Source: an archaeon GW2011_AR15 (GTDB taxonomy: Archaea; Nanobdellota; Nanobdellia; Woesearchaeales; GW2011-AR15). Taken from it: DNA of 56,851 bases. Below, piece by piece: positions 1 through 56,851 of this stretch. Position numbers and translations under genes: made by a program. Each line of letters starts with the position of its first letter. The stretch's first letter is position 1. The DNA lies in NCBI GenBank assembly GCA_000830295.1, contig CP010425.1, positions 238,033 to 294,883 of the forward strand. Reading direction: 5' to 3'. The notes under the pieces are model-generated. The model ran no database searches and was not told where the DNA came from. It was given only the letters and a program-made list of their open reading frames with translations.

Positions 1-1107
1 GTTTATGCCTGCTTCCCTGAGCTCCTGGGCAATACTGAGCGATTCCTTCACAGTTTTTATAGGGATAACATATACTTTTGCAACTGACTTCTCATCAAGC
101 CTGTCTTTTTCCCTTAGGGCCTCTGTTATGACATCTACGCCGAATGAAATTCCTGTTGCAGGAATCTCTTCCTGTTTCCCAAGGTAATTCCCTATAAGCC
201 TGTCATATCTCCCTCCGCCTGCAACTGAGCTTGTGATTGAGGACTTGTTAAGGAATATCTCGAAAATCGGGCCAGTGTAATACGCAAGCCCTCTTGCAAG
301 GGAAGGATTGAAAACTGCAGTCTTTACATTTAAGTCCTTGAGATAACCCAGAAGCTCGTTCATCTCTTCTATCCCCTGCTTTCCCTCTGCGCTTTTTATT
401 GTCTTTTCAAGTTTTTTCAGGGTTGCGCTGCTGTCTTTTTCCGGAGAGAGCGTGTCAAGTATAAATTCTGCCTTATCTTTTTTCATTCCGTTTGCAGTAA
501 GCTCTTTTTCAACTTCCTTTTTCCCGATTTTTTTCAGCTTGTCGATTGACACTGTAACAGAAAACCAGTCTTTCTCTTTTACTCCGGCATCCGTAAGCAC
601 GCCGTCCAGTATTTTCCTGTTGTTCAGCTCTATGTAAAAATCAAATTTAAGTTTCCTGAAAGCTGAGTCTGCCAGTGCAAGTATCTCTGCATCTGCTATC
701 ATCTCCCTGCAGCCGACTATGTCAGGGTCAAACTGGGTGAACTGCCTGTATCTCCCAGTCTTTATGGGCCCGTCCCTGAAAACCTCTCCTGCCATGTACT
801 TCTTGAAAGGCATCTTTACATTGGGGTTCATTGCAATGTATCTTGAGAAAGGGACTGTAAGGTCAAACCTCAGCCCGAGCTTCCTGTCTCCCTGGTCTGT
901 CAATCTGAAAATCTCTTTCAGTGCATCTGACTCCTCGCCTGCTGCAAACTTTGCCGCCAGTGTCTCGTATTTCTCAATTATGGGCGTTTCAACAGGGTTG
1001 AACCCGTAATTCTCGCATGTCTCCTTGAGTACTTTGATTATCTTGTCCCTGAGTATTTTTTCCTCAGGCGAAAAGTCCCTTGTCCCTTTTGCATTATCCA
1101 GCTCCAT
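1..1107 (-). CDS. hisS: Histidyl-tRNA synthetase (3' end off the window)
   Basis: Class II synthetase that charges tRNA-His in the cytoplasm. The first 369 codons are present; the C-terminal part lies beyond base 1. It opens MELDNAKGTRDF; class II motif 2 is VFRDGPIKTGRYRQFTQFDP (about residues 109-128), and the histidine-specific GLAYYTGPIFE and GGGRYDRLIG motifs follow. The start at 1105-1107 has a good ribosome site (AAGGTGAT) a few bases upstream. It is the last gene of a same-strand series that also contains tRNA-His (2543-2614). Identification is secure; co-transcription with the upstream genes is inference. Confidence 0.95.
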   Translation of the reverse strand, partial: MELDNAKGTRDFSPEEKILRDKIIKVLKETCENYGFNPVETPIIEKYETLAAKFAAGEESDALKEIFRLTDQGDRKLGLRFDLTVPFSRYIAMNPNVKMPFKKYMAGEVFRDGPIKTGRYRQFTQFDPDIVGCREMIADAEILALADSAFRKLKFDFYIELNNRKILDGVLTDAGVKEKDWFSVTVSIDKLKKIGKKEVEKELTANGMKKDKAEFILDTLSPEKDSSATLKKLEKTIKSAEGKQGIEEMNELLGYLKDLNVKTAVFNPSLARGLAYYTGPIFEIFLNKSSITSSVAGGGRYDRLIGNYLGKQEEIPATGISFGVDVITEALREKDRLDEKSVAKVYVIPIKTVKESLSIAQELREAGIN

Positions 1108-1172
1108 TATTATCACCTTTGTTTTATTGTTTTATATAGTTTTTGTAGTTTTTGAAAAAAATAAAAAATAAG

Positions 1173-2018
1173 TTAGTGGATTGATGCCCTCTCGTTTGAT
1201 GTGCACACATAACCGGGAGCATCTGCTGCTTTTGTTTCTACCCTCATAGGCCTGCTTCCTGCACTATACTCGTCTTTATCCAGCACCCTGACCAGCAAAG
1301 AGCACAGGCCTTTTTCAGGGTCAGCACCAAGAGTTACCTGTCCTGTCGGCAGATATGTCACCATGTTTATGGCCTGATTAACTTCATCCGGCACAATGAC
1401 TCTCGGATTTGGCGTGGACCTGAGAAACACAGGCCATAGAGTAGCAGAGCGGCCGTAAAGGGTTATCCCTGTAATGTTCTCGATAAGCTGCTCTTCCCAT
1501 TCCGGCTCGGAAAGGATATAATCATACAATTCTTTCCTTACTTCCCCTGTACCTCCCTCTTCATTGCAGGCAATATAGGAATACTCCTGGCTGGCAGGGC
1601 TATAACTCCCTGAAGTCACCAGACCTACCCGGATTGCCCTCCTCAACAGCTGCCGGCACGCATCTATATCCTCTTTGGATTCTTCTCCCCATTTGTATGA
1701 ATTGGCTGCCATACGGCCAACCACAATAGGGTTTGGTATCCTGATATTGCTGGAACCGTTTCTTGCCATACTTAGCCAGTCATCGTAAGACTGAATCTCC
1801 CTGACAAGAATGTCGTTTTCCTGAATAAGTTCTTTTTTCTCCAGTTTTTCCAGAGTTTTGTCATCAATATCCCCTCTTAATAGAAGAGAAGGATAGAGAA
1901 CAACATCTCTTGGTCCTGACATTATAAATCTGTAGAACTCCGGGAAAAGAAAGGGCTGATTCTCTCCTCCATCCAATTCCGAAGCTATTTCTCTTGTTGT
2001 ATTGATTTGTTTTACCAT
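1173..2018 (-). CDS. Hypothetical protein, 281 aa
   Basis: I do not recognise the family. The protein looks soluble, with no membrane segment or signal peptide, and is rich in charged residues. The start at 2016-2018 follows an excellent ribosome site (AAGGAGATGATGA), the same extended Shine-Dalgarno type used by the gene upstream. It lies between a small membrane protein and hisS on the same strand with short gaps (19 and 65 bases), so the three may form one transcript. Coding status is supported by length, ribosome site and composition like its neighbours. Confidence 0.75.
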   Translation of the reverse strand: MVKQINTTREIASELDGGENQPFLFPEFYRFIMSGPRDVVLYPSLLLRGDIDDKTLEKLEKKELIQENDILVREIQSYDDWLSMARNGSSNIRIPNPIVVGRMAANSYKWGEESKEDIDACRQLLRRAIRVGLVTSGSYSPASQEYSYIACNEEGGTGEVRKELYDYILSEPEWEEQLIENITGITLYGRSATLWPVFLRSTPNPRVIVPDEVNQAINMVTYLPTGQVTLGADPEKGLCSLLVRVLDKDEYSAGSRPMRVETKAADAPGYVCTSNERASIH

Positions 2019-2037
2019 TTTTCATCATCTCCTTGTT

Positions 2038-2439
2038 TTATTTTTTGTATTCCGGAGAAGGGCATTCTCCTATCTGCTCTGCATTCATTATAATATAGCC
2101 TAGCAGTGTTGTACTTATCCTATACTCACAGCCTTCCTGAAGGGGTTTATCATACAGGAAAAAGCCGCCCACAGGTTTCCCCTGAAGATCAATCTCCTGC
2201 CCTACCACTCTAACTATCCCGTCAGGGCCGAGGACACTATAATCAGCATATCGGAACTCGGAATACCAGCCCCTATCCATTAGGTATGCCCTTGTCGTAT
2301 CTTCCCTGCCTATTACCCTCCCTTCAATATTTCTCAGGGGGAGAGTAACAAGGCATGCTGCTGCAATAGCAAGTCCTGCTGCTGATATGAGTAATTTGTC
2401 CTCTATGCTTATTTTATTTAGTTTAGCTAATGTTTTCAT
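2038..2439 (-). CDS. Small membrane-anchored hypothetical protein, 133 aa
   Basis: Unrecognised protein with a short charged N-terminus, one membrane segment near residues 17-35 (LLISAAGLAIAAACLVTLPL) and a polar domain of about 95 residues with two Cys. Three in-frame ATGs lie close together (2448, 2445, 2439). I chose 2439 because the only ribosome site, GGAG, abuts or crowds the first two but lies 9 bases before the third. Both the ribosome site and the start fall within the 3' arm of a long inverted repeat (2433-2534), which suggests translational control. Function unknown. Confidence 0.65.
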   Translation of the reverse strand: MKTLAKLNKISIEDKLLISAAGLAIAAACLVTLPLRNIEGRVIGREDTTRAYLMDRGWYSEFRYADYSVLGPDGIVRVVGQEIDLQGKPVGGFFLYDKPLQEGCEYRISTTLLGYIIMNAEQIGECPSPEYKK

Positions 2440-2534
2440 TCTCATCATCTCCGCCGCTTAATGCCCGGCCGGCGCTTTGGTTATCTAATTAACAAAACCA
2501 GGACTGGAGATGATGATGCACTCGAGAACGAAAA
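2433..2534 (-). promoter_or_regulatory. Long inverted repeat masking the ribosome site of the 133-aa gene
   Basis: On the minus strand, TTTTCGTTCT (2534-2525) and CATCATCTCC (2515-2506) can pair with GGAGATGATG (2452-2443) and AGAATGAAAA (2442-2433). This gives about 20 base pairs, one of them G-U, with a 9-base bulge and a loop of about 53 bases. The 3' arm holds the GGAG ribosome site and all candidate start codons of the downstream gene. The 5' arm starts 8 bases after the 3' end of tRNA-His. A switch or thermosensor role is inference. Confidence 0.55.
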
Positions 2535-2542
2535 TAGTTGAG

Positions 2543-2614
2543 GGCGACAGGCGAGAATCGAACTCGCGTCTTAGGATCCACAGTCCCAAATTCTGCCACT
2601 AAACTACCGTCGCC
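2543..2614 (-). tRNA. tRNA-His (GTG)
   Basis: A cloverleaf can be drawn: encoded G-1, acceptor GCGACGG paired with CTGTCGC, discriminator C73 opposite G-1 (the His identity pair), D arm GTTT/GAAT, anticodon stem TGGGA/TCCTA around loop CTGTGGA, and T arm GCGAG-TTCGATT-CTCGC. CCA is not encoded. The 5' end is one base from the stop of the racemase gene (stop at 2616-2618), so the tRNA is probably cut from a longer transcript. hisS lies further down the same strand. Confidence 0.95.
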
Positions 2615-2615
2615 A

Positions 2616-3329
2616 TTAAACATCAGAATCACCCTTAACAGAATATTCTACAGTTGCCTCGGCTAAAATCTGAAGTGTGTCATACAATTTTAAATCCGAA
2701 TCTTTCTGGCTTATCAAAAGAGGAAGCTCTGTGCACCCCAATATAACTGCATCGCATCCCTTTCCTCTAAATTGAGAAATTATTTTCAAAATAGATTTTT
2801 TATCAGACTCAAGTTTTTTCCCTGCAAGGATATTCAGGATAATCTTAGTTATTTTTTCCTGCTGTTTCGCGGTCGGGAGTTCAGAAGTTTTTCCGAGATT
2901 GCTTAGTTTTTTCTGGTATACCCCGGAATTAATAGTCTGCCTTGTTCCAAGTATCCCGGTTTTTCCTGAACCAATTTCCTCCAGTGTTTCATCCACTATG
3001 CTCAGAAAAGGCAGTCTGAAATCAAGAGAGGAAAAAAGTGTGCCTGCTGAATTGCATGGGCTCACGATAAATTCAGCGCCAACAGCTGTAAGCTTATCAA
3101 CTCCTTTCTGGAGTGAATTAATTACTTTAGGGTCTGTCGTTCTTACAATCTCAGGCAGAGGAAGGTTATAGATGAATATCTCAGGGTAATCAAAATCATT
3201 TGCACAGCCATATTCTCTCTGGAATATGCTGATAATTCTTTTATAGAATTCCGCAGTTGCCTCTGGCCCCATGCCGCCAAGAATGCCAATTGCTCTGATG
3301 ACGTAAATCTCCAGACTGGTTACTGGCAA
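2616..3329 (-). CDS. Aspartate/glutamate racemase family protein
   Basis: Cofactor-independent amino acid racemase of the Asp/Glu family. Visible motifs are the N-terminal GILGGMGPEATAEFY, the first catalytic Cys in SPCNSAG and the second in LGCTELPLL; length (about 227-237 aa) fits aspartate racemase. The open frame begins at a TTG (3329) that has no ribosome site. Family members usually start just before IGILGG, and a GGAG sits about 8 bases before an ATC codon at 3297-3299 that would give MRAIGILGG, so the true start is uncertain. The product may supply D-Asp or D-Glu; substrate cannot be read from sequence. Confidence 0.85.
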   Translation of the reverse strand: MPVTSLEIYVIRAIGILGGMGPEATAEFYKRIISIFQREYGCANDFDYPEIFIYNLPLPEIVRTTDPKVINSLQKGVDKLTAVGAEFIVSPCNSAGTLFSSLDFRLPFLSIVDETLEEIGSGKTGILGTRQTINSGVYQKKLSNLGKTSELPTAKQQEKITKIILNILAGKKLESDKKSILKIISQFRGKGCDAVILGCTELPLLISQKDSDLKLYDTLQILAEATVEYSVKGDSDV

Positions 3330-3409
3330 TGCCTCTGGAACTGGAATCCGGCTTAGTTAAAATAGACGTAGAACTACTGACAATGAATACAATCTTCAGG
3401 CTGGTTACT
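3307..3409. repeat. Pair of 18-base direct repeats before the racemase start
   Basis: On the minus strand AGTAACCAGCCTGAAGAT (3409-3392) and AGTAACCAGTCTGGAGAT (3324-3307) match at 16 of 18 bases and lie 85 bases apart. The downstream copy carries the GGAG that could serve the racemase. They could be paired operator sites or a small duplication; sequence alone does not decide. Confidence 0.5.
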
Positions 3410-3418
3410 GATTCTCAT
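3374..3418 (-). CDS. Possible leaderless micro-ORF upstream of the racemase
   Basis: Reads MRISNQPEDCIHCQ and ends with TAG. A TATA-like GTTTTATATACC (3440-3451) lies about 27 bases before its ATG, so a transcript for the racemase would start close to this ATG. The peptide holds a CxxC (CIHC). It may be chance; only position supports it. Confidence 0.2.
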   Translation of the reverse strand: MRISNQPEDCIHCQ

Positions 3419-3484
3419 AGCAGATGGGAATGTTTAACTGGTATATAAAACTTTTGTGATTTGTAACTTACAAGTGAATATTAG

Positions 3485-3499
3485 AAAAGTTTAAATAAA
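3485..3499 (+). promoter_or_regulatory. TATA-box promoter for the Phe hydroxylase leader
   Basis: AAAAGTTTAAATAAA is a good archaeal BRE/TATA match. Initiation about 25 bases downstream falls at 3515-3521, the first base of the Tyr-rich mini-ORF, making that ORF leaderless. Confidence 0.6.
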
Positions 3500-3520
3500 A
3501 TAGTATTATTTCTTTCTCCC

Positions 3521-3571
3521 ATGCACAAGCCAGCAGCACAAAGCAAGTATTCTTATTACTATTATTGCTAG
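3521..3571 (+). CDS. Tyr-rich 16-aa leader peptide (candidate)
   Basis: Reads MHKPAAQSKYSYYYYC then TAG. Five of the last seven residues are Tyr (TAT/TAC codons). It lies on the predicted transcript start of the phenylalanine hydroxylase gene, whose reaction product is tyrosine, and ends 80 bases before that gene. Sequence after its stop can form alternative stems. This resembles the leader peptides of bacterial amino-acid attenuators. The stretch is also pyrimidine/A-rich low-complexity DNA, so chance is possible. Confidence 0.45.
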   Translation: MHKPAAQSKYSYYYYC

Positions 3572-3573
3572 CT

Positions 3574-3614
3574 GAACCTTTCCCTTTCTGAATAAAGCAT
3601 GGGAACTAGGTTCC
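3574..3614 (+). promoter_or_regulatory. Alternative stem-loops between leader ORF and Phe hydroxylase
   Basis: Long form: GAACCT (3574-3579) with AGGTTC (3608-3613) and TTCCC (3580-3584) with GGGAA (3601-3605), 11 pairs with a 2-base bulge. Short form: GGAAC (3602-3606) with GTTCC (3610-3614). The two share bases and exclude each other. A ribosome at the leader stop codon (3569-3571) would cover the 5' arm of the long form. No clear T-tract follows, so if it is regulatory it may act on translation. Confidence 0.4.
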
Positions 3615-3651
3615 GGTGTGCATTTCTAAAAAACTATTCGGAGGTATTAAA

Positions 3652-4419
3652 ATGAACTTTACAAATGAACAAAACAAAACATGGAGAACGCTTTTTGCCA
3701 GATTGAGGCCTGTTGTAGAGGAGCACGCCTGCTCGGATTACTTAGCTGGATTCAGAAATCTGAAAATGGATCCGGAAAGAATCCCTTCGGTGGAGGAACT
3801 AAATGAACAGATTGCGCCGAGAACTGGCTGGAAAATCGAGAGGACAAAAGTGAGATACAGTGATGCTGTGCCTTGGTACTTGAAATTTTCAGAGAGGATA
3901 TTCATGATAACAGATTATATGAGAACTTGGGAAGAGCTTGATTTTACTCCAGAGCCTGACATGTTCCACGACATATTCGGCCACCTGCCTTTCATGACGC
4001 TGAAGCAATACACAGCCATACAGGACATGTTCGCCCCTGCTTTCATAAGGGCGACTCTTGAGGAGCAGGAAAACATAAAGAGGCTGGCATGGTTCAGCAC
4101 TGAGTTCGGGCTGATAAAGGAAAACGGGGAGGTAAAAATATTCGGGGCGGGAATAATGTCCTCAAAAGGCGAGATAGAAAATGTAGTATCCGGAAAAGTC
4201 CCCATTCTCCCTTTCACAATAGAGAACGTGCTGAAAAGGAACAAGGCAATCTACAGCTTCAACAAGGAGCTTTTTATCTTCAATTCAGTTGAAGAGCTGA
4301 AGCAGGAACTCGGGAAATACTTTGACCCTATTGCAGCAAGAGAAAAGATAATAATCCAGAGAAAAGAAAAGATTGTGGACAGGGAGCTGAAAGACCTGAA
4401 GAGACCTATATTTCCCTGA
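3652..4419 (+). CDS. phhA: Phenylalanine 4-hydroxylase (aromatic amino acid hydroxylase)
   Basis: Pterin-dependent non-haem iron monooxygenase that converts Phe to Tyr. The 255-aa protein matches the single-domain bacterial type. Iron ligands are visible as His106 and His111 in PDMFHDIFGHLP and Glu151 in WFSTEFGL; GAGIMSSKGE matches the conserved YGAGLLSSxGE segment. The start at 3652 follows GGAGGT with ideal spacing; the longer frame from 3616 has no ribosome site. The gene sits behind a Tyr-rich mini-ORF and overlaps the end of the convergent flavoprotein gene by 14 bases. The family is uncommon in archaea, so transfer from bacteria is likely (inference); the pterin used is unknown. Confidence 0.93.
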   Translation: MNFTNEQNKTWRTLFARLRPVVEEHACSDYLAGFRNLKMDPERIPSVEELNEQIAPRTGWKIERTKVRYSDAVPWYLKFSERIFMITDYMRTWEELDFTPEPDMFHDIFGHLPFMTLKQYTAIQDMFAPAFIRATLEEQENIKRLAWFSTEFGLIKENGEVKIFGAGIMSSKGEIENVVSGKVPILPFTIENVLKRNKAIYSFNKELFIFNSVEELKQELGKYFDPIAAREKIIIQRKEKIVDRELKDLKRPIFP

Positions 4420-5746
4420 GGTTTTCCATAACCTCGCTGAGAGTAGGATGGATATGGATCATCTTCTGCAGTGTTGAGACTGTCGCGCCCGCATTCATGA
4501 GTGCAACAAATTCATGAATGATGTCGTCTGCATTAGGCCCAGCTATCTCTGCGCCTATTATTTTTTTGTCTTTTTTGCTGAAAAGAATTTTCACCTGGCC
4601 GTTTTGCTCCTCTATTATCCTTGCCCTTCCCACATTGCTGAAATCAGCTTTCAAAATACCATAGCTGATCTTTTTTTCTTTTGCAGATTTTTCATTCAGC
4701 CCGATCCCTGCAACAGGCAGGCTGGTGAATATCGCCCATGGCACTAATGAGAAATCCATTGCTGTTTTTTTTGATTCAAATATATTACTCAGGACAATCT
4801 TTGTTTCCCTCTTTGCTGCGTGGGCAAACATCGCCTTTCCTGTAACATCGCCTATTGCATAGATATTTTTGTTTGTTGTCTGCAGGAACTCATTTACCTT
4901 TATGCCTCTCCCCTCCAGCTCTATTCCTGCTACAGCGAGGTTCAGGAATTCGGTGTTGGGAACTCTGCCTGTTGCGACAAGCACTGCTTCTGCCTTGACT
5001 GACCTGCCCTTGTCAAATACAACTCTTTTCAGCTTTCCCTCTTTCCTGACTTCATGTATTGTGAATCCAGTATGCAGGTCAACATTTCTCTTCCTGTAAT
5101 ATTCTTCCACTATGCTTATTGTGTCAGCATCCAGCATATTGAGAATATCAGGCAGCCTTTCTATCACTGTTACCTTGCTTCCCAAACCTGCAAAAAAACT
5201 TGTGAATTCCATTGAGATGTAGCCGCCTCCGATCATCACTATCGACTTCGGAAGTTTTTTCAGATTCAGGATTGAGACATTATCCAGATAATCTATTTTG
5301 TCAAGGCCCGCTATTGGAGGCACAATGTTTCTTGAGCCTGCTGCAATAATAATCTTTTCTGCCTGTATCTTCTCCTTTCCCGCCATAATAGTATTATTAT
5401 CTATGAATTTTGCTTTTGCCTTAAAAAGAACTATATTCTTATTTTTTTTCTGGGCTTTCTCTATATGTTCCCTTCCCTCTTTCACTATGGCATTGACTCG
5501 AGCCATGAGCTTCTTAAAATTCAGCCGGGAAGTTGCTGTTATGCCGTACCTTGCTAAATCCCTAGACTGGAAATAAAGATGGGATGCATACAGCATTGCC
5601 TTTGTAGGAATGCAGCCGTTGTTAAGGCATGTCCCACCAAGATTACCGGGCTCTATAAGCGCAACTTTTACCTTTTTAGAAGCATGCGCTGCAGCCCGCC
5701 ATCCGGAAGTCCCGCCGCCTATTATTGCAAGCTTAAATGCTTTCAT
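4406..5746 (-). CDS. Pyridine nucleotide-disulfide oxidoreductase, dihydrolipoamide dehydrogenase-like
   Basis: FAD/NAD(P) flavoprotein of 446 aa. Visible are the FAD-binding IGGGTSGWRAA (residues 9-19), the redox-active pair C40-LNNG-C45 in GGTCLNNGCIPTK, the NAD-binding MIGGGYISMEF, the second FAD motif IYAIGDVTG and the C-terminal HIHPTLSEVME carrying the catalytic His-Pro. Dihydrolipoamide dehydrogenase and mercuric-reductase-like enzymes share this layout. No 2-oxoacid dehydrogenase genes are nearby, so the substrate is open. A TATA-like AGATTTAAATAG lies about 25 bases upstream. Confidence 0.9.
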   Translation of the reverse strand: MKAFKLAIIGGGTSGWRAAAHASKKVKVALIEPGNLGGTCLNNGCIPTKAMLYASHLYFQSRDLARYGITATSRLNFKKLMARVNAIVKEGREHIEKAQKKNKNIVLFKAKAKFIDNNTIMAGKEKIQAEKIIIAAGSRNIVPPIAGLDKIDYLDNVSILNLKKLPKSIVMIGGGYISMEFTSFFAGLGSKVTVIERLPDILNMLDADTISIVEEYYRKRNVDLHTGFTIHEVRKEGKLKRVVFDKGRSVKAEAVLVATGRVPNTEFLNLAVAGIELEGRGIKVNEFLQTTNKNIYAIGDVTGKAMFAHAAKRETKIVLSNIFESKKTAMDFSLVPWAIFTSLPVAGIGLNEKSAKEKKISYGILKADFSNVGRARIIEEQNGQVKILFSKKDKKIIGAEIAGPNADDIIHEFVALMNAGATVSTLQKMIHIHPTLSEVMENLREI

Positions 5747-5823
5747 TATGAAAACTAATAGTAGAAAGATTTAAATAGTTTTTTCCATGCCGGTATAGGT
5801 TAATAAAAAGGAGGAAAAAGACT

Positions 5824-5901
5824 ATGAAATCTGTTCCAGAGAAGGCTATGGGAAAAGGCAAAGGCAAGGATAAGGACGACGATGACTGTCCTTTCTGCTG
5901 A
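5824..5901 (+). CDS. 25-aa micropeptide ending in CPFC
   Basis: Begins MKSVPEKAMGKGKGK and ends DKDDDDCPFC. The ATG has a strong ribosome site (AAAAGGAGG) 7-8 bases upstream and a TATA box (AAAGATTTAAATAG) near 5766, so it is the first cistron of the thiol-redox operon. The following gene has its own ribosome site overlapping this stop (TGAGGTGAAGAATG). The layout is a basic Gly/Lys segment, an acidic run and a terminal CxxC. It could be a redox substrate or carrier for VKOR, or a metal-binding peptide. No family recognised. Confidence 0.6.
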   Translation: MKSVPEKAMGKGKGKDKDDDDCPFC

Positions 5902-5909
5902 GGTGAAGA

Positions 5910-6428
5910 ATGTTTAAGGATGCCAACAAGATCCTGAATGTACTTTTAGTTCTGGGTATGCTGGTATCCCTGTTTCTTTTGTATGAGCATTTTTCTCCTA
6001 ATGCAAGCCAGTTCTGCAATTTTGGTGCTGGTCTGGACTGCGGCATTGTAAACAAAAGCCCATATGCCAACATTGACGGCCTGTCATATCTTTTCACTAT
6101 AGATTTCGGCTGGTCTCTCCCGCTTATAAATCTCTCAGGCATGAACTGGTTTTTTGACCTGCTGACTGCAAACGCATTCCTTGGATTCTTAACACTTGTA
6201 TTCCTTTTCTTCCTGGCAAAAGCCCACAAGGAGAAAAAGGGCTTCCTGTTCATAGAAAAGAATAGCACATTAAACTGGATGAAAGGCATCACTGCTTTTG
6301 GTGTTGCCTACGGGTTCTACCTGTTCCTCATCCAGCATTTCATACTGAAGACCTATTGCGTATACTGCCTTGCTCTTGATGTTATATTGGTTGCCTCTCT
6401 TGTTGTTGTGTGGAGGATGAAGAAATGA
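5910..6428 (+). CDS. Vitamin K epoxide reductase (VKOR) family protein
   Basis: Integral membrane thiol oxidase that makes disulfides and passes electrons to quinone. The 172-aa protein has about four membrane segments. It shows the loop Cys pair C36 and C44 with the NKSPYA segment (family CxVNxSxY/F), and the active CxxC C150-VY-C153 in the last helix. No thioredoxin domain is fused; a separate thioredoxin-like lipoprotein follows with an overlapping start (ATGA). The Cys geometry is intact, so an active oxidase is expected. Confidence 0.9.
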   Translation: MFKDANKILNVLLVLGMLVSLFLLYEHFSPNASQFCNFGAGLDCGIVNKSPYANIDGLSYLFTIDFGWSLPLINLSGMNWFFDLLTANAFLGFLTLVFLFFLAKAHKEKKGFLFIEKNSTLNWMKGITAFGVAYGFYLFLIQHFILKTYCVYCLALDVILVASLVVVWRMKK

Positions 6429-6796
6429 GGAAGATAATTGCAGTTGTTATGATATTGCTTCTTGTGCTGCTGACTGCCTGCTCAACAGGGCCTTCATATC
6501 CCCGGGAGCAGGTTGACCAGTTTGCCCAGTGCCTGACTGAAAAGGGCGCTGTGATGTACGGAACTTTTTGGTGTCCTCACTGTGCACAAGTCAAGAAAAA
6601 CTTTGGCAGTTCTTTTAAATATGTTGAGTATGTTGAATGCGATCCGAGAGGAGATAATGAACAATCAGAACTATGCCTGGAAAAAGGAATTGAAAAATAT
6701 GCTACATTCGAATTTACAGACGGCTCAAGGCTTGTAGGAGAGCCTTCATTTGAAGAATTGAGCGAGAAAACAGGGTGTGTTCTAAGTGGCGGTTGA
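6425..6796 (+). CDS. Thioredoxin-like lipoprotein
   Basis: 123 aa with a lipoprotein-like signal (hydrophobic residues 4-17, lipobox LLTAC with Cys19), then a thioredoxin-type domain with FWCPHC (Cys50, Cys53). This probably makes it an outward-facing, membrane-tethered dithiol partner of the VKOR just upstream. The start ATG overlaps the VKOR stop (ATGA, 6425-6428); a longer frame from a GTG at 6410 adds five residues without a better ribosome site. Two further Cys in the middle (VECDPRG, ELCLEKG) and one near the end could form extra disulfides. A DsbA-like role is inference. Confidence 0.85.
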   Translation: MRKIIAVVMILLLVLLTACSTGPSYPREQVDQFAQCLTEKGAVMYGTFWCPHCAQVKKNFGSSFKYVEYVECDPRGDNEQSELCLEKGIEKYATFEFTDGSRLVGEPSFEELSEKTGCVLSGG

Positions 6797-7499
6797 GATT
6801 ATCCTGCCTACATGGCCCGTGGTTCTGTCAACAGCACTTGTTGATTCTATCAACCCCTGCGCAATCGGCGTCCTTGTAATAATGATTGCCACCCTTCTGA
6901 AACTTTCCAATAACAGAAAAAAGATGCTTAGTATCGGCATAATCTATATAACCACGGTTTTCCTGACATACCTTGCAGCAGGATTCGGCCTGCTCACATT
7001 CATACAGAAATTCCCCGGCATCAGCATCTATCTCGGCTGGATTGTGGGAGTCATTGTAATAGCAATGGGTTTTATAGAAATAAAGGACTTCTTCTGGTAT
7101 GGCCAGGGTTTCTCTCTCCAGATTCCTAAAAAACATGCAAAAACAATTATGGAGAAGATAAACAACCTTACTGCGGGCGGCAGCATTTTTCTGGGGATAT
7201 TCGTCGCTGCTGTAGAGCTTCCGTGCACAGGAGGGCCGTATCTCGCAATAACAACAGCACTGGCTAAAATCGGGCTGTCATGGAAAGTATTCTGGCTGCT
7301 TGTTATCTATAACATCATATTCGTGATGCCTTTGATTGTCATACTGCTGCTTGTGTATTTTGGCGTCGATGCAAATAAGATAAGGGACTGGAAAGACAGC
7401 AAGAAAAAATGGATGAGGCTTTTCGCCGGTCTGCTTCTGATAGGGCTTGGCGTGCTGCTTATACTGTTTGCCAACGGGACCATCACACTGACAATCTAA
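6786..7499 (+). CDS. CcdA/DsbD-type membrane thiol transporter
   Basis: Polytopic membrane protein (237 aa, about six segments) of the cytochrome c biogenesis transmembrane family, which moves reducing equivalents across the membrane. The two conserved buried Cys are in SINPCAIGVL (Cys25) and VELPCTGGPYL (Cys147). It starts with GTG at 6786 and overlaps the upstream gene by 11 bases, so translation is probably coupled. With VKOR making disulfides, this gene would supply the reducing arm. It lacks the periplasmic domains of bacterial DsbD. Confidence 0.88.
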   Translation: MAVEIILPTWPVVLSTALVDSINPCAIGVLVIMIATLLKLSNNRKKMLSIGIIYITTVFLTYLAAGFGLLTFIQKFPGISIYLGWIVGVIVIAMGFIEIKDFFWYGQGFSLQIPKKHAKTIMEKINNLTAGGSIFLGIFVAAVELPCTGGPYLAITTALAKIGLSWKVFWLLVIYNIIFVMPLIVILLLVYFGVDANKIRDWKDSKKKWMRLFAGLLLIGLGVLLILFANGTITLTI

Positions 7500-7500
7500 A

Positions 7501-7941
7501 ATGAAATTCAAAAAAATTAATTTTGGCCATATAGACGACATGATAATCGCCTGGATGGACAGGTGGGGAGTAACGCTGCTGAGGTATTCCCTTGCCATAG
7601 TCTTTATATGGTTCGGCATCCTGAAGCCGTTCGGATTAAGCTCAGCTACAGACATGGTGGCAAAGACCGTCTACTGGGTTGACCCTGCATGGTTCATACC
7701 TTTTCTCGGCTGGTGGGAGGTTGTTATCGGGGTCTGCCTGCTCTATAAGCCCATGGTAAGAGCCGGGATATTTCTCATGGCCCTGCAGATGGCGGGCACT
7801 TTCCTGCCTATGATACTGCTTCCTGATGTCGTCTATGTGCAATTTCCTTTCGTGCTTACGCTGGAAGGCCAGTACATCGTCAAGAATATTGTGCTGATAA
7901 GCGCTGCAATAGTTGTAGGAAGCAAAGTAAAAGAAAAATAA
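7501..7941 (+). CDS. DoxX/DUF417-like membrane protein
   Basis: 146 aa with four membrane segments. It has the family look of DoxX/YkgB-like small quinone-linked proteins: WGVTLLRYSLAIVFIWFGILKPFG in helix 1 and FLGWWEVVIGVCLLYKP in helix 2. It follows the CcdA-like gene by one base, so it closes the redox operon. DoxX relatives are linked to quinone-dependent thiol or thiosulfate oxidation, which would suit a quinone-coupled role beside VKOR; that is inference. Confidence 0.75.
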   Translation: MKFKKINFGHIDDMIIAWMDRWGVTLLRYSLAIVFIWFGILKPFGLSSATDMVAKTVYWVDPAWFIPFLGWWEVVIGVCLLYKPMVRAGIFLMALQMAGTFLPMILLPDVVYVQFPFVLTLEGQYIVKNIVLISAAIVVGSKVKEK

Positions 7942-7950
7942 TGCCACAGC

Positions 7951-7985
7951 AAATTATATAAACAACTTTCTTTTTAGAGAATTCT
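7951..7985 (+). promoter_or_regulatory. Promoter of the OB-fold gene with shared 19-base element
   Basis: AAATTATATAAAC (7951-7963) is a TATA box; TTTCTTTTTAGAGAATTCT (7967-7985) follows and ends at the expected start site. The same 19-mer with one change occurs at the same place before the gene at 8360. It contains the palindrome GAGAATTCTC (7977-7986). Confidence 0.5.
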
Positions 7986-7986
7986 C

Positions 7987-8271
7987 ATGGCAATAAAAGA
8001 TTTAGAAGTGAACCAAAGCAAAGTTGATGTTGAAGGAAAGATAACCGAGCTTGGAGAGGTAAGGGAATTCTCAAAGTTCGGCAGGGAAGGAAGAGTATGC
8101 AACGCCACAGTCAAGGACGATTCAGGCTCTGTAAAGCTGACACTGTGGAATGAGCAGATTGACATGGTCAAGGAAGGAGATACAGTCAAGGTAAAAAACG
8201 GCTATGTCAAGGAATGGCAGGGCGAAAAGCAGCTTTCTGTAGGAAAATACGGCAGCCTTGAAATCGTGTAA
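7987..8271 (+). CDS. Single-domain OB-fold nucleic-acid-binding protein (RPA/SSB-like)
   Basis: 94 aa, one OB fold of the archaeal RPA-like single-stranded DNA-binding type: VDVEGKITELGEVREFSKFGREGRVCNATVKDDSGSVK, then LTLWNEQIDMVKEGDTVKVKNGYVKEWQG. These are the strand and loop signatures of RPA OB domains (D-x-SGS-x-KLTLW). No zinc finger or acidic tail. The ATG lies only a few bases after the predicted transcription start, so it is probably leaderless. A role as stand-alone SSB or as subunit of a larger RPA is open. Confidence 0.85.
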   Translation: MAIKDLEVNQSKVDVEGKITELGEVREFSKFGREGRVCNATVKDDSGSVKLTLWNEQIDMVKEGDTVKVKNGYVKEWQGEKQLSVGKYGSLEIV

Positions 8272-8310
8272 TAGATTCTACAAGGCCCATAATAATGTAA
8301 AAGCACAGAA

Positions 8311-8344
8311 ACCTTTATAATTAAATTTCTTTTTAGGGAATTCT
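8311..8344 (+). promoter_or_regulatory. Second promoter with the shared 19-base element
   Basis: CCTTTATAATTAAA (about 8311-8324) as TATA box and TTTCTTTTTAGGGAATTCT (8326-8344), one mismatch from the element at 7967-7985. A GGGGGTT ribosome site follows before the ATG at 8360. The GAATTC core is kept but the outer palindrome is lost. Confidence 0.45.
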
Positions 8345-8359
8345 AATAGGGGGTTAAAA

Positions 8360-8827
8360 ATGTCATCAGTATTAGAAGAAGTAACAGAGTCAAACTGGAG
8401 GCAACTGGCACTTCATGTCGCTCAAGAAATTTTTCCGAAAGGAAGTCTCGTAGACTGGCACTATGCGGGAATAGAATTCGGGCTAGTGGCTTCAATTAGC
8501 AAAACTGGAAAAATCACAATACAAAGAGGAAAACTCCCTCTTGAAAAAGTAACGGATAGCGAGGGGAGCGGCGGGACTTACGGAAAGTTCTGGTATCGGG
8601 CAAATTTAATAGAATTCACCCCGCATACAAAAGAAAGCTTAGCCCATCTTCTCGAGGCTCCAAGAACAAGATTTACTCCTCGCTGCTTCTATGGGACAGA
8701 TTGGAGAGAAAGGGGATATGACAGCCCAATAGAATGGTATCAGGTAAAAGGGAACAGGGGTTTAATTCTTGGAAAGCCGAAAATCACAGAAAATGGTTTA
8801 ATAATGGAGGAGCATTATTCTCCTTAG
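8360..8827 (+). CDS. Hypothetical protein, 155 aa
   Basis: Not recognised. Soluble and mixed alpha/beta in look, rich in Gly and aromatic residues (SGGTYGKFWYRANLIEFTPH; RFTPRCFYGTDWRERGYDSPIEWYQV). A GGGGGTTAAAA ribosome site precedes the ATG. Its promoter shares a 19-base element with the OB-fold gene before it, which suggests joint regulation. No catalytic motif can be named. Confidence 0.65.
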   Translation: MSSVLEEVTESNWRQLALHVAQEIFPKGSLVDWHYAGIEFGLVASISKTGKITIQRGKLPLEKVTDSEGSGGTYGKFWYRANLIEFTPHTKESLAHLLEAPRTRFTPRCFYGTDWRERGYDSPIEWYQVKGNRGLILGKPKITENGLIMEEHYSP

Positions 8828-8906
8828 GGTTTCAGTGCGGGCTTTGTCCCAGAAATAACTTTTTTATCCACTTAAGTTTAAAAACTGTTTCTGATTCCTT
8901 TTTTAT

Positions 8907-9902
8907 ATGGATGAATTAGTCAGGAAAGCGTCAGCAACCTATTCAAAGAATTTTCCGGCTGAAACGCATTTTGAAAGGGCAATATTCATCTCATGGTTCT
9001 GCGCCAAGCCAACGTGCAAGTTCTGCTATATGTACACTATAAAAGACAAGATAAAGAACCCTAGGCAGGCAAGGAGAAGGCTTGAATCCATATTTGCCGA
9101 GGCCCTTATATGCAGAATATGCAGCTGGGAGATCGGGTTTCTTTCTGCAGGAATCGCCTCCTGGGCAACTTCAGAGCTGAAAGAAGTGCTTGACGGCCTT
9201 TACAAAATTACAGGGAAAAAGCAGTGGCTTAATCTTGGTGTGCTGAAAGAAAGACAGATAAAAGAGCTTTTGCCGTATATAGAAGGGATTACGGGAACTG
9301 TTGAATGCGTAAATGAGGAATTAAGGAGAGACATTGTCCCTGACAAGCCGCTTGATGAGATTGACAGGATGTTTGAAATTGCGGATAAATACGAAATTAA
9401 GAAAGCAATCACAATTATAGTCGGGCTGGGAGAGACAATTGAGGATTTCCCAAGATTCACGGAGCTTGTCAGGAAATGGAAAGTTGACAGGATAAATTTC
9501 TACAGGCTGGTGCCCCATGAAGACGCGCCTTTTGAGAATGGGCCTGAAACCGGCTATTATATTGAATGGATAGCAAAAACAAGGATTGAATTCCCCAAAA
9601 TAGAGATAATCGCAGGCTCATGGCCTGACAGGACAACTGAAGTCCCTCTTCTGCTGGAAGCCGGGGCAAATGCAATAACAAAGTTTCCTGCAATAAAGAT
9701 GTTCGGAAAAAAGCCTGCGCATGAGATAGAGGAAGGGGCAGAAAAGGCAGGAAGGAAATTCCTGAGCAACATGACAGTGTATCCTGATGTTGATATTGAC
9801 AAGGAGCTTGGTAAGCTGGATTTTGATCATGCCATGAAAGACAAAATAAGGGAAAAATACCTGAAATATTATAAGAATCTGAAAAAATATGAAGCCAAAT
9901 AG
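8907..9902 (+). CDS. Radical SAM protein (BioB/HydE-like barrel)
   Basis: 331 aa. The [4Fe-4S]-binding loop is CAKPTCKFCYMY: Cys32, Cys37 and Cys40, spaced CX4CX2C rather than the usual CX3CX2C. Downstream are barrel features of the family: IGFLSAG, the strand with GTVECVNEELR (family ExxN), TIIVGLGET, NFYRLVPHEDAPF and GANAITKFPAIKMFG. The last two recall biotin-synthase and HydE-like proteins. The ATG is leaderless (TATA AAGTTTAAAAAC at 8874-8885). Product unknown; no cofactor-biosynthesis genes adjoin it. Confidence 0.85.
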   Translation: MDELVRKASATYSKNFPAETHFERAIFISWFCAKPTCKFCYMYTIKDKIKNPRQARRRLESIFAEALICRICSWEIGFLSAGIASWATSELKEVLDGLYKITGKKQWLNLGVLKERQIKELLPYIEGITGTVECVNEELRRDIVPDKPLDEIDRMFEIADKYEIKKAITIIVGLGETIEDFPRFTELVRKWKVDRINFYRLVPHEDAPFENGPETGYYIEWIAKTRIEFPKIEIIAGSWPDRTTEVPLLLEAGANAITKFPAIKMFGKKPAHEIEEGAEKAGRKFLSNMTVYPDVDIDKELGKLDFDHAMKDKIREKYLKYYKNLKKYEAK

Positions 9903-9908
9903 CCGGCC

Positions 9909-10259
9909 TTATTCTACCCCGTAGTCGAAATCCTTATATTTTCCTGAGTCAGCAACCAGCTGGTCTTTTTCTTCCTTAGGGCTAACCGTGACTTTCTGCG
10001 GGGTGTTAAATTTAAACTCCTTCATTTCCAGTCCCTTTGCCAGGTTGATATTCCCGCAGTTTATGCAGTTAAAATAGGGGCCGTATTTGCCTGTCTTCAG
10101 CTCAAGGTAGGAGCCGCATGCGCATTTTATATCGGGGAGGACCTCCTCTTTATGCTTAGTGCATACATTCAGCCCCTGCCTGTTCCTGGCAATTGCCCTG
10201 TCCCCGCAAAAGGGGCATTTCTCTTCTTTGTACTGCCCGTATCTCTTTGGGATAAACAT
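9909..10259 (-). CDS. Zinc-ribbon protein, 116 aa
   Basis: Two Cys-rich units: CPFCG with CTKH (residues about 15-35) and KCACGSYLELKTGKYGPYFNCINCG (about 45-70). The second resembles the zinc finger at the C-terminus of bacterial-type topoisomerase I, where LxLKxGKYGxFxxC is typical. A charged tail without motifs follows. A DNA- or RNA-binding role is likely but not provable here. It converges on the radical SAM gene (6-base gap) and shares a divergent promoter region with the membrane protein at 10333. Confidence 0.75.
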   Translation of the reverse strand: MFIPKRYGQYKEEKCPFCGDRAIARNRQGLNVCTKHKEEVLPDIKCACGSYLELKTGKYGPYFNCINCGNINLAKGLEMKEFKFNTPQKVTVSPKEEKDQLVADSGKYKDFDYGVE

Positions 10260-10332
10260 ACTTTCTCAGGTTTGGAGATGTTTTAAATACCTTTGCATAA
10301 CTATTAATATCAAACCCTTTTAATCAGCATAA

Positions 10333-10917
10333 ATGAAAAACAATATTGTCTATGAGCTGCTTAAGCAGGGCAGCAGGCTTCTTGACGATGTGCTAAAGGA
10401 CAGGAAGAAGTTTCTTGTTTCTATCCTGCTTGTTCTTCTTGGCGTCCTTACAGTCATAAAATTTGAAAGGATATTTTTCACTGCTGTCCTTATAGGCCTC
10501 GGAGTAGTCTCCCTTGCTTATATCAGGTTTTTCAGGTATGCACATTATGTCGGTATAGAGTTGTGCATGATGGCGACTGTGCTCATCAGCCTGGCATATG
10601 GGTCTGCTGCAGGGGCAGTTGCAGGCTTTGCAACAATAACAGGAGCGCTTGTGCTGAGCGGCTATTTCAAGCCGAGCTACATTGTGTCTGTAATCGCCCT
10701 TCCTATGGTCGGGCTTATTGTGCCTTTCTTTTCTGCTCTGAATCTGTGGCAACTTGGAGTGCTTATGACGGTGCTCTATGACCTTTTTGTCCTGCCATTA
10801 TACATAATGATGGGAAGCAAAATAGAATCCTCTGCTGTGTTTTTCATAACACATGTGCTTTTCAATTATTGGGTGTTCACGACAATAGCGCCGTTCTTCT
10901 ATACTCTGATAATTTAA
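10333..10917 (+). CDS. Multispanning membrane protein, 194 aa
   Basis: About six membrane segments after an amphipathic N-terminus (MKNNIVYELLKQGSRLLDDVLKDRKKF). Small-residue-rich helices (YGSAAGAVAGFATITGALVLSGYF) suggest close packing, as in small transporters or channels. No family recognised. Leaderless start with a TATA-like stretch in the divergent spacer. Confidence 0.7.
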   Translation: MKNNIVYELLKQGSRLLDDVLKDRKKFLVSILLVLLGVLTVIKFERIFFTAVLIGLGVVSLAYIRFFRYAHYVGIELCMMATVLISLAYGSAAGAVAGFATITGALVLSGYFKPSYIVSVIALPMVGLIVPFFSALNLWQLGVLMTVLYDLFVLPLYIMMGSKIESSAVFFITHVLFNYWVFTTIAPFFYTLII

Positions 10918-10932
10918 AGAAAAAGTAAGAAA

Positions 10933-11388
10933 TTAAATTGAAGGCCCGTTGCTATATTCTGCTTGCGGAAGAGGCTTCCCTTCTACTGGGAAATAGGCAA
11001 CAAGCATCCTGTTTGCAAGAAGCTCAATGCTGTTTCCTCCCATATCTTTTGCCACTACAACCGGAATCTCTATCTTATCATGTGGGGCTTTTCTTTCGAA
11101 TCCTTCCATTACTCTGCTGGAGATATCATAGATGTCTCTCAAGTTTGATGATGGCAGCAAACGCCCTACGTCCTGATGCAAGGCAACCAGACTTGTGTAA
11201 GGCCTGATTTCAGCAGCACCTTTTCCATTCATATATACAAGCTCCAGATCCCTTTCTGCCCATCCTAAAGTCAGGTCCCTGTCCTGCGTCAGGGCGAATG
11301 CTGGCAGATTGTTATAATCAAGCGGCACTATTCTTGTAGGCCTCTTTGCTGTTTTTAATGATTTTGAACCATTACCATTGCTTGGCAT
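10933..11388 (-). CDS. Hypothetical protein, 151 aa
   Basis: Not recognised. After a basic N-terminal tail (about 20 residues, Lys/Arg/Ser-rich) comes a soluble domain with ALTQDRDLTLGWAERDLELVYMNGKGAAEI and later VMEGFERKAPHDKIEIPVVVAKDMGGNSIEL. The pattern of a short strand, an N-G-A turn and later strands recalls PAS-like sensor domains, but this is weak. Convergent with the membrane protein at 10333 and divergent from lysS. Confidence 0.6.
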   Translation of the reverse strand: MPSNGNGSKSLKTAKRPTRIVPLDYNNLPAFALTQDRDLTLGWAERDLELVYMNGKGAAEIRPYTSLVALHQDVGRLLPSSNLRDIYDISSRVMEGFERKAPHDKIEIPVVVAKDMGGNSIELLANRMLVAYFPVEGKPLPQAEYSNGPSI

Positions 11389-11543
11389 TTTTATCTTCCT
11401 CCTATGAAGTATGAAAAGGGTTAACCTGAACTTATATAAAAACGCGGTGTTATTATTTTAACAAATATTTTTAGTGATTGTTATATTCTCTATTCCCGTT
11501 ATTTAGCAATCTTTTTATAAACTATGAGATTTAACCAGATGAT

Positions 11544-13205
11544 ATGGGAGATCTTGACGTGAATCACTGGGCTGACCAGATTGCAGATGAAGTCATTGAA
11601 AGGGTCGAAAAAGACTCTGTTCTCAAAAAACAAGTCGCCAAGACAGGCTACTTCATCTATGACGAGAAAACCCCTTCAGGAGTCATACATATAGGCAGCG
11701 GAAGAGGCTGGGTTATCCATGATGCCATTGCAAAGGCACTGAAGGACAAGGGGAAGAAAGCAAGATTTGTGCTGAGCAGCGATGACATGGACCCGCTGGA
11801 CAAGCCATCAAAAGAACTGAGCAAAGAAGATAATGAGAAATATATAGGAATTCCATTCAGGTATATCCCGAGCCCTGTAAAGGGCTACAAAAATTTCGGG
11901 GAATATTATTTCAGGCAGTGCACTGACCTTTTTCCCAGATTCGGCATAGAGGCAGAACTGGAAAGCACAGGAGAAGAGTATGAAAAAGGGACTTTCAACA
12001 AAGCAATAAAGACTGCTCTTGACAATGCTGACAAGGTGCAGAAGGTTTATGCTGAGCTTTATGGGGAAGATGTTGCTGCTGCAAACAAGCTTCCGTTCAA
12101 TGTAAAGTGCCCGAAGTGCGGGAAGATAGCGACAACTCTTGCAATCGAGTGGGACAGGAAGAAAGAAGAGATTTATTTTGAATGCTCTGACAAGGTTGTT
12201 GAGTGGGCAAAGGGCTGCGGCCACAAAGGCTGGATCTCCCCCTACAACGGCAACGGAAAATTCCCCTGGAAAGTTGAGTGGGCTGCAAAATGGCCCTCAA
12301 AAGGCGTAATAGCAGAGACAGCAGGAAAAGACCATTTCACAAAAGGCGGCTCAAGGACAATTGCGTGCAGGATTTCTGTGGATGTCTTCAATTATCCTCC
12401 CCCATATCCGAGCAATGGATACTACACCGGCCAGGGCTATGAGTTTTTCACAGTAGGCGGTAAGAAAATGTCAACAAGCAAGGGAAGGGGAATCGGGTTT
12501 GCAGAGTCTGTGAACTTTGCTCCTGCAAAAATGCTGAGGTTCCTCCTTATAAGGACAAGGCCGAATGCCGTGATTGATTTCGACCCTTATGGGACAAACG
12601 ACATTATCCTGCTTTACGAGAGATATGATACAGCAGAAAGAGTGTATTTCGGCAAGCAGGACCTCGGGGAAAAAGAGAACATCAAGCAGAAGAGGATATA
12701 TGAGCTGAGCCATATCGGAAAGATACCAACGCAGATGCCTCCGCAGATATCGCTTGTGCATGCCGCAACCCTCGTTCAGATATTTGACAGTAAAGATGAT
12801 ATAATAGAAAACCTGAAGCAGACAGGCCACATAAAAAAAGGAACTACAAAGGAAAGCATAGATTATGTAAAGGACAGGCTGGATTTTGCTGAAAAGTGGG
12901 TCAAGGAATTTGCAGACGAGCAGTACAGGTTTGAGCTGCAAAAAAAAGCCCCCGATGTGAAGCTTGATGCAAAACAGGTAAAAGCCATAAGGACACTGGC
13001 AAAAAAATTAAGGGAAAAGGAATGGGATGAGAAATCCCTGTACGATGAATTCTACAATATTGCAAGGGATGAGGCAGGAATAGAGCCAAAAGAGCTTTTC
13101 ACAGCTGCATATCTTGTTTTGCTGAACAGGGAAAGAGGACCGAAGCTTGCTCCCTTTCTGCTTGCTGCAAAAGAAAAGGCAATAAAATTATTTGAAGCTA
13201 TTTAA
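11544..13205 (+). CDS. lysS: Lysyl-tRNA synthetase, class I
   Basis: Archaeal/spirochete class I LysRS, 553 aa. The HIGH-type motif is HIGSGRG (near residue 50), the KMSKS-type motif is KKMSTSKGRG (near residue 308), and the zinc-binding segment is CPKCGK followed by CSD and CGHKGW (about residues 190-231). A helical anticodon-binding C-terminus completes the usual length. The start is close to leaderless: TATA TTTTTATAAAC about 25-30 bases before the ATG. A 7-bp hairpin follows the stop. Confidence 0.96.
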   Translation: MGDLDVNHWADQIADEVIERVEKDSVLKKQVAKTGYFIYDEKTPSGVIHIGSGRGWVIHDAIAKALKDKGKKARFVLSSDDMDPLDKPSKELSKEDNEKYIGIPFRYIPSPVKGYKNFGEYYFRQCTDLFPRFGIEAELESTGEEYEKGTFNKAIKTALDNADKVQKVYAELYGEDVAAANKLPFNVKCPKCGKIATTLAIEWDRKKEEIYFECSDKVVEWAKGCGHKGWISPYNGNGKFPWKVEWAAKWPSKGVIAETAGKDHFTKGGSRTIACRISVDVFNYPPPYPSNGYYTGQGYEFFTVGGKKMSTSKGRGIGFAESVNFAPAKMLRFLLIRTRPNAVIDFDPYGTNDIILLYERYDTAERVYFGKQDLGEKENIKQKRIYELSHIGKIPTQMPPQISLVHAATLVQIFDSKDDIIENLKQTGHIKKGTTKESIDYVKDRLDFAEKWVKEFADEQYRFELQKKAPDVKLDAKQVKAIRTLAKKLREKEWDEKSLYDEFYNIARDEAGIEPKELFTAAYLVLLNRERGPKLAPFLLAAKEKAIKLFEAI

Positions 13206-13210
13206 ACGGG

Positions 13211-13232
13211 CTGAGATAGACTTCAATCTCAG
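13211..13232 (+). terminator. Hairpin after lysS
   Basis: CTGAGAT (13211-13217) and ATCTCAG (13226-13232) form a perfect 7-bp stem with an 8-base loop, starting five bases after the lysS stop. No long T-tract follows directly, so termination or 3'-end protection is only suggested. Confidence 0.35.
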
Positions 13233-13315
13233 TAAAATGTTGTGCTATGCCCGGTAGGCTATGCTGCAGATACACCGAGAAAAAAGATAAGATTCAATGA
13301 AGAATATGTGTTTTT

Positions 13316-14020
13316 TTAATAGTCTAAAAGATTTCCCGGCTTTTCTTTTTTGGTCTCTCCTGTGATTTTTGATTCCCTATATCTGCAGTATTCACATCCC
13401 TCTGTTTCTTTCGGCATCGGGCCGTCCAGAACTTCAAGTGCTCTTTTCAGCAGTTCCTCAGCAATCCTGTTGTGTGTGTTTATCTTTATCAGGTCCCTGT
13501 GGAATATGAATACATTGTCCACGACCTTGTCAGGGTGGTAGAAAAGGAGATAGGAGAAATCTTCTGTCTCATAGCCGTTTTTCCTCAGCAGATAATTGTA
13601 AAGCGCCTGCTGCTCAATATAATGCACATGCGTATCATCTTTTACAGGATAGCCTCTTGTCTTATAGTCCAGCACTATCAGTTTTTTTCCTTTTAGAAGA
13701 AGGGCATCAATTGCGCCCTTAAGCAGAAATCTTTCTGTGTCATACTGTATCCCTGTATAATTTGACCTCCATTTTTCAAGAAGCTTAAGGTCCGGGAAGA
13801 GTTTGACATTCTTCATCTCCTCCCTGCCGTCAAGCTCTGGCGGAAGTTCTCCTTTCCTGGTGAAAGAGTCAAAATGCTCTTTCAGTATCCTGTCCATACC
13901 GCTGGGAAGGGACGGAAAGATTCCCCTTGGCCTTATTATCTCCGTGTTATAGTGGAGCCAGAAGCATTTGGGGCATTCCTTCAGCAGGCCTATCTGGGAT
14001 GGTGAGAACTTGTATTTCAT
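13316..14020 (-). CDS. PD-(D/E)XK nuclease, Cas4/RecB-like, with Fe-S cysteines
   Basis: 234 aa. The nuclease core is visible as GAID (Asp105), then IVLDYKTRG (Asp118, Lys120), and QQALYNYLL as the QxxxY motif. Four Cys frame the domain as in Cas4, AddB and other Fe-S RecB-family nucleases: C16PKC19 at the N-terminus and C209EYC212 near the C-terminus. No CRISPR array or cas genes are in the window, so a DNA repair or processing role is more likely than adaptation. Confidence 0.85.
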   Translation of the reverse strand: MKYKFSPSQIGLLKECPKCFWLHYNTEIIRPRGIFPSLPSGMDRILKEHFDSFTRKGELPPELDGREEMKNVKLFPDLKLLEKWRSNYTGIQYDTERFLLKGAIDALLLKGKKLIVLDYKTRGYPVKDDTHVHYIEQQALYNYLLRKNGYETEDFSYLLFYHPDKVVDNVFIFHRDLIKINTHNRIAEELLKRALEVLDGPMPKETEGCEYCRYRESKITGETKKEKPGNLLDY

Positions 14021-14175
14021 TGACAGTATGGATGAACTATATACTTATAATTGTTATGGAGAAATGTCCAGTGAATATTGCTTCGCTCCTGTCCCGTAAA
14101 ATGGCAGCCGCATCATTTTTTTATTGTTGGGTGGACAGAGGTATTTAAAATTAGTTATATGCTGTCATACAGGTC

Positions 14176-14685
14176 CTAGAAAAAGGTGACTAATCCCCTG
14201 TTTCTTGGATCAGAATATACAGACGGCTTTTCTGCGACAGGCTCATAAAGGATCCTGTGCGTCTGGCCTGCAACCTGGTGGGAATTAAACAGTTTTGCTT
14301 CCGGCATCTTCTGCTCTATAGTTACATGATGGCCGAGGAGAGTATCAAATGTCCCGTCCTGGTACATCTCCAAAATATTATATAAGTCTCCACTAGAGTC
14401 GAAAGGCTCCAGCCCTTTTATTTTTGCCTTGTAGAAATTTATCCTTGCCTGTTTCCTCTCTTCTATGATTCTCTCAGCTTCTTTAGAATCTGCGTACATA
14501 AAATCGAATGTTTTGTAGAGAAAGCCTGCCAGGCCTTTTTTTTCTTTCCTTGCCCTGGAATCGTTTACAATTTCAGCCAATTCCATGGTTGTCAGTTCAT
14601 CAAGTGCTGCTCCTGGCACATATGGCATTACTGTTGGGTCCATATAGCGCATTCCAAACGGGTTTGCAGGATCGAAATTTGGCAT
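14176..14685 (-). CDS. Hypothetical protein, 169 aa
   Basis: Not recognised. Soluble, helical and charged: LDELTTMELAEIVNDSRARKEKKG, then KEAERIIEERKQARINFYKAKIKGLEPF. No membrane segment and no metal motif. It stands alone, divergent from the glycosyltransferase-like gene at 14773. Confidence 0.6.
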   Translation of the reverse strand: MPNFDPANPFGMRYMDPTVMPYVPGAALDELTTMELAEIVNDSRARKEKKGLAGFLYKTFDFMYADSKEAERIIEERKQARINFYKAKIKGLEPFDSSGDLYNILEMYQDGTFDTLLGHHVTIEQKMPEAKLFNSHQVAGQTHRILYEPVAEKPSVYSDPRNRGLVTFF

Positions 14686-14772
14686 GCTGGCTGGTGACTG
14701 CAGTTTATATTTAAAGTTAACCCCTGCCTATTTCAGACTAGTTTTAAATATAAGTTTTTTCTCAGGCTAAGT

Positions 14773-15732
14773 ATGGGAAACATACTTTTCATCATCGGCA
14801 CAGTGAACACAGGGAAAATGATGTACAGCATATCTAAGGAGCTGCAGGAGCACAGCTGTTATTTCACGCCGTTTTACCTTAATTCCCTGGATGAATTGCT
14901 GACCAGTAGTATGATTGATATTCCTTTAAGGAAGAAGCACTTTGAGAATACCCAGAAATTCATAGAAGACAGAAGACTTCCTCTGGACTACAAGGGCATT
15001 GGCCGTGAATATGACCTTGTCGTTACATGCACAGACGTATATATCCAGGACAACATACTCGATAGAAAAGTGGTGCTTGTGCAGGAAGGGATAACAGACC
15101 CGGAAAGCTGGACTTATAACCTGATAAAGATTTTCCCTTTTCTTCCGCGCTATATTGCCAATACTTCGGCAACAGGATTGTCTGATATATACGAGTATTT
15201 CTGCGTTGCTTCTGAAGGATACAGGGAGCTTTTCACCAGGAAAGGAGTCAGGCCTGAAAAAATAAGGGTTACAGGCATTCCCAACTTTGATGATATGGAG
15301 AAATACAGGGATAATGATTTTGAGCACAGGGGATATGTATTGGCAGCAACCTCTCCCCTGCGGGAAGTCTTTAAGCCTGACAACAGGCCTGCCTTTATAA
15401 AAAAAGCTGTTGACATCGCCGGCGGAAGGCAATTGATTTTCAAGCTCCATCCTTCAGAAAAAGCTGACAGGGCGGTGTATGAAATAAACACGCATGCTCC
15501 CGGAGCGCTTATCTATACAGACGGCAACGGAGAAGAGATGGTTGCCAACTGCGATGTCCTGATTACACAGCTTTCCACTCTCACGTTTGTAGGCGTTGCA
15601 CTTGGAAAAGAGGTCTATACAGACTTGGATATTGATGAAGTGAAGAGACTGATGCCAATGCAGAATAGCGGCCAGTCTGCAAAAAACATTGCTGATGTAT
15701 GCATGGAAATTTTAAACAGCCCGGACAATTAG
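14773..15732 (+). CDS. Glycosyltransferase/epimerase-like protein (GT-B type fold)
   Basis: 319 aa. It resembles UDP-GlcNAc 2-epimerase and CDP-glycerol glycerophosphotransferase proteins: N-terminal MGNILFIIGTVNTGKMM, FCVASEGYRELFTRKGVRPEKIRVTGIPNFD, then FKLHPSEK and NCDVLITQLSTLTFVGVALGKEVY, the usual C-terminal donor-site signatures (KxHP; D..T..ST...E). The acceptor is unknown. It overlaps the end of the convergent aminotransferase gene by 4 bases. Confidence 0.75.
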   Translation: MGNILFIIGTVNTGKMMYSISKELQEHSCYFTPFYLNSLDELLTSSMIDIPLRKKHFENTQKFIEDRRLPLDYKGIGREYDLVVTCTDVYIQDNILDRKVVLVQEGITDPESWTYNLIKIFPFLPRYIANTSATGLSDIYEYFCVASEGYRELFTRKGVRPEKIRVTGIPNFDDMEKYRDNDFEHRGYVLAATSPLREVFKPDNRPAFIKKAVDIAGGRQLIFKLHPSEKADRAVYEINTHAPGALIYTDGNGEEMVANCDVLITQLSTLTFVGVALGKEVYTDLDIDEVKRLMPMQNSGQSAKNIADVCMEILNSPDN

Positions 15733-16925
15733 AATCTTTTTTTTATGAATCTTTCCAGCCGGTTATAGCCTTCTTTCAGTGCCTCTTCAGAAGCGGCGAA
15801 TACGACCCTGAAATGATTTGTCCCTTCTTTTTGTCCGAAGCCTGAGCCGAATACAAACAATACTCCTTCCTCCCTGAGCAAGTCAAGGACAAATTTCTTG
15901 TCTGATTCTATAGGCAGCTCTATCTTCGGAAATGCATAGAATGAACCTCTTGGCTTTGCGCAGCTTATTCCGGGAATCTCGTTTAGTCTCTTGTACGTAA
16001 TATCCCTCCTTGCCTTTAATTTTGCAACAAGCCCCTTCAGATGGTCCTGGGGGCCTTCAAGTGCTGGCTTAACAGCAAACTGCATGGGGTGGCTTATTGA
16101 CAGGCGCGCACGGGCAAGCTGCTTGACAGCCTCTGCATACTCTGAAAATTTCTCCATTGGCCCTGAGAAAAACAGCCAGCCCACTCTCCAGCCGGGGCAC
16201 AGGTAATTCTTTGAAAGCGTATTGAATGTAACAACAGGCACATCGCCTGCAAGGGAACCGGCTGCATGGAATTTAAAATTATCATCAAAAATCAGCTTGT
16301 CATATGTCTCATCGCTGAATATCACAAGATTATGCTCCCTTGCCAGAGCTATTATCTTCATTATTGTTTCTTTTGTATACACTGCTCCTGTCGGGTTGTT
16401 TGGGCTGATAATGACAATGGCTCTTGTTTTGCTGTTGATTTTCTTTTTCATCTTTTCAATGTCAGGCTGCCACTCATTCTCTTCCTCCAGCTCATATTCA
16501 TTTATTTCCCCGTCAAGATAGTTTACAACTGCATTGTACAATGGATAGCCAGGCTTTGGCAGCAGAATGTTCTCTCCCTTGTTTATCAGTGCGCCTATTG
16601 CCATTGAAATCCCTTCAGAGCCGCCTGAAGTCATCACAACGTCCTCTTCAGTGACGCCCGGAATCCCAAGCCTTTTTGCCTCTCTCGCAACTGCCTGCCT
16701 CGCCTCTAATAATCCCAAAGAATCAGCATAGCTTGAGCTTTCCTTCCATGACCTGCTCACTGCCTCAACCATATGCTTTGGCGTCTCAAAATCATACTTC
16801 AGAGGGTCGCCGACATTCAGATAGATTATTTTTTTGCCCTGCTTCTCGAGCTTCTGTGCTTCTACAACAACATCCCTGATGGCATAGGTTATTTTTCTTG
16901 TCCTGTCTGCGGGCGTAACTTTCAT
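15729..16925 (-). CDS. Class I/II aminotransferase (alanine/aspartate type)
   Basis: PLP enzyme of 398 aa. Visible are LNVGDPLKYDFETP, the SGGSEGISMAI cofactor loop, SPNNPTGAVY, SDETYDKL and the PLP lysine in FNTLSKNYLCPGWRVGW (near residue 238), followed by the C-terminal Arg in NHFRVVFA. It resembles archaeal aspartate/alanine-type enzymes (AspC/AlaA); the amino donor cannot be fixed. Aromatic substrates are also possible in this fold, of interest because the window holds a phenylalanine hydroxylase. Confidence 0.9.
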   Translation of the reverse strand: MKVTPADRTRKITYAIRDVVVEAQKLEKQGKKIIYLNVGDPLKYDFETPKHMVEAVSRSWKESSSYADSLGLLEARQAVAREAKRLGIPGVTEEDVVMTSGGSEGISMAIGALINKGENILLPKPGYPLYNAVVNYLDGEINEYELEEENEWQPDIEKMKKKINSKTRAIVIISPNNPTGAVYTKETIMKIIALAREHNLVIFSDETYDKLIFDDNFKFHAAGSLAGDVPVVTFNTLSKNYLCPGWRVGWLFFSGPMEKFSEYAEAVKQLARARLSISHPMQFAVKPALEGPQDHLKGLVAKLKARRDITYKRLNEIPGISCAKPRGSFYAFPKIELPIESDKKFVLDLLREEGVLFVFGSGFGQKEGTNHFRVVFAASEEALKEGYNRLERFIKKRF

Positions 16926-16964
16926 TCCAGTCAGATAGTTCTGCTAATTTATAAAAGTTTAGAA

Positions 16965-17906
16965 TTATACTGCGGACAATATTTCCAGGGGCGCATAAGT
17001 TGTTGTTTCCACAGTGTTAATTACATGGAACCTGGCCAGGTTATTAAGATGTTCTTTTATCCTTCTTTCATCCCATATTGATTCAACATCAATTGGGGAA
17101 AACCCATATGCTTTTCCTCCTATCAAAACATTCCCTTCATATTTTTTGAAGGCCTTCATTATCTCCTCAGGTGTTTCCACTCCCTTTCTTATCTGGTCTA
17201 CATAGAACATTGCTGCTGGATGCAGGAAGAACCCAAATGCAAGCCCTTCATGATACACTGGCTCAGCCCTTGGGAAGGCATCCACCATGCTTGTAAAAGA
17301 AACTAGTCTGTCCTCCCTTGCTTCTCCAAGGAAATAAGCCAGAAAAGTATCTCTGCTTCTGACTGGTCTGAACATGTCCGCAGAATAGCCTGAGAGTCTT
17401 GACGCGTTTTCTCTTAATCTGGGCAGGCTGAAAGCAGCATAATCTGAAAATTTAATGGGCTTTTCTGTTCTTAGTTTAAAACTGAATTCTCTCTTGTCAC
17501 CCTCTCGGGCTATGCCTTCTTCTACCATATAGTATTCACTGTCCCCATAAGACGGCGGACATGCCAATCGTGATTTTTCTACTGCGTCTTCCAGACCCCT
17601 GCCGGTTTCAAAATGCAGGACTTCATCATCTGTTCCCTCAAGAATTACCTGGTGGAATCCAAATCCATATTCCTGCTTCAGCTGCAGTATGATATCTAGA
17701 GCTGCTTCAATGTGGTGCGTTATATCAGATGTAGCTATATTATTTGCCCTGTATCCAAATTTTTGCGGCTGCTGAAGCCGTGGAAAAATTATATATGGCT
17801 CTTTAATGGTTAGTTCAATAGGATGAACGGGAATGTCTGAGGCAGCTCCCACCATATCACTTGGTTTAATATTATCGTTCCAGTACGTGTATATCTCAAT
17901 ATCCAT
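16965..17906 (-). CDS. Hypothetical protein, 313 aa
   Basis: Not recognised. Soluble, mixed fold, no Cys-rich or nucleotide motif. Segments of note: THHIEAALDIILQLKQEYGFGFHQVILEG, DRLVSFTSMVDAFPRAEPVYHEGLAFGFFLHPAAMFYVDQIRKG and GGKAYGFSPIDVESIWDERRIKEHL. It starts at an ATG behind a TATA-like TTTAAATATAAC and seems to be a single-gene unit. Confidence 0.65.
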   Translation of the reverse strand: MDIEIYTYWNDNIKPSDMVGAASDIPVHPIELTIKEPYIIFPRLQQPQKFGYRANNIATSDITHHIEAALDIILQLKQEYGFGFHQVILEGTDDEVLHFETGRGLEDAVEKSRLACPPSYGDSEYYMVEEGIAREGDKREFSFKLRTEKPIKFSDYAAFSLPRLRENASRLSGYSADMFRPVRSRDTFLAYFLGEAREDRLVSFTSMVDAFPRAEPVYHEGLAFGFFLHPAAMFYVDQIRKGVETPEEIMKAFKKYEGNVLIGGKAYGFSPIDVESIWDERRIKEHLNNLARFHVINTVETTTYAPLEILSAV

Positions 17907-18040
17907 TTTCAGGTTGAGAAAATCAAGTTATATTTAAAGCTTAATCCGTCCTTGGCTTTAAGTCTGGTGAACTCTGCGAAAATTTGGCTCCCTTTCCCGG
18001 ATAAGCAAGGTTTATATTTCTTACGCAATTACTCTTTTTC

Positions 18041-18346
18041 ATGAGACTCGTATACATAACCGCAAGGAACTCCGCTGAGGCAAAAAAAATATCAGGGCAT
18101 CTCCTTAAGAAAAAACTTGCAGGATGCGTCAACATATTCCCTGTTGAAAGCATGTACTGGTGGGACGGCGAGATGCAGGAAGATGTTGAGTTTGTGCTGC
18201 TTGTGAAAACAGCAAACGACAACTTTGAGAGGATAGAAAAAGCCGTACTGGAAATTCACAGCTACGAGATTCCCGCAATCTATTCGTGGAAAGTCGATAA
18301 AATCAGCAGAAAATACGATGAATGGATATCGAAAAACAGCAGTTAA
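18041..18346 (+). CDS. cutA: CutA divalent-ion tolerance family protein
   Basis: 101 aa, the usual length. CutA features are all present: VYITARNSAEAKKISGHLLKKKLAGCVNIFPVESMYWWDGEMQ, then EFVLLVKTANDNFERIEKAVLEIHSYEIPAIYSWKVDK, matching A-x-CVNI, Y-WxG and HxYExP. CutA forms very stable trimers and has been linked to copper tolerance and signalling; the role in archaea is unclear. TATA GGTTTATATTTC lies about 30 bases before the ATG. Confidence 0.93.
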   Translation: MRLVYITARNSAEAKKISGHLLKKKLAGCVNIFPVESMYWWDGEMQEDVEFVLLVKTANDNFERIEKAVLEIHSYEIPAIYSWKVDKISRKYDEWISKNSS

Positions 18347-18381
18347 TTCAAAGATGTAAGACCTATCTGCTGTTTTTCAAG

Positions 18382-18433
18382 ATAGAAATTTTCTAAATAG
18401 CTAAAAAAAAAGTAGAGACTGGAAAATTTCTAT
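18382..18433. terminator. 12-bp perfect inverted repeat between convergent genes
   Basis: ATAGAAATTTTC (18382-18393) and GAAAATTTCTAT (18422-18433) pair perfectly over a 28-base loop. The overlapping pair CTATCT (18363-18368)/AGATAG (18380-18385) is an alternative. It lies between the ends of cutA and the Lys-rich gene, so a two-way terminator is the simplest reading. Confidence 0.4.
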
Positions 18434-18483
18434 AGAAAAAGAAACAAAAAAAATAAAAAGTAAGGTATTTGTAAGTTATGTGA

Positions 18484-18597
18484 TTATCTTCTTGATTTTT
18501 TCTTGCCGGATTTTTTGGCAGATTTTTTAGAAACCTTTTTTGCTGCTTTTTTCCTTAAAGTCTTTTTTGCAGTCGATTTCTTCTTGGTTTTTTTCAT
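18484..18597 (-). CDS. Lys/Arg-rich 37-aa protein (H1-tail-like)
   Basis: Starts MKKTKKKSTAKKTLRKKAAK and ends KKSGKKKSRR: 24 of 37 residues are Lys or Arg, the rest Ala, Ser, Thr, Gly, Leu and Val. It has a proper ribosome site (CGAGGTG 4-5 bases before the ATG). Such AKK/SKK repeats are known from histone H1 tails and bacterial H1-like proteins, so nucleic-acid compaction is plausible. No globular part. Short and low-complexity, so confidence is moderate. Confidence 0.55.
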   Translation of the reverse strand: MKKTKKKSTAKKTLRKKAAKKVSKKSAKKSGKKKSRR

Positions 18598-18704
18598 TGC
18601 TACACCTCGTTTATTTCAAAGATTCAGAATTAACCGTGAATGAAGTTTTTATAATTTGCGTTTTTTATAGAAGATTTTGGAATTAGGACGTCAGATTTTT
18701 TTCG

Positions 18705-20273
18705 CTATTCAAGAAGCTGTTTCATCATTTCAGCGAACGCCGGCCTTGTGATGAAAACTCCGTTTGTTACTCCTATTAATGTTGTGACTGCAAATCCTTT
18801 AAGCAGGCCTGCTCCCGCAAACAGCAGCGGAGTCATTGCTGCTATTGTTGCAAAGTATGCGGCAAAAACTATGAAAAATGCTTTTTTTATTTTCTGTCCC
18901 CATGACAGGTAGTTCCTGTCTTCATCTTTCCCATGGCCAAGAATCTCGTCAGTAATCACAATCTGGTCATCAACTCCTGTTCCTATTGCAACAATTATTC
19001 CTGCAATTCCTGCAATATCCAGATTTTGCTTCAGCAGTGCAGCAACCCCGAGTATCAGAAGGATCTCTGACGTTATGACTATGATTATCGGAATTGCAAT
19101 TTTTATTTTTCTGTATCTTATTATTACAACTGAGGTAACTGCAATTATTGAAATTATGCTTATCAGCATTGCATTTGCAAGGAATTCCCTTCCCAATGAA
19201 GGTGATAATGTATCTGTTTTAATTATGTTAAGCTTCACAGGCAGGCTTCCTGTTATCAGCACTGTCTGGAGCTGCTTCATGCCCTTCTGTGCATCCTGGA
19301 TTGCTGAATTCCTGTCCGGGCCGCTCCCGCTTCCTGAAATTGATATGCTTGTCTCCGCCCTGCCCTTCAGGTCTGCTGATATTGACAATGAGTCAACAAG
19401 AACATCATCAAGATAAAGGTCAAGCTGCTTGTCAAGATATGCCTGGCCATACGGATCATATGATATCCCGAGGGTATTTGTTATATTGGCCTGCCTTTCT
19501 GCTGCTGCTGTGCTGAGTGAAATGGAGAATATAAATCTGCAGCCATACCCGTCTGAATATTGCTGGCATGTTTCAATTCTGGAGCAGTCGGCTGTTCTGC
19601 ATACATAAGTTATATCGTTTCCGCCGAGGAAAACTGTGTCGTTCCCGATTTTTGCCTCGAATTTTCCCTGTTTTGCAAGAAGGTCTTTCACTTCTTCTTC
19701 ATTTGCCCCGGCAACCTCAATTATTATGAACTGGCTGCCTGCAAGGTCACTTGAGGTTCTCACAACAGTGTCTGTAAGCCCAAAGACGTCTATACGCCTT
19801 TTCATATTCTCAAGCAGGATATCCATATCCGGGGCAGAGAGTTTCTGCTCTGGCCGCAGGACAACCCTGGTCCCGCCCTGGAGGTCAAGTCCAAGGATAA
19901 TATTGCTTTTTGGCGCCTCATAGACAGTTAGCCCGAGCTTTTCTTTTGACGTGAAAAGAAGGCTGTAAGCTGATTTTGATGTCCTTATTGTAAGCGTTGA
20001 ATTTGCAGGAATTGTGGAAACAATATCATCAAATTCCTCAACGCTGTTGATTTCTATATTATTTACTCTTAGTATTCTCTCTCTTGACATGGGTGCATCA
20101 GACGGAGACGGGCTCTGCATCCCTGCGTTATATGCTGAGCTGTTTAATGCAACTGTCCTTATTGCAACCCCCTCATTGAAAGGGTTTGGGTTGATGGCAA
20201 GTATTGTTATTACAAAAAATACTATGTAGAGCCATATCTTCCAGCTGCTTAAGAGAGATTTAATGCTTCCCAT
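18705..20273 (-). CDS. secD: Protein translocase subunit SecD
   Basis: 522 aa. SecD helps drive export through SecYEG using the ion gradient. Visible are the N-terminal membrane segment, a PDZ-like insert typical of archaeal SecD (MSRERILRVNNIEINSVEEF), the D1-type signature GLDLQGGTRVVLRPE, and the C-terminal six-helix RND core with GTGVDDQIVITDEIL and TLIGVTNGVFITRPAFAEM. Its ATG lies inside the end of secF (14-base overlap), so the pair is translated together. Gene order secF-secD is the archaeal one. Confidence 0.94.
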   Translation of the reverse strand: MGSIKSLLSSWKIWLYIVFFVITILAINPNPFNEGVAIRTVALNSSAYNAGMQSPSPSDAPMSRERILRVNNIEINSVEEFDDIVSTIPANSTLTIRTSKSAYSLLFTSKEKLGLTVYEAPKSNIILGLDLQGGTRVVLRPEQKLSAPDMDILLENMKRRIDVFGLTDTVVRTSSDLAGSQFIIIEVAGANEEEVKDLLAKQGKFEAKIGNDTVFLGGNDITYVCRTADCSRIETCQQYSDGYGCRFIFSISLSTAAAERQANITNTLGISYDPYGQAYLDKQLDLYLDDVLVDSLSISADLKGRAETSISISGSGSGPDRNSAIQDAQKGMKQLQTVLITGSLPVKLNIIKTDTLSPSLGREFLANAMLISIISIIAVTSVVIIRYRKIKIAIPIIIVITSEILLILGVAALLKQNLDIAGIAGIIVAIGTGVDDQIVITDEILGHGKDEDRNYLSWGQKIKKAFFIVFAAYFATIAAMTPLLFAGAGLLKGFAVTTLIGVTNGVFITRPAFAEMMKQLLE

Positions 20274-21156
20274 GTTTCTTCTCCAGATAATATCTCAGGA
20301 ATGCCACATTGCCGATCCATGTTGTCAGCACGTCTATGACAAGCCCTACTATAAGTATAAGCATAATCTGCTTCAGCGTTGTATTGTTTGTAAGCAGGAA
20401 TGAAACACCTGTCGCTGCAATGCCTGCAACAGACATTGTAAGCCCTGTCTTCATTGCCCCGAAAATAGCAGGAACTGCTTCAGTTATATGCTCCTTGAGA
20501 ACCTTTGTTGAAAGCAGTATTGACGTATCAATTGAATAGCCTATAAGCATCAGGTATGCTGCAATACCTCCTGCGGTAAGCCTTAGCCCAAAAAGGTCCA
20601 TTATCCCGAGCGTGATAAAGATATCCATAAATGCCGAGAACAGCGCTGCAAGCGTCGCATATATATTTTTGAAATAGAACTGGAATACAATCCCCATGCT
20701 CAAGAATGCAAGCAGGACGGCAATGAACATCTGCATGAAAAAAGATTCGCCAAGTGAAGAGCCCATTGTCTCAACGCTGTAATTGTCTTTCGTCAGCGTT
20801 ATTTTCTGGTTCACTGCTTCAACAAGAGCATCCTCTTCAATATCAGATGCCTCTATTATTATCCCGACGATTGTGCCTGCGGATTCAATGGTCCTCAGGT
20901 TCACAGAGCTTTCAGGGAAAGAACTCTCAAGAAATTCTTCAAGCTCTGCTATATTATCATAGCCTGCATTTATTGTCAGTGAGATACCTCCCTTAAGGCT
21001 GACGTCCCTCCTTATTGCCTCGCCTGTTGTGAAATAGGTGTTGGCAAGCACAAGGGCAGAAAGGAGAAACAGTATCAGGGGAATGAAAAAAAGCTTCTTA
21101 TATTCTTTTACATAAAAATCCTTGATTCTCTTTCCGAGCCCATGTTTATCCCCCAA
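20260..21156 (-). CDS. secF: Protein translocase subunit SecF
   Basis: 298 aa with one N-terminal membrane helix, a periplasmic-type loop opening with DVSLKGGISLTI (RxVxFxGG equivalent), and a five-helix RND core with GIMDLFGLRLTAGGIAAYLMLIGYSIDTSILLSTKVLKEH. The YSIDTSI segment is the SecF counterpart of the conserved D-x-x motif. First gene of the secFD pair. Confidence 0.93.
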   Translation of the reverse strand: MGDKHGLGKRIKDFYVKEYKKLFFIPLILFLLSALVLANTYFTTGEAIRRDVSLKGGISLTINAGYDNIAELEEFLESSFPESSVNLRTIESAGTIVGIIIEASDIEEDALVEAVNQKITLTKDNYSVETMGSSLGESFFMQMFIAVLLAFLSMGIVFQFYFKNIYATLAALFSAFMDIFITLGIMDLFGLRLTAGGIAAYLMLIGYSIDTSILLSTKVLKEHITEAVPAIFGAMKTGLTMSVAGIAATGVSFLLTNNTTLKQIMLILIVGLVIDVLTTWIGNVAFLRYYLEKKHGKH

Positions 21157-21197
21157 AGTAAATCAGTTAGTCTGGAACAATGTGGGGTTTATAAAGA

Positions 21198-22175
21198 TTA
21201 TTGCTGAGAAAGAAGGCCGTAGTTGTGTATTCCTGAAAGCTCCCTTCCGAGTCTCACGATTAATGGTATGCTCCCTTCCAGTGTCGTCTTTTTTCCGGAT
21301 GTTTTCACGTGCACCCCATATGATTCAAGCTCTCTTTTCCTCTTTGAGTAGCTTTTCCCAAGAATATATTTGGGCTCATTTGATTTCTGAAGCCTGAGCT
21401 GTCCGGCTCCATCGCTTATCACTGCTGAAATTAGGGTGTTGCCACCCATCTCTGCCCCTTCTATTTCTGCAGACAATACTTCCAGACCAAGCTGACTTAT
21501 GCCCTCCATTGACTTAAGCTCGGATTCAAGCAGCTTTTTTGTTTCTTTTTCTGCCTTTTTCCTGTCCATCAGCCCGTATATATACGCGGCTGTTATAGCA
21601 TGGTTCTTTAAGGTTATCTCTGCATTATCAACATTAAATGTCTGTGGCTGGGTTTTGAATATTCCTTCTCTAAAAAATTCTCCAATAGCCTCAAATCTGC
21701 CTTTGTCTGAAAAAATCTCAAACATCCATGTTGCTCTGCCTGGTATTTCATCTGTTACACTTGAACCCGACAGGATTATTGCAATATTCATTGGATTTGG
21801 CATTTTTTCTGATGGGTTATTTGCCATCATGCCCAGCAGCCCCTCATATTTTCTGTCTAAGTCTACTATTGCCTTATTCAGGTTTTTCAGGCTTGAAAAG
21901 CTGCTTTCAAATGCTTCTCTCTCAAGAAAATTTGAGTATCCGCTGCTTGTTGCTATGGATATTCCACTTCTGCCTAAAGGCGAAGGGTATTCAGCATTTT
22001 TCAGGGAAAGGTACACTGAATCACTGCTTGATTTACATTCCATAAAAAATCCCGACGGTGATGCAAAAGACCTCTTTCTGAAATTTGCATCTTTTGGTAT
22101 TATGCGGGAGACCAGCCCGTTGCTCATGCTGTCAAGGTATTCAACTGTTTTTTTCCCTTTATCCCAGAAAGCCAT
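21198..22175 (-). CDS. Hypothetical protein, 325 aa
   Basis: Not recognised. Soluble, Ser- and Lys-rich. Notable stretches: KRSFASPSGFFMECKSSSDSVYLSLKNAEYPSPLGRS, a helical middle (MDRKKAEKETKKLLESELKSMEGISQLG) and a Gly/Ser-rich second half. It lies head to head with the proteasome gene and behind secFD, with its own start near the divergent TATA elements. Confidence 0.65.
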   Translation of the reverse strand: MAFWDKGKKTVEYLDSMSNGLVSRIIPKDANFRKRSFASPSGFFMECKSSSDSVYLSLKNAEYPSPLGRSGISIATSSGYSNFLEREAFESSFSSLKNLNKAIVDLDRKYEGLLGMMANNPSEKMPNPMNIAIILSGSSVTDEIPGRATWMFEIFSDKGRFEAIGEFFREGIFKTQPQTFNVDNAEITLKNHAITAAYIYGLMDRKKAEKETKKLLESELKSMEGISQLGLEVLSAEIEGAEMGGNTLISAVISDGAGQLRLQKSNEPKYILGKSYSKRKRELESYGVHVKTSGKKTTLEGSIPLIVRLGRELSGIHNYGLLSQQ

Positions 22176-22285
22176 AGCCCCGGGAAACTAAATGTTATAT
22201 AAAAATCTGAGTTATACGGCAAAAACAAAAAACTTTATAAATTCCTGCGGGTTCCCAGTATCCAGTTATTCTCATGGGTGAATAT

Positions 22286-22924
22286 ATGGAAGAAAATATT
22301 ATGAAGACGGGAACTACAACAATAGGTCTGGTTGCAAAGGACTTTATAGTTCTTGCAGCTGACAAGAGAGCAACAGCAGGGAATTTTATCGCTGCAAAAA
22401 AAGTAGACAAAGTGCTGCAGGTCGCAGACAAAATGGCACTGACAACTGCAGGCAGCGTGTCAGATATACAGCTTCTGGTCAAGCTGATAAAGGCCGAGCT
22501 TAACTTAAGAAACTTAAGGACTGGCAGGGATAATAATGTAAGCGAGGCAGCCAACCTCCTTGCAGGAATCGTATACGGGAATATAAGAAGATTCTCAGCC
22601 ATCCCGGGAATAGTGCACTTCATTTTTGCAGGAGTTGACAGCACCGGGCCGCATTTATATGATATTTACCCGGACGGTTCAATAACTGAAGTCGATGATT
22701 TTGTGACTTCAGGAAGCGGCGGATCATTTGCATTCGGTGTGTTTGATTCGCAGTACAAGAAAGACATGAAAGAAAGCGAGGCAGTTGAGCTTGCCATAAG
22801 GGCAGTCAATGCTGCTTTGCAGAGAGACAGCGCATCCGGAGACGGCATTGATGTTGTTGTTGTCAGCAACTCCGGGGTAAAGAAAGTTTACAAGAAAGAG
22901 ATTTCAATCAACCTTTCAAAATAA
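22286..22924 (+). CDS. psmB: Proteasome beta subunit
   Basis: Catalytic subunit of the 20S proteasome. A short propeptide ends at Gly, then Thr1 in MKTG/TTTIGLVAKDFIVLAADKRAT; Asp17 and Lys33 equivalents are visible (VAKDF, ADKRAT), as are the later DKMALTTAGSVSDIQ and SGSGGSFAFGVFDSQY. I chose 22286 because GGGTGA lies 5-6 bases before it; an in-frame ATG at 22274 without a ribosome site would add four residues. The alpha subunit is not in the window. Confidence 0.95.
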   Translation: MEENIMKTGTTTIGLVAKDFIVLAADKRATAGNFIAAKKVDKVLQVADKMALTTAGSVSDIQLLVKLIKAELNLRNLRTGRDNNVSEAANLLAGIVYGNIRRFSAIPGIVHFIFAGVDSTGPHLYDIYPDGSITEVDDFVTSGSGGSFAFGVFDSQYKKDMKESEAVELAIRAVNAALQRDSASGDGIDVVVVSNSGVKKVYKKEISINLSK

Positions 22925-22958
22925 TTTTTTGATTTAATATGGAATGGTGTATTCTTGA

Positions 22959-24848
22959 ATGAGTGAAATTCTGAAAGAGATACTGAAAGAACTGCCCGAC
23001 GGCAAGATTAGCGACGCTGGCTTTGAGGGGGCAAACATAGTCCTCTATACAAAAGACAGGAAATTCGTCTTCGAAGCCAACGGCATGATAAAGGATATTG
23101 TCAACAAGATAAAGAAAAGGATAGAGCTGAGGCCGGATCCAAGCATAACGCATGATTCCGAGCTTGCGGAAAAAGAAATTAGGGAGATAATCCCTGCAGA
23201 AGCAAAGATTGACCAGATAATTTTCGACCCGCAGAGGTCAATAGTCATAATCGAGGCTGAAAAACCAGGGGTTGCTATAGGAAAGCAGGGAGAAAACCTC
23301 AAGGCAATCAAAGAGAAAGTCCTATGGGTGCCTGTGATAAAAAGAACCCCTGCGATAAGGTCCCAGATTATTGAGAATATAAGGGCTGTCCTTTACCAGA
23401 ATTCCGATTACAGGCGTAAGTTCCTCCACAAGGTAGGACAGAGGATATACAACGGCTGGCTGAGGGGGAAGAAAGATGAGTGGATAAGAATCTCTTATCT
23501 TGGAAGCGGACGCCAGGTCGGAAGAAGCTGCCTTTTCCTGCAGACCCCGGAATCAAGGATACTGATGGACTGCGGGGTTGACGTCGCAGACGAGAATAAC
23601 GCATATCCCCTGCTTGAAGCCCCGGAATTCAAGATAGAGGAGCTGGATGCCATAATAATAAGCCACAGCCACCTTGATCACTGCGGTTTCCTTCCGTATC
23701 TTTTCAAATACGGCTACAGGGGGCCGGTCTACTGCACGCAGCCTACGAGGGACGTGATGGCACTTATGCTGCTGGATTATGTGAAAATAATGAGATACGA
23801 CGGCAAGGAGCCCATATACACAAGCGAAGAGATAAAAGAAATGGTCAAGCACACCATTACGCTTGAATTTGAAGAAGTTACTGATATCACGCCTGATGTG
23901 AGGCTGACATTCTACAATGCAGGCCACATCCTGGGAAGCGCGATGTGCCATCTCCATATAGGAAACGGCCTTCACAACCTTGTTTACAGCGCTGACATGA
24001 AATTCGGAAAGAGCGTCATGCTGAGCCCTGCTGCAACGCAGTTCCCGAGGTGCGAGACACTGCTGCTGGAGTCAACTTATGGAGGGAAAGACAACATACT
24101 CCCTACAAAGAAAGAGATGTACGATTACCTGAGGGACGTAATCAATGAGACAATAGACAGGGGAGGAAAATGCCTTATCCCTGTGCTTGGTTCAGGAAGG
24201 GCCCAGGACCTGATGATAATGGTTGAAGAATTGATAAGGACAAAAGAGGTCAGGAAAGTCGATGTCTTTATCGACGGGCTTATCTGGGATATCACTGCAA
24301 TCCACACTGCATACCCAGAATTCCTCAACAGCTCAATAAGGAAGCAGATTTTCCACAGGGACAACAACCCCTTCCTTTCAGACATATTCAAGAGGATAGG
24401 GAGCGGAAAGGAGAGGCAGCAGGTAATAGAAGAAACCGGATCATGCATCATCCTTGCCACAAGCGGTATGCTTGTCGGCGGGCCTTCTGTAGAATACCTG
24501 AGGGCGCTGGCAGACAACAGCAACAATTCACTTGTGTTTTCCTCATACCAGGGTGCTGGCTCACTTGGAAGAAGGATACAGAACGGAGAGAGGGAGATAT
24601 CATTCAAGGACGGCCATAAGCAGGAAATCTGCCAGATAAAGATGGATGTCCACAAGCTTGAGATTTCAGACCACTCTGACAGGAAAGAGCTTATGAACTA
24701 TGTTGCAAGATGCAGCCCGAGGCCGAGAAAAATCATCCTTAACCACGGGGAAAGCTCAAGATGCCTTGACCTGGCAAGCTCTCTGCACAAGAATTACAGG
24801 GTTGAGACAACAGCTCCGAGGAATTTAGAGGCTGTCAGGCTGAAATAA
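22959..24848 (+). CDS. fttA: aCPSF1/FttA beta-CASP ribonuclease, transcription termination factor
   Basis: 629 aa. N-terminal KH region (about residues 1-150, with GVAIGKQGENLKAIKEKVLWVPVIKRTP), then a metallo-beta-lactamase core (SHSHLDHCG near residue 235, AGHILGSAMCHL, SADMKFG) and a beta-CASP part (LESTYGG, PVLGSGRAQDLM, LATSGML, HKLEISDHSDR, LNHGES). In archaea this protein is an RNA endo/exonuclease that ends transcription at U-rich sites. It directly follows psmB (34-base gap). Length and domains are complete. Confidence 0.96.
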   Translation: MSEILKEILKELPDGKISDAGFEGANIVLYTKDRKFVFEANGMIKDIVNKIKKRIELRPDPSITHDSELAEKEIREIIPAEAKIDQIIFDPQRSIVIIEAEKPGVAIGKQGENLKAIKEKVLWVPVIKRTPAIRSQIIENIRAVLYQNSDYRRKFLHKVGQRIYNGWLRGKKDEWIRISYLGSGRQVGRSCLFLQTPESRILMDCGVDVADENNAYPLLEAPEFKIEELDAIIISHSHLDHCGFLPYLFKYGYRGPVYCTQPTRDVMALMLLDYVKIMRYDGKEPIYTSEEIKEMVKHTITLEFEEVTDITPDVRLTFYNAGHILGSAMCHLHIGNGLHNLVYSADMKFGKSVMLSPAATQFPRCETLLLESTYGGKDNILPTKKEMYDYLRDVINETIDRGGKCLIPVLGSGRAQDLMIMVEELIRTKEVRKVDVFIDGLIWDITAIHTAYPEFLNSSIRKQIFHRDNNPFLSDIFKRIGSGKERQQVIEETGSCIILATSGMLVGGPSVEYLRALADNSNNSLVFSSYQGAGSLGRRIQNGEREISFKDGHKQEICQIKMDVHKLEISDHSDRKELMNYVARCSPRPRKIILNHGESSRCLDLASSLHKNYRVETTAPRNLEAVRLK

Positions 24849-24910
24849 CAGCTCTGCCTATTTTTATAGCATTTTGCGGTAAGATTTAAAAACAAACTGC
24901 TATTTTCCAT

Positions 24911-25185
24911 TCATGAGGCTAGACCGGGGAGCCCGTCCTTCCCTGTAACCTTAAACGGACGTAAGAGGGGGTCGAAGCCAGAAGAGCGATATGATTGTCC
25001 AATGGCAGTCTTGTCTCCTACAATGAGGTCCTGTCCTGATCGACTGATCTTTTTGAGAACCACGTCAGGTCTGGAAGGAAGCAGCGTTAATCATATAGGT
25101 TGGTGCTTTCAGGGTAGCGGGATTAAGGACGAGGCAAGGTAAGCTGTTATTGATTATTGTATCCATCTTTTGGCGTGCCTCATTT
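24911..25185 (+). ncRNA. ffs: SRP RNA (7S RNA)
   Basis: The conserved domain IV is clear: CAGGTCTGGAAGGAAGCAGC with the GGAA tetraloop at 25073-25076. The 5' part (GCTAGACCGGGG ... CCCTGTAACC ... GTCGAAGCC) matches archaeal 7S RNA. Ends are set by helix 1: ATGAGGC (24913-24919) pairs with GCCTCAT (25177-25183), followed by TTTTTT. A TATA box (AAGATTTAAAAAC, 24881-24893) lies 24 bases upstream. It fills most of the 377 bases between fttA and the next gene. Confidence 0.93.
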
Positions 25186-25225
25186 TTTCTCAATCTTTTT
25201 ATATAAATTCAGGTTTTAAAGCCGG

Positions 25226-26071
25226 ATGAGCAGGACTTCAGACATATATCACGAAAGGTATAGGGCAAGTATAGACGAGAGAAGAGGAAGGCCTGGAAGA
25301 GCGATGAGCGGAAGCAGCTATAATTTCTCCTCTATGCTCTATGACCCTGACAGGTATAAACCAGCGTCTACAAAATGGCGCGAGTTTGGGCAGAAAAGCC
25401 TGTTTAACCTGGTCCTTTCCGGGTTTGTGGATGCTGAATTAGCCAGAAGGCACGGTTTTTTCAGGAAGGTGCAAAGCATGAGAAGGCTTACTCTCAGGAT
25501 GCTGGAAGAGCAATACTACACCTCTCCCGAAAATATGCTGGACGCCCTGAAGATGTATCCTTATGATGAAAGCGTGATGAAGCAATACAGGCAGGTGAGC
25601 CTCGAAGGGATATTATTCAATGGCCCGGATAAGGATAACCATAAGATAAAATGGTTCAATTCCATTTTGCTTGAGTATGCCCTGCAAAATACAGGCCAGG
25701 AAATAAATTCCCATTTCCTGAACAAGTCACATGACTATGCTATTGATATTTTTGGCGGGCTGGATAAATGGCTTGAGCTGATGCCTGCCATCTCCCAAAG
25801 ATATTCTGTAAGGCCGGAGTTTTACAATACAGAGCTGCCTGACGAGCTGACGGCCCCTAAATTTGGTCTGGGTGTTCTCCTGATGGGCAATTTACAGAAA
25901 GTAAAGGGAAAAGTGGATGAATATATCGCGCAGTGTGTTGTTCTGGAGCATGTAAAAAGCTACAGGCAAAAACAGAAAGAAGAGGAAAAACTTCTGGATG
26001 AGAGTATGGCGAAGACTGTTGTCGATAGGTTTATTGAAGGATATAAGGAAACACCTAGTCAAGTATCTTGA
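25226..26071 (+). CDS. Hypothetical protein, 281 aa
   Basis: Not recognised. Arg-rich N-terminus (SIDERRGRPGRAMSGSS), then a helical soluble protein ending in a charged coil (KSYRQKQKEEEKLLDESMAKTVVDRF). TATA TTTTTATATAAATTC about 25 bases before the ATG, so probably leaderless. Its last 17 bases overlap the end of the convergent MBL gene. Confidence 0.65.
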   Translation: MSRTSDIYHERYRASIDERRGRPGRAMSGSSYNFSSMLYDPDRYKPASTKWREFGQKSLFNLVLSGFVDAELARRHGFFRKVQSMRRLTLRMLEEQYYTSPENMLDALKMYPYDESVMKQYRQVSLEGILFNGPDKDNHKIKWFNSILLEYALQNTGQEINSHFLNKSHDYAIDIFGGLDKWLELMPAISQRYSVRPEFYNTELPDELTAPKFGLGVLLMGNLQKVKGKVDEYIAQCVVLEHVKSYRQKQKEEEKLLDESMAKTVVDRFIEGYKETPSQVS

Positions 26072-26696
26072 CTTCGCAGAAATCACACAGCTTCTTGAAT
26101 TTCTCTGCGTCTGCCCTGCTCCCTATTATCCTGCCGTAATGCATCGGGATGGCAATCTTTGGCATTATCTTTTTTGCTGCCTGGGCTGCCTCTTCTGCTG
26201 TCATGACATATGTTCCTGAGACAGGGAGCATGGCAACATCCGCCTTTACTTCTGACATCTCAGGAATCAGGTCAGTATCTCCTGAATGATAGAACCTCAC
26301 ATTGTTTATTTTGATTATATAGCCGACCCATTCGTTCATGCCCGGATGAAAATTCTTGTTTATGTTGTATGCCGGCACTGCCTTTACCTCAATCCCTCCA
26401 AAAGAAAAAGATTCCCCTGGCCTGGCAAGCTTCAGCTTCCCGCCGTCAACTTTTCCCGCAAATTTGCTTGTTGTGTCAGGCGTTGTGATAATCAGGGTGT
26501 CTTCCTTCACTAGTTTTGCAATATCCGCGATGCTGCAGTGGTCATAATGGCCGTGACTTATGAGAAGCAGGTCTGCCTTCTCTGTCTCATCAACCTGGAA
26601 AGGGTCTATATAGACAACTTTCCCTCCGAAGCTGAATTTGAATGATGAGTGGCCGAGCCACTTCAGCTGGACTCCGTTGATATCAACTGCTTTCAT
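26055..26696 (-). CDS. Metallo-beta-lactamase fold hydrolase (UPF0173/UlaG-like)
   Basis: 213 aa. Metal motif HGHYDHCS (HxHxDH), then DTTSKFAGKVDGGKL, AVPAYN, YHSGDT and PMHYG, the layout of the UPF0173/UlaG-like family. These are metal-dependent hydrolases, mostly of unknown substrate. The start overlaps the rpe stop by 4 bases (ATGA), so it is the downstream partner of rpe in one transcript. Confidence 0.88.
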   Translation of the reverse strand: MKAVDINGVQLKWLGHSSFKFSFGGKVVYIDPFQVDETEKADLLLISHGHYDHCSIADIAKLVKEDTLIITTPDTTSKFAGKVDGGKLKLARPGESFSFGGIEVKAVPAYNINKNFHPGMNEWVGYIIKINNVRFYHSGDTDLIPEMSEVKADVAMLPVSGTYVMTAEEAAQAAKKIMPKIAIPMHYGRIIGSRADAEKFKKLCDFCEVKILD

Positions 26697-27334
26697 TTCA
26701 GCGCCTCTCTAAGCTCATGTATTGCTTTTTTTCTGTCTTTTTTCCCGAAGATTGATGAGCCCGCAACAAACACATTAACCCCGGATTTTTTGGCTGCCTT
26801 TATTGTAGTTTCGTTTATCCCGCCGTCAATAAGAATATCTCCAGCAAATCCTTTTTCCCTTAATAATCTGGCCTTTTTCAGCACTTCAGGGATGAATTTC
26901 TGACCGCCGAATCCCGCGTAAACTGACATTATCAGGACAGCATCAATCTCTTTCATGACAGGAAGGACAAGCGAAACCGGCTTATCCGGGTTTACTGCAA
27001 GGCCCACTTTCACTTTCATTGCCCTTATCTTCTTTATTGCCTTCAGAAGCTCGCCCTTATTTCTGAAAAGCTCTGCATGGAAAAATATCCTGTCAACATA
27101 TTTTGAGAAATCCTTAGCATACCTGACAGGCTCTTCAATCATCAGGTGGCAGTCCATTGGCAGCTTTGTCTTTATACCTTTGACAACAACGCTTCCATAA
27201 CTGATATTGCCGACAAAATGCCCATCCATCACGTCAATATGCAAAGAATCAGCATATCCCCCAACATCCTGGATTTCCTGGTTCAGCTTCCCGAAATCCG
27301 CTGATAATATTGAGGGTGAAATCTTCAGTTTCAT
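26693..27334 (-). CDS. rpe: Ribulose-phosphate 3-epimerase
   Basis: 213-aa TIM-barrel enzyme that interconverts ribulose 5-phosphate and xylulose 5-phosphate. Conserved parts: ISPSILSADFGKLNQEI, HIDVMDGHFVGNISYGS, DCHLMIEEP, MSVYAGFGGQKFIPEVL and DGGINETT. Metal and catalytic His/Asp residues are intact. With rpiB 600 bases away it gives two steps of the non-oxidative pentose phosphate route. Confidence 0.93.
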   Translation of the reverse strand: MKLKISPSILSADFGKLNQEIQDVGGYADSLHIDVMDGHFVGNISYGSVVVKGIKTKLPMDCHLMIEEPVRYAKDFSKYVDRIFFHAELFRNKGELLKAIKKIRAMKVKVGLAVNPDKPVSLVLPVMKEIDAVLIMSVYAGFGGQKFIPEVLKKARLLREKGFAGDILIDGGINETTIKAAKKSGVNVFVAGSSIFGKKDRKKAIHELREALK

Positions 27335-27379
27335 CAGTATGTGAAAACAAAGAGAGATTAATAATACTTTTGTTTAGAA

Positions 27380-27916
27380 CTAAAGTTTGCTGTCAGTTGA
27401 ATATAATCCAATCAGGTCCCTGACAAATGGCTCCCTGCCTGATAAAAGCCATGAGGCAAAACCAAATATCCCATGTATCGGCTTATGGGGGAAATCAGCC
27501 TGGACATAAACTGAAAGCTGCGACTGCTCTTCTCCCCATGAAAAATGATAGAATCCGACTTTCCTGTCAAGCGACCTCACTTCGCCATTCTCCGGGTCCA
27601 TATATTCTGCTCTTGTGCTGTGGATGTCACCCTCTACGGTTCTCTTGTTTGTATCCAGCCTTATTTTATCAAACCCGAGCAGATATTCATCAGGCAGCAC
27701 TGCATCAGGCAAAGAGAAAATCAGTTCTGCAAGATCCTTCCCTGCCAGGGATATCTGCCCATCCCTGCCTGGCTTCAGGTAATTATCAATCCTTGGATTT
27801 TTAATGATGACCAGTGTTTCAGGCAGTATCCTCTTGTAATCTATTTCCTGCCTGCTTATTTCAGCTGCACACAGCCTTGCACCTTGGTTAAGTGTAGACA
27901 TATTAGGGGGAAACAA
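27380..27916 (-). CDS. Hypothetical protein, 178 aa
   Basis: Not recognised. Soluble, mixed fold with many aromatic residues in the second half (KVGFYHFSWGEEQSQLSVYVQADFPHKPIHGIFGFASWLL). Single gene between rpiB and rpe on the same strand. The open frame starts at 27916; an alternative ATG five codons in (MSTLNQ) cannot be excluded. Confidence 0.6.
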   Translation of the reverse strand: MFPPNMSTLNQGARLCAAEISRQEIDYKRILPETLVIIKNPRIDNYLKPGRDGQISLAGKDLAELIFSLPDAVLPDEYLLGFDKIRLDTNKRTVEGDIHSTRAEYMDPENGEVRSLDRKVGFYHFSWGEEQSQLSVYVQADFPHKPIHGIFGFASWLLSGREPFVRDLIGLYSTDSKL

Positions 27917-27931
27917 TAATTTATTTATAAA

Positions 27932-28384
27932 TCACTTGCTTTTAGAATTCTCATACTGCCTTATTTTTTCCAGCCTTCTTGCATGCCTCTTTTCATTGCT
28001 GAAATCAGTCTCAAGCCATGCCTTCAGTGCTTCTGCTGCTTTTTTCTCATCCATCCAGTCGCCTGAAAGTGCTATTATATTGGCATTATTGTGCTCCCTG
28101 CTGTGGACTGCTGACTTCTTGTCAAAAACTGCTGCTGCCCTAATCCCCCTGACCTTGTTCGCTGCTATTACCATGCCTGCTGCTGACCTGCACAAAAGGA
28201 TTCCCTTATTCCCTGAGCCTGCAGCAACCTTCTCTGCAACTTTGAGCGCATAATCCGGATAATCGTCATCCTTCTCATATTTCAGATTGCCCAAATCCAT
28301 GAATTCATGGCCTGATTTTTCAAGAAATTTTTTTATGTGCTCTTTCAGCTCAAATCCGCCATGGTCAGAACCTATGTATATCAT
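27932..28384 (-). CDS. rpiB: Ribose-5-phosphate isomerase B
   Basis: 150 aa. Typical start MIYIGSDHGGFELKEHIKKFL, then GHEFMDLG, DYPDYA, GILLCRSAAGMVIAANKVRGIRAA and SREHNNANIIALSG. The family's catalytic Cys is present in LLCRSAAGM (usual GxCGTGxGxS), although the loop is changed to CRSAAG. RpiB is the bacterial-type isomerase; most archaea use RpiA. Confidence 0.9.
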   Translation of the reverse strand: MIYIGSDHGGFELKEHIKKFLEKSGHEFMDLGNLKYEKDDDYPDYALKVAEKVAAGSGNKGILLCRSAAGMVIAANKVRGIRAAAVFDKKSAVHSREHNNANIIALSGDWMDEKKAAEALKAWLETDFSNEKRHARRLEKIRQYENSKSK

Positions 28385-28469
28385 GGCAGAAATTAACCCT
28401 GCTGCTTATATATAATTTTCTATTCTATCTCGAAAGTTATTTAAATTTATACCTAATCCAAAGCCGTGT

Positions 28470-28506
28470 GCCTCAGTATAGCAAACTGAAAGTTTGCTTA
28501 TCTGAG
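28470..28506 (+). promoter_or_regulatory. tRNA-like hairpin in the tRNA-Asn leader
   Basis: GCCTCAGTA (28470-28478) repeats the first nine bases of tRNA-Asn. CTCAG (28472-28476)/CTGAG (28502-28506) enclose a perfect 8-bp hairpin AGCAAACT-GAA-AGTTTGCT (28480-28498). A TATA-like TTATTTAAATTTATACC (about 28439-28454) places it in the tRNA precursor. It looks like a shrunken acceptor stem. Confidence 0.5.
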
Positions 28507-28522
28507 ATTTTGTTTAAAAAAT

Positions 28523-28610
28523 GCCTCAGTAGCTTAGCAGGTGGAGCGGTCGGCTGTTAACACCTATGAAAGAAACCGACAGGTCACCAGTTCAAATCTG
28601 GTCTGAGGCG
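28523..28610 (+). tRNA. tRNA-Asn (GTT) with a 15-base intron
   Basis: Acceptor GCCTCAG/CTGAGGC with G73, D stem GCTT/GAGC, anticodon stem GTCGG/CCGAC, T arm ACCAG-TTCAAAT-CTGGT. The anticodon loop CTGTTAA carries GTT and is followed by 15 extra bases before the 3' half of the stem. With cleavage at the usual archaeal site after position 37 the intron is 28560-28574. Mature length 73. CCA not encoded; a T-tract follows. Confidence 0.94.
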
Positions 28611-28697
28611 CTTTTTTTTCTATGTGGGCTTGAACGAAGTGAAACCCACCTGTTTCGTTCAACCATTTCTTAAAGGGTTGGTCTGAGGCGCTTTTTT
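28599..28697 (+). repeat. Second copy of the tRNA-Asn 3' end
   Basis: TGGTCTGAGGCGCTTTTTT occurs at 28599-28617 (tRNA 3' end plus T-tract) and again at 28679-28697. Between them TTGAACGAA (28630-28638)/TTCGTTCAA (28653-28661) and GTGGG/CCCAC form competing stems. A duplicated tRNA 3' end is the usual scar of a tRNA-targeting integrase, here only 80 bases apart. Confidence 0.6.
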
Positions 28698-28698
28698 C

Positions 28699-29334
28699 CT
28701 AGCAGTTTATCCTGTTTGGCTCTCCCACAGTGCACACTATCCTGTCATTTGAGACTACATAAGAATCAATATTTTGGTCGTCTATCTTGTTTTTGCAGCA
28801 TATGTTGTTTGCTGAAGTCTGCACTATAGTCTCGTGCCTTCCAACAAGCTCCTGGTAATCTGCTTTCAGCTGGTTCAGCTCTACCTCTGCCTGGCTCCTG
28901 TTCTCCTGGTATCTCCTCTCCACCTCTGTCATGTTCCTGCTGTATTCTGACTGCAGCTGCTCTATATCAGACAGAAGCTTCAGGTTTGCTGACTGGCACA
29001 GGAAGGTCCTGTTTTTCTCATTTCTCAGCTCTGCAACAGTCTCATTGTTCACTATCCTGCAGCTTTCAAGCTGCGTCTCGGCAAAAAGCACGTCTGATTT
29101 CAGCGTGTCAAGCTCGCTCATTATGTTTTCCACATCCAGGCCAATCCTCTCAAAATCTTTTGACAGCCTGTAACCTATGAATGCCGGCCTGATTATTATG
29201 ATCATTATAAGAACAAGGACTATAAGAAGAATGATGGCAAGGCTTATGTGGTGGTGATGCACAGCCACATGCGTCCGCCTCTTAAGCGGCTGCATTGGCG
29301 GTACTGGTCCACTTGTTTTCTTGATTGGTTCCAC
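28699..29334 (-). CDS. Membrane-anchored coiled-coil protein, 211 aa
   Basis: Pro/Arg N-terminus with a His cluster (VAVHHHHISL), one strong membrane segment (about residues 29-50), then roughly 110 residues of coiled coil (YRLSKDFERIGLDVENIM through ELVGRHETIV) with several possible glycosylation sites (NET, NRT, NMT, NRS). A small Cys-containing end (NICCKNKI, IVCTVGEPNRINC) closes it. The C-terminus probably lies outside. Function unknown. Its stop abuts the second tRNA 3'-end copy. Confidence 0.7.
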   Translation of the reverse strand: MEPIKKTSGPVPPMQPLKRRTHVAVHHHHISLAIILLIVLVLIMIIIIRPAFIGYRLSKDFERIGLDVENIMSELDTLKSDVLFAETQLESCRIVNNETVAELRNEKNRTFLCQSANLKLLSDIEQLQSEYSRNMTEVERRYQENRSQAEVELNQLKADYQELVGRHETIVQTSANNICCKNKIDDQNIDSYVVSNDRIVCTVGEPNRINC

Positions 29335-29383
29335 ACAGAATCACTAGATTATCCTGTATATTTCCACTATATAAATCTTCTCT

Positions 29384-31579
29384 CTATCCTGTCAGGACCA
29401 GGCCGGAAACGACTGTAGCTGCAATTATGTTGAACATCATTATGACAGCGAATGCTATTGCGCTGTAGAGGACTCCGCTCTTTCTTATGAAATTGCCGAG
29501 CATAAATCTCTCATTCAGCGGGTCATATCCGTTTTCTATTGTATTGAGCATTGTTGTAAGAAGATATGTTATCTGGACGACATAGATGCCGACAACTATC
29601 TGGAAATAGAAGGTAGGGATGCTGTCGCTGAAAAGCTCAAGAAGCCCTGTTGTTGTTCCTGCGACATTTGAGCTTGAGAATGATGTTACCTGGTTGCCGA
29701 GCGTGATAAGGATCGTAGTTATCATGGAGGTAAGCCCTATGACAATCCCTGAGATAAGCGGTGCCAGGAAATTTATCTGCGAGCGCATGCTGCTGGTTAT
29801 CTCTGACATCAGGTCCTTAAGCCTCTCATCCACCCTGTGCATCTCCTTTATGTATGTGGAGATGTTTATGAGGGACTGCGATGCTATCTCTGGCCCTTTT
29901 TTTGCGCTCTCGACGAAAACCTTCATTGAGCTTTCTATAAGTGCAGAGGGGAACTTTGTTATTGCCCCGTGCTTCGGGTCAAATATTGCGTCCTCGACGC
30001 CCATGCCTAGAGTGCTGAGGTTCGTTGTCACCAGGTCAAAAAACTGCCCTGATTTTGTGCCTTCCATTATGTGCGAGACCTTGCTGAAGGCTATCTCTGC
30101 AGGCAGGCCGTCTCCGATCCTGTTTCCCAGCTGGAATATCGCAGCTGCAAACTCGTTCTCAAGTGCTTTTGTCTCCGCCCTTATCTTAACAAGCTTCTTT
30201 GTCCTTGCCGTGAAATAGAACGCCATTGCAAGCGCCAGCCCAAGAGGGATGAATATGCTTATCAGTGTCGCGCCAAGGCCATAAGGCCCGAGCAGCTGAG
30301 TGCCGTCCTTGCTCTCTTTGTATCCCAGGAAGGTAAATTTTGCTGCCTTCAGGGCTTCCGGGTCTGTCGTGCTTATTACCTGCCATTTCTCATTTACAAT
30401 GATATCAAAGAACTGCCCGCTGACTGTGGAGGTAAGATGAAGGATAAGGGGCATAATTCCTATTACAAGAAATACAAGGAATATTATTGCTGAAATCCAT
30501 ATCGGGTTGAATGATACCTCTTTTTTCCCGAGCTTCATGGTAAGCATCGTATGCTTTTTCAGCTCCGGGTTGACTTCCGTGATATCAGCCTGGCCATAGC
30601 CTGTCGGCCTTGTTGAAAGTATTTTCTTGCCAAGATACCAGACACTAAGGGGAAGGAAGACATTGTAAAGCACAGAAATATGGTACCACTGCACATTCTC
30701 CATGAAGCTCACAACAAGAGGAAGGATAACAAGCCCGAGTATAGGCAGTATCACCCCAAGCATGTGGAGCATTGTTATAGGCTCTTTCAGGTCCTGGGCA
30801 AAATGGAACATTTTTTCATATGTAGCCTCAAGTATAAGTGAAAGCGATTTTTCAAGCGCTTCCTGCCTCTTCTTCTCTGACGGCTCCAGCAGGGAAGACT
30901 GGATAAGGTGTATGCTCTCGACAAACTCAGGTGTGTATTTTTTCCACCTGCTGAGGTAATCGTCAAGGCTGTCCTTCACGGATTTGAACTTGGAGGACTC
31001 TACATTCCACATTATTTTCTTGAAATCAAGGGACAGGGGTGGCGAAATGTGGTCAGATGCGAATTTTATGGCCAGCTCAAGGTTGGAAGTGTGCCTCATG
31101 TACGAGACAATATAGAACACGGAAAGCACCATCTGGTTGCTTGCCTTCAGCCTCCAGTTGTTTGCCAGGAGCATCGGAAGTGTTGTAAGCGGCACTATAA
31201 GTATAAGCCCGAAAATAATGAACATGAACATAAAGAACATTGATGACCCTGGCGCAATCAGGGAGAAAAGAGTAAACGAAAGAGCTACGCCAAGAAGTAT
31301 GAATGCTATCGGGAATAGTATTGCAAATGAGGTCACTCCCGCTGGGGTTGTGTTAAGGTGGCAGGTCTCAAGCGCTTCCTGCAGCTCAGCCAGCTTTTTT
31401 TTGTCAGGGCTCAGCTTTACAATATTTGAGCAGAAATTGCAGGCCTTCTCGTACAGGGTAAACCTGCCGGGCATCACCTCGCTCCTGAACTGGTTGTACT
31501 CCTCTGACTTTACGGACTCTGAATGAGATTCTGTAAATGCCTTTATTTCCTTTTTTAGCTCGTCCTCGCTAAGAACCAT
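29384..31579 (-). CDS. Type II/IV secretion system F-type membrane protein (TadC/FlaJ-like)
   Basis: 731 aa with two copies of the T2SS-F domain, as in archaeal FlaJ/PilC-type platform proteins. Each copy has a cytoplasmic helical bundle (NLELAIKFASDHISPPLSLDF; NRIGDGLPAEIAFSKVSHIM) followed by paired membrane helices (LGVILPILGLVILPLV; FLAPLISGIVIGLTSMITTIL). It would form the inner-membrane platform of a pilus-like machine. No ATPase or pilin gene is next to it in the window, so its partners lie elsewhere. Confidence 0.85.
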   Translation of the reverse strand: MVLSEDELKKEIKAFTESHSESVKSEEYNQFRSEVMPGRFTLYEKACNFCSNIVKLSPDKKKLAELQEALETCHLNTTPAGVTSFAILFPIAFILLGVALSFTLFSLIAPGSSMFFMFMFIIFGLILIVPLTTLPMLLANNWRLKASNQMVLSVFYIVSYMRHTSNLELAIKFASDHISPPLSLDFKKIMWNVESSKFKSVKDSLDDYLSRWKKYTPEFVESIHLIQSSLLEPSEKKRQEALEKSLSLILEATYEKMFHFAQDLKEPITMLHMLGVILPILGLVILPLVVSFMENVQWYHISVLYNVFLPLSVWYLGKKILSTRPTGYGQADITEVNPELKKHTMLTMKLGKKEVSFNPIWISAIIFLVFLVIGIMPLILHLTSTVSGQFFDIIVNEKWQVISTTDPEALKAAKFTFLGYKESKDGTQLLGPYGLGATLISIFIPLGLALAMAFYFTARTKKLVKIRAETKALENEFAAAIFQLGNRIGDGLPAEIAFSKVSHIMEGTKSGQFFDLVTTNLSTLGMGVEDAIFDPKHGAITKFPSALIESSMKVFVESAKKGPEIASQSLINISTYIKEMHRVDERLKDLMSEITSSMRSQINFLAPLISGIVIGLTSMITTILITLGNQVTSFSSSNVAGTTTGLLELFSDSIPTFYFQIVVGIYVVQITYLLTTMLNTIENGYDPLNERFMLGNFIRKSGVLYSAIAFAVIMMFNIIAATVVSGLVLTG

Positions 31580-31681
31580 AATTTACCTCTTTTTTCAGAG
31601 ATAAATCAAAGCACTCTACTATAAAAGGGTTTCGAATCAGCAGCGAAACGTTTTAATATAAACAGCTAATTTCACGTACAG

Positions 31682-32143
31682 ATGAACCTGAAAGAAACAT
31701 ACGGGAAACTTGAGAAAAAATACTCCCTGCCGGCATACTCTGAGCTGAACAGGGACTTTGACATTGAGGACATACTTCCTGAGACAGAAGTCATGCTCCA
31801 GAAAATAAGGGGAAAAATCACTGAGAAGCTTGAAGGCTACGCAGGGCTTATAGAATCTTTTGTCCAGCCTGACACAAACATGAAGGACATGTACGAGGCA
31901 AGGCACATGGATGATGCAGACAGGGAGCATGCCTATGCTTTGTTCAAGAAGATTATGCACATAATAAGGAGATCTGCCCTTACTGCCATCCAGAACACAG
32001 AGGAAGGCAATGCTTCATTCATAAAAGAATCATTCAGTGAATGGAATGCTCTTAAGAAGCAGATAGAGCCGCACATCAGGAAGCTGGAGGAAATCTGGAA
32101 AAAAGAGACAGATATAAAAACGGATCTGAGTTATTTTGGATAG
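31682..32143 (+). CDS. Helical hypothetical protein, 153 aa
   Basis: Not recognised by function. All-helical and charged: MNLKETYGKLEKKYSLPAYSELNRDFDIEDI, HAYALFKKIMHIIRRSALTAI, EIWKKETDIKTDLSYFG. It precedes adk with the stop just before the adk start, so the two are probably co-translated. No nucleotide- or metal-binding motif. Confidence 0.7.
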   Translation: MNLKETYGKLEKKYSLPAYSELNRDFDIEDILPETEVMLQKIRGKITEKLEGYAGLIESFVQPDTNMKDMYEARHMDDADREHAYALFKKIMHIIRRSALTAIQNTEEGNASFIKESFSEWNALKKQIEPHIRKLEEIWKKETDIKTDLSYFG

Positions 32144-32150
32144 TGAACTT

Positions 32151-32705
32151 ATGATGAGACTGGTGTTTTTGGGGCCTCCGGGCGCAGGAAAAGGGACACA
32201 GGCAAAAATACTTTCAGAGAGCCTTAATATCCCCCACATATCAACAGGCGATATCTTCAGGTATAATATCGAGAACAAGACAGAGCTCGGAAGAGAGGCA
32301 TCCGAGTTCATGAACAGGGGATTTCTTGTGCCTGACAAGATAACAAACGCCATGGTCCTCAACAGGCTCAGCATGGACGACTGCAAAAACGGATATATTC
32401 TGGACGGCTATCCAAGGACAATCAACCAGGCTGAATTTCTCGACAGCATGCAGGAAATCAATCATGCAGTCTATTTTTACCTGAGGGATGAAATTGCAAT
32501 TGAAAGGCTGATGAGCAGGGCCAAGCAGGAATCAAGAAGCGATGACAGCCCCGAAGTCATAAAGAACAGGCTGCAGGTATACAAAGAGCAGACACAACCG
32601 CTTATTAACTACTATAAAGAAAGAGGTACACTTCTGGAGATTGACGCAGGAGCGGGTATAACCATGATAAGCAAGGATGTCAGAAGGGCACTGAAGCTAT
32701 CCTAA
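32151..32705 (+). CDS. adk: Adenylate kinase
   Basis: About 184 aa. Walker A LGPPGAGKGTQA, NMP-binding HISTGDIFRYNI, ILDGYPRTINQAEFL and the short LID RAKQESRSDDSPEVIKNRL show the bacterial/eukaryal-type short-LID adenylate kinase rather than archaeal AdkA. The start is one of two adjacent ATGs (32151 or 32154). A longer frame from TTG at 32136 overlaps the upstream gene and adds nothing conserved. It balances AMP, ADP and ATP. Confidence 0.93.
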   Translation: MMRLVFLGPPGAGKGTQAKILSESLNIPHISTGDIFRYNIENKTELGREASEFMNRGFLVPDKITNAMVLNRLSMDDCKNGYILDGYPRTINQAEFLDSMQEINHAVYFYLRDEIAIERLMSRAKQESRSDDSPEVIKNRLQVYKEQTQPLINYYKERGTLLEIDAGAGITMISKDVRRALKLS

Positions 32706-32717
32706 CTTATTTGAAGA

Positions 32718-33164
32718 ATGAAAATACTTTTTGTCTGCAAGGGCAACATGTTCAGGAGCCAGCTGGCAGAATATTTCTTCAATAAATCCGCAAAAAAACA
32801 CAGGGCAGAAAGCGCAGGGATAAACGCAAGGTATGCTGGCATCAGGCTTTCAAGGCTTTACCACATTGAGAGCGGAAGGGCGAAGGACGCCGAGAAGTTC
32901 ATTGCAGAGCTTGATAAGGAAATGCTTGAAAAAGTGCCGAAGCAGCTTACCCCTGAGATGATTGATGCGTCTGACAAGGTTGTTGTGCTGCTGGAATCAG
33001 AAAAGGAGATGCCGGATTACCTGAAAAATTCTCCAAAGCTGATATTCTGGAAGATGATAGACGGGATAAAGGAAGATGGAAGCACAAGGCCTTATGGTGA
33101 GCTGTGCAGGATAAGGGAGCAGATAAAGGAAAAAGTAGAGAAGCTTGTGAAAAGCATCAGCTGA
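32718..33164 (+). CDS. Low-molecular-weight phosphatase-like protein
   Basis: 148 aa with the P-loop CKGNMFRS at residues 7-14 (CX5RS), followed by QLAEYFFNK and ESAGINARY as in LMW protein tyrosine phosphatases and arsenate reductases. The second conserved Cys of the usual CxGNxCRS is Phe here. The C-terminal acidic region (DGSTRPYGELCRIREQI) stands where the DP catalytic loop would be, but no clear DP is visible. Activity is likely but modified. It ends 8 bases inside the convergent truD gene. Confidence 0.8.
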   Translation: MKILFVCKGNMFRSQLAEYFFNKSAKKHRAESAGINARYAGIRLSRLYHIESGRAKDAEKFIAELDKEMLEKVPKQLTPEMIDASDKVVVLLESEKEMPDYLKNSPKLIFWKMIDGIKEDGSTRPYGELCRIREQIKEKVEKLVKSIS

Positions 33165-34146
33165 AAATCCTCTTTATAACAATTGTTGCATAGCTCCCCT
33201 TCCCTAATTCAAACTTAATTGTGCATTTCTTCATGCCGTCATTAAGCTCATCTTTTTCCAGCTCCCCAACCTCCATGTTCCTGACTTCTGCAGCTAAATT
33301 TCTTGAAGCGCCCATCGGCGTCACATCTGGGATGTTCCTTATAACAAAATCCCTCAGTTCAAGCCCGCTTCTTTCAAGGGTTTCCTGATAAAGTTTTTCA
33401 ATTTCCTGGTCTGTGAACTCGGTATCAAACGCAAGGAGCGGGATCTCTATATCCTTTATTTTCTTACGGGGGAAAATAAATCTGCCGTGCCTGTATTCAG
33501 CTTCAGAGAAATTTTCTGAATGGTGCTTTACATATCCTGCAGCAACCTCATTCCACAGGTAGCTCTGCACAGCATGGAGGTATAGCTTTAGTATCTTGTG
33601 CGGAATCTTCCTTATTGCTCCGATAAAATCATTTTTGCTGTGCAGAAGATGCATGCTTACTTCAGGATGGTCCATCATTGACGCTGCCTTTTCAAAATTT
33701 TTTTTCAGGATTGCAAGTCCGATTTCAAGGTTGTTTCTGCCGAAGCGCTGCTCGCCAAAATAATTTATTATGGAATCCGTCTTCTCGGGTGGCCTCTTTA
33801 TTTTTCTTATAGTTATTGTAAATTTATTTCCTCTCAGGTCGCCAAGGGAGATGGGTTTTCTGCCATGGCCGGCAATCTTTGTTTTGTATCTGCCGAAATC
33901 TTTGTCCGCTATCTCCCCTTTTACAGAGCAATACTGCCTTGTAACTGCGTTCCTGTCTTTTGTCCCTGCATAGCTGAAATTTTTTCTCGGAATCCTGAAA
34001 TCTGCAGAAAGCTCCTGTATAGCTTCCTCTGTGTTGCATGCTTTTTTTTCCAGGAGAAAATAGGTATACGGGCCTTCACCGCCAAAATCATGCAGTGGAA
34101 TCTCCTCTACTATAAAATCCTCAGGGATTTGTTTTATCATGCGCAT
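33157..34146 (-). CDS. truD: tRNA pseudouridine synthase TruD
   Basis: Pseudouridine synthase of the TruD family, which acts on position 13 of tRNAs. The catalytic Asp is in SYAGTKDRNAVTRQYCSV; N-terminal IPEDFIVEEIPLHDF and later LHAVQSYLWNEVA and FVIRNIPDVTPMGASRN are family signatures. The open frame begins at a TTG (34158); I place the start at ATG 34146 (34140 is also possible) because a TATA box (TTTATATAAATA, about 34157-34168) makes it nearly leaderless. The TRUD insertion domain is short. Confidence 0.9.
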   Translation of the reverse strand: MRMIKQIPEDFIVEEIPLHDFGGEGPYTYFLLEKKACNTEEAIQELSADFRIPRKNFSYAGTKDRNAVTRQYCSVKGEIADKDFGRYKTKIAGHGRKPISLGDLRGNKFTITIRKIKRPPEKTDSIINYFGEQRFGRNNLEIGLAILKKNFEKAASMMDHPEVSMHLLHSKNDFIGAIRKIPHKILKLYLHAVQSYLWNEVAAGYVKHHSENFSEAEYRHGRFIFPRKKIKDIEIPLLAFDTEFTDQEIEKLYQETLERSGLELRDFVIRNIPDVTPMGASRNLAAEVRNMEVGELEKDELNDGMKKCTIKFELGKGSYATIVIKRIFS

Positions 34147-34193
34147 CTGTAAAGGCAATATTTATATAAAAATAAGCTTTTGGTAATATTGTA

Positions 34194-34733
34194 ATGAATG
34201 AGAATGTCAGGAAGGAGATAATAGATGTCCTGAAGGGATCAATAAAGATTGTAAAGCAGGACCAGTTATTCAGGTTAAGGGAGCTGAGCGACCGCATTAT
34301 CGAGACTGCTGCTGTCTACCAGGACAGGGAGTCAATAGGCGTTGCGGTGCTGATATATTCTTTGTCAAAAATATACAGGAGCAAAGATGATGTCGATAAT
34401 TTTGTGCTCCCGCATCTTGCAGATGCCCTGAAAGCCCTGGAAAAGGATAATCTTGTAAGGTATGAAGCAGAGATAGACCATATAATAAAAGATATGTCTG
34501 AGAAAGACAGCAAGACCAAATTCTATGTTCAGGAAGTTCTCCAGAGGGCTGAAATAAAAAAGGGCTCAAAAATGTTTGAGCAGGGAATTTCAATGGGTCA
34601 GGCTGCGGAAGCCCTTAATGTCTCTATCTGGGACCTTATGGATTATGTCGGCAAGACAAGGATAATTGATGAATTCGGCCACAAAACTAATGTAAAGAGC
34701 AAGATTGAATTTACAAGGAGGCTTTTCAAATGA
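34194..34733 (+). CDS. HTH protein, antitoxin-like partner of the PIN gene
   Basis: 179 aa, mostly helical. Near the C-terminus (residues about 127-152) is MFEQGISMGQAAEALNVSIWDLMDYVGK, a helix-turn-helix of the kind seen in UPF0175-type antitoxins. The first 120 residues are unrecognised. It stands before two minicistrons and a PIN-domain gene on the same strand, with overlapping stop/start (ATGA at 34730-34733), which suits a toxin-antitoxin operon. Promoter elements are shared with divergent truD. Confidence 0.7.
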   Translation: MNENVRKEIIDVLKGSIKIVKQDQLFRLRELSDRIIETAAVYQDRESIGVAVLIYSLSKIYRSKDDVDNFVLPHLADALKALEKDNLVRYEAEIDHIIKDMSEKDSKTKFYVQEVLQRAEIKKGSKMFEQGISMGQAAEALNVSIWDLMDYVGKTRIIDEFGHKTNVKSKIEFTRRLFK

Positions 34734-34795
34734 AGGCATTAGTCTTTGACACTTTGACGAAGGAAAAGTCCGAAAATCAGGAGGAGTATCTATGA
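34730..34795 (+). CDS. Minicistron 1 (21 aa), PIN-N-terminus-like
   Basis: Starts MKALVFDTLTKEKSENQE and ends after EYL. The ATG has a ribosome site (AAGGAGG, 34714-34720) and overlaps the HTH gene stop. KALVFDT is identical to residues 3-9 of the PIN protein 127 bases downstream, but all six codons of ALVFDT differ synonymously. Its stop overlaps the start of minicistron 2 (ATGA). Confidence 0.5.
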   Translation: MKALVFDTLTKEKSENQEEYL

Positions 34796-34849
34796 TACGA
34801 GGAGTGATTTTTGACACTTTGACGAAGGAAAAGTCCAAAAATCAGGAGG
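34745..34849 (+). repeat. 40-base tandem repeat inside the minicistrons
   Basis: TTTGACACTTTGACGAAGGA continuing to GGAGG occurs at 34745-34784 and 34810-34849 with one change (G/A at 34772 vs 34837). Each copy starts at the FDT codons and ends with the ribosome site of the next cistron. Parts can fold (CTTT-GACGAAGG-AAAAG). Confidence 0.85.
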
Positions 34850-34863
34850 GCATATCATGGTAA
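34792..34863 (+). CDS. Minicistron 2 (23 aa), PIN-N-terminus-like
   Basis: Starts MIRGVIFDTLTKEKSKNQE and ends GISW. The ribosome site AGGAGGAG lies 5-6 bases before the ATG. GVIFDT parallels ALVFDT of minicistron 1 and of the PIN protein. The last seven bases overlap the PIN gene start in another frame, and the PIN ribosome site (AGGAGGG) lies within this ORF. It could be a translational coupler or the leftover head of a duplicated PIN gene. Confidence 0.5.
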   Translation: MIRGVIFDTLTKEKSKNQEGISW

Positions 34864-35549
34864 AAGCCCTTGTTTTCGATACCGGCCCTCTTATCTCCCT
34901 TGCACTGAACAATCTTCTCTGGGTGCTTAAGCCCCTGAAAGAGAAGTTTGGCGGAGAATTCTATATTACCCCCTCTGTGAAAAAGGAGGTTGTAGAGAAG
35001 CCGCTGACAACAAAGAGATACAAGTTTGAGGCCCTCCAGGTCTTAAGCCTTGTGGAGACAGGAGTGCTGAAAGTCTATGATTCCCCTGATCTCAGGAAAG
35101 AAGCCCTTTCGCTGCTGGATTCAGCCAACAGCCTATTCATGGCAGACGGGAATTATGTAAAAAATGTGCAGTACGCTGAGATAGAATCCGTCATGGCTGC
35201 AAAGCTTCTTCATGCTGATGCCGTGGTGGTAGATGAATTCATAACAAGGGCGCTTCTGGAAAATCCTGAAGCTGTTGAGCAAAGAATGGAAAAAAGGTTT
35301 CACAGGAACATAGATGCTGACAAAAAAAATATAGACGCGTTTTCCAGGCGGGTGTCAGGTATAAATGTTATAAGGTCATTTGAGCTGATTGCTGTAGCCT
35401 ACGAGAAAGGATTATTCAGAGAGTATTACCTGAAGCTTGACAACCCGAAAGAAACCCTGCTTGACGGGCTGCTGTGGGGGCTAAAGCTCAACGGCTGCTC
35501 TGTAACTGAGCAGGAAATAGCTGAAATCAAGAAATTAGAGGGCTTTTAG
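34857..35549 (+). CDS. PIN-domain protein (toxin-like ribonuclease)
   Basis: 230 aa. The first strand MVKALVFDTGPLISLALNNLL carries Asp8, the first PIN acid. Later acids are in YAEIESVMAAKLLHADAVVVDEFITRALL, fitting the metal-binding PIN core, followed by an extra C-terminal domain of about 90 residues. PIN proteins are RNases, often toxins paired with a DNA-binding antitoxin; the upstream HTH gene would fill that role. The start has its own ribosome site (AGGAGGG). Confidence 0.78.
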   Translation: MVKALVFDTGPLISLALNNLLWVLKPLKEKFGGEFYITPSVKKEVVEKPLTTKRYKFEALQVLSLVETGVLKVYDSPDLRKEALSLLDSANSLFMADGNYVKNVQYAEIESVMAAKLLHADAVVVDEFITRALLENPEAVEQRMEKRFHRNIDADKKNIDAFSRRVSGINVIRSFELIAVAYEKGLFREYYLKLDNPKETLLDGLLWGLKLNGCSVTEQEIAEIKKLEGF

Positions 35550-35663
35550 CGTTTTCTCCTCTATTTTACCATAAAATTTATAAATATCACGCCCTCATGT
35601 TATAGACGGGGGGAGATAGTTTGTATTTTTCCCACATTGTCAATAAAACGGAGGTAAAGTTAA

Positions 35664-35897
35664 ATGGCAGAAAAAGTTGCTAAAGCAGGAGTTAGGAAAG
35701 AGAAAGGATATCTGTATTTCGTAGATAAGCACGGAGATATCTCAAGAGCCAAAATGTCAAGAGGCGGAAGAAAAAAGGGCGGCTCAGGAACACAGAAAGT
35801 CGCTAAAGTAGGCGTCAAGAAAGCAAGTGGCTATCTATATTTTGTAGACAAGCACGGAGACGTTTCAAGAGCCAAGATGGCAAGGGGAAGGAGATAA
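35664..35897 (+). CDS. Tandem-repeat small basic protein (KGYLYFVDKHGDxSRAKM x2)
   Basis: 77 aa made of two copies of about 33 residues: KVAKAGVRKEKGYLYFVDKH... (4-36) and KVAKVGVKKASGYLYFVDKH... (45-75), joined by a Gly/Lys linker. Single-copy versions of this motif are common small proteins in DPANN-type genomes, function unknown. It has a TATA box (TTTATAAATATC, near 35573), a leader of about 60 bases with a G6/T5C3 hairpin potential and a GGAGGT ribosome site. A T-rich run follows the stop. Confidence 0.75.
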   Translation: MAEKVAKAGVRKEKGYLYFVDKHGDISRAKMSRGGRKKGGSGTQKVAKVGVKKASGYLYFVDKHGDVSRAKMARGRR

Positions 35898-35926
35898 ATT
35901 CTTTATTCTCTTTTTTTTCTTTTTTA
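35896..35926 (+). terminator. T-rich terminator after the tandem-repeat gene
   Basis: TTCTTTATTCTCTTTTTTTTC and following TTTTTTAT: oligo-T runs just after the stop, the kind of signal used by archaeal RNA polymerase with FttA. No hairpin. Confidence 0.5.
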
Positions 35927-35986
35927 TATAATTACGGTGAAATTTTTTGGCATAATCTTAAATACAACATTTGATTTCAGGACTCC

Positions 35987-37507
35987 ATGAGCAGGGGGAT
36001 AGTTATCTCCGGGAAATTCGGGGAGATAGTCGTAAGGCAGAAGCACGGCGAGGAGATTGAACTCGGGGAGCTTCTTATAGCGGAAAACAAAAGCGCAAAG
36101 ATTCTTTTGCAGGCATATGATCTCGTATACGGCTCGCAGCTGTCTGCCTCCAATCTTGAGCTTGTCTCGGGAATGAAGCTTGAAGAGGATTCTGACCTGA
36201 TGCTTATGGACGAGAAGCTGAGGAATTACACTCTTGCCCTGCTGAAAAACCTAATAACAATAACTCCAAAAAATGCAAGATCCTCAAAATCCCTGCCTGA
36301 GTTCTTTTCATCTGTAAGGGAAGTGAAAAAAGAAGACCTTGGTTTCATAACAAAGCCTGATGCCCCTTTGTTTGTCGGCAGGCTGAGGTCCGGCAGCAAG
36401 ATTCTTGATTTTGACATTTTCCTTCCGGGCAAAGATGTATTCAGCCACCACATACTCATCCCTGCAACAACAGGAAGAGGAAAAAGCAACCTTACCAGTT
36501 TAATGCTCTGGGACTGCCTTGACAAGAATTATGCAGGCGTGCTTGTCCTTGATCCTCATGATGAATATTACGGCAGGAATAAATTGGGGCTGAAAGACCA
36601 CCCCAAAAAAGAAAACCTTGCGTATTATTCTTCTGAGCCTCCTGCAGGAGGAAGAAGCCTGAGAATAAATCTCAGCCATGTGAAGCCGTGGCATTTCAAC
36701 GGCGCTGCTGACTGGTCCCCTGCGCAGAAAGAGGCGCTCTCTGCACTCTACAAAAGATACAACAAAGACTGGATAAAGTTTGCGCTCACAATCCCTGACC
36801 ATGAGGGATTCCAAGAAGGGACTCTGGCTGTAATAAGAAGGAGGCTCTCCTCCCTGCTTGATCTGGATTCTGACGGAAGCAGTGTATTCTGCAACGGCAT
36901 ATTTGACATGCAGGCAGGCCAGACAACCATCTCAGACATCTGCAGTGACCTTGAGAAAGGGAAAGTTGTTGTCGTGGATACTTCTGATTTTTCAGGGAGT
37001 GTGGAAATACTTATAGGAAGCCTGATAGCGACAGAAATACTGAACAAGTACAAGAGCCACAAGAACAAGGGAATTCTGAAGGACAAGCCTGTGATATCAA
37101 TAGTGCTGGAGGAAGCTCCGAGAGTTTTGGGGAAGCAAGTTCTTGAAAGCGGGCCCAATATATTTTCTACAATTGCAAGGGAAGGAAGGAAGTTCAAGGT
37201 CGGGCTGACAGCAATAACGCAGCTGCCTTCCCTGATTCCAAGAGAGATACTTGCAAATATGAACACAAAAATAATCCTGGGAATAGAAATGGCTCCTGAA
37301 CGCCAGGCAATAATAGATTCCGCATCCCAGGACCTGAGCTCTGACAGCAGGGCAATTGCATCGCTTGACAAGGGGGAGGCGATAATAAGCAGCAACTTCA
37401 CAAAGTTTGCAATACCTGTAAAAATTCCCTTATTTGAGGATTATGTCAGGTCAAGGCCAAAGGAAAAGAAAGATGCCATTGATTTTGAAGGGGTAAATTT
37501 AAGCTAG
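35987..37507 (+). CDS. herA: HerA-type DNA-translocating ATPase
   Basis: 506 aa. N-terminal HAS-barrel ([30 protein letters not shown]), then a FtsK/HerA ATPase with Walker [10 protein letters not shown] (160-168), Walker [12 protein letters not shown] (Asp189), LEEAPRVLG and [23 protein letters not shown]. HerA pumps DNA for resection, usually beside nurA, mre11 and rad50. Here mre11 is 1.3 kb away and the other two are not seen. Walker A has Arg where most have Ser (TGRGKS). Leaderless start (TATA AATCTTAAATAC). Confidence 0.93.
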
Positions 37508-37890
37508 TTCTGTTTCTCCAAGTTTCTGTTTAAGGCATAAAAGTCCTGATGGACAAATGCAGAAACAAAATACGGGCCGTCTATTTTTGCTCCTCTAAAC
37601 AATAGCCTGTAAGGGTCTTCGGATACTGTTCTGTCGCTTTCTTCTGTAAGTGGGACAAGAACTGTTTTTTCATTATCCAGCTGCCCGAGGAGTGCTGTTA
37701 ATCCTCCTTCAGGATATCCCTCTTTTTTTCCTACGCATATCATTCTCATGCCGGACCAGAATTCTGAATAGGCATACTCCCTCTCCCCAAGCAGATAAAT
37801 GCCTAAAACCTCATCATACCCATTTTCTGACAGCTTTGGCAGCAAAGATGCATTTGCAATTTCAGCAGCCTGCAATGATATGTCTGGCAT
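37504..37890 (-). CDS. Hypothetical protein, 128 aa
   Basis: Not recognised. Soluble alpha/beta: [31 protein letters not shown], then [28 protein letters not shown]. It overlaps the herA stop by 4 bases on the opposite strand and starts near a TATA-like TTTAAATTAATTG. Confidence 0.6.
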
Positions 37891-37911
37891 TTTAGCATGG
37901 CGTAACTACAA

Positions 37912-38706
37912 TTAATTTAAAAAGATATCCCAGAAGCGGGCTGTTTTCTCTCTCCGGTATTTTGCATATTTAACGCCGAGATATGCCAGCCCGAGTGCTG
38001 CAGGAATTCCAAGTTCAAGCAGGCTGAAGTTATTTACACCATTTGTGATGCTGTTCATGAACTCCGAAAACTGCTCTGCCAGCGGCCCTCTCAGAGAGCC
38101 GTGCCGGAACGTGTCAATAAGCAGATGAGAGACCGCAACCTGCGCTCCGTAATAGAATGCACCATACGCCACATATCTTAACTTGTCTGATATTGGCGTC
38201 TCTTTTGGAATCGACTTATAATATAATATCCCACCTATAATCCCAGCTATAACCACTCCATAAATGCTGTGCAGGGCAGGCGTCCTGTGGCATGCCCACT
38301 CGTCACAGGCTGCTGCATAATTTTCCGGAACTCCTCCTCCGGCGCTTAGGCTCTGTGATGTGGCTGTAAGGGAGTCCGGAAGCCCAGGTATAGATGCCCC
38401 AGGAAATTTAATCCTGAGAAAGCTAACGTATGCTTCCTGGATTATAACATCAAGGTCAGGGAAATTCGACATAAAATAGCCTAAAATTCCGGGGTTTTTG
38501 ATATTTTCAAGCATCCATTTCGGACTTGCCTTTATCTTGTCTAATGCAGTTATTCCATCAGTATGCTCCCCTGCTATATCCTCTAGGCTCATGTATCTTT
38601 TTTTTCCTTTTACATCAGGCTCAAGAAGCTCGTTGGACAATTTGCCGAAAGAAATGCCTGAAGCCATGTGGACAAGAAAATTTGTGACATATGCAAGGTA
38701 TGGCAT
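37912..38706 (-). CDS. Membrane metal-dependent hydrolase-like protein (YdjM/DUF457 type)
   Basis: 264 aa with about four membrane segments. The family pattern of the LexA-regulated YdjM-type membrane hydrolases is visible: an early His (NFLVHMASG), FPDLDVI, CHRTPALHSIYG (HRxxxHS) and VAVSHLLIDTFRHG (HxxxD). These His/Asp residues are the likely metal ligands. Substrate unknown. It lies between herA and mre11 on the other strand. Confidence 0.75.
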   Translation of the reverse strand: MPYLAYVTNFLVHMASGISFGKLSNELLEPDVKGKKRYMSLEDIAGEHTDGITALDKIKASPKWMLENIKNPGILGYFMSNFPDLDVIIQEAYVSFLRIKFPGASIPGLPDSLTATSQSLSAGGGVPENYAAACDEWACHRTPALHSIYGVVIAGIIGGILYYKSIPKETPISDKLRYVAYGAFYYGAQVAVSHLLIDTFRHGSLRGPLAEQFSEFMNSITNGVNNFSLLELGIPAALGLAYLGVKYAKYRREKTARFWDIFLN

Positions 38707-38782
38707 TCTTTCCTGTGGGATTTATGACTATATTAAAAACTATCTAAATAATTTTAAATATACACAAGATTACCTTATCTTC

Positions 38783-39997
38783 ATGAAATTCTCGCACATA
38801 GCAGACTGCCATATAGGCGGGTGGAGGGATCCGAAGCTGAAAGACCTCAATACGCAGGCTTTTTTCAGGGCACTCGATATCTCCCTGAAAGAAAAAGTTG
38901 ATTTCATCGTGATTGGAGGAGACCTTTTCAATACCGCCCTTCCCGGCATAGACCGGCTTAAGGATGTTGTAAGGAAATTCAGGGAGCTGAAAGAAAAAAA
39001 CGTGCCGGTATACCTTATTCCGGGAAGCCATGATTTTTCTCCTTCAGGAAAAACAATGCTGGATGTCCTTGAGGAGGCTGGGCTCTGCACCAATGTCGTC
39101 AAAGGGAGCGTCGAGAACAACAAGCTGAAGCTGAAATTCACAATAGACGAAAAAACAGGAGCAAAGATAACAGGAATGCTCGGCAGGAGGGGAATGCTGG
39201 AAAGGACATACTATGAGGAGCTTGACAGGGCTTCGCTTGAAAAAGAGCCAGGATTCAAGATATTCCTTTTCCACACTGCAATAACCGAGCTGAAGCCGAA
39301 AGACATGGACCGGATGGATTCAGCACCAATCTCCCTGCTGCCGAAAGGGTTTGACTATTATGCAGGCGGGCACGTTCATATAGTGGAGAAGCTTGATATG
39401 CCTGGCTACAGGAATGTCGTCTATCCCGGGCCTTTATTCCCAAACAATTTCCATGAGCTTGAGGAATTAAAAGGCGGAGGGTTTTACATATATGACAACG
39501 GGGAAGTAAAGAGGCACGAGATTGCCATAAAAAAAGTTGTGAGCATAAGAGTTGATGCTCTGCATAAAAACTCTGAAAAAGTAACAGAAGAACTTCTTGA
39601 CAAAGTGAAGAGGGATGCTGAAGAAGACTGCATTATACTTATACGCATATCAGGGGTTCTGCAAAGCGGCAGGGTCTCGGATATTGATTTCAAAAAAGTA
39701 TACGATATTCTTGCTAAAAAAGATGTTTATTTTGTCATGAGAAACACTTCCGGGCTGGCAACAAAGGAATTTGAAGAGGTAAAGATAGAAACAAGATCTG
39801 CTGAAGAGATTGAAGACCGGCTTATAGAAGAGCACCTTGGCCAGAGGGACGCTGCAGGCTGGGGAAAGGAAAAAGAAAGGAAGATGATAAAGGACCTGAT
39901 GGTTGTGCTCAGCTCTGACAAAAAAGAGGGAGAAAAAGTCTATGAGTTTGAGGCAAGGATCAAGGACGAGTTAAACAAGTTGCTTGAGATTGATTAG
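38783..39997 (+). CDS. mre11: Mre11/SbcD-type DNA repair nuclease
   Basis: 404 aa. Metallophosphoesterase motifs: HIADCHIGG (Asp8, His10), IGGDLFN (Asp47), IPGSHDF (81-84), FHTAI and AGGHVHI. The usual GNHD is GSHD here. The C-terminal 150 residues form a capping and helical part. The start is at MKFSHIAD: a TATA (TTTTAAATATAC, about 38750-38761) lies about 25 bases upstream, and the long upstream frame overlaps the neighbour. Rad50 is not adjacent. Confidence 0.9.
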   Translation: MKFSHIADCHIGGWRDPKLKDLNTQAFFRALDISLKEKVDFIVIGGDLFNTALPGIDRLKDVVRKFRELKEKNVPVYLIPGSHDFSPSGKTMLDVLEEAGLCTNVVKGSVENNKLKLKFTIDEKTGAKITGMLGRRGMLERTYYEELDRASLEKEPGFKIFLFHTAITELKPKDMDRMDSAPISLLPKGFDYYAGGHVHIVEKLDMPGYRNVVYPGPLFPNNFHELEELKGGGFYIYDNGEVKRHEIAIKKVVSIRVDALHKNSEKVTEELLDKVKRDAEEDCIILIRISGVLQSGRVSDIDFKKVYDILAKKDVYFVMRNTSGLATKEFEEVKIETRSAEEIEDRLIEEHLGQRDAAGWGKEKERKMIKDLMVVLSSDKKEGEKVYEFEARIKDELNKLLEID

Positions 39998-40893
39998 TGG
40001 CTGTTTCTTTGCCCGAAAATATTTCTCAGCCACTGCGCCTCTTCGATTGTTCCGTGCCTGTATCTTTCTTCAATCCATTCATGTCTTGCTGCCGGACTGG
40101 CATACTCAGGCTTAAGCTGCTGGGCTGAGAGGTTAACAATATCCATAAAGGTGTGATCAATATCAGCAACGCTCAATACACTATTATCAATATACCTGTC
40201 AAAAATCCCTTTTTCTTTCTTTAATTTTTTTAGCGGATAGATATATTGCTGCGCCATAGGGAAAGCGTCCCTTGTCCACAGCTCATGGGTTTCTTCATAT
40301 GTCCTGGGGACTTTATGTGCATCCCTTGCGAGCCTTCTCAGCCATCCGACATTTTCATTGCAGTCTACAAACACCCTGTAAGGTATTAATTCCAGTATCC
40401 TCTCGCTTACTGCTGCAGGGTTTTCCAGGACAGGGATCTTTTTCTTGCCGCTTGCATAATCTCCCTTCATTGGAACACCTGCAGAAAAGAGAAGGAAGCT
40501 TTCAACAAGAAGGACTTTATTTGCTCTTACTGTTATTTTTTCCCCTTTATATGTCCCTGTTAATTTATCATATACATCTACTTCTGTTTCGCCTTTTGTC
40601 TTCAGCTCTTCAATGGCCGAGATAACCCTGCCATAGTCAATAAGATTAGGGTCGTCCCAGTTTACCTTAGATATTCTCTCGGGGTCGCTTGGGCTTCCCT
40701 CAATCCCCTGTATCTCAAAAACAACGTCAATCGGCCTGTAGAAATTATCAAGGTCTATAGCTGTTACATCCTGGCCGTTCTGGTAAGTGAACTCAACAAG
40801 TGCGTCTCTTATTATCTGTGTAAGGGTGGATTTCCCGCTTGCACTCATACCAGTAAGTCCGCCTGTAAAAATATTGTCTATGGTTACCCCCAA
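39994..40893 (-). CDS. P-loop kinase of the uridine kinase/phosphoribulokinase family
   Basis: 299 aa. Walker A GMSASGKSTL (near residue 15), DLDNFYRP, NWDDPNLIDYGRV (the Udk/PRK substrate segment), and a kinase-like KVLLVESFLLFSA. Longer than bacterial uridine kinase, with an added C-terminal helical part rich in aromatic residues. The substrate may be uridine, another nucleoside or a sugar phosphate. The start is TTG at 40893, apparently leaderless (TATA TTTAAATATAG at about 40912-40922). It overlaps the mre11 stop by 4 bases. Confidence 0.82.
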   Translation of the reverse strand: MGVTIDNIFTGGLTGMSASGKSTLTQIIRDALVEFTYQNGQDVTAIDLDNFYRPIDVVFEIQGIEGSPSDPERISKVNWDDPNLIDYGRVISAIEELKTKGETEVDVYDKLTGTYKGEKITVRANKVLLVESFLLFSAGVPMKGDYASGKKKIPVLENPAAVSERILELIPYRVFVDCNENVGWLRRLARDAHKVPRTYEETHELWTRDAFPMAQQYIYPLKKLKKEKGIFDRYIDNSVLSVADIDHTFMDIVNLSAQQLKPEYASPAARHEWIEERYRHGTIEEAQWLRNIFGQRNSH

Positions 40894-40916
40894 TCAGACC
40901 CATTTTTTTACTATAT

Positions 40917-41012
40917 TTAAAGCTTTTTACTATCAGCCTTCTTTGCATCAGAAACAACTTCCCTGTCCAGCTGAGACTCAATCTCATTTATCAGGTCGAG
41001 GGTTTTTTTCAT
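40917..41012 (-). CDS. Possible 31-aa protein
   Basis: Starts MKKTLDLINEIESQLDREVV and ends KKADSKKL; helical and charged. A TATA-like ATATTTAAACTCC lies about 25 bases upstream, so a leaderless message is possible. No relatives recognised. Confidence 0.3.
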   Translation of the reverse strand: MKKTLDLINEIESQLDREVVSDAKKADSKKL

Positions 41013-41067
41013 AACTAATCCAATGTATTTGGAGTTTAAATATTTTTCAGTAGGATGTCCAGTGCCT

Positions 41068-42255
41068 TTAGATATGTTTTTTCAGCTCATCAATTATTTT
41101 TTCTGAATCTTTCATATCAACAGCCCCCATTGCAAAATTATCCCTGCCTCCTCCCCTGCCGCCGAATTTAGAAAGGACTTTATTGAGGAGATCCGGGGTA
41201 TTCAGCTTAAGGTCTTCTGATGCAGCCAGCAGTATTGCTGCCTTGTCACCTGTCCTGTTAACAAAGCATACAATCGTCTTTTCTTTCAGGAGGGAGATGG
41301 CCTTGTCTGTCAGCTGCTTCTTCTCCACATCATCAACTGTGTTGTGTACTAATGTTATACCCTTTACTTTCTCCTCGCTGCTGAACTCCAGCAGCTTTGA
41401 GGACATCTCCCTGAATTTTTCCTTATAGCTTTCTGCTTCATCCTGCAGGCGCCTTACCAGATCAGGGACTTCTGATGCATCTGATTTAAGCAGCGATGCT
41501 GATTTCCTGGCAACTGCCGCCATTGAAAACAGGCTTTCTAAGTTTCCTGTCCTGAACCTTATCTCCCAGCTTCCCTTGACAAAATTGAATCCTGTTATAA
41601 CAAGGGAGCCGATATATCCTGTTGATCCGGCGTGTGTGCCTGCACATGCAGACCAGTCAAAATCCTTAATCTCGACAACCCTGACAGTATCTGATTTTAT
41701 CCTGTCTGCCTTTATCCTCAGTTTGCCGAGCCTGACAGCATCCTCTTTTTTGTATTCCTTCTCTATTATCTCCCTGTCTTCACTTATTATTTTATTTACA
41801 AGTTCCTCTGCTTTGAAAAGCTTGTCCCATGTGGCTTCTTTTGTTTTGATAAAAAGAGAACTCTCATCTTCTGAAAGGTTTATTTTGTCCAGCTCAACAT
41901 CTCCCAGGTTGATCTCAAGGCTTTTGAAAAGCACGTGCTCTCCTGTGTGCATTCTCACAAGTTTTTCCCTTCTTTCCCTGTTAAGCTTAAGAGTTGCTTT
42001 ATCTCCTTTTTTCAGGCTGCCTTTTTTTGCTTTTATTTTGTGGATGACTTTATCATTTTCCTTCCATGCCTCGACAACCTCCCCTGAGAAAGATGCTGTT
42101 TCTATAGTCCCTGTATCGCACGGCTGCCCGCCGCCTCCGGGGTAAAAAATAGTGTCTTTTAGCTCCGTAAAAATGAATCCCTCTTTAGCCTCCGCACTAA
42201 CAACTTCATCCTCTGCTTCAAACAAGAACGCGTTCTGGTAGCGGTGCATCTGCAT
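41068..42255 (-). CDS. alaX: Alanyl-tRNA editing protein AlaX (long form)
   Basis: 395 aa related to the C-terminal editing part of AlaRS. It clears Ser or Gly wrongly attached to tRNA-Ala. Zinc site: HTGEH (His103, His107) with CAGTH (Cys and His near 208-212). A glycine-rich FYPGGGGQPCDTG opens the editing core, and a DHHA1-type end (SKFGGRGGGRDNFAMGAV) makes it the AlaX-L form. TATA TTTTTATAAACT about 22 bases before the ATG. Confidence 0.92.
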   Translation of the reverse strand: MQMHRYQNAFLFEAEDEVVSAEAKEGFIFTELKDTIFYPGGGGQPCDTGTIETASFSGEVVEAWKENDKVIHKIKAKKGSLKKGDKATLKLNRERREKLVRMHTGEHVLFKSLEINLGDVELDKINLSEDESSLFIKTKEATWDKLFKAEELVNKIISEDREIIEKEYKKEDAVRLGKLRIKADRIKSDTVRVVEIKDFDWSACAGTHAGSTGYIGSLVITGFNFVKGSWEIRFRTGNLESLFSMAAVARKSASLLKSDASEVPDLVRRLQDEAESYKEKFREMSSKLLEFSSEEKVKGITLVHNTVDDVEKKQLTDKAISLLKEKTIVCFVNRTGDKAAILLAASEDLKLNTPDLLNKVLSKFGGRGGGRDNFAMGAVDMKDSEKIIDELKKHI

Positions 42256-42281
42256 TGGAAAGCTGCATTAGTTTATAAAAA

Positions 42282-43667
42282 TTATAGATTGATAAGCTTC
42301 TTCAGGGTTTCTTTTACCTCTTTAGGGTCTGCCTTTCCGCCTGATTTCCTCATCACACTGCCGAGTATGAAGTTAAGCGCTATATCCTTTCCTGATTTGT
42401 AGTCTGAGACTGCCTGAAGGTTCTCGGCTATTGCCTCCCTGCAGTATTTTTCAATCATCCTTAAATCTGAGACTGCCCCGAGCTTTTCTTTCTTCACATA
42501 CGATTCAACATCAATATCGTCGACTGCCAGCTTCTCGAGTATTTTCTGGGCTGTTGCGTCTGTTATCTTTTTCTTTTCCAGCAGCTGCAGGAGGGATATA
42601 AACTGGGCCTGGTTTATTTTCATTTCCGATGTGTCTATTTTATTGTAGTTTAAGACGCGCATAAGTTCTCCCCTTATCCATCTGGCTGCCAGCACAGGCC
42701 TGGTTTTTTCCACTGCTTTCTCAAATATCTGGGCCAGGGAAAATTCTCCTGCCAGGATTCGCGCATCATCCTCGGATAATCTGTATTCTTTGGTATACCT
42801 CCTGCGTTTCTTATCAGGAAGTTCAGGCAGCTTTTTTTCCAGCTCTTCTCTTTCTATATCTATGGGCACGAGATCAGGGTCAAAGATATATCCATAGTCT
42901 TCTTCTGTTTCTTTTTTTCTCAGCAGCTGCGTCATCCCTTTCTCTGCGTCCCATGACCTTGTCTCCTGGGAGCTTATCCCTTCATGCTTCTGCCTTGCTA
43001 TCTCATACTCAAGCGCCTTCTCTATCTCCCTGAACCCTGTGATGTTCTTTATCTCCGCCCTTTTGTACCCTGTTTCCTTTATCGAGATATTTGCGTCCGC
43101 CTTGATTATGTTTTTTGAAGGGTCAAATGCCCCAAGGTATCTCAAAAGAGTTATCAGGGCTTTCAGGAATTCTCTTGCCTCTTCAGGGCTGGCGATGTCC
43201 GGCTCTGTGACTATCTCAGCCAATGGGTTCCCTGACCTGTTGTAATCAACAAGGACATAGCCTGCTTTTCCTATGCCTCCGGGATGTATCATTGAGGCGG
43301 GGTCTTCCTCTATGTGCAGCCTCTTTATCCTTATTCTCTTCCCGCTGATATCAATACTGCCGTTTTCTCCGATGGGGACTTCATACTGTGTTATCTGGTA
43401 GTTTTTGGCTAAGTCAGGGTAGAAATAGCTTTTCCTCGAGAAAATCACCTGCTTTGCCAGCCTGCAGTTCAGCGCCATTGCAAGCTTTGCTGCATGCTCA
43501 ACTGCTTTTTTATTTGCAACCGGCTTGCTTCCCGGGTGACCGAGGCATACTGGGCATGTTCTTGTGTTCGGCTCCTCTTCTCCCTGCGTTGGGCATGCGC
43601 AGAAAAGCTTGGATTCTGTGTTCAGCTCTGCATGCACTTCCAGCCCTATGACAACTTCCCCTTTCAC
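42282..43667 (-). CDS. gatB: Asp-tRNA(Asn)/Glu-tRNA(Gln) amidotransferase subunit B
   Basis: 461 aa. Typical GatB start EVVIGLEVHAELNTESKLFCACPT, then TRTCPVCLGHPGSKPVANKKAV, SYFYPDLAKNYQITQYEVPIGENG, EEDPASMIH, DYNRSGNPLAEIVTEPD and the C-terminal YqeY-like helical part. The zinc Cys pairs (CACP..., CPVC) are present. It binds the misacylated tRNA and performs the kinase step. It overlaps the patatin gene by 4 bases as fourth gene of the cluster. Confidence 0.95.
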   Translation of the reverse strand: MKGEVVIGLEVHAELNTESKLFCACPTQGEEEPNTRTCPVCLGHPGSKPVANKKAVEHAAKLAMALNCRLAKQVIFSRKSYFYPDLAKNYQITQYEVPIGENGSIDISGKRIRIKRLHIEEDPASMIHPGGIGKAGYVLVDYNRSGNPLAEIVTEPDIASPEEAREFLKALITLLRYLGAFDPSKNIIKADANISIKETGYKRAEIKNITGFREIEKALEYEIARQKHEGISSQETRSWDAEKGMTQLLRKKETEEDYGYIFDPDLVPIDIEREELEKKLPELPDKKRRRYTKEYRLSEDDARILAGEFSLAQIFEKAVEKTRPVLAARWIRGELMRVLNYNKIDTSEMKINQAQFISLLQLLEKKKITDATAQKILEKLAVDDIDVESYVKKEKLGAVSDLRMIEKYCREAIAENLQAVSDYKSGKDIALNFILGSVMRKSGGKADPKEVKETLKKLINL

Positions 43668-44464
43668 TTCAGCATCCTCTTTATCTTTCTTATTTTTTTT
43701 CTTGCTTCCTCTTCTCCCAGCCGGATATATTTCTCTGCCTTATGGAATGCAAACGTGTCTGCTTTATTTCCCCCTATGCCTATGAGCACGACATTGCCGT
43801 TGTGCGTATATTCTTCGCCGTACTGGGACAGGTTGGAGAGGGCTATTTCATATGTCCTTTCAAGCACTTTCCAGATGCGGTTATACTTTGCCTTTCCTGT
43901 TTTCTGGACCTTGAAAAGGTCTACAGCAATTATGATCTCTGCGCCCATTTCCCTTACCAGGTCAATTGGTGTGGCATTTGTAAGCCCGCCGTCCACAAGT
44001 GTTTTCCCTTTGTATCTTACAGGCGGGAATACCCCGGGGAATGTTGAGGAGGCCATGGCTGCATCAACAATCCTGCCTGAGTTTATTGTCATTTTTGAGC
44101 CGTCCTCAAGCACGCTCACACCTACTGACAGCGGTATTTTTGTGTGCCTGAATTTTTTGTTCCTGTATAATTTCTTCAGGAAATGCCTTAGCCTGTCTCC
44201 CTTAAGCATTGATATCCCCGGCCTGTTGAGGTCCACCAGGTTCAGGAGCTCCCTCTTGGTGAATGAAAGAGATTCTTTTTCAATCCCAGCTATGTCAAGG
44301 TTGAGGGCATAATATGCTGCGATTATCGCTCCCATGCTTGTCCCTGCTATATAGTCTATAGGGATATTGTGCTCCTGTAAAGCTTTTATCACGCCGATGT
44401 GGGCAAATCCCCTTGCCCCTCCGCTGCCGAGCGCAAGCCCGACTTTCTTTCTTCTATGGTTCAT
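43664..44464 (-). CDS. Patatin-like phospholipase (RssA family)
   Basis: 266 aa. Oxyanion loop GSGGARGFAH (13-22), nucleophile GTSMG (Ser43) and catalytic Asp in VDGGLTNATP (Asp158) form a complete Ser-Asp dyad. It belongs to the RssA-like bacterial/archaeal patatins, probable lipid hydrolases. It sits between gatA and gatB, overlapping both by 4 bases (ATGA), so all are translated together. Why a lipase is fixed inside a tRNA amidotransferase operon is not clear. Confidence 0.92.
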   Translation of the reverse strand: MNHRRKKVGLALGSGGARGFAHIGVIKALQEHNIPIDYIAGTSMGAIIAAYYALNLDIAGIEKESLSFTKRELLNLVDLNRPGISMLKGDRLRHFLKKLYRNKKFRHTKIPLSVGVSVLEDGSKMTINSGRIVDAAMASSTFPGVFPPVRYKGKTLVDGGLTNATPIDLVREMGAEIIIAVDLFKVQKTGKAKYNRIWKVLERTYEIALSNLSQYGEEYTHNGNVVLIGIGGNKADTFAFHKAEKYIRLGEEEARKKIRKIKRMLK

Positions 44465-45831
44465 TTCAATGACCTCGCAAAATCTATTATCTTTTTTTCC
44501 TGGAAATGGTCTGCTATTATCAGCATTCCTGTAGGCATGCCTTTGCTGAATCCTGATGGCATGCTTAAATGGGGGAACCCTGCAAGATTCGGCCCCACAG
44601 TCATTATATCCATCATATAATTTTCAAGCGGGGTCATCTTATCTATTTCCGAGAATTTCGGGGCTATGTTCGGCATTGCGGGTGTTACAACAATGTCATA
44701 TTTTCTGAAATGCTGCCTGTATTCCTCTATTATTTTCGTCCTTACCTGCAGAGCCTTCATGTAGAATGCGTCCCTGAATCCTGACATCCTCGCAAATGTT
44801 CCCAGTATAATGCGCCTTTTCTCTTCCTTTGAAAAGTTTTTGCTCCTCACTCCTGAAAAATATTCATTGAAGTTCCCCTCAAGCTTCTCATGCTTCCCAT
44901 ACCTCATGCCACAGTATTTTGCAAGGTTTGTTGATGCCTCTGACAGGGAGATAAGGTAATAGGCCTGTATCCCGTATCTAAAAGTGAGCGGAAGGGAGAC
45001 TTCTTCATATTTCAGCTTGCCGAGCTTTGCAATAAGGTTTTTTTTCACATCCTGCTCAACGCCTTTTCCAAGCGACTCCTTTACAACAGCAACCCTGAAT
45101 CTTGAATCTGATTTTTCTGTATATTTTTCAGCTGGAAGGTCTTTTGAGGTTGAATCCCTCTCATCATAGCCTGAGATGATTTCCATAACCAGTGCAACAT
45201 CTTCAATATCCTTTGCCATCACGCCTATCTTGTCCATGCTGTTGGCGTAGTCCATCAGCCCGTATCTTGAGACCCTTCCGTAAGTCGGCGTCATCCCATA
45301 GACTCCGCAGTAGCATGCAGGCGCTGCTATGCTTCCCCCTGTGCTTTCTGAGATTGCTATATGGGGCAGTTCTGATTTCTGCACCATGCCTGCCGCCCCT
45401 CCTGATGAGCCTCCTGTTGCCCTGGTTTTGTCAAAGGGGTTTTTGGGGACTTTATAGCCTATCCCGACATTGACGTTGAAAGAGCCGAAGCCAAAGACAT
45501 CCTGAGCTGTTTTTCCGACAATTACGCCGCCTTCTGCCTTTATTTTTTCAATTGCTGCTGCATCAAATACCGGCTCATATCCCTCAAGTATTTTTGAGCC
45601 TGCTCTGCTCTCAAGGCCCTTGACGCAGATGCAGTCCTTGACAGAAACAGGCAGGCCATACAATCTGCCTTTCTTCAGTTCCTTTGCCTGCTTCGGGGCA
45701 TCCTCATTGAATTTCAGAAAATAGTGGTAATCGCTGTCAATCTTCTTTGATTCTTCAAGGAATTTTTTCGTGTTTTTAACAGGGTCAATCTTTCCTGATT
45801 TTGCCTGCCTCACGAATTCTGCCGCATTCAT
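44461..45831 (-). CDS. gatA: Asp-tRNA(Asn)/Glu-tRNA(Gln) amidotransferase subunit A
   Basis: 456 aa, amidase-signature family. The Ser-cisSer-Lys triad is visible: PVSVKDCI (Lys), TGGSSGGAAG (cis-Ser) and SESTGGSIAAPA (nucleophile Ser). It frees ammonia from glutamine (or asparagine) for transfer to Asp-tRNA(Asn) or Glu-tRNA(Gln). Start overlaps gatC by 4 bases. Confidence 0.95.
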   Translation of the reverse strand: MNAAEFVRQAKSGKIDPVKNTKKFLEESKKIDSDYHYFLKFNEDAPKQAKELKKGRLYGLPVSVKDCICVKGLESRAGSKILEGYEPVFDAAAIEKIKAEGGVIVGKTAQDVFGFGSFNVNVGIGYKVPKNPFDKTRATGGSSGGAAGMVQKSELPHIAISESTGGSIAAPACYCGVYGMTPTYGRVSRYGLMDYANSMDKIGVMAKDIEDVALVMEIISGYDERDSTSKDLPAEKYTEKSDSRFRVAVVKESLGKGVEQDVKKNLIAKLGKLKYEEVSLPLTFRYGIQAYYLISLSEASTNLAKYCGMRYGKHEKLEGNFNEYFSGVRSKNFSKEEKRRIILGTFARMSGFRDAFYMKALQVRTKIIEEYRQHFRKYDIVVTPAMPNIAPKFSEIDKMTPLENYMMDIMTVGPNLAGFPHLSMPSGFSKGMPTGMLIIADHFQEKKIIDFARSLK

Positions 45832-46112
45832 AATATCCTCGGCCCCCTGAAATAGCCGTCTTTCCTGTGCTCAGTGTTTTTCAGCGCGTCCTCATTTGTC
45901 AGGCAGGATGCTGCCCTGTCTTCTCTCACATGGTTCTTAAGCTCAACAGGATGGTAGCTCGGTCTGGTGTTTTTTGTGTCAACCTTCTGTATCTCAGAAA
46001 ACGCTTCAATTATCTCCTTCAGCTGCGGCAGGAATTCCCTTATCTCTTTTTCTGTAAGCTCAAGCCTTGCAACCTCAGCAACATGCTTAAGCAATTCCTT
46101 GTCTACTTCCAT
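45828..46112 (-). CDS. gatC: Asp-tRNA(Asn)/Glu-tRNA(Gln) amidotransferase subunit C
   Basis: 94 aa. GatC pattern: DKELLKHVAEVARLELTEKEIREFLPQLKEIIEAFSEIQKVDT, RPSYHPVE, REDRAASCLTNEDALKNTEHRKDGYFRGPRIL. It wraps around GatA and GatB. First gene of the cluster; TATA ACTTTTAAATATCC (about 46133-46147) makes it leaderless. Confidence 0.92.
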   Translation of the reverse strand: MEVDKELLKHVAEVARLELTEKEIREFLPQLKEIIEAFSEIQKVDTKNTRPSYHPVELKNHVREDRAASCLTNEDALKNTEHRKDGYFRGPRIL

Positions 46113-46154
46113 CAGAGAGAGTGTATTCGGCGGGATATTTAAAAGTTATTGGTG

Positions 46155-46718
46155 TTATATCTCAAGGTCTTTGATATTCTCTGCATTAAGGACATTGTAT
46201 CCTGCACGTTTCGCAATAGCGAGGATAGCAGAAGAATCATCTATCACTATGGCTGTTTCCGGGAAGATGTTATGCTTCTTTGCCAGGGTGACCCAGAAAA
46301 GCACAGTGTCTTTTTTTCCTGCTTCAATGAAATCAACATATTCCATAAGCCCGAACCTGCCCAGAAAAATCTCAATTGTCCTGGGCTGCGAACTGCTCAC
46401 TATCCCTATTTTTTTCCCTTTTGATTTAATCTTCCTGAATATTTCCGGGATGCTTTTTGTTTTCAGGGCAAATTCATGCCTGGCGTATTTTTCAAGAATC
46501 TTATAGTACAGTTCTGTTGCATTGAGGTTTTTTGAAAGGTCAAAGCTGTCTGTTTTTTCAGTGCCTGCGCCTTCCCTGATTTCAGACATCAATTTCCTGA
46601 GCTCTGCCTCTTCTTTTCCTGTATGGCCTGCAAGCGCCCTTATGAGCTCCCAATGCATCTTCTCGTATATTGATGAATCCACAATGGTGTCATTCATGTC
46701 AAAGAGGTATGTTTCCAT
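46155..46718 (-). CDS. HAD-superfamily hydrolase
   Basis: 187 aa. Motif I FDMNDTIVDS (Asp7; the second Asp of DxD is Asn9), helical cap, motif II IGIVSSSQ, motif III Lys in EAGKKDT and motif IV VIDDSSAILAIAKRAGY. Related to phosphoglycolate-phosphatase-type HADs; the Asn in motif I may change activity. Substrate unknown. Confidence 0.82.
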   Translation of the reverse strand: METYLFDMNDTIVDSSIYEKMHWELIRALAGHTGKEEAELRKLMSEIREGAGTEKTDSFDLSKNLNATELYYKILEKYARHEFALKTKSIPEIFRKIKSKGKKIGIVSSSQPRTIEIFLGRFGLMEYVDFIEAGKKDTVLFWVTLAKKHNIFPETAIVIDDSSAILAIAKRAGYNVLNAENIKDLEI

Positions 46719-46777
46719 CTGCTGAGTAAATATTTTAGGGTATATAAAGATACCCTGCCCAGAAAATTTTTAAGGTC

Positions 46778-46987
46778 TTACTTGTCTTTTCCCCTGAAAA
46801 GTATCCCTGCAAGAAGGTTCAGCAGGAACGCATCAAGTATTGTCAGTGAAGGCAATCCGAATATCTTCGGGATTACCCAGTTCCATATCAGCCATAGAGG
46901 AAGCGCGTAAAGCAATGCACTTACCAATATGAAGAATGCTGTCATAAGCAATACTCCCGGCACATTGGGCATGAATTTCAGTTTCAT
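46778..46987 (-). CDS. Small two-helix membrane protein, 69 aa
   Basis: Two membrane segments (VLLMTAFFILVSALLYALPLWLIW and LTILDAFLLNLLAGILF) with a KDK end. It overlaps the aspS stop by 4 bases, so it is translated after aspS. Function unknown. Confidence 0.6.
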   Translation of the reverse strand: MKLKFMPNVPGVLLMTAFFILVSALLYALPLWLIWNWVIPKIFGLPSLTILDAFLLNLLAGILFRGKDK

Positions 46988-48762
46988 TTCTCATCACCTT
47001 TCTTTACAAAATCATGTTTCAGGTGCAGCTCTTTCATCTGCCTTTCTGTTATGTCAGAAGGAGAGCCGTCCATAGTATTCTGCGCCTGCTTGTTCTTTGG
47101 GAATGCAATGACTTCCCTGATGTCGTTGTAGCCGCAGATGAGCGCGACAATCCTGTCGAACCCCAGGCCTACTCCGCCGTGCGGAGGAGCTCCGTATTTG
47201 AAAGCCTCCAGCAGGAATCCGAATCTTTTTTCTGCCTCTTTCTTTGGGAAGCCTACGACTGCCATCACCCTTTCCTGCACTTCTGCCTCGTTTATCCTTA
47301 TTGAGCCTGAGCACAGCTCTGTGCCGTTAAGTGTAAGGTCATACTGGTTGCACAGGACAGAGCCCGGGTCCTTTTCCAGCTTTGGAAGGTCCTCTTTTTT
47401 AGGCGCGCAGAACATGTGATGCATAGGGCCCCATTTGTTCTCTTCCTCATTCCACTCAAACAGCGGGAAGTCGATTATCCAGGCGAATTTCCATTCTTTT
47501 TTGTCTATCAGGTCAAGTTTGTCTCCGAGGAACAGCCTTACCTGGCCAAGCGAGCTGCACGCAACCTCAAATTTACCGGCGACAAAAAGCAGGAGGTCAT
47601 TTTCTTTTGCCCCTGCTGCTTTTACAAGCTCCTGGAGAACTTTCTCCGGGAAATATTTTACAATTGAGCTTTCAGGCTTGCCGTTTTTTATCTTCATCCA
47701 TGACATGCCTTTTGCATGGTGGACTTTTGCAAGCTCTATCATCCCGTCAATTTCATTCCTTGAGAATCCGGCTGCCTTCGGCACTCTCAGGCATTTCACA
47801 ACTCCGCCTTCTTTTATCACGCTTTTGTAAATCTGGAATTCTGACTTGTCCATGACATCTGTAACATCGCAGAACTCCAGCCCAAACCTTAAATCCGGCT
47901 TGTCAGAGCCGTATTTCTCCATTGCCTCTTTCCATGACAGTTTCTGGAATGGCGCTTGTATATCTATGCTGAGAGTCTCTTTCCATATTGCCTTCATCAG
48001 TCCCTCGACAATCTCAAAAACATCCTCTCTTTCCACAAATGACATCTCAAGGTCTATCTGCGTATGCTCCGGCTGCCTGTCTGCCCTCAGATCTTCATCC
48101 CTCAGGCACCTGGCCAGCTGGAAATACCTGTCATAGCCTGAAACCATAAGTATCTGCTTGTATAATTGGGGGGACTGGGGCAACGCGTAGAATTTTCCCA
48201 AATTGACCCTGCTCGGCACAACATAATCCCTTGCCCCCTCAGGAGTGGATTTCATAAGCATCGGGGTTTCGATGTGCAGGAAATTCTGCGAGTCAAGGTA
48301 ATTCATGGTTGCTTTGAAAGCCTTATGCCTCATTGTGAGGTTGCGCTGCATATTTTTCCTTCTCAGGTCAAGATACCTGTATCTCAGCCTCATGTCCTCG
48401 CTTATCTCAGCCCTCTCATCAATCTCAAAAGGAGGGACTTCGCTCCTGTTAAGTATCTCAGCAGAATCGCACAGGACCTCAATCTCTCCTGTATCCAGTT
48501 TAGTGTTTACCAGGCCTTCTCCCCTGAACCTTACTTTTCCTGTTGCCCTTACAACATATTCCCTTCTCAGCTCATTTGCAAGCTTATGGGATTTCTTGTC
48601 ATGGCTCGGGTCAAATACCACCTGCGTCAGCCCATACCTGTCCCTCAAATCTATGAAAATGACCCCGCCGTGGTCCCTGTAGGACTGGACCCAGCCGCAC
48701 AGGGTGACTTCTTTTTTTATGTCCTTTTTTCTTAATTCCCCGCATGTGTGTGTCCTTAGCAT
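46984..48762 (-). CDS. aspS: Aspartyl-tRNA synthetase, bacterial type with GAD domain
   Basis: About 592 aa, much longer than archaeal AspRS. It has the OB anticodon domain (LCGWVQSYRDHGGVIFIDLRDRYG), class II motif 2 (RCLRDEDLRADRQPEHTQIDLEMSF), a GAD insert (ESSIVKYFPEKVLQELVKAAGAKENDLLLFVAG) and motif 3 GVGLGFDRIVALICGYNDIREVIAFPKNKQAQNTMDGSPS. These are bacterial-type. I prefer the ATG at 48762 (CAGGAA before it) over 48783. With GatCAB nearby it is probably non-discriminating, charging tRNA-Asn with Asp (inference). Confidence 0.94.
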   Translation of the reverse strand: MLRTHTCGELRKKDIKKEVTLCGWVQSYRDHGGVIFIDLRDRYGLTQVVFDPSHDKKSHKLANELRREYVVRATGKVRFRGEGLVNTKLDTGEIEVLCDSAEILNRSEVPPFEIDERAEISEDMRLRYRYLDLRRKNMQRNLTMRHKAFKATMNYLDSQNFLHIETPMLMKSTPEGARDYVVPSRVNLGKFYALPQSPQLYKQILMVSGYDRYFQLARCLRDEDLRADRQPEHTQIDLEMSFVEREDVFEIVEGLMKAIWKETLSIDIQAPFQKLSWKEAMEKYGSDKPDLRFGLEFCDVTDVMDKSEFQIYKSVIKEGGVVKCLRVPKAAGFSRNEIDGMIELAKVHHAKGMSWMKIKNGKPESSIVKYFPEKVLQELVKAAGAKENDLLLFVAGKFEVACSSLGQVRLFLGDKLDLIDKKEWKFAWIIDFPLFEWNEEENKWGPMHHMFCAPKKEDLPKLEKDPGSVLCNQYDLTLNGTELCSGSIRINEAEVQERVMAVVGFPKKEAEKRFGFLLEAFKYGAPPHGGVGLGFDRIVALICGYNDIREVIAFPKNKQAQNTMDGSPSDITERQMKELHLKHDFVKKGDEK

Positions 48763-48816
48763 TTTATTCCTGTCTAATCTCATCCATTATTTAAGTTTAT
48801 TGAAAATCGGTTTTCG

Positions 48817-50286
48817 TTATCCCAAAAACCCTCTTATTGCCGCTGCCTGCTCGACTTTCTCGGACATTCCGATGAAGCTGTTGGCCCTGAAATCTTTCAG
48901 TATAAGCGAGGTTACTTTTTTGTGCCTTTCATCAGTCTCATGCTCAAACCTTGATGCGACTGATTTCACCTGCTTCTGTATTTTTTCAGGCAGTAGCTTT
49001 AGGCTTTCCTCATTGAAATATTTCAGCGAGTCCTTCATATCCTCGTCAAATGATGCTGTTACCGTGCTTATGAAATCGTAGTCCTTTTCTGTAAGGCTGC
49101 TCATCCCCAGCAGCTCGGGCGGCAGGCCGAATGAGTACATTGCGCCGCAGAATTTTATTGCCCTGGGAAGGGAGACCCCTGTCTGCTTTCTTGAATATCC
49201 GAAAAGCCCTATGTGCAGCTTTCTTTTCCTCCTTTCCGGAACATAAGAAGACATCTGGTTCACTAAGGGAGCTATCTGCGTGACCTGCTTCTGGTATTCA
49301 GAGGAAACCTTTTCTATCATCTCCCTTGCTTTTTTCTCGTCGACTTCCATCGGCTTTCCCATTTTTGCTTCTTCAATTTTTTCTACTGCTTTTCTGACAA
49401 GCTCCTCTGGATAATCATACTTGAATGCTGACTGTGCTGTGAAAGTCTGCACGCTGGGGTATGCTGCCATTGCATTCTTTACATTGTCAGGCCTGAAATT
49501 CCCCCTGAACGGAGCTGACCCGCACCCTATTATAGGGTATAGGTCAACTGATTTTTTTTCTGAAAGGTAATGCAAATCCTGCAAAGCTATTTTATTGAGA
49601 AGGATTGCTGAAAGGTTCCCGTAATTCAGCGATGGGTCTGATCTTGCTAACCAAACTCTCTGGTGGCCTTCTATTTTTGCCTTGTCAAGGTATTCCCCTG
49701 TTATTTCAGCAGCCCTCAGCATGTGCTCCTTGTCTTCTATCAGCGGTATGACATTTATTGTGTCAGGCTTGAAGTCGCCTACCCACTCTTTTATTGCTGT
49801 ATTGTTGACTTTCTTCAATTTTTTTCCTGTTATGAATTTGTCATAGTATTCCTTGACCATAAGCACTTCATGGGCTGAGCTTACCATTGGTATTGAAATC
49901 TCAAATATCGGGGCTATGTCTTTCTGGTAGAAATGGTAGGCTGTGTCATAATTCCTCGGGATGCTTTCAAGGGTTTCCAGCAATAATTTGCCCTTGTTTT
50001 TCTCTACCCTTGGGTTCGGACCTCTCAGCGTTACGAAGACATCCTTGCCTATTTCATGCCTCCTGAAATAATCATCGTATTTTGTAAGCAGCTTCTCTAT
50101 GACAAAATTATCCACTTCCTTTCCCTCGCAGTCCCAGAGCTGCTCCTTTATTTTGAGGTTGGAAAAGGTATAGAATGCCTCTTTTATCTCATCATCCCCG
50201 CCTATGACAGAATTCTCTACAAAGAACGGCTGCCTGACATTGTCAGGGTGCTGGGTTGACATTACTCTGGGTATTCTGGGCTTAAT
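48817..50286 (-). CDS. ppcA: Phosphoenolpyruvate carboxylase, archaeal type
   Basis: PpcA makes oxaloacetate from PEP and bicarbonate. Family signatures: MSTQHPDNV, TLRGPNPRVE, EISIPMVSSAHEV, YPIIGCGSAPFRGNFRP, QSAFKYDYP and HIGLFGYSR. An ATG exists at 50262, but reading on upstream in frame gives KPRIPRVMSTQHPDN, which matches the conserved IPxxMSTQHPDN of the family. The only ribosome site (AAGGTGAT) lies 5 bases before an ATT codon at 50284-50286 and 33 bases from the ATG. I therefore take ATT as the start (489 aa). Confidence 0.92.
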   Translation of the reverse strand: MKPRIPRVMSTQHPDNVRQPFFVENSVIGGDDEIKEAFYTFSNLKIKEQLWDCEGKEVDNFVIEKLLTKYDDYFRRHEIGKDVFVTLRGPNPRVEKNKGKLLLETLESIPRNYDTAYHFYQKDIAPIFEISIPMVSSAHEVLMVKEYYDKFITGKKLKKVNNTAIKEWVGDFKPDTINVIPLIEDKEHMLRAAEITGEYLDKAKIEGHQRVWLARSDPSLNYGNLSAILLNKIALQDLHYLSEKKSVDLYPIIGCGSAPFRGNFRPDNVKNAMAAYPSVQTFTAQSAFKYDYPEELVRKAVEKIEEAKMGKPMEVDEKKAREMIEKVSSEYQKQVTQIAPLVNQMSSYVPERRKRKLHIGLFGYSRKQTGVSLPRAIKFCGAMYSFGLPPELLGMSSLTEKDYDFISTVTASFDEDMKDSLKYFNEESLKLLPEKIQKQVKSVASRFEHETDERHKKVTSLILKDFRANSFIGMSEKVEQAAAIRGFLG

Positions 50287-50403
50287 TTCCTATCACCTTA
50301 GCTGATAAAGAAAACGCTGCACTATTTAACGATTATCATTATCTGCAGTCATAGAATAGGGTTATGGGGGATTAATATTTAAAATTAACTAAAGAGAACA
50401 CAA

Positions 50404-50940
50404 CTACCCATTTTTATTTAATCGAAAAAATTGTTCTAAGTTAAAATCCTTCAAAAACGTTGTGACAGAAAATAGTTGAGTTTTATAAACTAGGAAATAT
50501 GTCAATATAATTGAAGTTAGTACTATCCCAACACCAAATAACCAATAACTTTTTGATGTGTGCTGGAGTAAAAGACTAAAATCAGATATTTTTAATGAAG
50601 AAAAATAATTGTATACAATATCAAATAATGGAAGAAGGCTAAAATATTTTAGATATTTGTTTTTCTTATAAAGACAATAGATAAAAACTATAACAAAAAG
50701 ATAAAAAATATATGGTCCCATATAAAATAGAAAATAGGAGATATTGTTCTCCTGACCGGAAATAAAACAATCTGTTTTACCCCATGTTATATTTGGTTCA
50801 CCTCCAATCATTTTGCAAGGCAAAGCATGAGAAAACTCATGAATGGGGGTTGCATAATACGTTACTATATAAGTTATGCAAAGCAAAAGAACGATATAAA
50901 GTATGTTCAGTATAACAAATAATCGTTTTTTTTCTTTCAC
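50404..50940 (-). CDS. Small M50-like membrane metalloprotease A, 178 aa
   Basis: About five membrane segments. HEFSH (His34, Glu35, His38) in the second helix is the zinc site of site-2-type proteases, and FDIVYNYF (Asp107) in a later helix can be the third ligand. Base composition and codon use are clearly more AT-rich than neighbours. The start is GTG with a TATA-like AATATTAAATAA about 25 bases upstream. It shares motif order with the protein at 51520 (HExxH then DIxxNY), so both are probably one family. Confidence 0.65.
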   Translation of the reverse strand: MKEKKRLFVILNILYIVLLLCITYIVTYYATPIHEFSHALPCKMIGGEPNITWGKTDCFISGQENNISYFLFYMGPYIFYLFVIVFIYCLYKKNKYLKYFSLLPLFDIVYNYFSSLKISDFSLLLQHTSKSYWLFGVGIVLTSIILTYFLVYKTQLFSVTTFLKDFNLEQFFRLNKNG

Positions 50941-51009
50941 CTAATCATCAAAATTTAGGATTTATTTAATATTTTCCAAATAAAACAAAAAAGAACTAAA
51001 AAATAAAAA

Positions 51010-51438
51010 CTATTCAACCCCAACAATCTCAACTTCAAATGTGAGGTCCTGCCCAGCTAGCGGATGGTTCAGGTCAAGCACGACTGTTGCATCCTTTACC
51101 TCCAGTATCTTCGCAGGGAAAGGCTGCCCGTCAGGCCCTCTAAGGTATATCATGGCGCCTGCTTTCAGTTCCATTCCTTCCGGCACAGGCCCTTTCGGAA
51201 GCTCCCTTACCAGTTCTTCCCTTGATTCTCCATAGGCTTCTTTTGCTATGACTTTTATCACTTTCTTCTCTCCCTTCTTCATCCCGAGCATTTCCCTTTC
51301 CAGCCCGGGGATTATCATACCTGAACCGGCTACAAATTCTAAGGGCGCTCTTTCTAGCGAGCTGTCAAAAACTTCGCCGTCATTTAACTTTCCTGTGTAG
51401 TGGAACTTAACTTTTGATTTTTCTTTTACTCCTGCCAT
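51010..51438 (-). CDS. FKBP-type peptidyl-prolyl isomerase (SlyD-like)
   Basis: 142 aa: FKBP core VKFHYTGKLNDGEVFDSS and MIIPGLEREMLGMKKGEKKVIKV, an inserted flap (PVPEGMELKAGAMIYLRGPDGQPFPAKILEVKDATVVLDLNHPL) and the returning strand LAGQDLTFEVEIVGVE. This is the SlyD/archaeal short FKBP type, a folding helper. Good ribosome site GAGGTG. Its normal base composition contrasts with the AT-rich genes on both sides. Confidence 0.93.
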   Translation of the reverse strand: MAGVKEKSKVKFHYTGKLNDGEVFDSSLERAPLEFVAGSGMIIPGLEREMLGMKKGEKKVIKVIAKEAYGESREELVRELPKGPVPEGMELKAGAMIYLRGPDGQPFPAKILEVKDATVVLDLNHPLAGQDLTFEVEIVGVE

Positions 51439-51454
51439 GAAAACACCTCATAAC

Positions 51455-51476
51455 ATACAAGAATTAAGGCTTGTAT
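51455..51476. promoter_or_regulatory. Palindrome at the FKBP promoter
   Basis: ATACAAG (51455-51461) and CTTGTAT (51470-51476) form a perfect 7-bp inverted repeat with an 8-base spacer, upstream of the FKBP start and overlapping its TATA-like GCATATACA. It could be an operator or a short RNA hairpin. Confidence 0.4.
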
Positions 51477-51519
51477 ATGCAATTGTTTTTTCTGAATATT
51501 TATAAGGTTATTGGTGAAA

Positions 51520-52161
51520 TTAAAGAGAATTAACCAGTTTTTTTAAACCATGTTGAATATAAGGAAGTAGTATTATTGTAGTTGGAATCATCATTAAAAA
51601 GGGTATTGCTATAGTGGTATTGTGGAATATTTGAGAGTGACCACATAATATTAAAGGAAGTGAAGTTGGGTTATCTGTTCCACAAATATAATTGCCTGCT
51701 ATATCATGCAACAGGAATAATACGGGAAAAGAGAATATCCATTTTTTATTCTCATTTTTTGAATATTTATAAAAGATATATGATAAAAATATGCTTACGA
51801 ATAAAGTAAAAATAATCCCACCTAGGGCAAAATTTAGAGAAAATCTCCCATTTAGAATCATCGTCTGCTGTGGCAGTTTGATGAATGAGAATATAGGTGC
51901 ATCAACCCAATTGCTGATTATAATTTCAGGAAATCTTCTATAAATCAGTAAATTATCAAGTATTGCATAAATCATATGGCCCCCTTCATGAACATAGAAT
52001 GAAAGAAAGAAGATTAATGGCGCAATGAATATACTTAATCCTAGAGTTATAACGTAGGACTCTAATTTAAAACACCATTCATCAAATCTTCTTAAAGAAG
52101 TTTTATTTGAGACTTTCTTCGATGATTTTTTGTTCTTCTTTTGTGATTCCATATATCTCAT
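51520..52161 (-). CDS. M50-like membrane metalloprotease B, 213 aa
   Basis: Basic N-terminus (SQKKNKKSSKKVSNKTSLRR), then about five membrane segments. VHEGGH (His58, Glu59, His62) is the HExxH zinc site, and LHDIAGNY (Asp153) the likely third ligand. It overlaps the end of the restriction-modification gene by 59 bases in another frame, so its translation depends on that message. Same AT-rich composition as the RM gene. Substrate unknown; a role tied to the RM system is inference. Confidence 0.68.
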   Translation of the reverse strand: MRYMESQKKNKKSSKKVSNKTSLRRFDEWCFKLESYVITLGLSIFIAPLIFFLSFYVHEGGHMIYAILDNLLIYRRFPEIIISNWVDAPIFSFIKLPQQTMILNGRFSLNFALGGIIFTLFVSIFLSYIFYKYSKNENKKWIFSFPVLFLLHDIAGNYICGTDNPTSLPLILCGHSQIFHNTTIAIPFLMMIPTTIILLPYIQHGLKKLVNSL

Positions 52162-54838
52162 AAACTAGTTTGTCAATTTTTTCATCTGTTTCTTTAATTT
52201 CTCGTTCTAACTTGGTGGTTTCAGATGTTTTTTTATCTTTTAGAGAAGAAAACCGCATAGTCATATTTAATATTTTATCAACTAAATTTATAAGTGGTCT
52301 TTGTTCAACAAGAGTTTTATTTTTAATCGGTAATGCTCTTATATTATCTGGGTACACATGCAATCCAGAACCGATAAATTGTTTAAAATAGAAGGTTATG
52401 AGTTTTGAGTTTAGTATAGCTAATAAATATTTCAAATCAAATTTTTTTGAAATCTCTAACTGTTTTTCTGAAATGTTTAGTCCTCTTCTTTGTATTCCTT
52501 GTAATTGGTAAAATGGCATACAAATAGAAAGGGTATGTTCGGCATAATAATTTTGTTCATCATACGTGGCTTTTAATCCTTCCTTTGCATTTATATCTCT
52601 TATCATTAGTTTTGGGTTTTCAAAAAGCTCTTTGAACATGGGATTATAGAGTCTTTTAATATCATAAATAAGGTATTTATTGTCAAAATTGATAGAATAC
52701 CTATTGATATCTCGCCCATCAAGCATTGGTTTACAGAGTGAATTTGCCTTTTCTTTTATAACAAATTCTTTAATATTCCCACTTCTGGCCCCCCAATTTA
52801 CATAACAAATATCATTTATAAAAATAGAATTATTCTCAATTTTTTCTTTAAGTTTGATTGTATCTGTATTCACATCTAGCCTGAACAAATACTCTTCGGT
52901 TGTTAGGAAAATATTTTGTGAAATCTCTTTTACTTCTTCCAGAATCTTTTTATTGACTGAAGGATCGACTTTTGGCTTTATTATTTTAACCTTATTATTA
53001 TTTCTTTTCTTTAGGCTAGTTTCTTTTTTTAGGACTATAATTACATTATCAACCGTTGCTTGCTCAAATATTTTATATTGTGTTAGATCAACAATTTTTA
53101 CAATGACACAATTTTCTAGAATGAATTTTCTAATATTTTTTCCATAAGGTTGAGAAAGAAATTTATCAGGTATAATGAAACTGAAATATCCACCATTGTT
53201 TAGTGATTTTATTGCTTTTTCTATAAAAAGAACATACAAGTCAAATTTTTTGTAAGCACTAAAAAAAATGTTTTGATAATATTTTACCTCATTCTCATTT
53301 TTAGAAAGAAGGTAAATATTGACATAGGGGGGATTTCCTATAACAATATTAAACGAGCCTTCATTAAACTCATTTGTCCACTTAAAGGCATCTAATCCTA
53401 CAATTGATTCATCATCAATAAGAGAGTTTCCATGTCTTATGTGTAAATCAATCTCCTCGGGCAACTTCCTATCTTTTTCAGCAGCTTTCAGTAACAGATT
53501 TAATTTTGTAATCTCAACTGCCTTGTTATCTAAATCAACGCCATAGATATTTTTCTTTAGTATTTCAGTTTTTATAGAATATGCACCCTGGCTGTCAAGC
53601 TTTTGTTGTCTTGCATAGTCGTTTGTATTCAAGTCCTTATATAGATAATCAAACGCTTTTATCAAAAATGAACCAGAGCCACATGCAGGATCAAGAATTT
53701 TAATGGATTTTGGATCAATTTTTTTGTTTTTCAATGCTTCCCACACAGTATTTTTTACTATGTAATCCACGATATAATTTGGGGTATAGTATATTCCTTG
53801 TTCTTTTCTATGTGCTTGCCCGTCAGATAGCTTTGCCCTTCCTGATTTTGTCTGTGCTAGAATCTTACCCAAGTATTGCTCATAAACCTGCCCCAAAACA
53901 TCAGCATCAATCCAATCGAAATTATAAATAAAGTCACCATTCCTTGATTCATATAATAAATAAATTAGTTTTTTGATAATGCCCCCATTGAGCCTTATAA
54001 TATCACAATCATTATCAAAATTAGGTTTGAAAAGTCCACTATTATAAACATCATTATATCTCACAAATATCTCTTTTAATCTGGAATATGCCTTGTTATC
54101 AGGAAAATGTTTAATCTCTTCAAGAGTTATATCTTCGGGGTTTATTCCAACATCTTCACTTCTTCTGATAAAAATTAATCTATCAATTATTCTTTGGGTT
54201 ATTTCATCTTTTTCATTGATGTTATATTTACTAGGATATGTTTTCTCCAAGTCATCGGAAATAATTTTCCTGATGAGCATCAAATCTTCAAGTAAGGGCT
54301 TATCAATTGAAATTCTTTTTTTTAATCTTCCCTCTTCTGCTGCTCTTTTTAATAATAAGTCTTTTTCAAAGCTCTCTTTACTGAGAAAAATTAAATCGTG
54401 GAATTTACTTAAGTATTCATCTGGTGATGCAAAATAAGAAAATACTTGGTTTATAGCATTTTCCTGTTCAACACAAAAGATTTTTAATCTCTCAAAGTTA
54501 GTAGATACTGCAAAAGGGATTCTTTTTGATAAAGCATAAGAGATAACTTGTCTATCTGCTTCCTTATCCAAGGGAACACCAACTCGTTTAACTTCCAAAA
54601 AAAATACAATTCTATCACCAATCTTAAATGCATAATCCGCTTCACCCAGATTTTCCCCTCTTCTTGCTTTAGCCTGTTTAGTGAAATCTGATTTTGTCCA
54701 TCCTAGAATTTTAATAAATAACTCCTCAATTAGTTTAGTTTCAACATCTGCTTCCAAGAATTTTTTATATTTCTGATAGTTCGCCTTAAAATCCTCTATA
54801 AGTGATATCAATTGGATTTTAATCTCTTTTTCATCCAT
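52103..54838 (-). CDS. Type IIG restriction-modification enzyme (Eco57I-like)
   Basis: 911 aa, endonuclease and N6-adenine methyltransferase in one chain. N-terminal nuclease: GEADYAF and VFFLEVKR (Asp68, Glu82, Lys84). Methylase: motif I DPACGSGSF (383-391) and motif IV IGNPPYVN (502-505). The C-terminal half holds the target-recognition part (INWGARSGN-like start CYVNWGARSG, LLAILNSKLITFYFKQFIGSGLHVYP) and ends in a coiled coil. TATA CATTTAAATAG makes it leaderless. AT-rich, so probably acquired by transfer. No separate specificity subunit is needed. Confidence 0.9.
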   Translation of the reverse strand: MDEKEIKIQLISLIEDFKANYQKYKKFLEADVETKLIEELFIKILGWTKSDFTKQAKARRGENLGEADYAFKIGDRIVFFLEVKRVGVPLDKEADRQVISYALSKRIPFAVSTNFERLKIFCVEQENAINQVFSYFASPDEYLSKFHDLIFLSKESFEKDLLLKRAAEEGRLKKRISIDKPLLEDLMLIRKIISDDLEKTYPSKYNINEKDEITQRIIDRLIFIRRSEDVGINPEDITLEEIKHFPDNKAYSRLKEIFVRYNDVYNSGLFKPNFDNDCDIIRLNGGIIKKLIYLLYESRNGDFIYNFDWIDADVLGQVYEQYLGKILAQTKSGRAKLSDGQAHRKEQGIYYTPNYIVDYIVKNTVWEALKNKKIDPKSIKILDPACGSGSFLIKAFDYLYKDLNTNDYARQQKLDSQGAYSIKTEILKKNIYGVDLDNKAVEITKLNLLLKAAEKDRKLPEEIDLHIRHGNSLIDDESIVGLDAFKWTNEFNEGSFNIVIGNPPYVNIYLLSKNENEVKYYQNIFFSAYKKFDLYVLFIEKAIKSLNNGGYFSFIIPDKFLSQPYGKNIRKFILENCVIVKIVDLTQYKIFEQATVDNVIIVLKKETSLKKRNNNKVKIIKPKVDPSVNKKILEEVKEISQNIFLTTEEYLFRLDVNTDTIKLKEKIENNSIFINDICYVNWGARSGNIKEFVIKEKANSLCKPMLDGRDINRYSINFDNKYLIYDIKRLYNPMFKELFENPKLMIRDINAKEGLKATYDEQNYYAEHTLSICMPFYQLQGIQRRGLNISEKQLEISKKFDLKYLLAILNSKLITFYFKQFIGSGLHVYPDNIRALPIKNKTLVEQRPLINLVDKILNMTMRFSSLKDKKTSETTKLEREIKETDEKIDKLVYEIYGITKEEQKIIEESLK

Positions 54839-54965
54839 TATAGTTAAACTATTTAAATGGAATTAATAAAGTTTTGTGCAAATTTTAGATATATTACAGA
54901 AAGAAACCATGTTTGAAATTAGTTGAAGAGCAAAGAATATAAACAACTCTTTTATCCAAGGACAG

Positions 54966-56153
54966 ATGAAATTCGACAGGAGATATGCAACCATTTTTCT
55001 GATAATGGTCACCGAAGTCCTGGGATTCTCGCTTATACTTCCCTTCCTCCCATTCTATGTTGAAGAGCTTGGAGCAACGCCCCTGACATACGGGCTTATA
55101 CTAGCATCATTCTCACTGCTGCAGTTCATCTCCGCGCCCATAATGGGCAGATTAAGTGACCACTACGGAAGAAGGCCGATGCTGATATTCTCCCAGATGT
55201 CAACATGCCTGAGCTTCATCATACTTGCTTTTGCAGATAACATCTGGCTGGTTTTCCTCTCAAGGATTGTGGACGGGATGCTGGGGAGCAACTTCACCAT
55301 AGCGCAGGCATATATAAGCGACATCTCCTCAAAAAAAGACAGGAGCAAGGCATTTGGAATAGGCGGCATTGCCTTCGGCGCCGGATTCCTCATAGGGCCT
55401 GCGATAGGCGGCACACTGGCGGGAATAAGCCACAGCATCCCCTCATTTTTGGCGGCGGGCGCTTCTTTCATGACAATCCTGATGACAATGTTCCTCCTTC
55501 CTGAAACAGTAAAGAAAAAGAAGAATATAAGCTTCAGGATAAGAGAGGCATTCCATTTCAGGGATTACAAAAAATATTTCTCAATGCCGAAAATCTCAGG
55601 AAGGCTCTGGCAGTATTTCTCCTTTGCCCTGACGCATACAATGTATGTTACAAGCTTTGCATTTTTTGTAGAAAGAGTATTGAATTTCAACTCGTCAAAT
55701 GTCGGCTTCCTGCTTACATATGTCGGCTTTGTAAGCATCATATTCAGGGGGACCCTGCTGTCAAGGCTTATTGACAGGTTCGGGGAGAAAAAGCTGAGGT
55801 ATGCCGGCGGGATTTTCATACTGCTTGCGATGCTCAACATGATTTTCCTGAGGCAGTGGTGGCTTTTCCTTGTAACAATGACGCTGTTCTCTGTCGGCGC
55901 AGGCATGGCGATGCCGCTGCTTGCAGGCTCTGTATCAAGGGCAGTGAGCCCTAAGGAGCAGGGAGCAATAATGGGGCTTGTGGGATCAATGATGAGCATA
56001 TCCCAGATAATCGGGCCTCTAATAGGAAATGCTTTGATACATTATTTCTTCCCCGGCAGCCTTGGCATTGCAGCTGCTGTAACCATTTCAGTGGCTTTTA
56101 TGCTGATGTTAAGGGAAGACAGTAAAAAAAATGCAAAGAAAATGATTGCCTGA
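54966..56153 (+). CDS. Major facilitator superfamily transporter
   Basis: 395 aa, about 12 membrane segments. MFS motif A GRLSDHYGRRPMLI between helices 2 and 3, PFLPFYVEELGATPLTYGLI in helix 1 and GFLIGPAIGGTLAG in helix 5 place it with drug/H+ antiporters of the 12-helix class (TetA-like). Substrate unknown. It ends one base before the S9 gene on the other strand. TATA-like AATATAAACAAC lies about 20-25 bases before the ATG. Confidence 0.88.
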   Translation: MKFDRRYATIFLIMVTEVLGFSLILPFLPFYVEELGATPLTYGLILASFSLLQFISAPIMGRLSDHYGRRPMLIFSQMSTCLSFIILAFADNIWLVFLSRIVDGMLGSNFTIAQAYISDISSKKDRSKAFGIGGIAFGAGFLIGPAIGGTLAGISHSIPSFLAAGASFMTILMTMFLLPETVKKKKNISFRIREAFHFRDYKKYFSMPKISGRLWQYFSFALTHTMYVTSFAFFVERVLNFNSSNVGFLLTYVGFVSIIFRGTLLSRLIDRFGEKKLRYAGGIFILLAMLNMIFLRQWWLFLVTMTLFSVGAGMAMPLLAGSVSRAVSPKEQGAIMGLVGSMMSISQIIGPLIGNALIHYFFPGSLGIAAAVTISVAFMLMLREDSKKNAKKMIA

Positions 56154-56552
56154 TTACCTGTATGACTTCTGCTTCTTGGCCCTTGCATGACCGTGCGTGT
56201 TCGGCTTGTGTGTTTCCTTACGCCTTACGTCAGCAACAAGAAGGTGCCTGTCATATTCAAGGAAAACCTGCTTAAGCCTTGGTGAATGTTCTACAAGCGC
56301 CCTTGCTATTGCTGTCCTTGTGGCATCGCTCTGGCTCATCGGGCCGCCGCCTATAACTTTTACAGTGATGTCAATGCTGTTCCTTATATCCCCTGACAAT
56401 ATAAGAGGCTCTTCTATCCTCATCCTGTATACCTTAGGCTCATACAATTCAAGAGGAACATTATTTATCCTTACCTTGCCTGTGCCCTTGCTCAGGGCTG
56501 CTCTGGCAATTGCTGTTTTTCTCTTTCCTGATTCATTTATTGTCTTACTCAA
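56154..56552 (-). CDS. rps9: 30S ribosomal protein S9
   Basis: About 132 aa: SGKRKTAIARAALSKGTGKVRINNVPLELYEP, GGGPMSQSDATRTAIARAL and the basic end RRKETHKPNTHGHARAKKQKSYR are S9 signatures. A GTG at 56561 is in frame, but the TTG at 56552 (MSKTINESGKRK) has AGGTG six bases before it. It follows L13 in the standard archaeal order. Confidence 0.95.
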   Translation of the reverse strand: MSKTINESGKRKTAIARAALSKGTGKVRINNVPLELYEPKVYRMRIEEPLILSGDIRNSIDITVKVIGGGPMSQSDATRTAIARALVEHSPRLKQVFLEYDRHLLVADVRRKETHKPNTHGHARAKKQKSYR

Positions 56553-56851
56553 CTCTAGCACCTATTTTCTTTGATATTTCCTTCAATGTAGTGTATCTTA
56601 AATTTGGAAGCTCTGCCTTTGTCTTGCTTTCAAGCTTCACAGGCTTCTCATTCTTGAATTCTTCTGGCACACCGACATAGCATAATACCCTCTTGTATGC
56701 CTCCCTTCCCCTTGTTGTGGCAAAAGGAAGCATACCCCTGACAACTCTTCTTAAAATCCTTTCAGGCCTTCTCTGGATGAACGGTCCTTTTGCATGGGTT
56801 CCCTTGTGCATCCTCTCAAGGTAGTCCTTGTATGTGTTCTCTTTTTTCCCT
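56545..56851 (-). CDS. rpl13: 50S ribosomal protein L13 (5' end off the window)
   Basis: C-terminal 101 codons. GKKENTYKDYLERMHKGTHAKGPFIQRRPERIL and VVRGMLPFATTRGREAYKRVLCYVGVPEEF are the archaeal L13 core (RGMLP, G-x-A). Its last codons overlap the S9 start region, so the two are coupled. Confidence 0.95.
   Translation of the reverse strand, partial: GKKENTYKDYLERMHKGTHAKGPFIQRRPERILRRVVRGMLPFATTRGREAYKRVLCYVGVPEEFKNEKPVKLESKTKAELPNLRYTTLKEISKKIGARVE

Follow-up and report, generated by a model that had tools for sequence, protein, structure and literature searches.

Attenuation by leader peptides is known as a classic mechanism of bacteria, and the locus described here raises the question of whether it may also be at work in an archaeon. 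In the window that we have analysed, a stretch of 56,851 nucleotides from the genome of the archaeon GW2011_AR15, a gene of the phenylalanine 4-hydroxylase family (phhA) is preceded by a short open reading frame (ORF), MHKPAAQSKYSYYYYC, in which five of the last seven residues are indeed tyrosine, as the first-pass annotation of this DNA had reported. That annotation read the arrangement as the layout of a leader-peptide attenuator, little known in archaea. On the whole we favour, with some reserve, the reading that phhA was acquired horizontally and that the ORF encodes its leader peptide, which senses tyrosine, with a read-out that is more likely translational. If this is true, an amino-acid-sensing leader peptide operates in archaea. 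The locus is brief and well defined, and offers a candidate for such attenuation that can be tested. In the open papers covered we found no amino-acid leader-peptide attenuator in any archaeon, in agreement with the remark on novelty, although one tool paper states in general terms that attenuation by upstream ORFs (uORFs) occurs in archaea (PMC10219788).

The phhA product carries a Biopterin_H domain (140 bits, Pfam) and has PheH as its top PDB match, and PheH models rank first for it in NCBIfam with scores under their cut-offs. Judged by these matches it is a biopterin-dependent hydroxylase, closest to phenylalanine 4-hydroxylase, which upholds the earlier identification of the gene. The genome (1.16 Mb, a single contig, 96.8% complete) also encodes a pterin-4a-carbinolamine dehydratase (PCD), and chorismate synthase was not found in it by a search that was positive in 14 of 14 control genomes. 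Because this enzyme is absent, phhA may be the sole source of tyrosine in the archaeon, which seems incapable of de novo aromatic amino acid synthesis; with PCD present, the cell probably takes up phenylalanine and converts it to tyrosine. A feedback of tyrosine on phhA would thus be sensible, and its control would have a clear purpose.

Table 1. Features of the phhA locus; positions are those of the window.
Feature	Position	Strand	Basis
Archaeal promoter (BRE/TATA) AAAAGTTTAAATAA, core TTTAAATA at 3490-3497	3485..3498	+	12.1 bits, genome-derived matrix
Leader ORF MHKPAAQSKYSYYYYC, probably leaderless	3521..3571	+	Sequence, shuffles, promoter; similar leaders in Anaerolineales and Patescibacteria
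Proposed stall site: five Tyr codons clustered as Y S Y Y Y Y	3548..3565	+	0/20,000 shuffles
Hairpin B (3574-3584 with 3601-3605 and 3608-3613)	3574..3613	+	-14.6 kcal/mol, z -2.2
Hairpin C (3602-3606 with 3610-3614), the alternative to B and incompatible with it	3602..3614	+	Forms once the 5' arm of B is masked
Helix D, hypothetical: 3585-3594 paired with 3635-3644, which would cover the ribosome-binding site of phhA	3585..3644	+	Weak, post hoc folding
phhA ribosome-binding site GGAGG	3640..3644	+	Sequence
phhA (ATG at 3652), phenylalanine 4-hydroxylase family, bacterial (Chloroflexota-like) kin	3652..4419	+	Domain, structure and family-model matches; under NCBIfam equivalog cut-offs

The leader ORF lies on the same strand as phhA, from an ATG at 3521 to a TAG at 3569-3571, and its codons are ATG CAC AAG CCA GCA GCA CAA AGC AAG TAT TCT TAT TAC TAT TAT TGC TAG. 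At least five Tyr in seven residues, counted in any short ORF, was reached in none of 20,000 dinucleotide shuffles of positions 3467-3651, four in seven being reached in 0.08%, and again in none of 10,800 shuffled upstream regions. Real upstream sequences were also compared, using the window and 12 stretches of 20 kb from the same genome (286 predicted genes), in which 108 genes with at least 120 nt free upstream gave 237 short ORFs: five Tyr in seven occurs in one of these, which is the present leader, and four in one other. We have further searched for promoters with a matrix trained on the TATA-like boxes of the other genes of this genome, with phhA left out. The site at 3485-3498 (genomic tail p 4e-5) ranks beyond the 90th percentile when compared with the top-scoring sites of other genes and is the only strong plus-strand site before phhA, the runner-up scoring 3.1 bits. 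In the sampled genome, TATA-like boxes form a sharp peak 25-34 nt upstream of start codons and only 86 of the 286 genes have an SD-like motif, so that leaderless starts seem to be usual here. Since the leader ATG follows the promoter core by 31 nt, a spacing that fits this peak, the transcript should begin at, or adjoining, that ATG, as had been proposed from the TATA box, and the leader ORF is probably leaderless. The distance from the core to phhA is 162 nt; the promoter thus appears to be set for the leader ORF, leaving phhA dependent on its GGAGG, although a leaderless start, the usual kind in this genome, would have been open to phhA too.

The relatives of phhA were found by an alignment query of genome contigs, a single-protein query having found none, and no relative was found in the viral contigs searched. 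The closest kin are genes of Anaerolineales, 60-64% identical, and it is on account of this similarity that the archaeal gene was probably acquired from bacteria. A Tyr-cluster ORF precedes phhA in ten distinct Anaerolineales loci and ends 69-81 nt upstream of the gene; the leaders start with MVKPVIPTYAYLYYAETT..., MAKHTVSVYAYYYAETT..., MVKHALYVYAYYYAETT..., MVKHTLYVYAYYYAETT..., MAKPVTSAYTYLYYAETT..., MNKHAGYVYVYYYAETT..., MAKRNPRNLYRPYYYAVTH..., MAFQNGSRDYAYYYAEP..., MAFQNGSHAYVYYYAES... and MSNVNVSYTYSYYYANG..., and where they can be aligned their core Tyr codons vary at the wobble base only. Between leader and gene lies an intrinsic terminator, CCACAGG...CCTGTGG followed by T5-7, in which three pairs are changed on both sides in a compensatory manner. 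In the Patescibacterium locus L096, where phhA is 45% identical, MTYKTTVTYSYYYLASYGG and its terminator are followed by the Tyr-rich MDIFKDHQKTIRYYLYYDTRYRS and a second terminator. The leader ATGs of the Anaerolineales and of L096 stand 8-10 nt past a -10-like box (TAGAAT, TATAAT or TACAAT in the Anaerolineales), so that the Anaerolineales leaders look leaderless too at these predicted start sites. As a control, 264 other genes of the relatives' loci were examined: they have 963 short ORFs upstream, none with four Tyr in seven. Antiterminator duplexes in the bacterial leaders appear as pairing in single folds, no better than in shuffles, and RNAalifold gave no conserved antiterminator after the 3' arm was removed. 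As far as their sequences tell, these leaders and terminators are textbook Tyr attenuators; Rfam holds no family at them, and the archaeal locus has in this way brought to light an attenuator for Tyr upstream of phhA in Anaerolineales and Patescibacteria. Leader-peptide attenuators for Trp and Phe are described in the open papers covered, in which no described Tyr leader before phhA was found.

Some further bacterial candidates were set aside and are outside the ten: the LRYYYL short ORF of L004 apparently lies within an upstream coding frame, the VDKIGKYY short ORF of L137 was judged spurious or doubtful, and LDKVYYNYRKAGRY of L140 is doubtful, having a TTG start and overlapping promoter-like sequence, though a terminator follows. 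No Tyr leader was seen before those phhA genes of Chloroflexi whose frames are about 340 codons long, nor before actinobacterial phhA. The Patescibacterium locus L096 has its two tandem Tyr-rich leaders upstream of phhA (2995), each with a terminator after it.

A conserved Tyr-codon ORF upstream of phhA in related genomes, which the first-pass annotation had named as support, is found in ten Anaerolineales loci and one Patescibacterium, but not in the archaeal L045, the closest archaeal homolog (60% identical) and, besides the window gene, the sole phhA of this type in archaea; the more distant phhA genes of the order are also without a leader. Within the order the Biopterin_H domain is rare (8 of 353 genomes) and it is absent from both same-genus genomes. 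In a tree of the short-type phhA the window gene is not firmly placed, and a single clade of this gene with the leader-bearing Anaerolineales is not rejected (p-AU 0.129). The gap from the leader stop to the gene is 80 nt in the archaeon, versus 69-81 nt in the Anaerolineales, and a YSYYY motif is common to the archaeal leader, L141 and L096. Position, motif and gap fit a common descent of the leader, and a convergent origin is also conceivable; the leader DNA had no match in the family except for the adjoining minus-strand element. With chance rejected, the promoter so placed and the same layout in the nearest phhA genes, a Tyr-codon leader peptide before the archaeal phhA is strongly supported.

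What follows the Tyr cluster is another matter. The Anaerolineales and Patescibacterium leaders resemble the archaeal one in the gene downstream, the Tyr cluster and the apparently leaderless ATG, but they run on for 10-19 codons beyond the cluster and have an intrinsic terminator, whereas the archaeal leader stops one codon past its cluster and no U-tract lies between it and phhA, the longest T run being 3. Given this, the archaeal copy is not a terminator-type attenuator, and since a terminator was looked for and not found we keep the locus out of the terminator-based class. Indeed, the archaeal termination factor aCPSF1 bound tracts of U4 and longer, not U3, in Methanococcus maripaludis (PMC8716108), which makes a terminator read-out unlikely. 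The two stems that had been described as mutually exclusive both exist in our folding and do exclude each other; they are just slightly above chance, as z is only -2.2 for hairpin B (equally stable in 6 of 200 shuffles) and -1.3 for the whole leader relative to shuffles. No Rfam 15 covariance model, T-box or other, matched the leader at its gathering score, the other strand giving a chance-level match (E 2.7). Hence, of the proposed attenuator layout, the Tyr leader before phhA stands, but the archaeal copy has no U-tract and weak stems.

Using masked folding we are able to follow the predicted structure as a ribosome covers successive lengths of the leader, its leading edge being assumed to reach about 15 nt beyond the P-site codon. 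With the ribosome up to Tyr14, B is predicted to form and the SD to be fairly accessible. Once the ribosome has reached Tyr15, and as far as the stop codon, B is blocked, in line with the idea that a ribosome on the stop masks the 5' arm of the longer stem, and 3585-3594 is predicted to pair with 3635-3644 across the SD. Opening 3641-3645 costs 0.95 kcal/mol in the first state and 3.72 kcal/mol in the second, a post hoc difference that is as large in 21 of 1000 shuffles (p about 0.02) and that varies between 1.1 and 2.8 kcal/mol with the stretch folded; the hidden state itself is ordinary, as high a cost being found in 614 of 1000 shuffles. The folding thus yields a predicted switch with the expected sign, and it is possible that a stalled ribosome leaves the ribosome-binding site of phhA unmasked.

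By its layout the archaeal leader would be of the same kind as the bacterial Tyr attenuators and act like a leader-peptide attenuator, and we infer leader translation, stalling and regulation in the archaeon. Transcription would begin at or beside the leader ATG, as the promoter position indicates, and the ribosome would read the leader from a bare 5' end. When charged tRNA-Tyr is scarce, it would stall at the Tyr codons and phhA expression would rise; when tyrosine is plentiful, it would reach the stop codon and expression would fall. The read-out in the bacterial relatives would be the transcription terminator. As the archaeon has no terminator, a translational read-out is more likely there. 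A ribosome at the stop would block B and allow helix D, which is speculative, to cover the ribosome-binding site of phhA; a stall on earlier Tyr codons would leave B free and the site more open. A leader with a bare 5' AUG is translatable by ribosomes of either domain, which would account for the survival of such a switch when it passes from one domain to the other. The Tyr leader of the archaeal gene, together with the same kind of leader and a terminator in its closest bacterial relatives, suggests that the archaeon retains a modified form of a bacterial switch that senses tyrosine. A fuller history, in which the sensor crossed from bacteria with phhA and was rebuilt with an archaeal promoter, the leaderless leader being kept and the terminator giving way to a translational switch, is offered tentatively, as a possible course of events.

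Of the other explanations, the one that fares best, though we hold it to be unlikely, is that the leader ORF is a relic that arrived with phhA from bacteria and lost its terminator, with no regulation left in the archaeon. The bacterial origin of gene and layout, the lack of a terminator and the weakness of the stems would all agree with this, but the Tyr cluster, the start position and the gap have been kept while the remaining DNA diverged beyond recognition, and an archaeal promoter stands at the right distance from the leader ATG, not from phhA. Distinctly less probable is an archaeal-type transcriptional attenuator, in which the stalled or released ribosome would govern factor-dependent termination in the 80-nt gap: the longest T run of 3 and the binding of aCPSF1 to U4 and longer but not to U3 (PMC8716108) weigh more than a layout inherited from terminator-type attenuators and the pyrimidine-rich stretch CCTTTCCCTTTCT at 3577-3589 in the gap. 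Finally, that a low-complexity TAT/TAC stretch merely happened to fall in a short ORF before a Tyr-forming gene, against which we had been cautioned, is very improbable, for although the stretch is of low complexity and another sampled ORF has four Tyr in seven, no shuffle reached five and the cluster coincides both with the Tyr leaders of the nearest phhA homologs and with the promoter position.

The tyrosine-sensing leader peptide that we favour can be compared with described systems. The trpL, pheL and hisL attenuators likewise consist of a short ORF rich in codons for the regulated amino acid, with hairpins before the gene, but have the terminator that the archaeal copy is without. In Corynebacterium glutamicum the aroR leader (Phe-Tyr-Phe) of aroF also places aromatic codons before a gene of the aromatic pathway, yet it is bacterial, serves another enzyme and is reported to respond to Phe, not Tyr (PMC11802643). 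The leaderless trpL of Sinorhizobium meliloti shares a leader ATG that is the 5' end of the transcript and differs in being bacterial, in sensing Trp and in using a transcription terminator (PMC7298713). Translational attenuators of the ermCL type resemble our proposal in that stalling on the leader alters access to the downstream ribosome-binding site, but they are induced by drugs and not by lack of an amino acid, and the archaeal switch is a prediction only (PMC10219788). In archaea themselves, short ORFs upstream of longer genes have been described in 5'UTRs of Haloferax volcanii and Methanosarcina mazei, with no amino-acid sensing named in the parts of these papers considered here (PMC4983044, PMC11456600).

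Several minor observations were made along the way. In 134 upstream regions of the genome sample, 15 short ORFs begin with ATG and have a TATA box 25-33 nt before them, against 5.7 expected from shuffles; this archaeon may have many leaderless upstream ORFs. Divergent from the leader, on the minus strand at 3362-3466, lies a 105-bp element that is 82% identical to one of the same-genus genome G002 (L021 1694-1798), compared with about 69% for coding DNA, the gene context being different. It contains a TATA box and a short ORF, MRISNQPEDCIHCQ, at 3374-3418 (minus strand), which shares nearly every base, wobble positions included, with its G002 version MKISNQPEDCIHC. The direct repeat CAGTAACCAGYCTGRAGATT (minus strand, 3310-3330 and 3390-3410) is present in two copies here and one in G002, with no exact match in 58 other relatives. 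Also in G002, L021 has at about 1850-4142 two radical-SAM-like ORFs (assigned by eye; MKQ.EEK starts with a short frame) and L008 of G089 has a Biopterin_H ORF, all without a clear in-frame start; the ORFs of both genomes overlap a short ORF begun in another frame, each by a +1 shift, which would reflect assembly error or recoding. Elsewhere in the window an SD-led short ORF, MKSVPEKAMGKGKGKDKDDDDCPFC, with a CxxC motif at its end, lies at 5824-5901 (plus strand) directly before a VKOR-family gene, an archaeal SRP RNA is present, and the sequence at 28523-28611, called tRNA-Stop (tta) by ARAGORN, reads as a tRNA-Asn (GTT) with a short archaeal intron.
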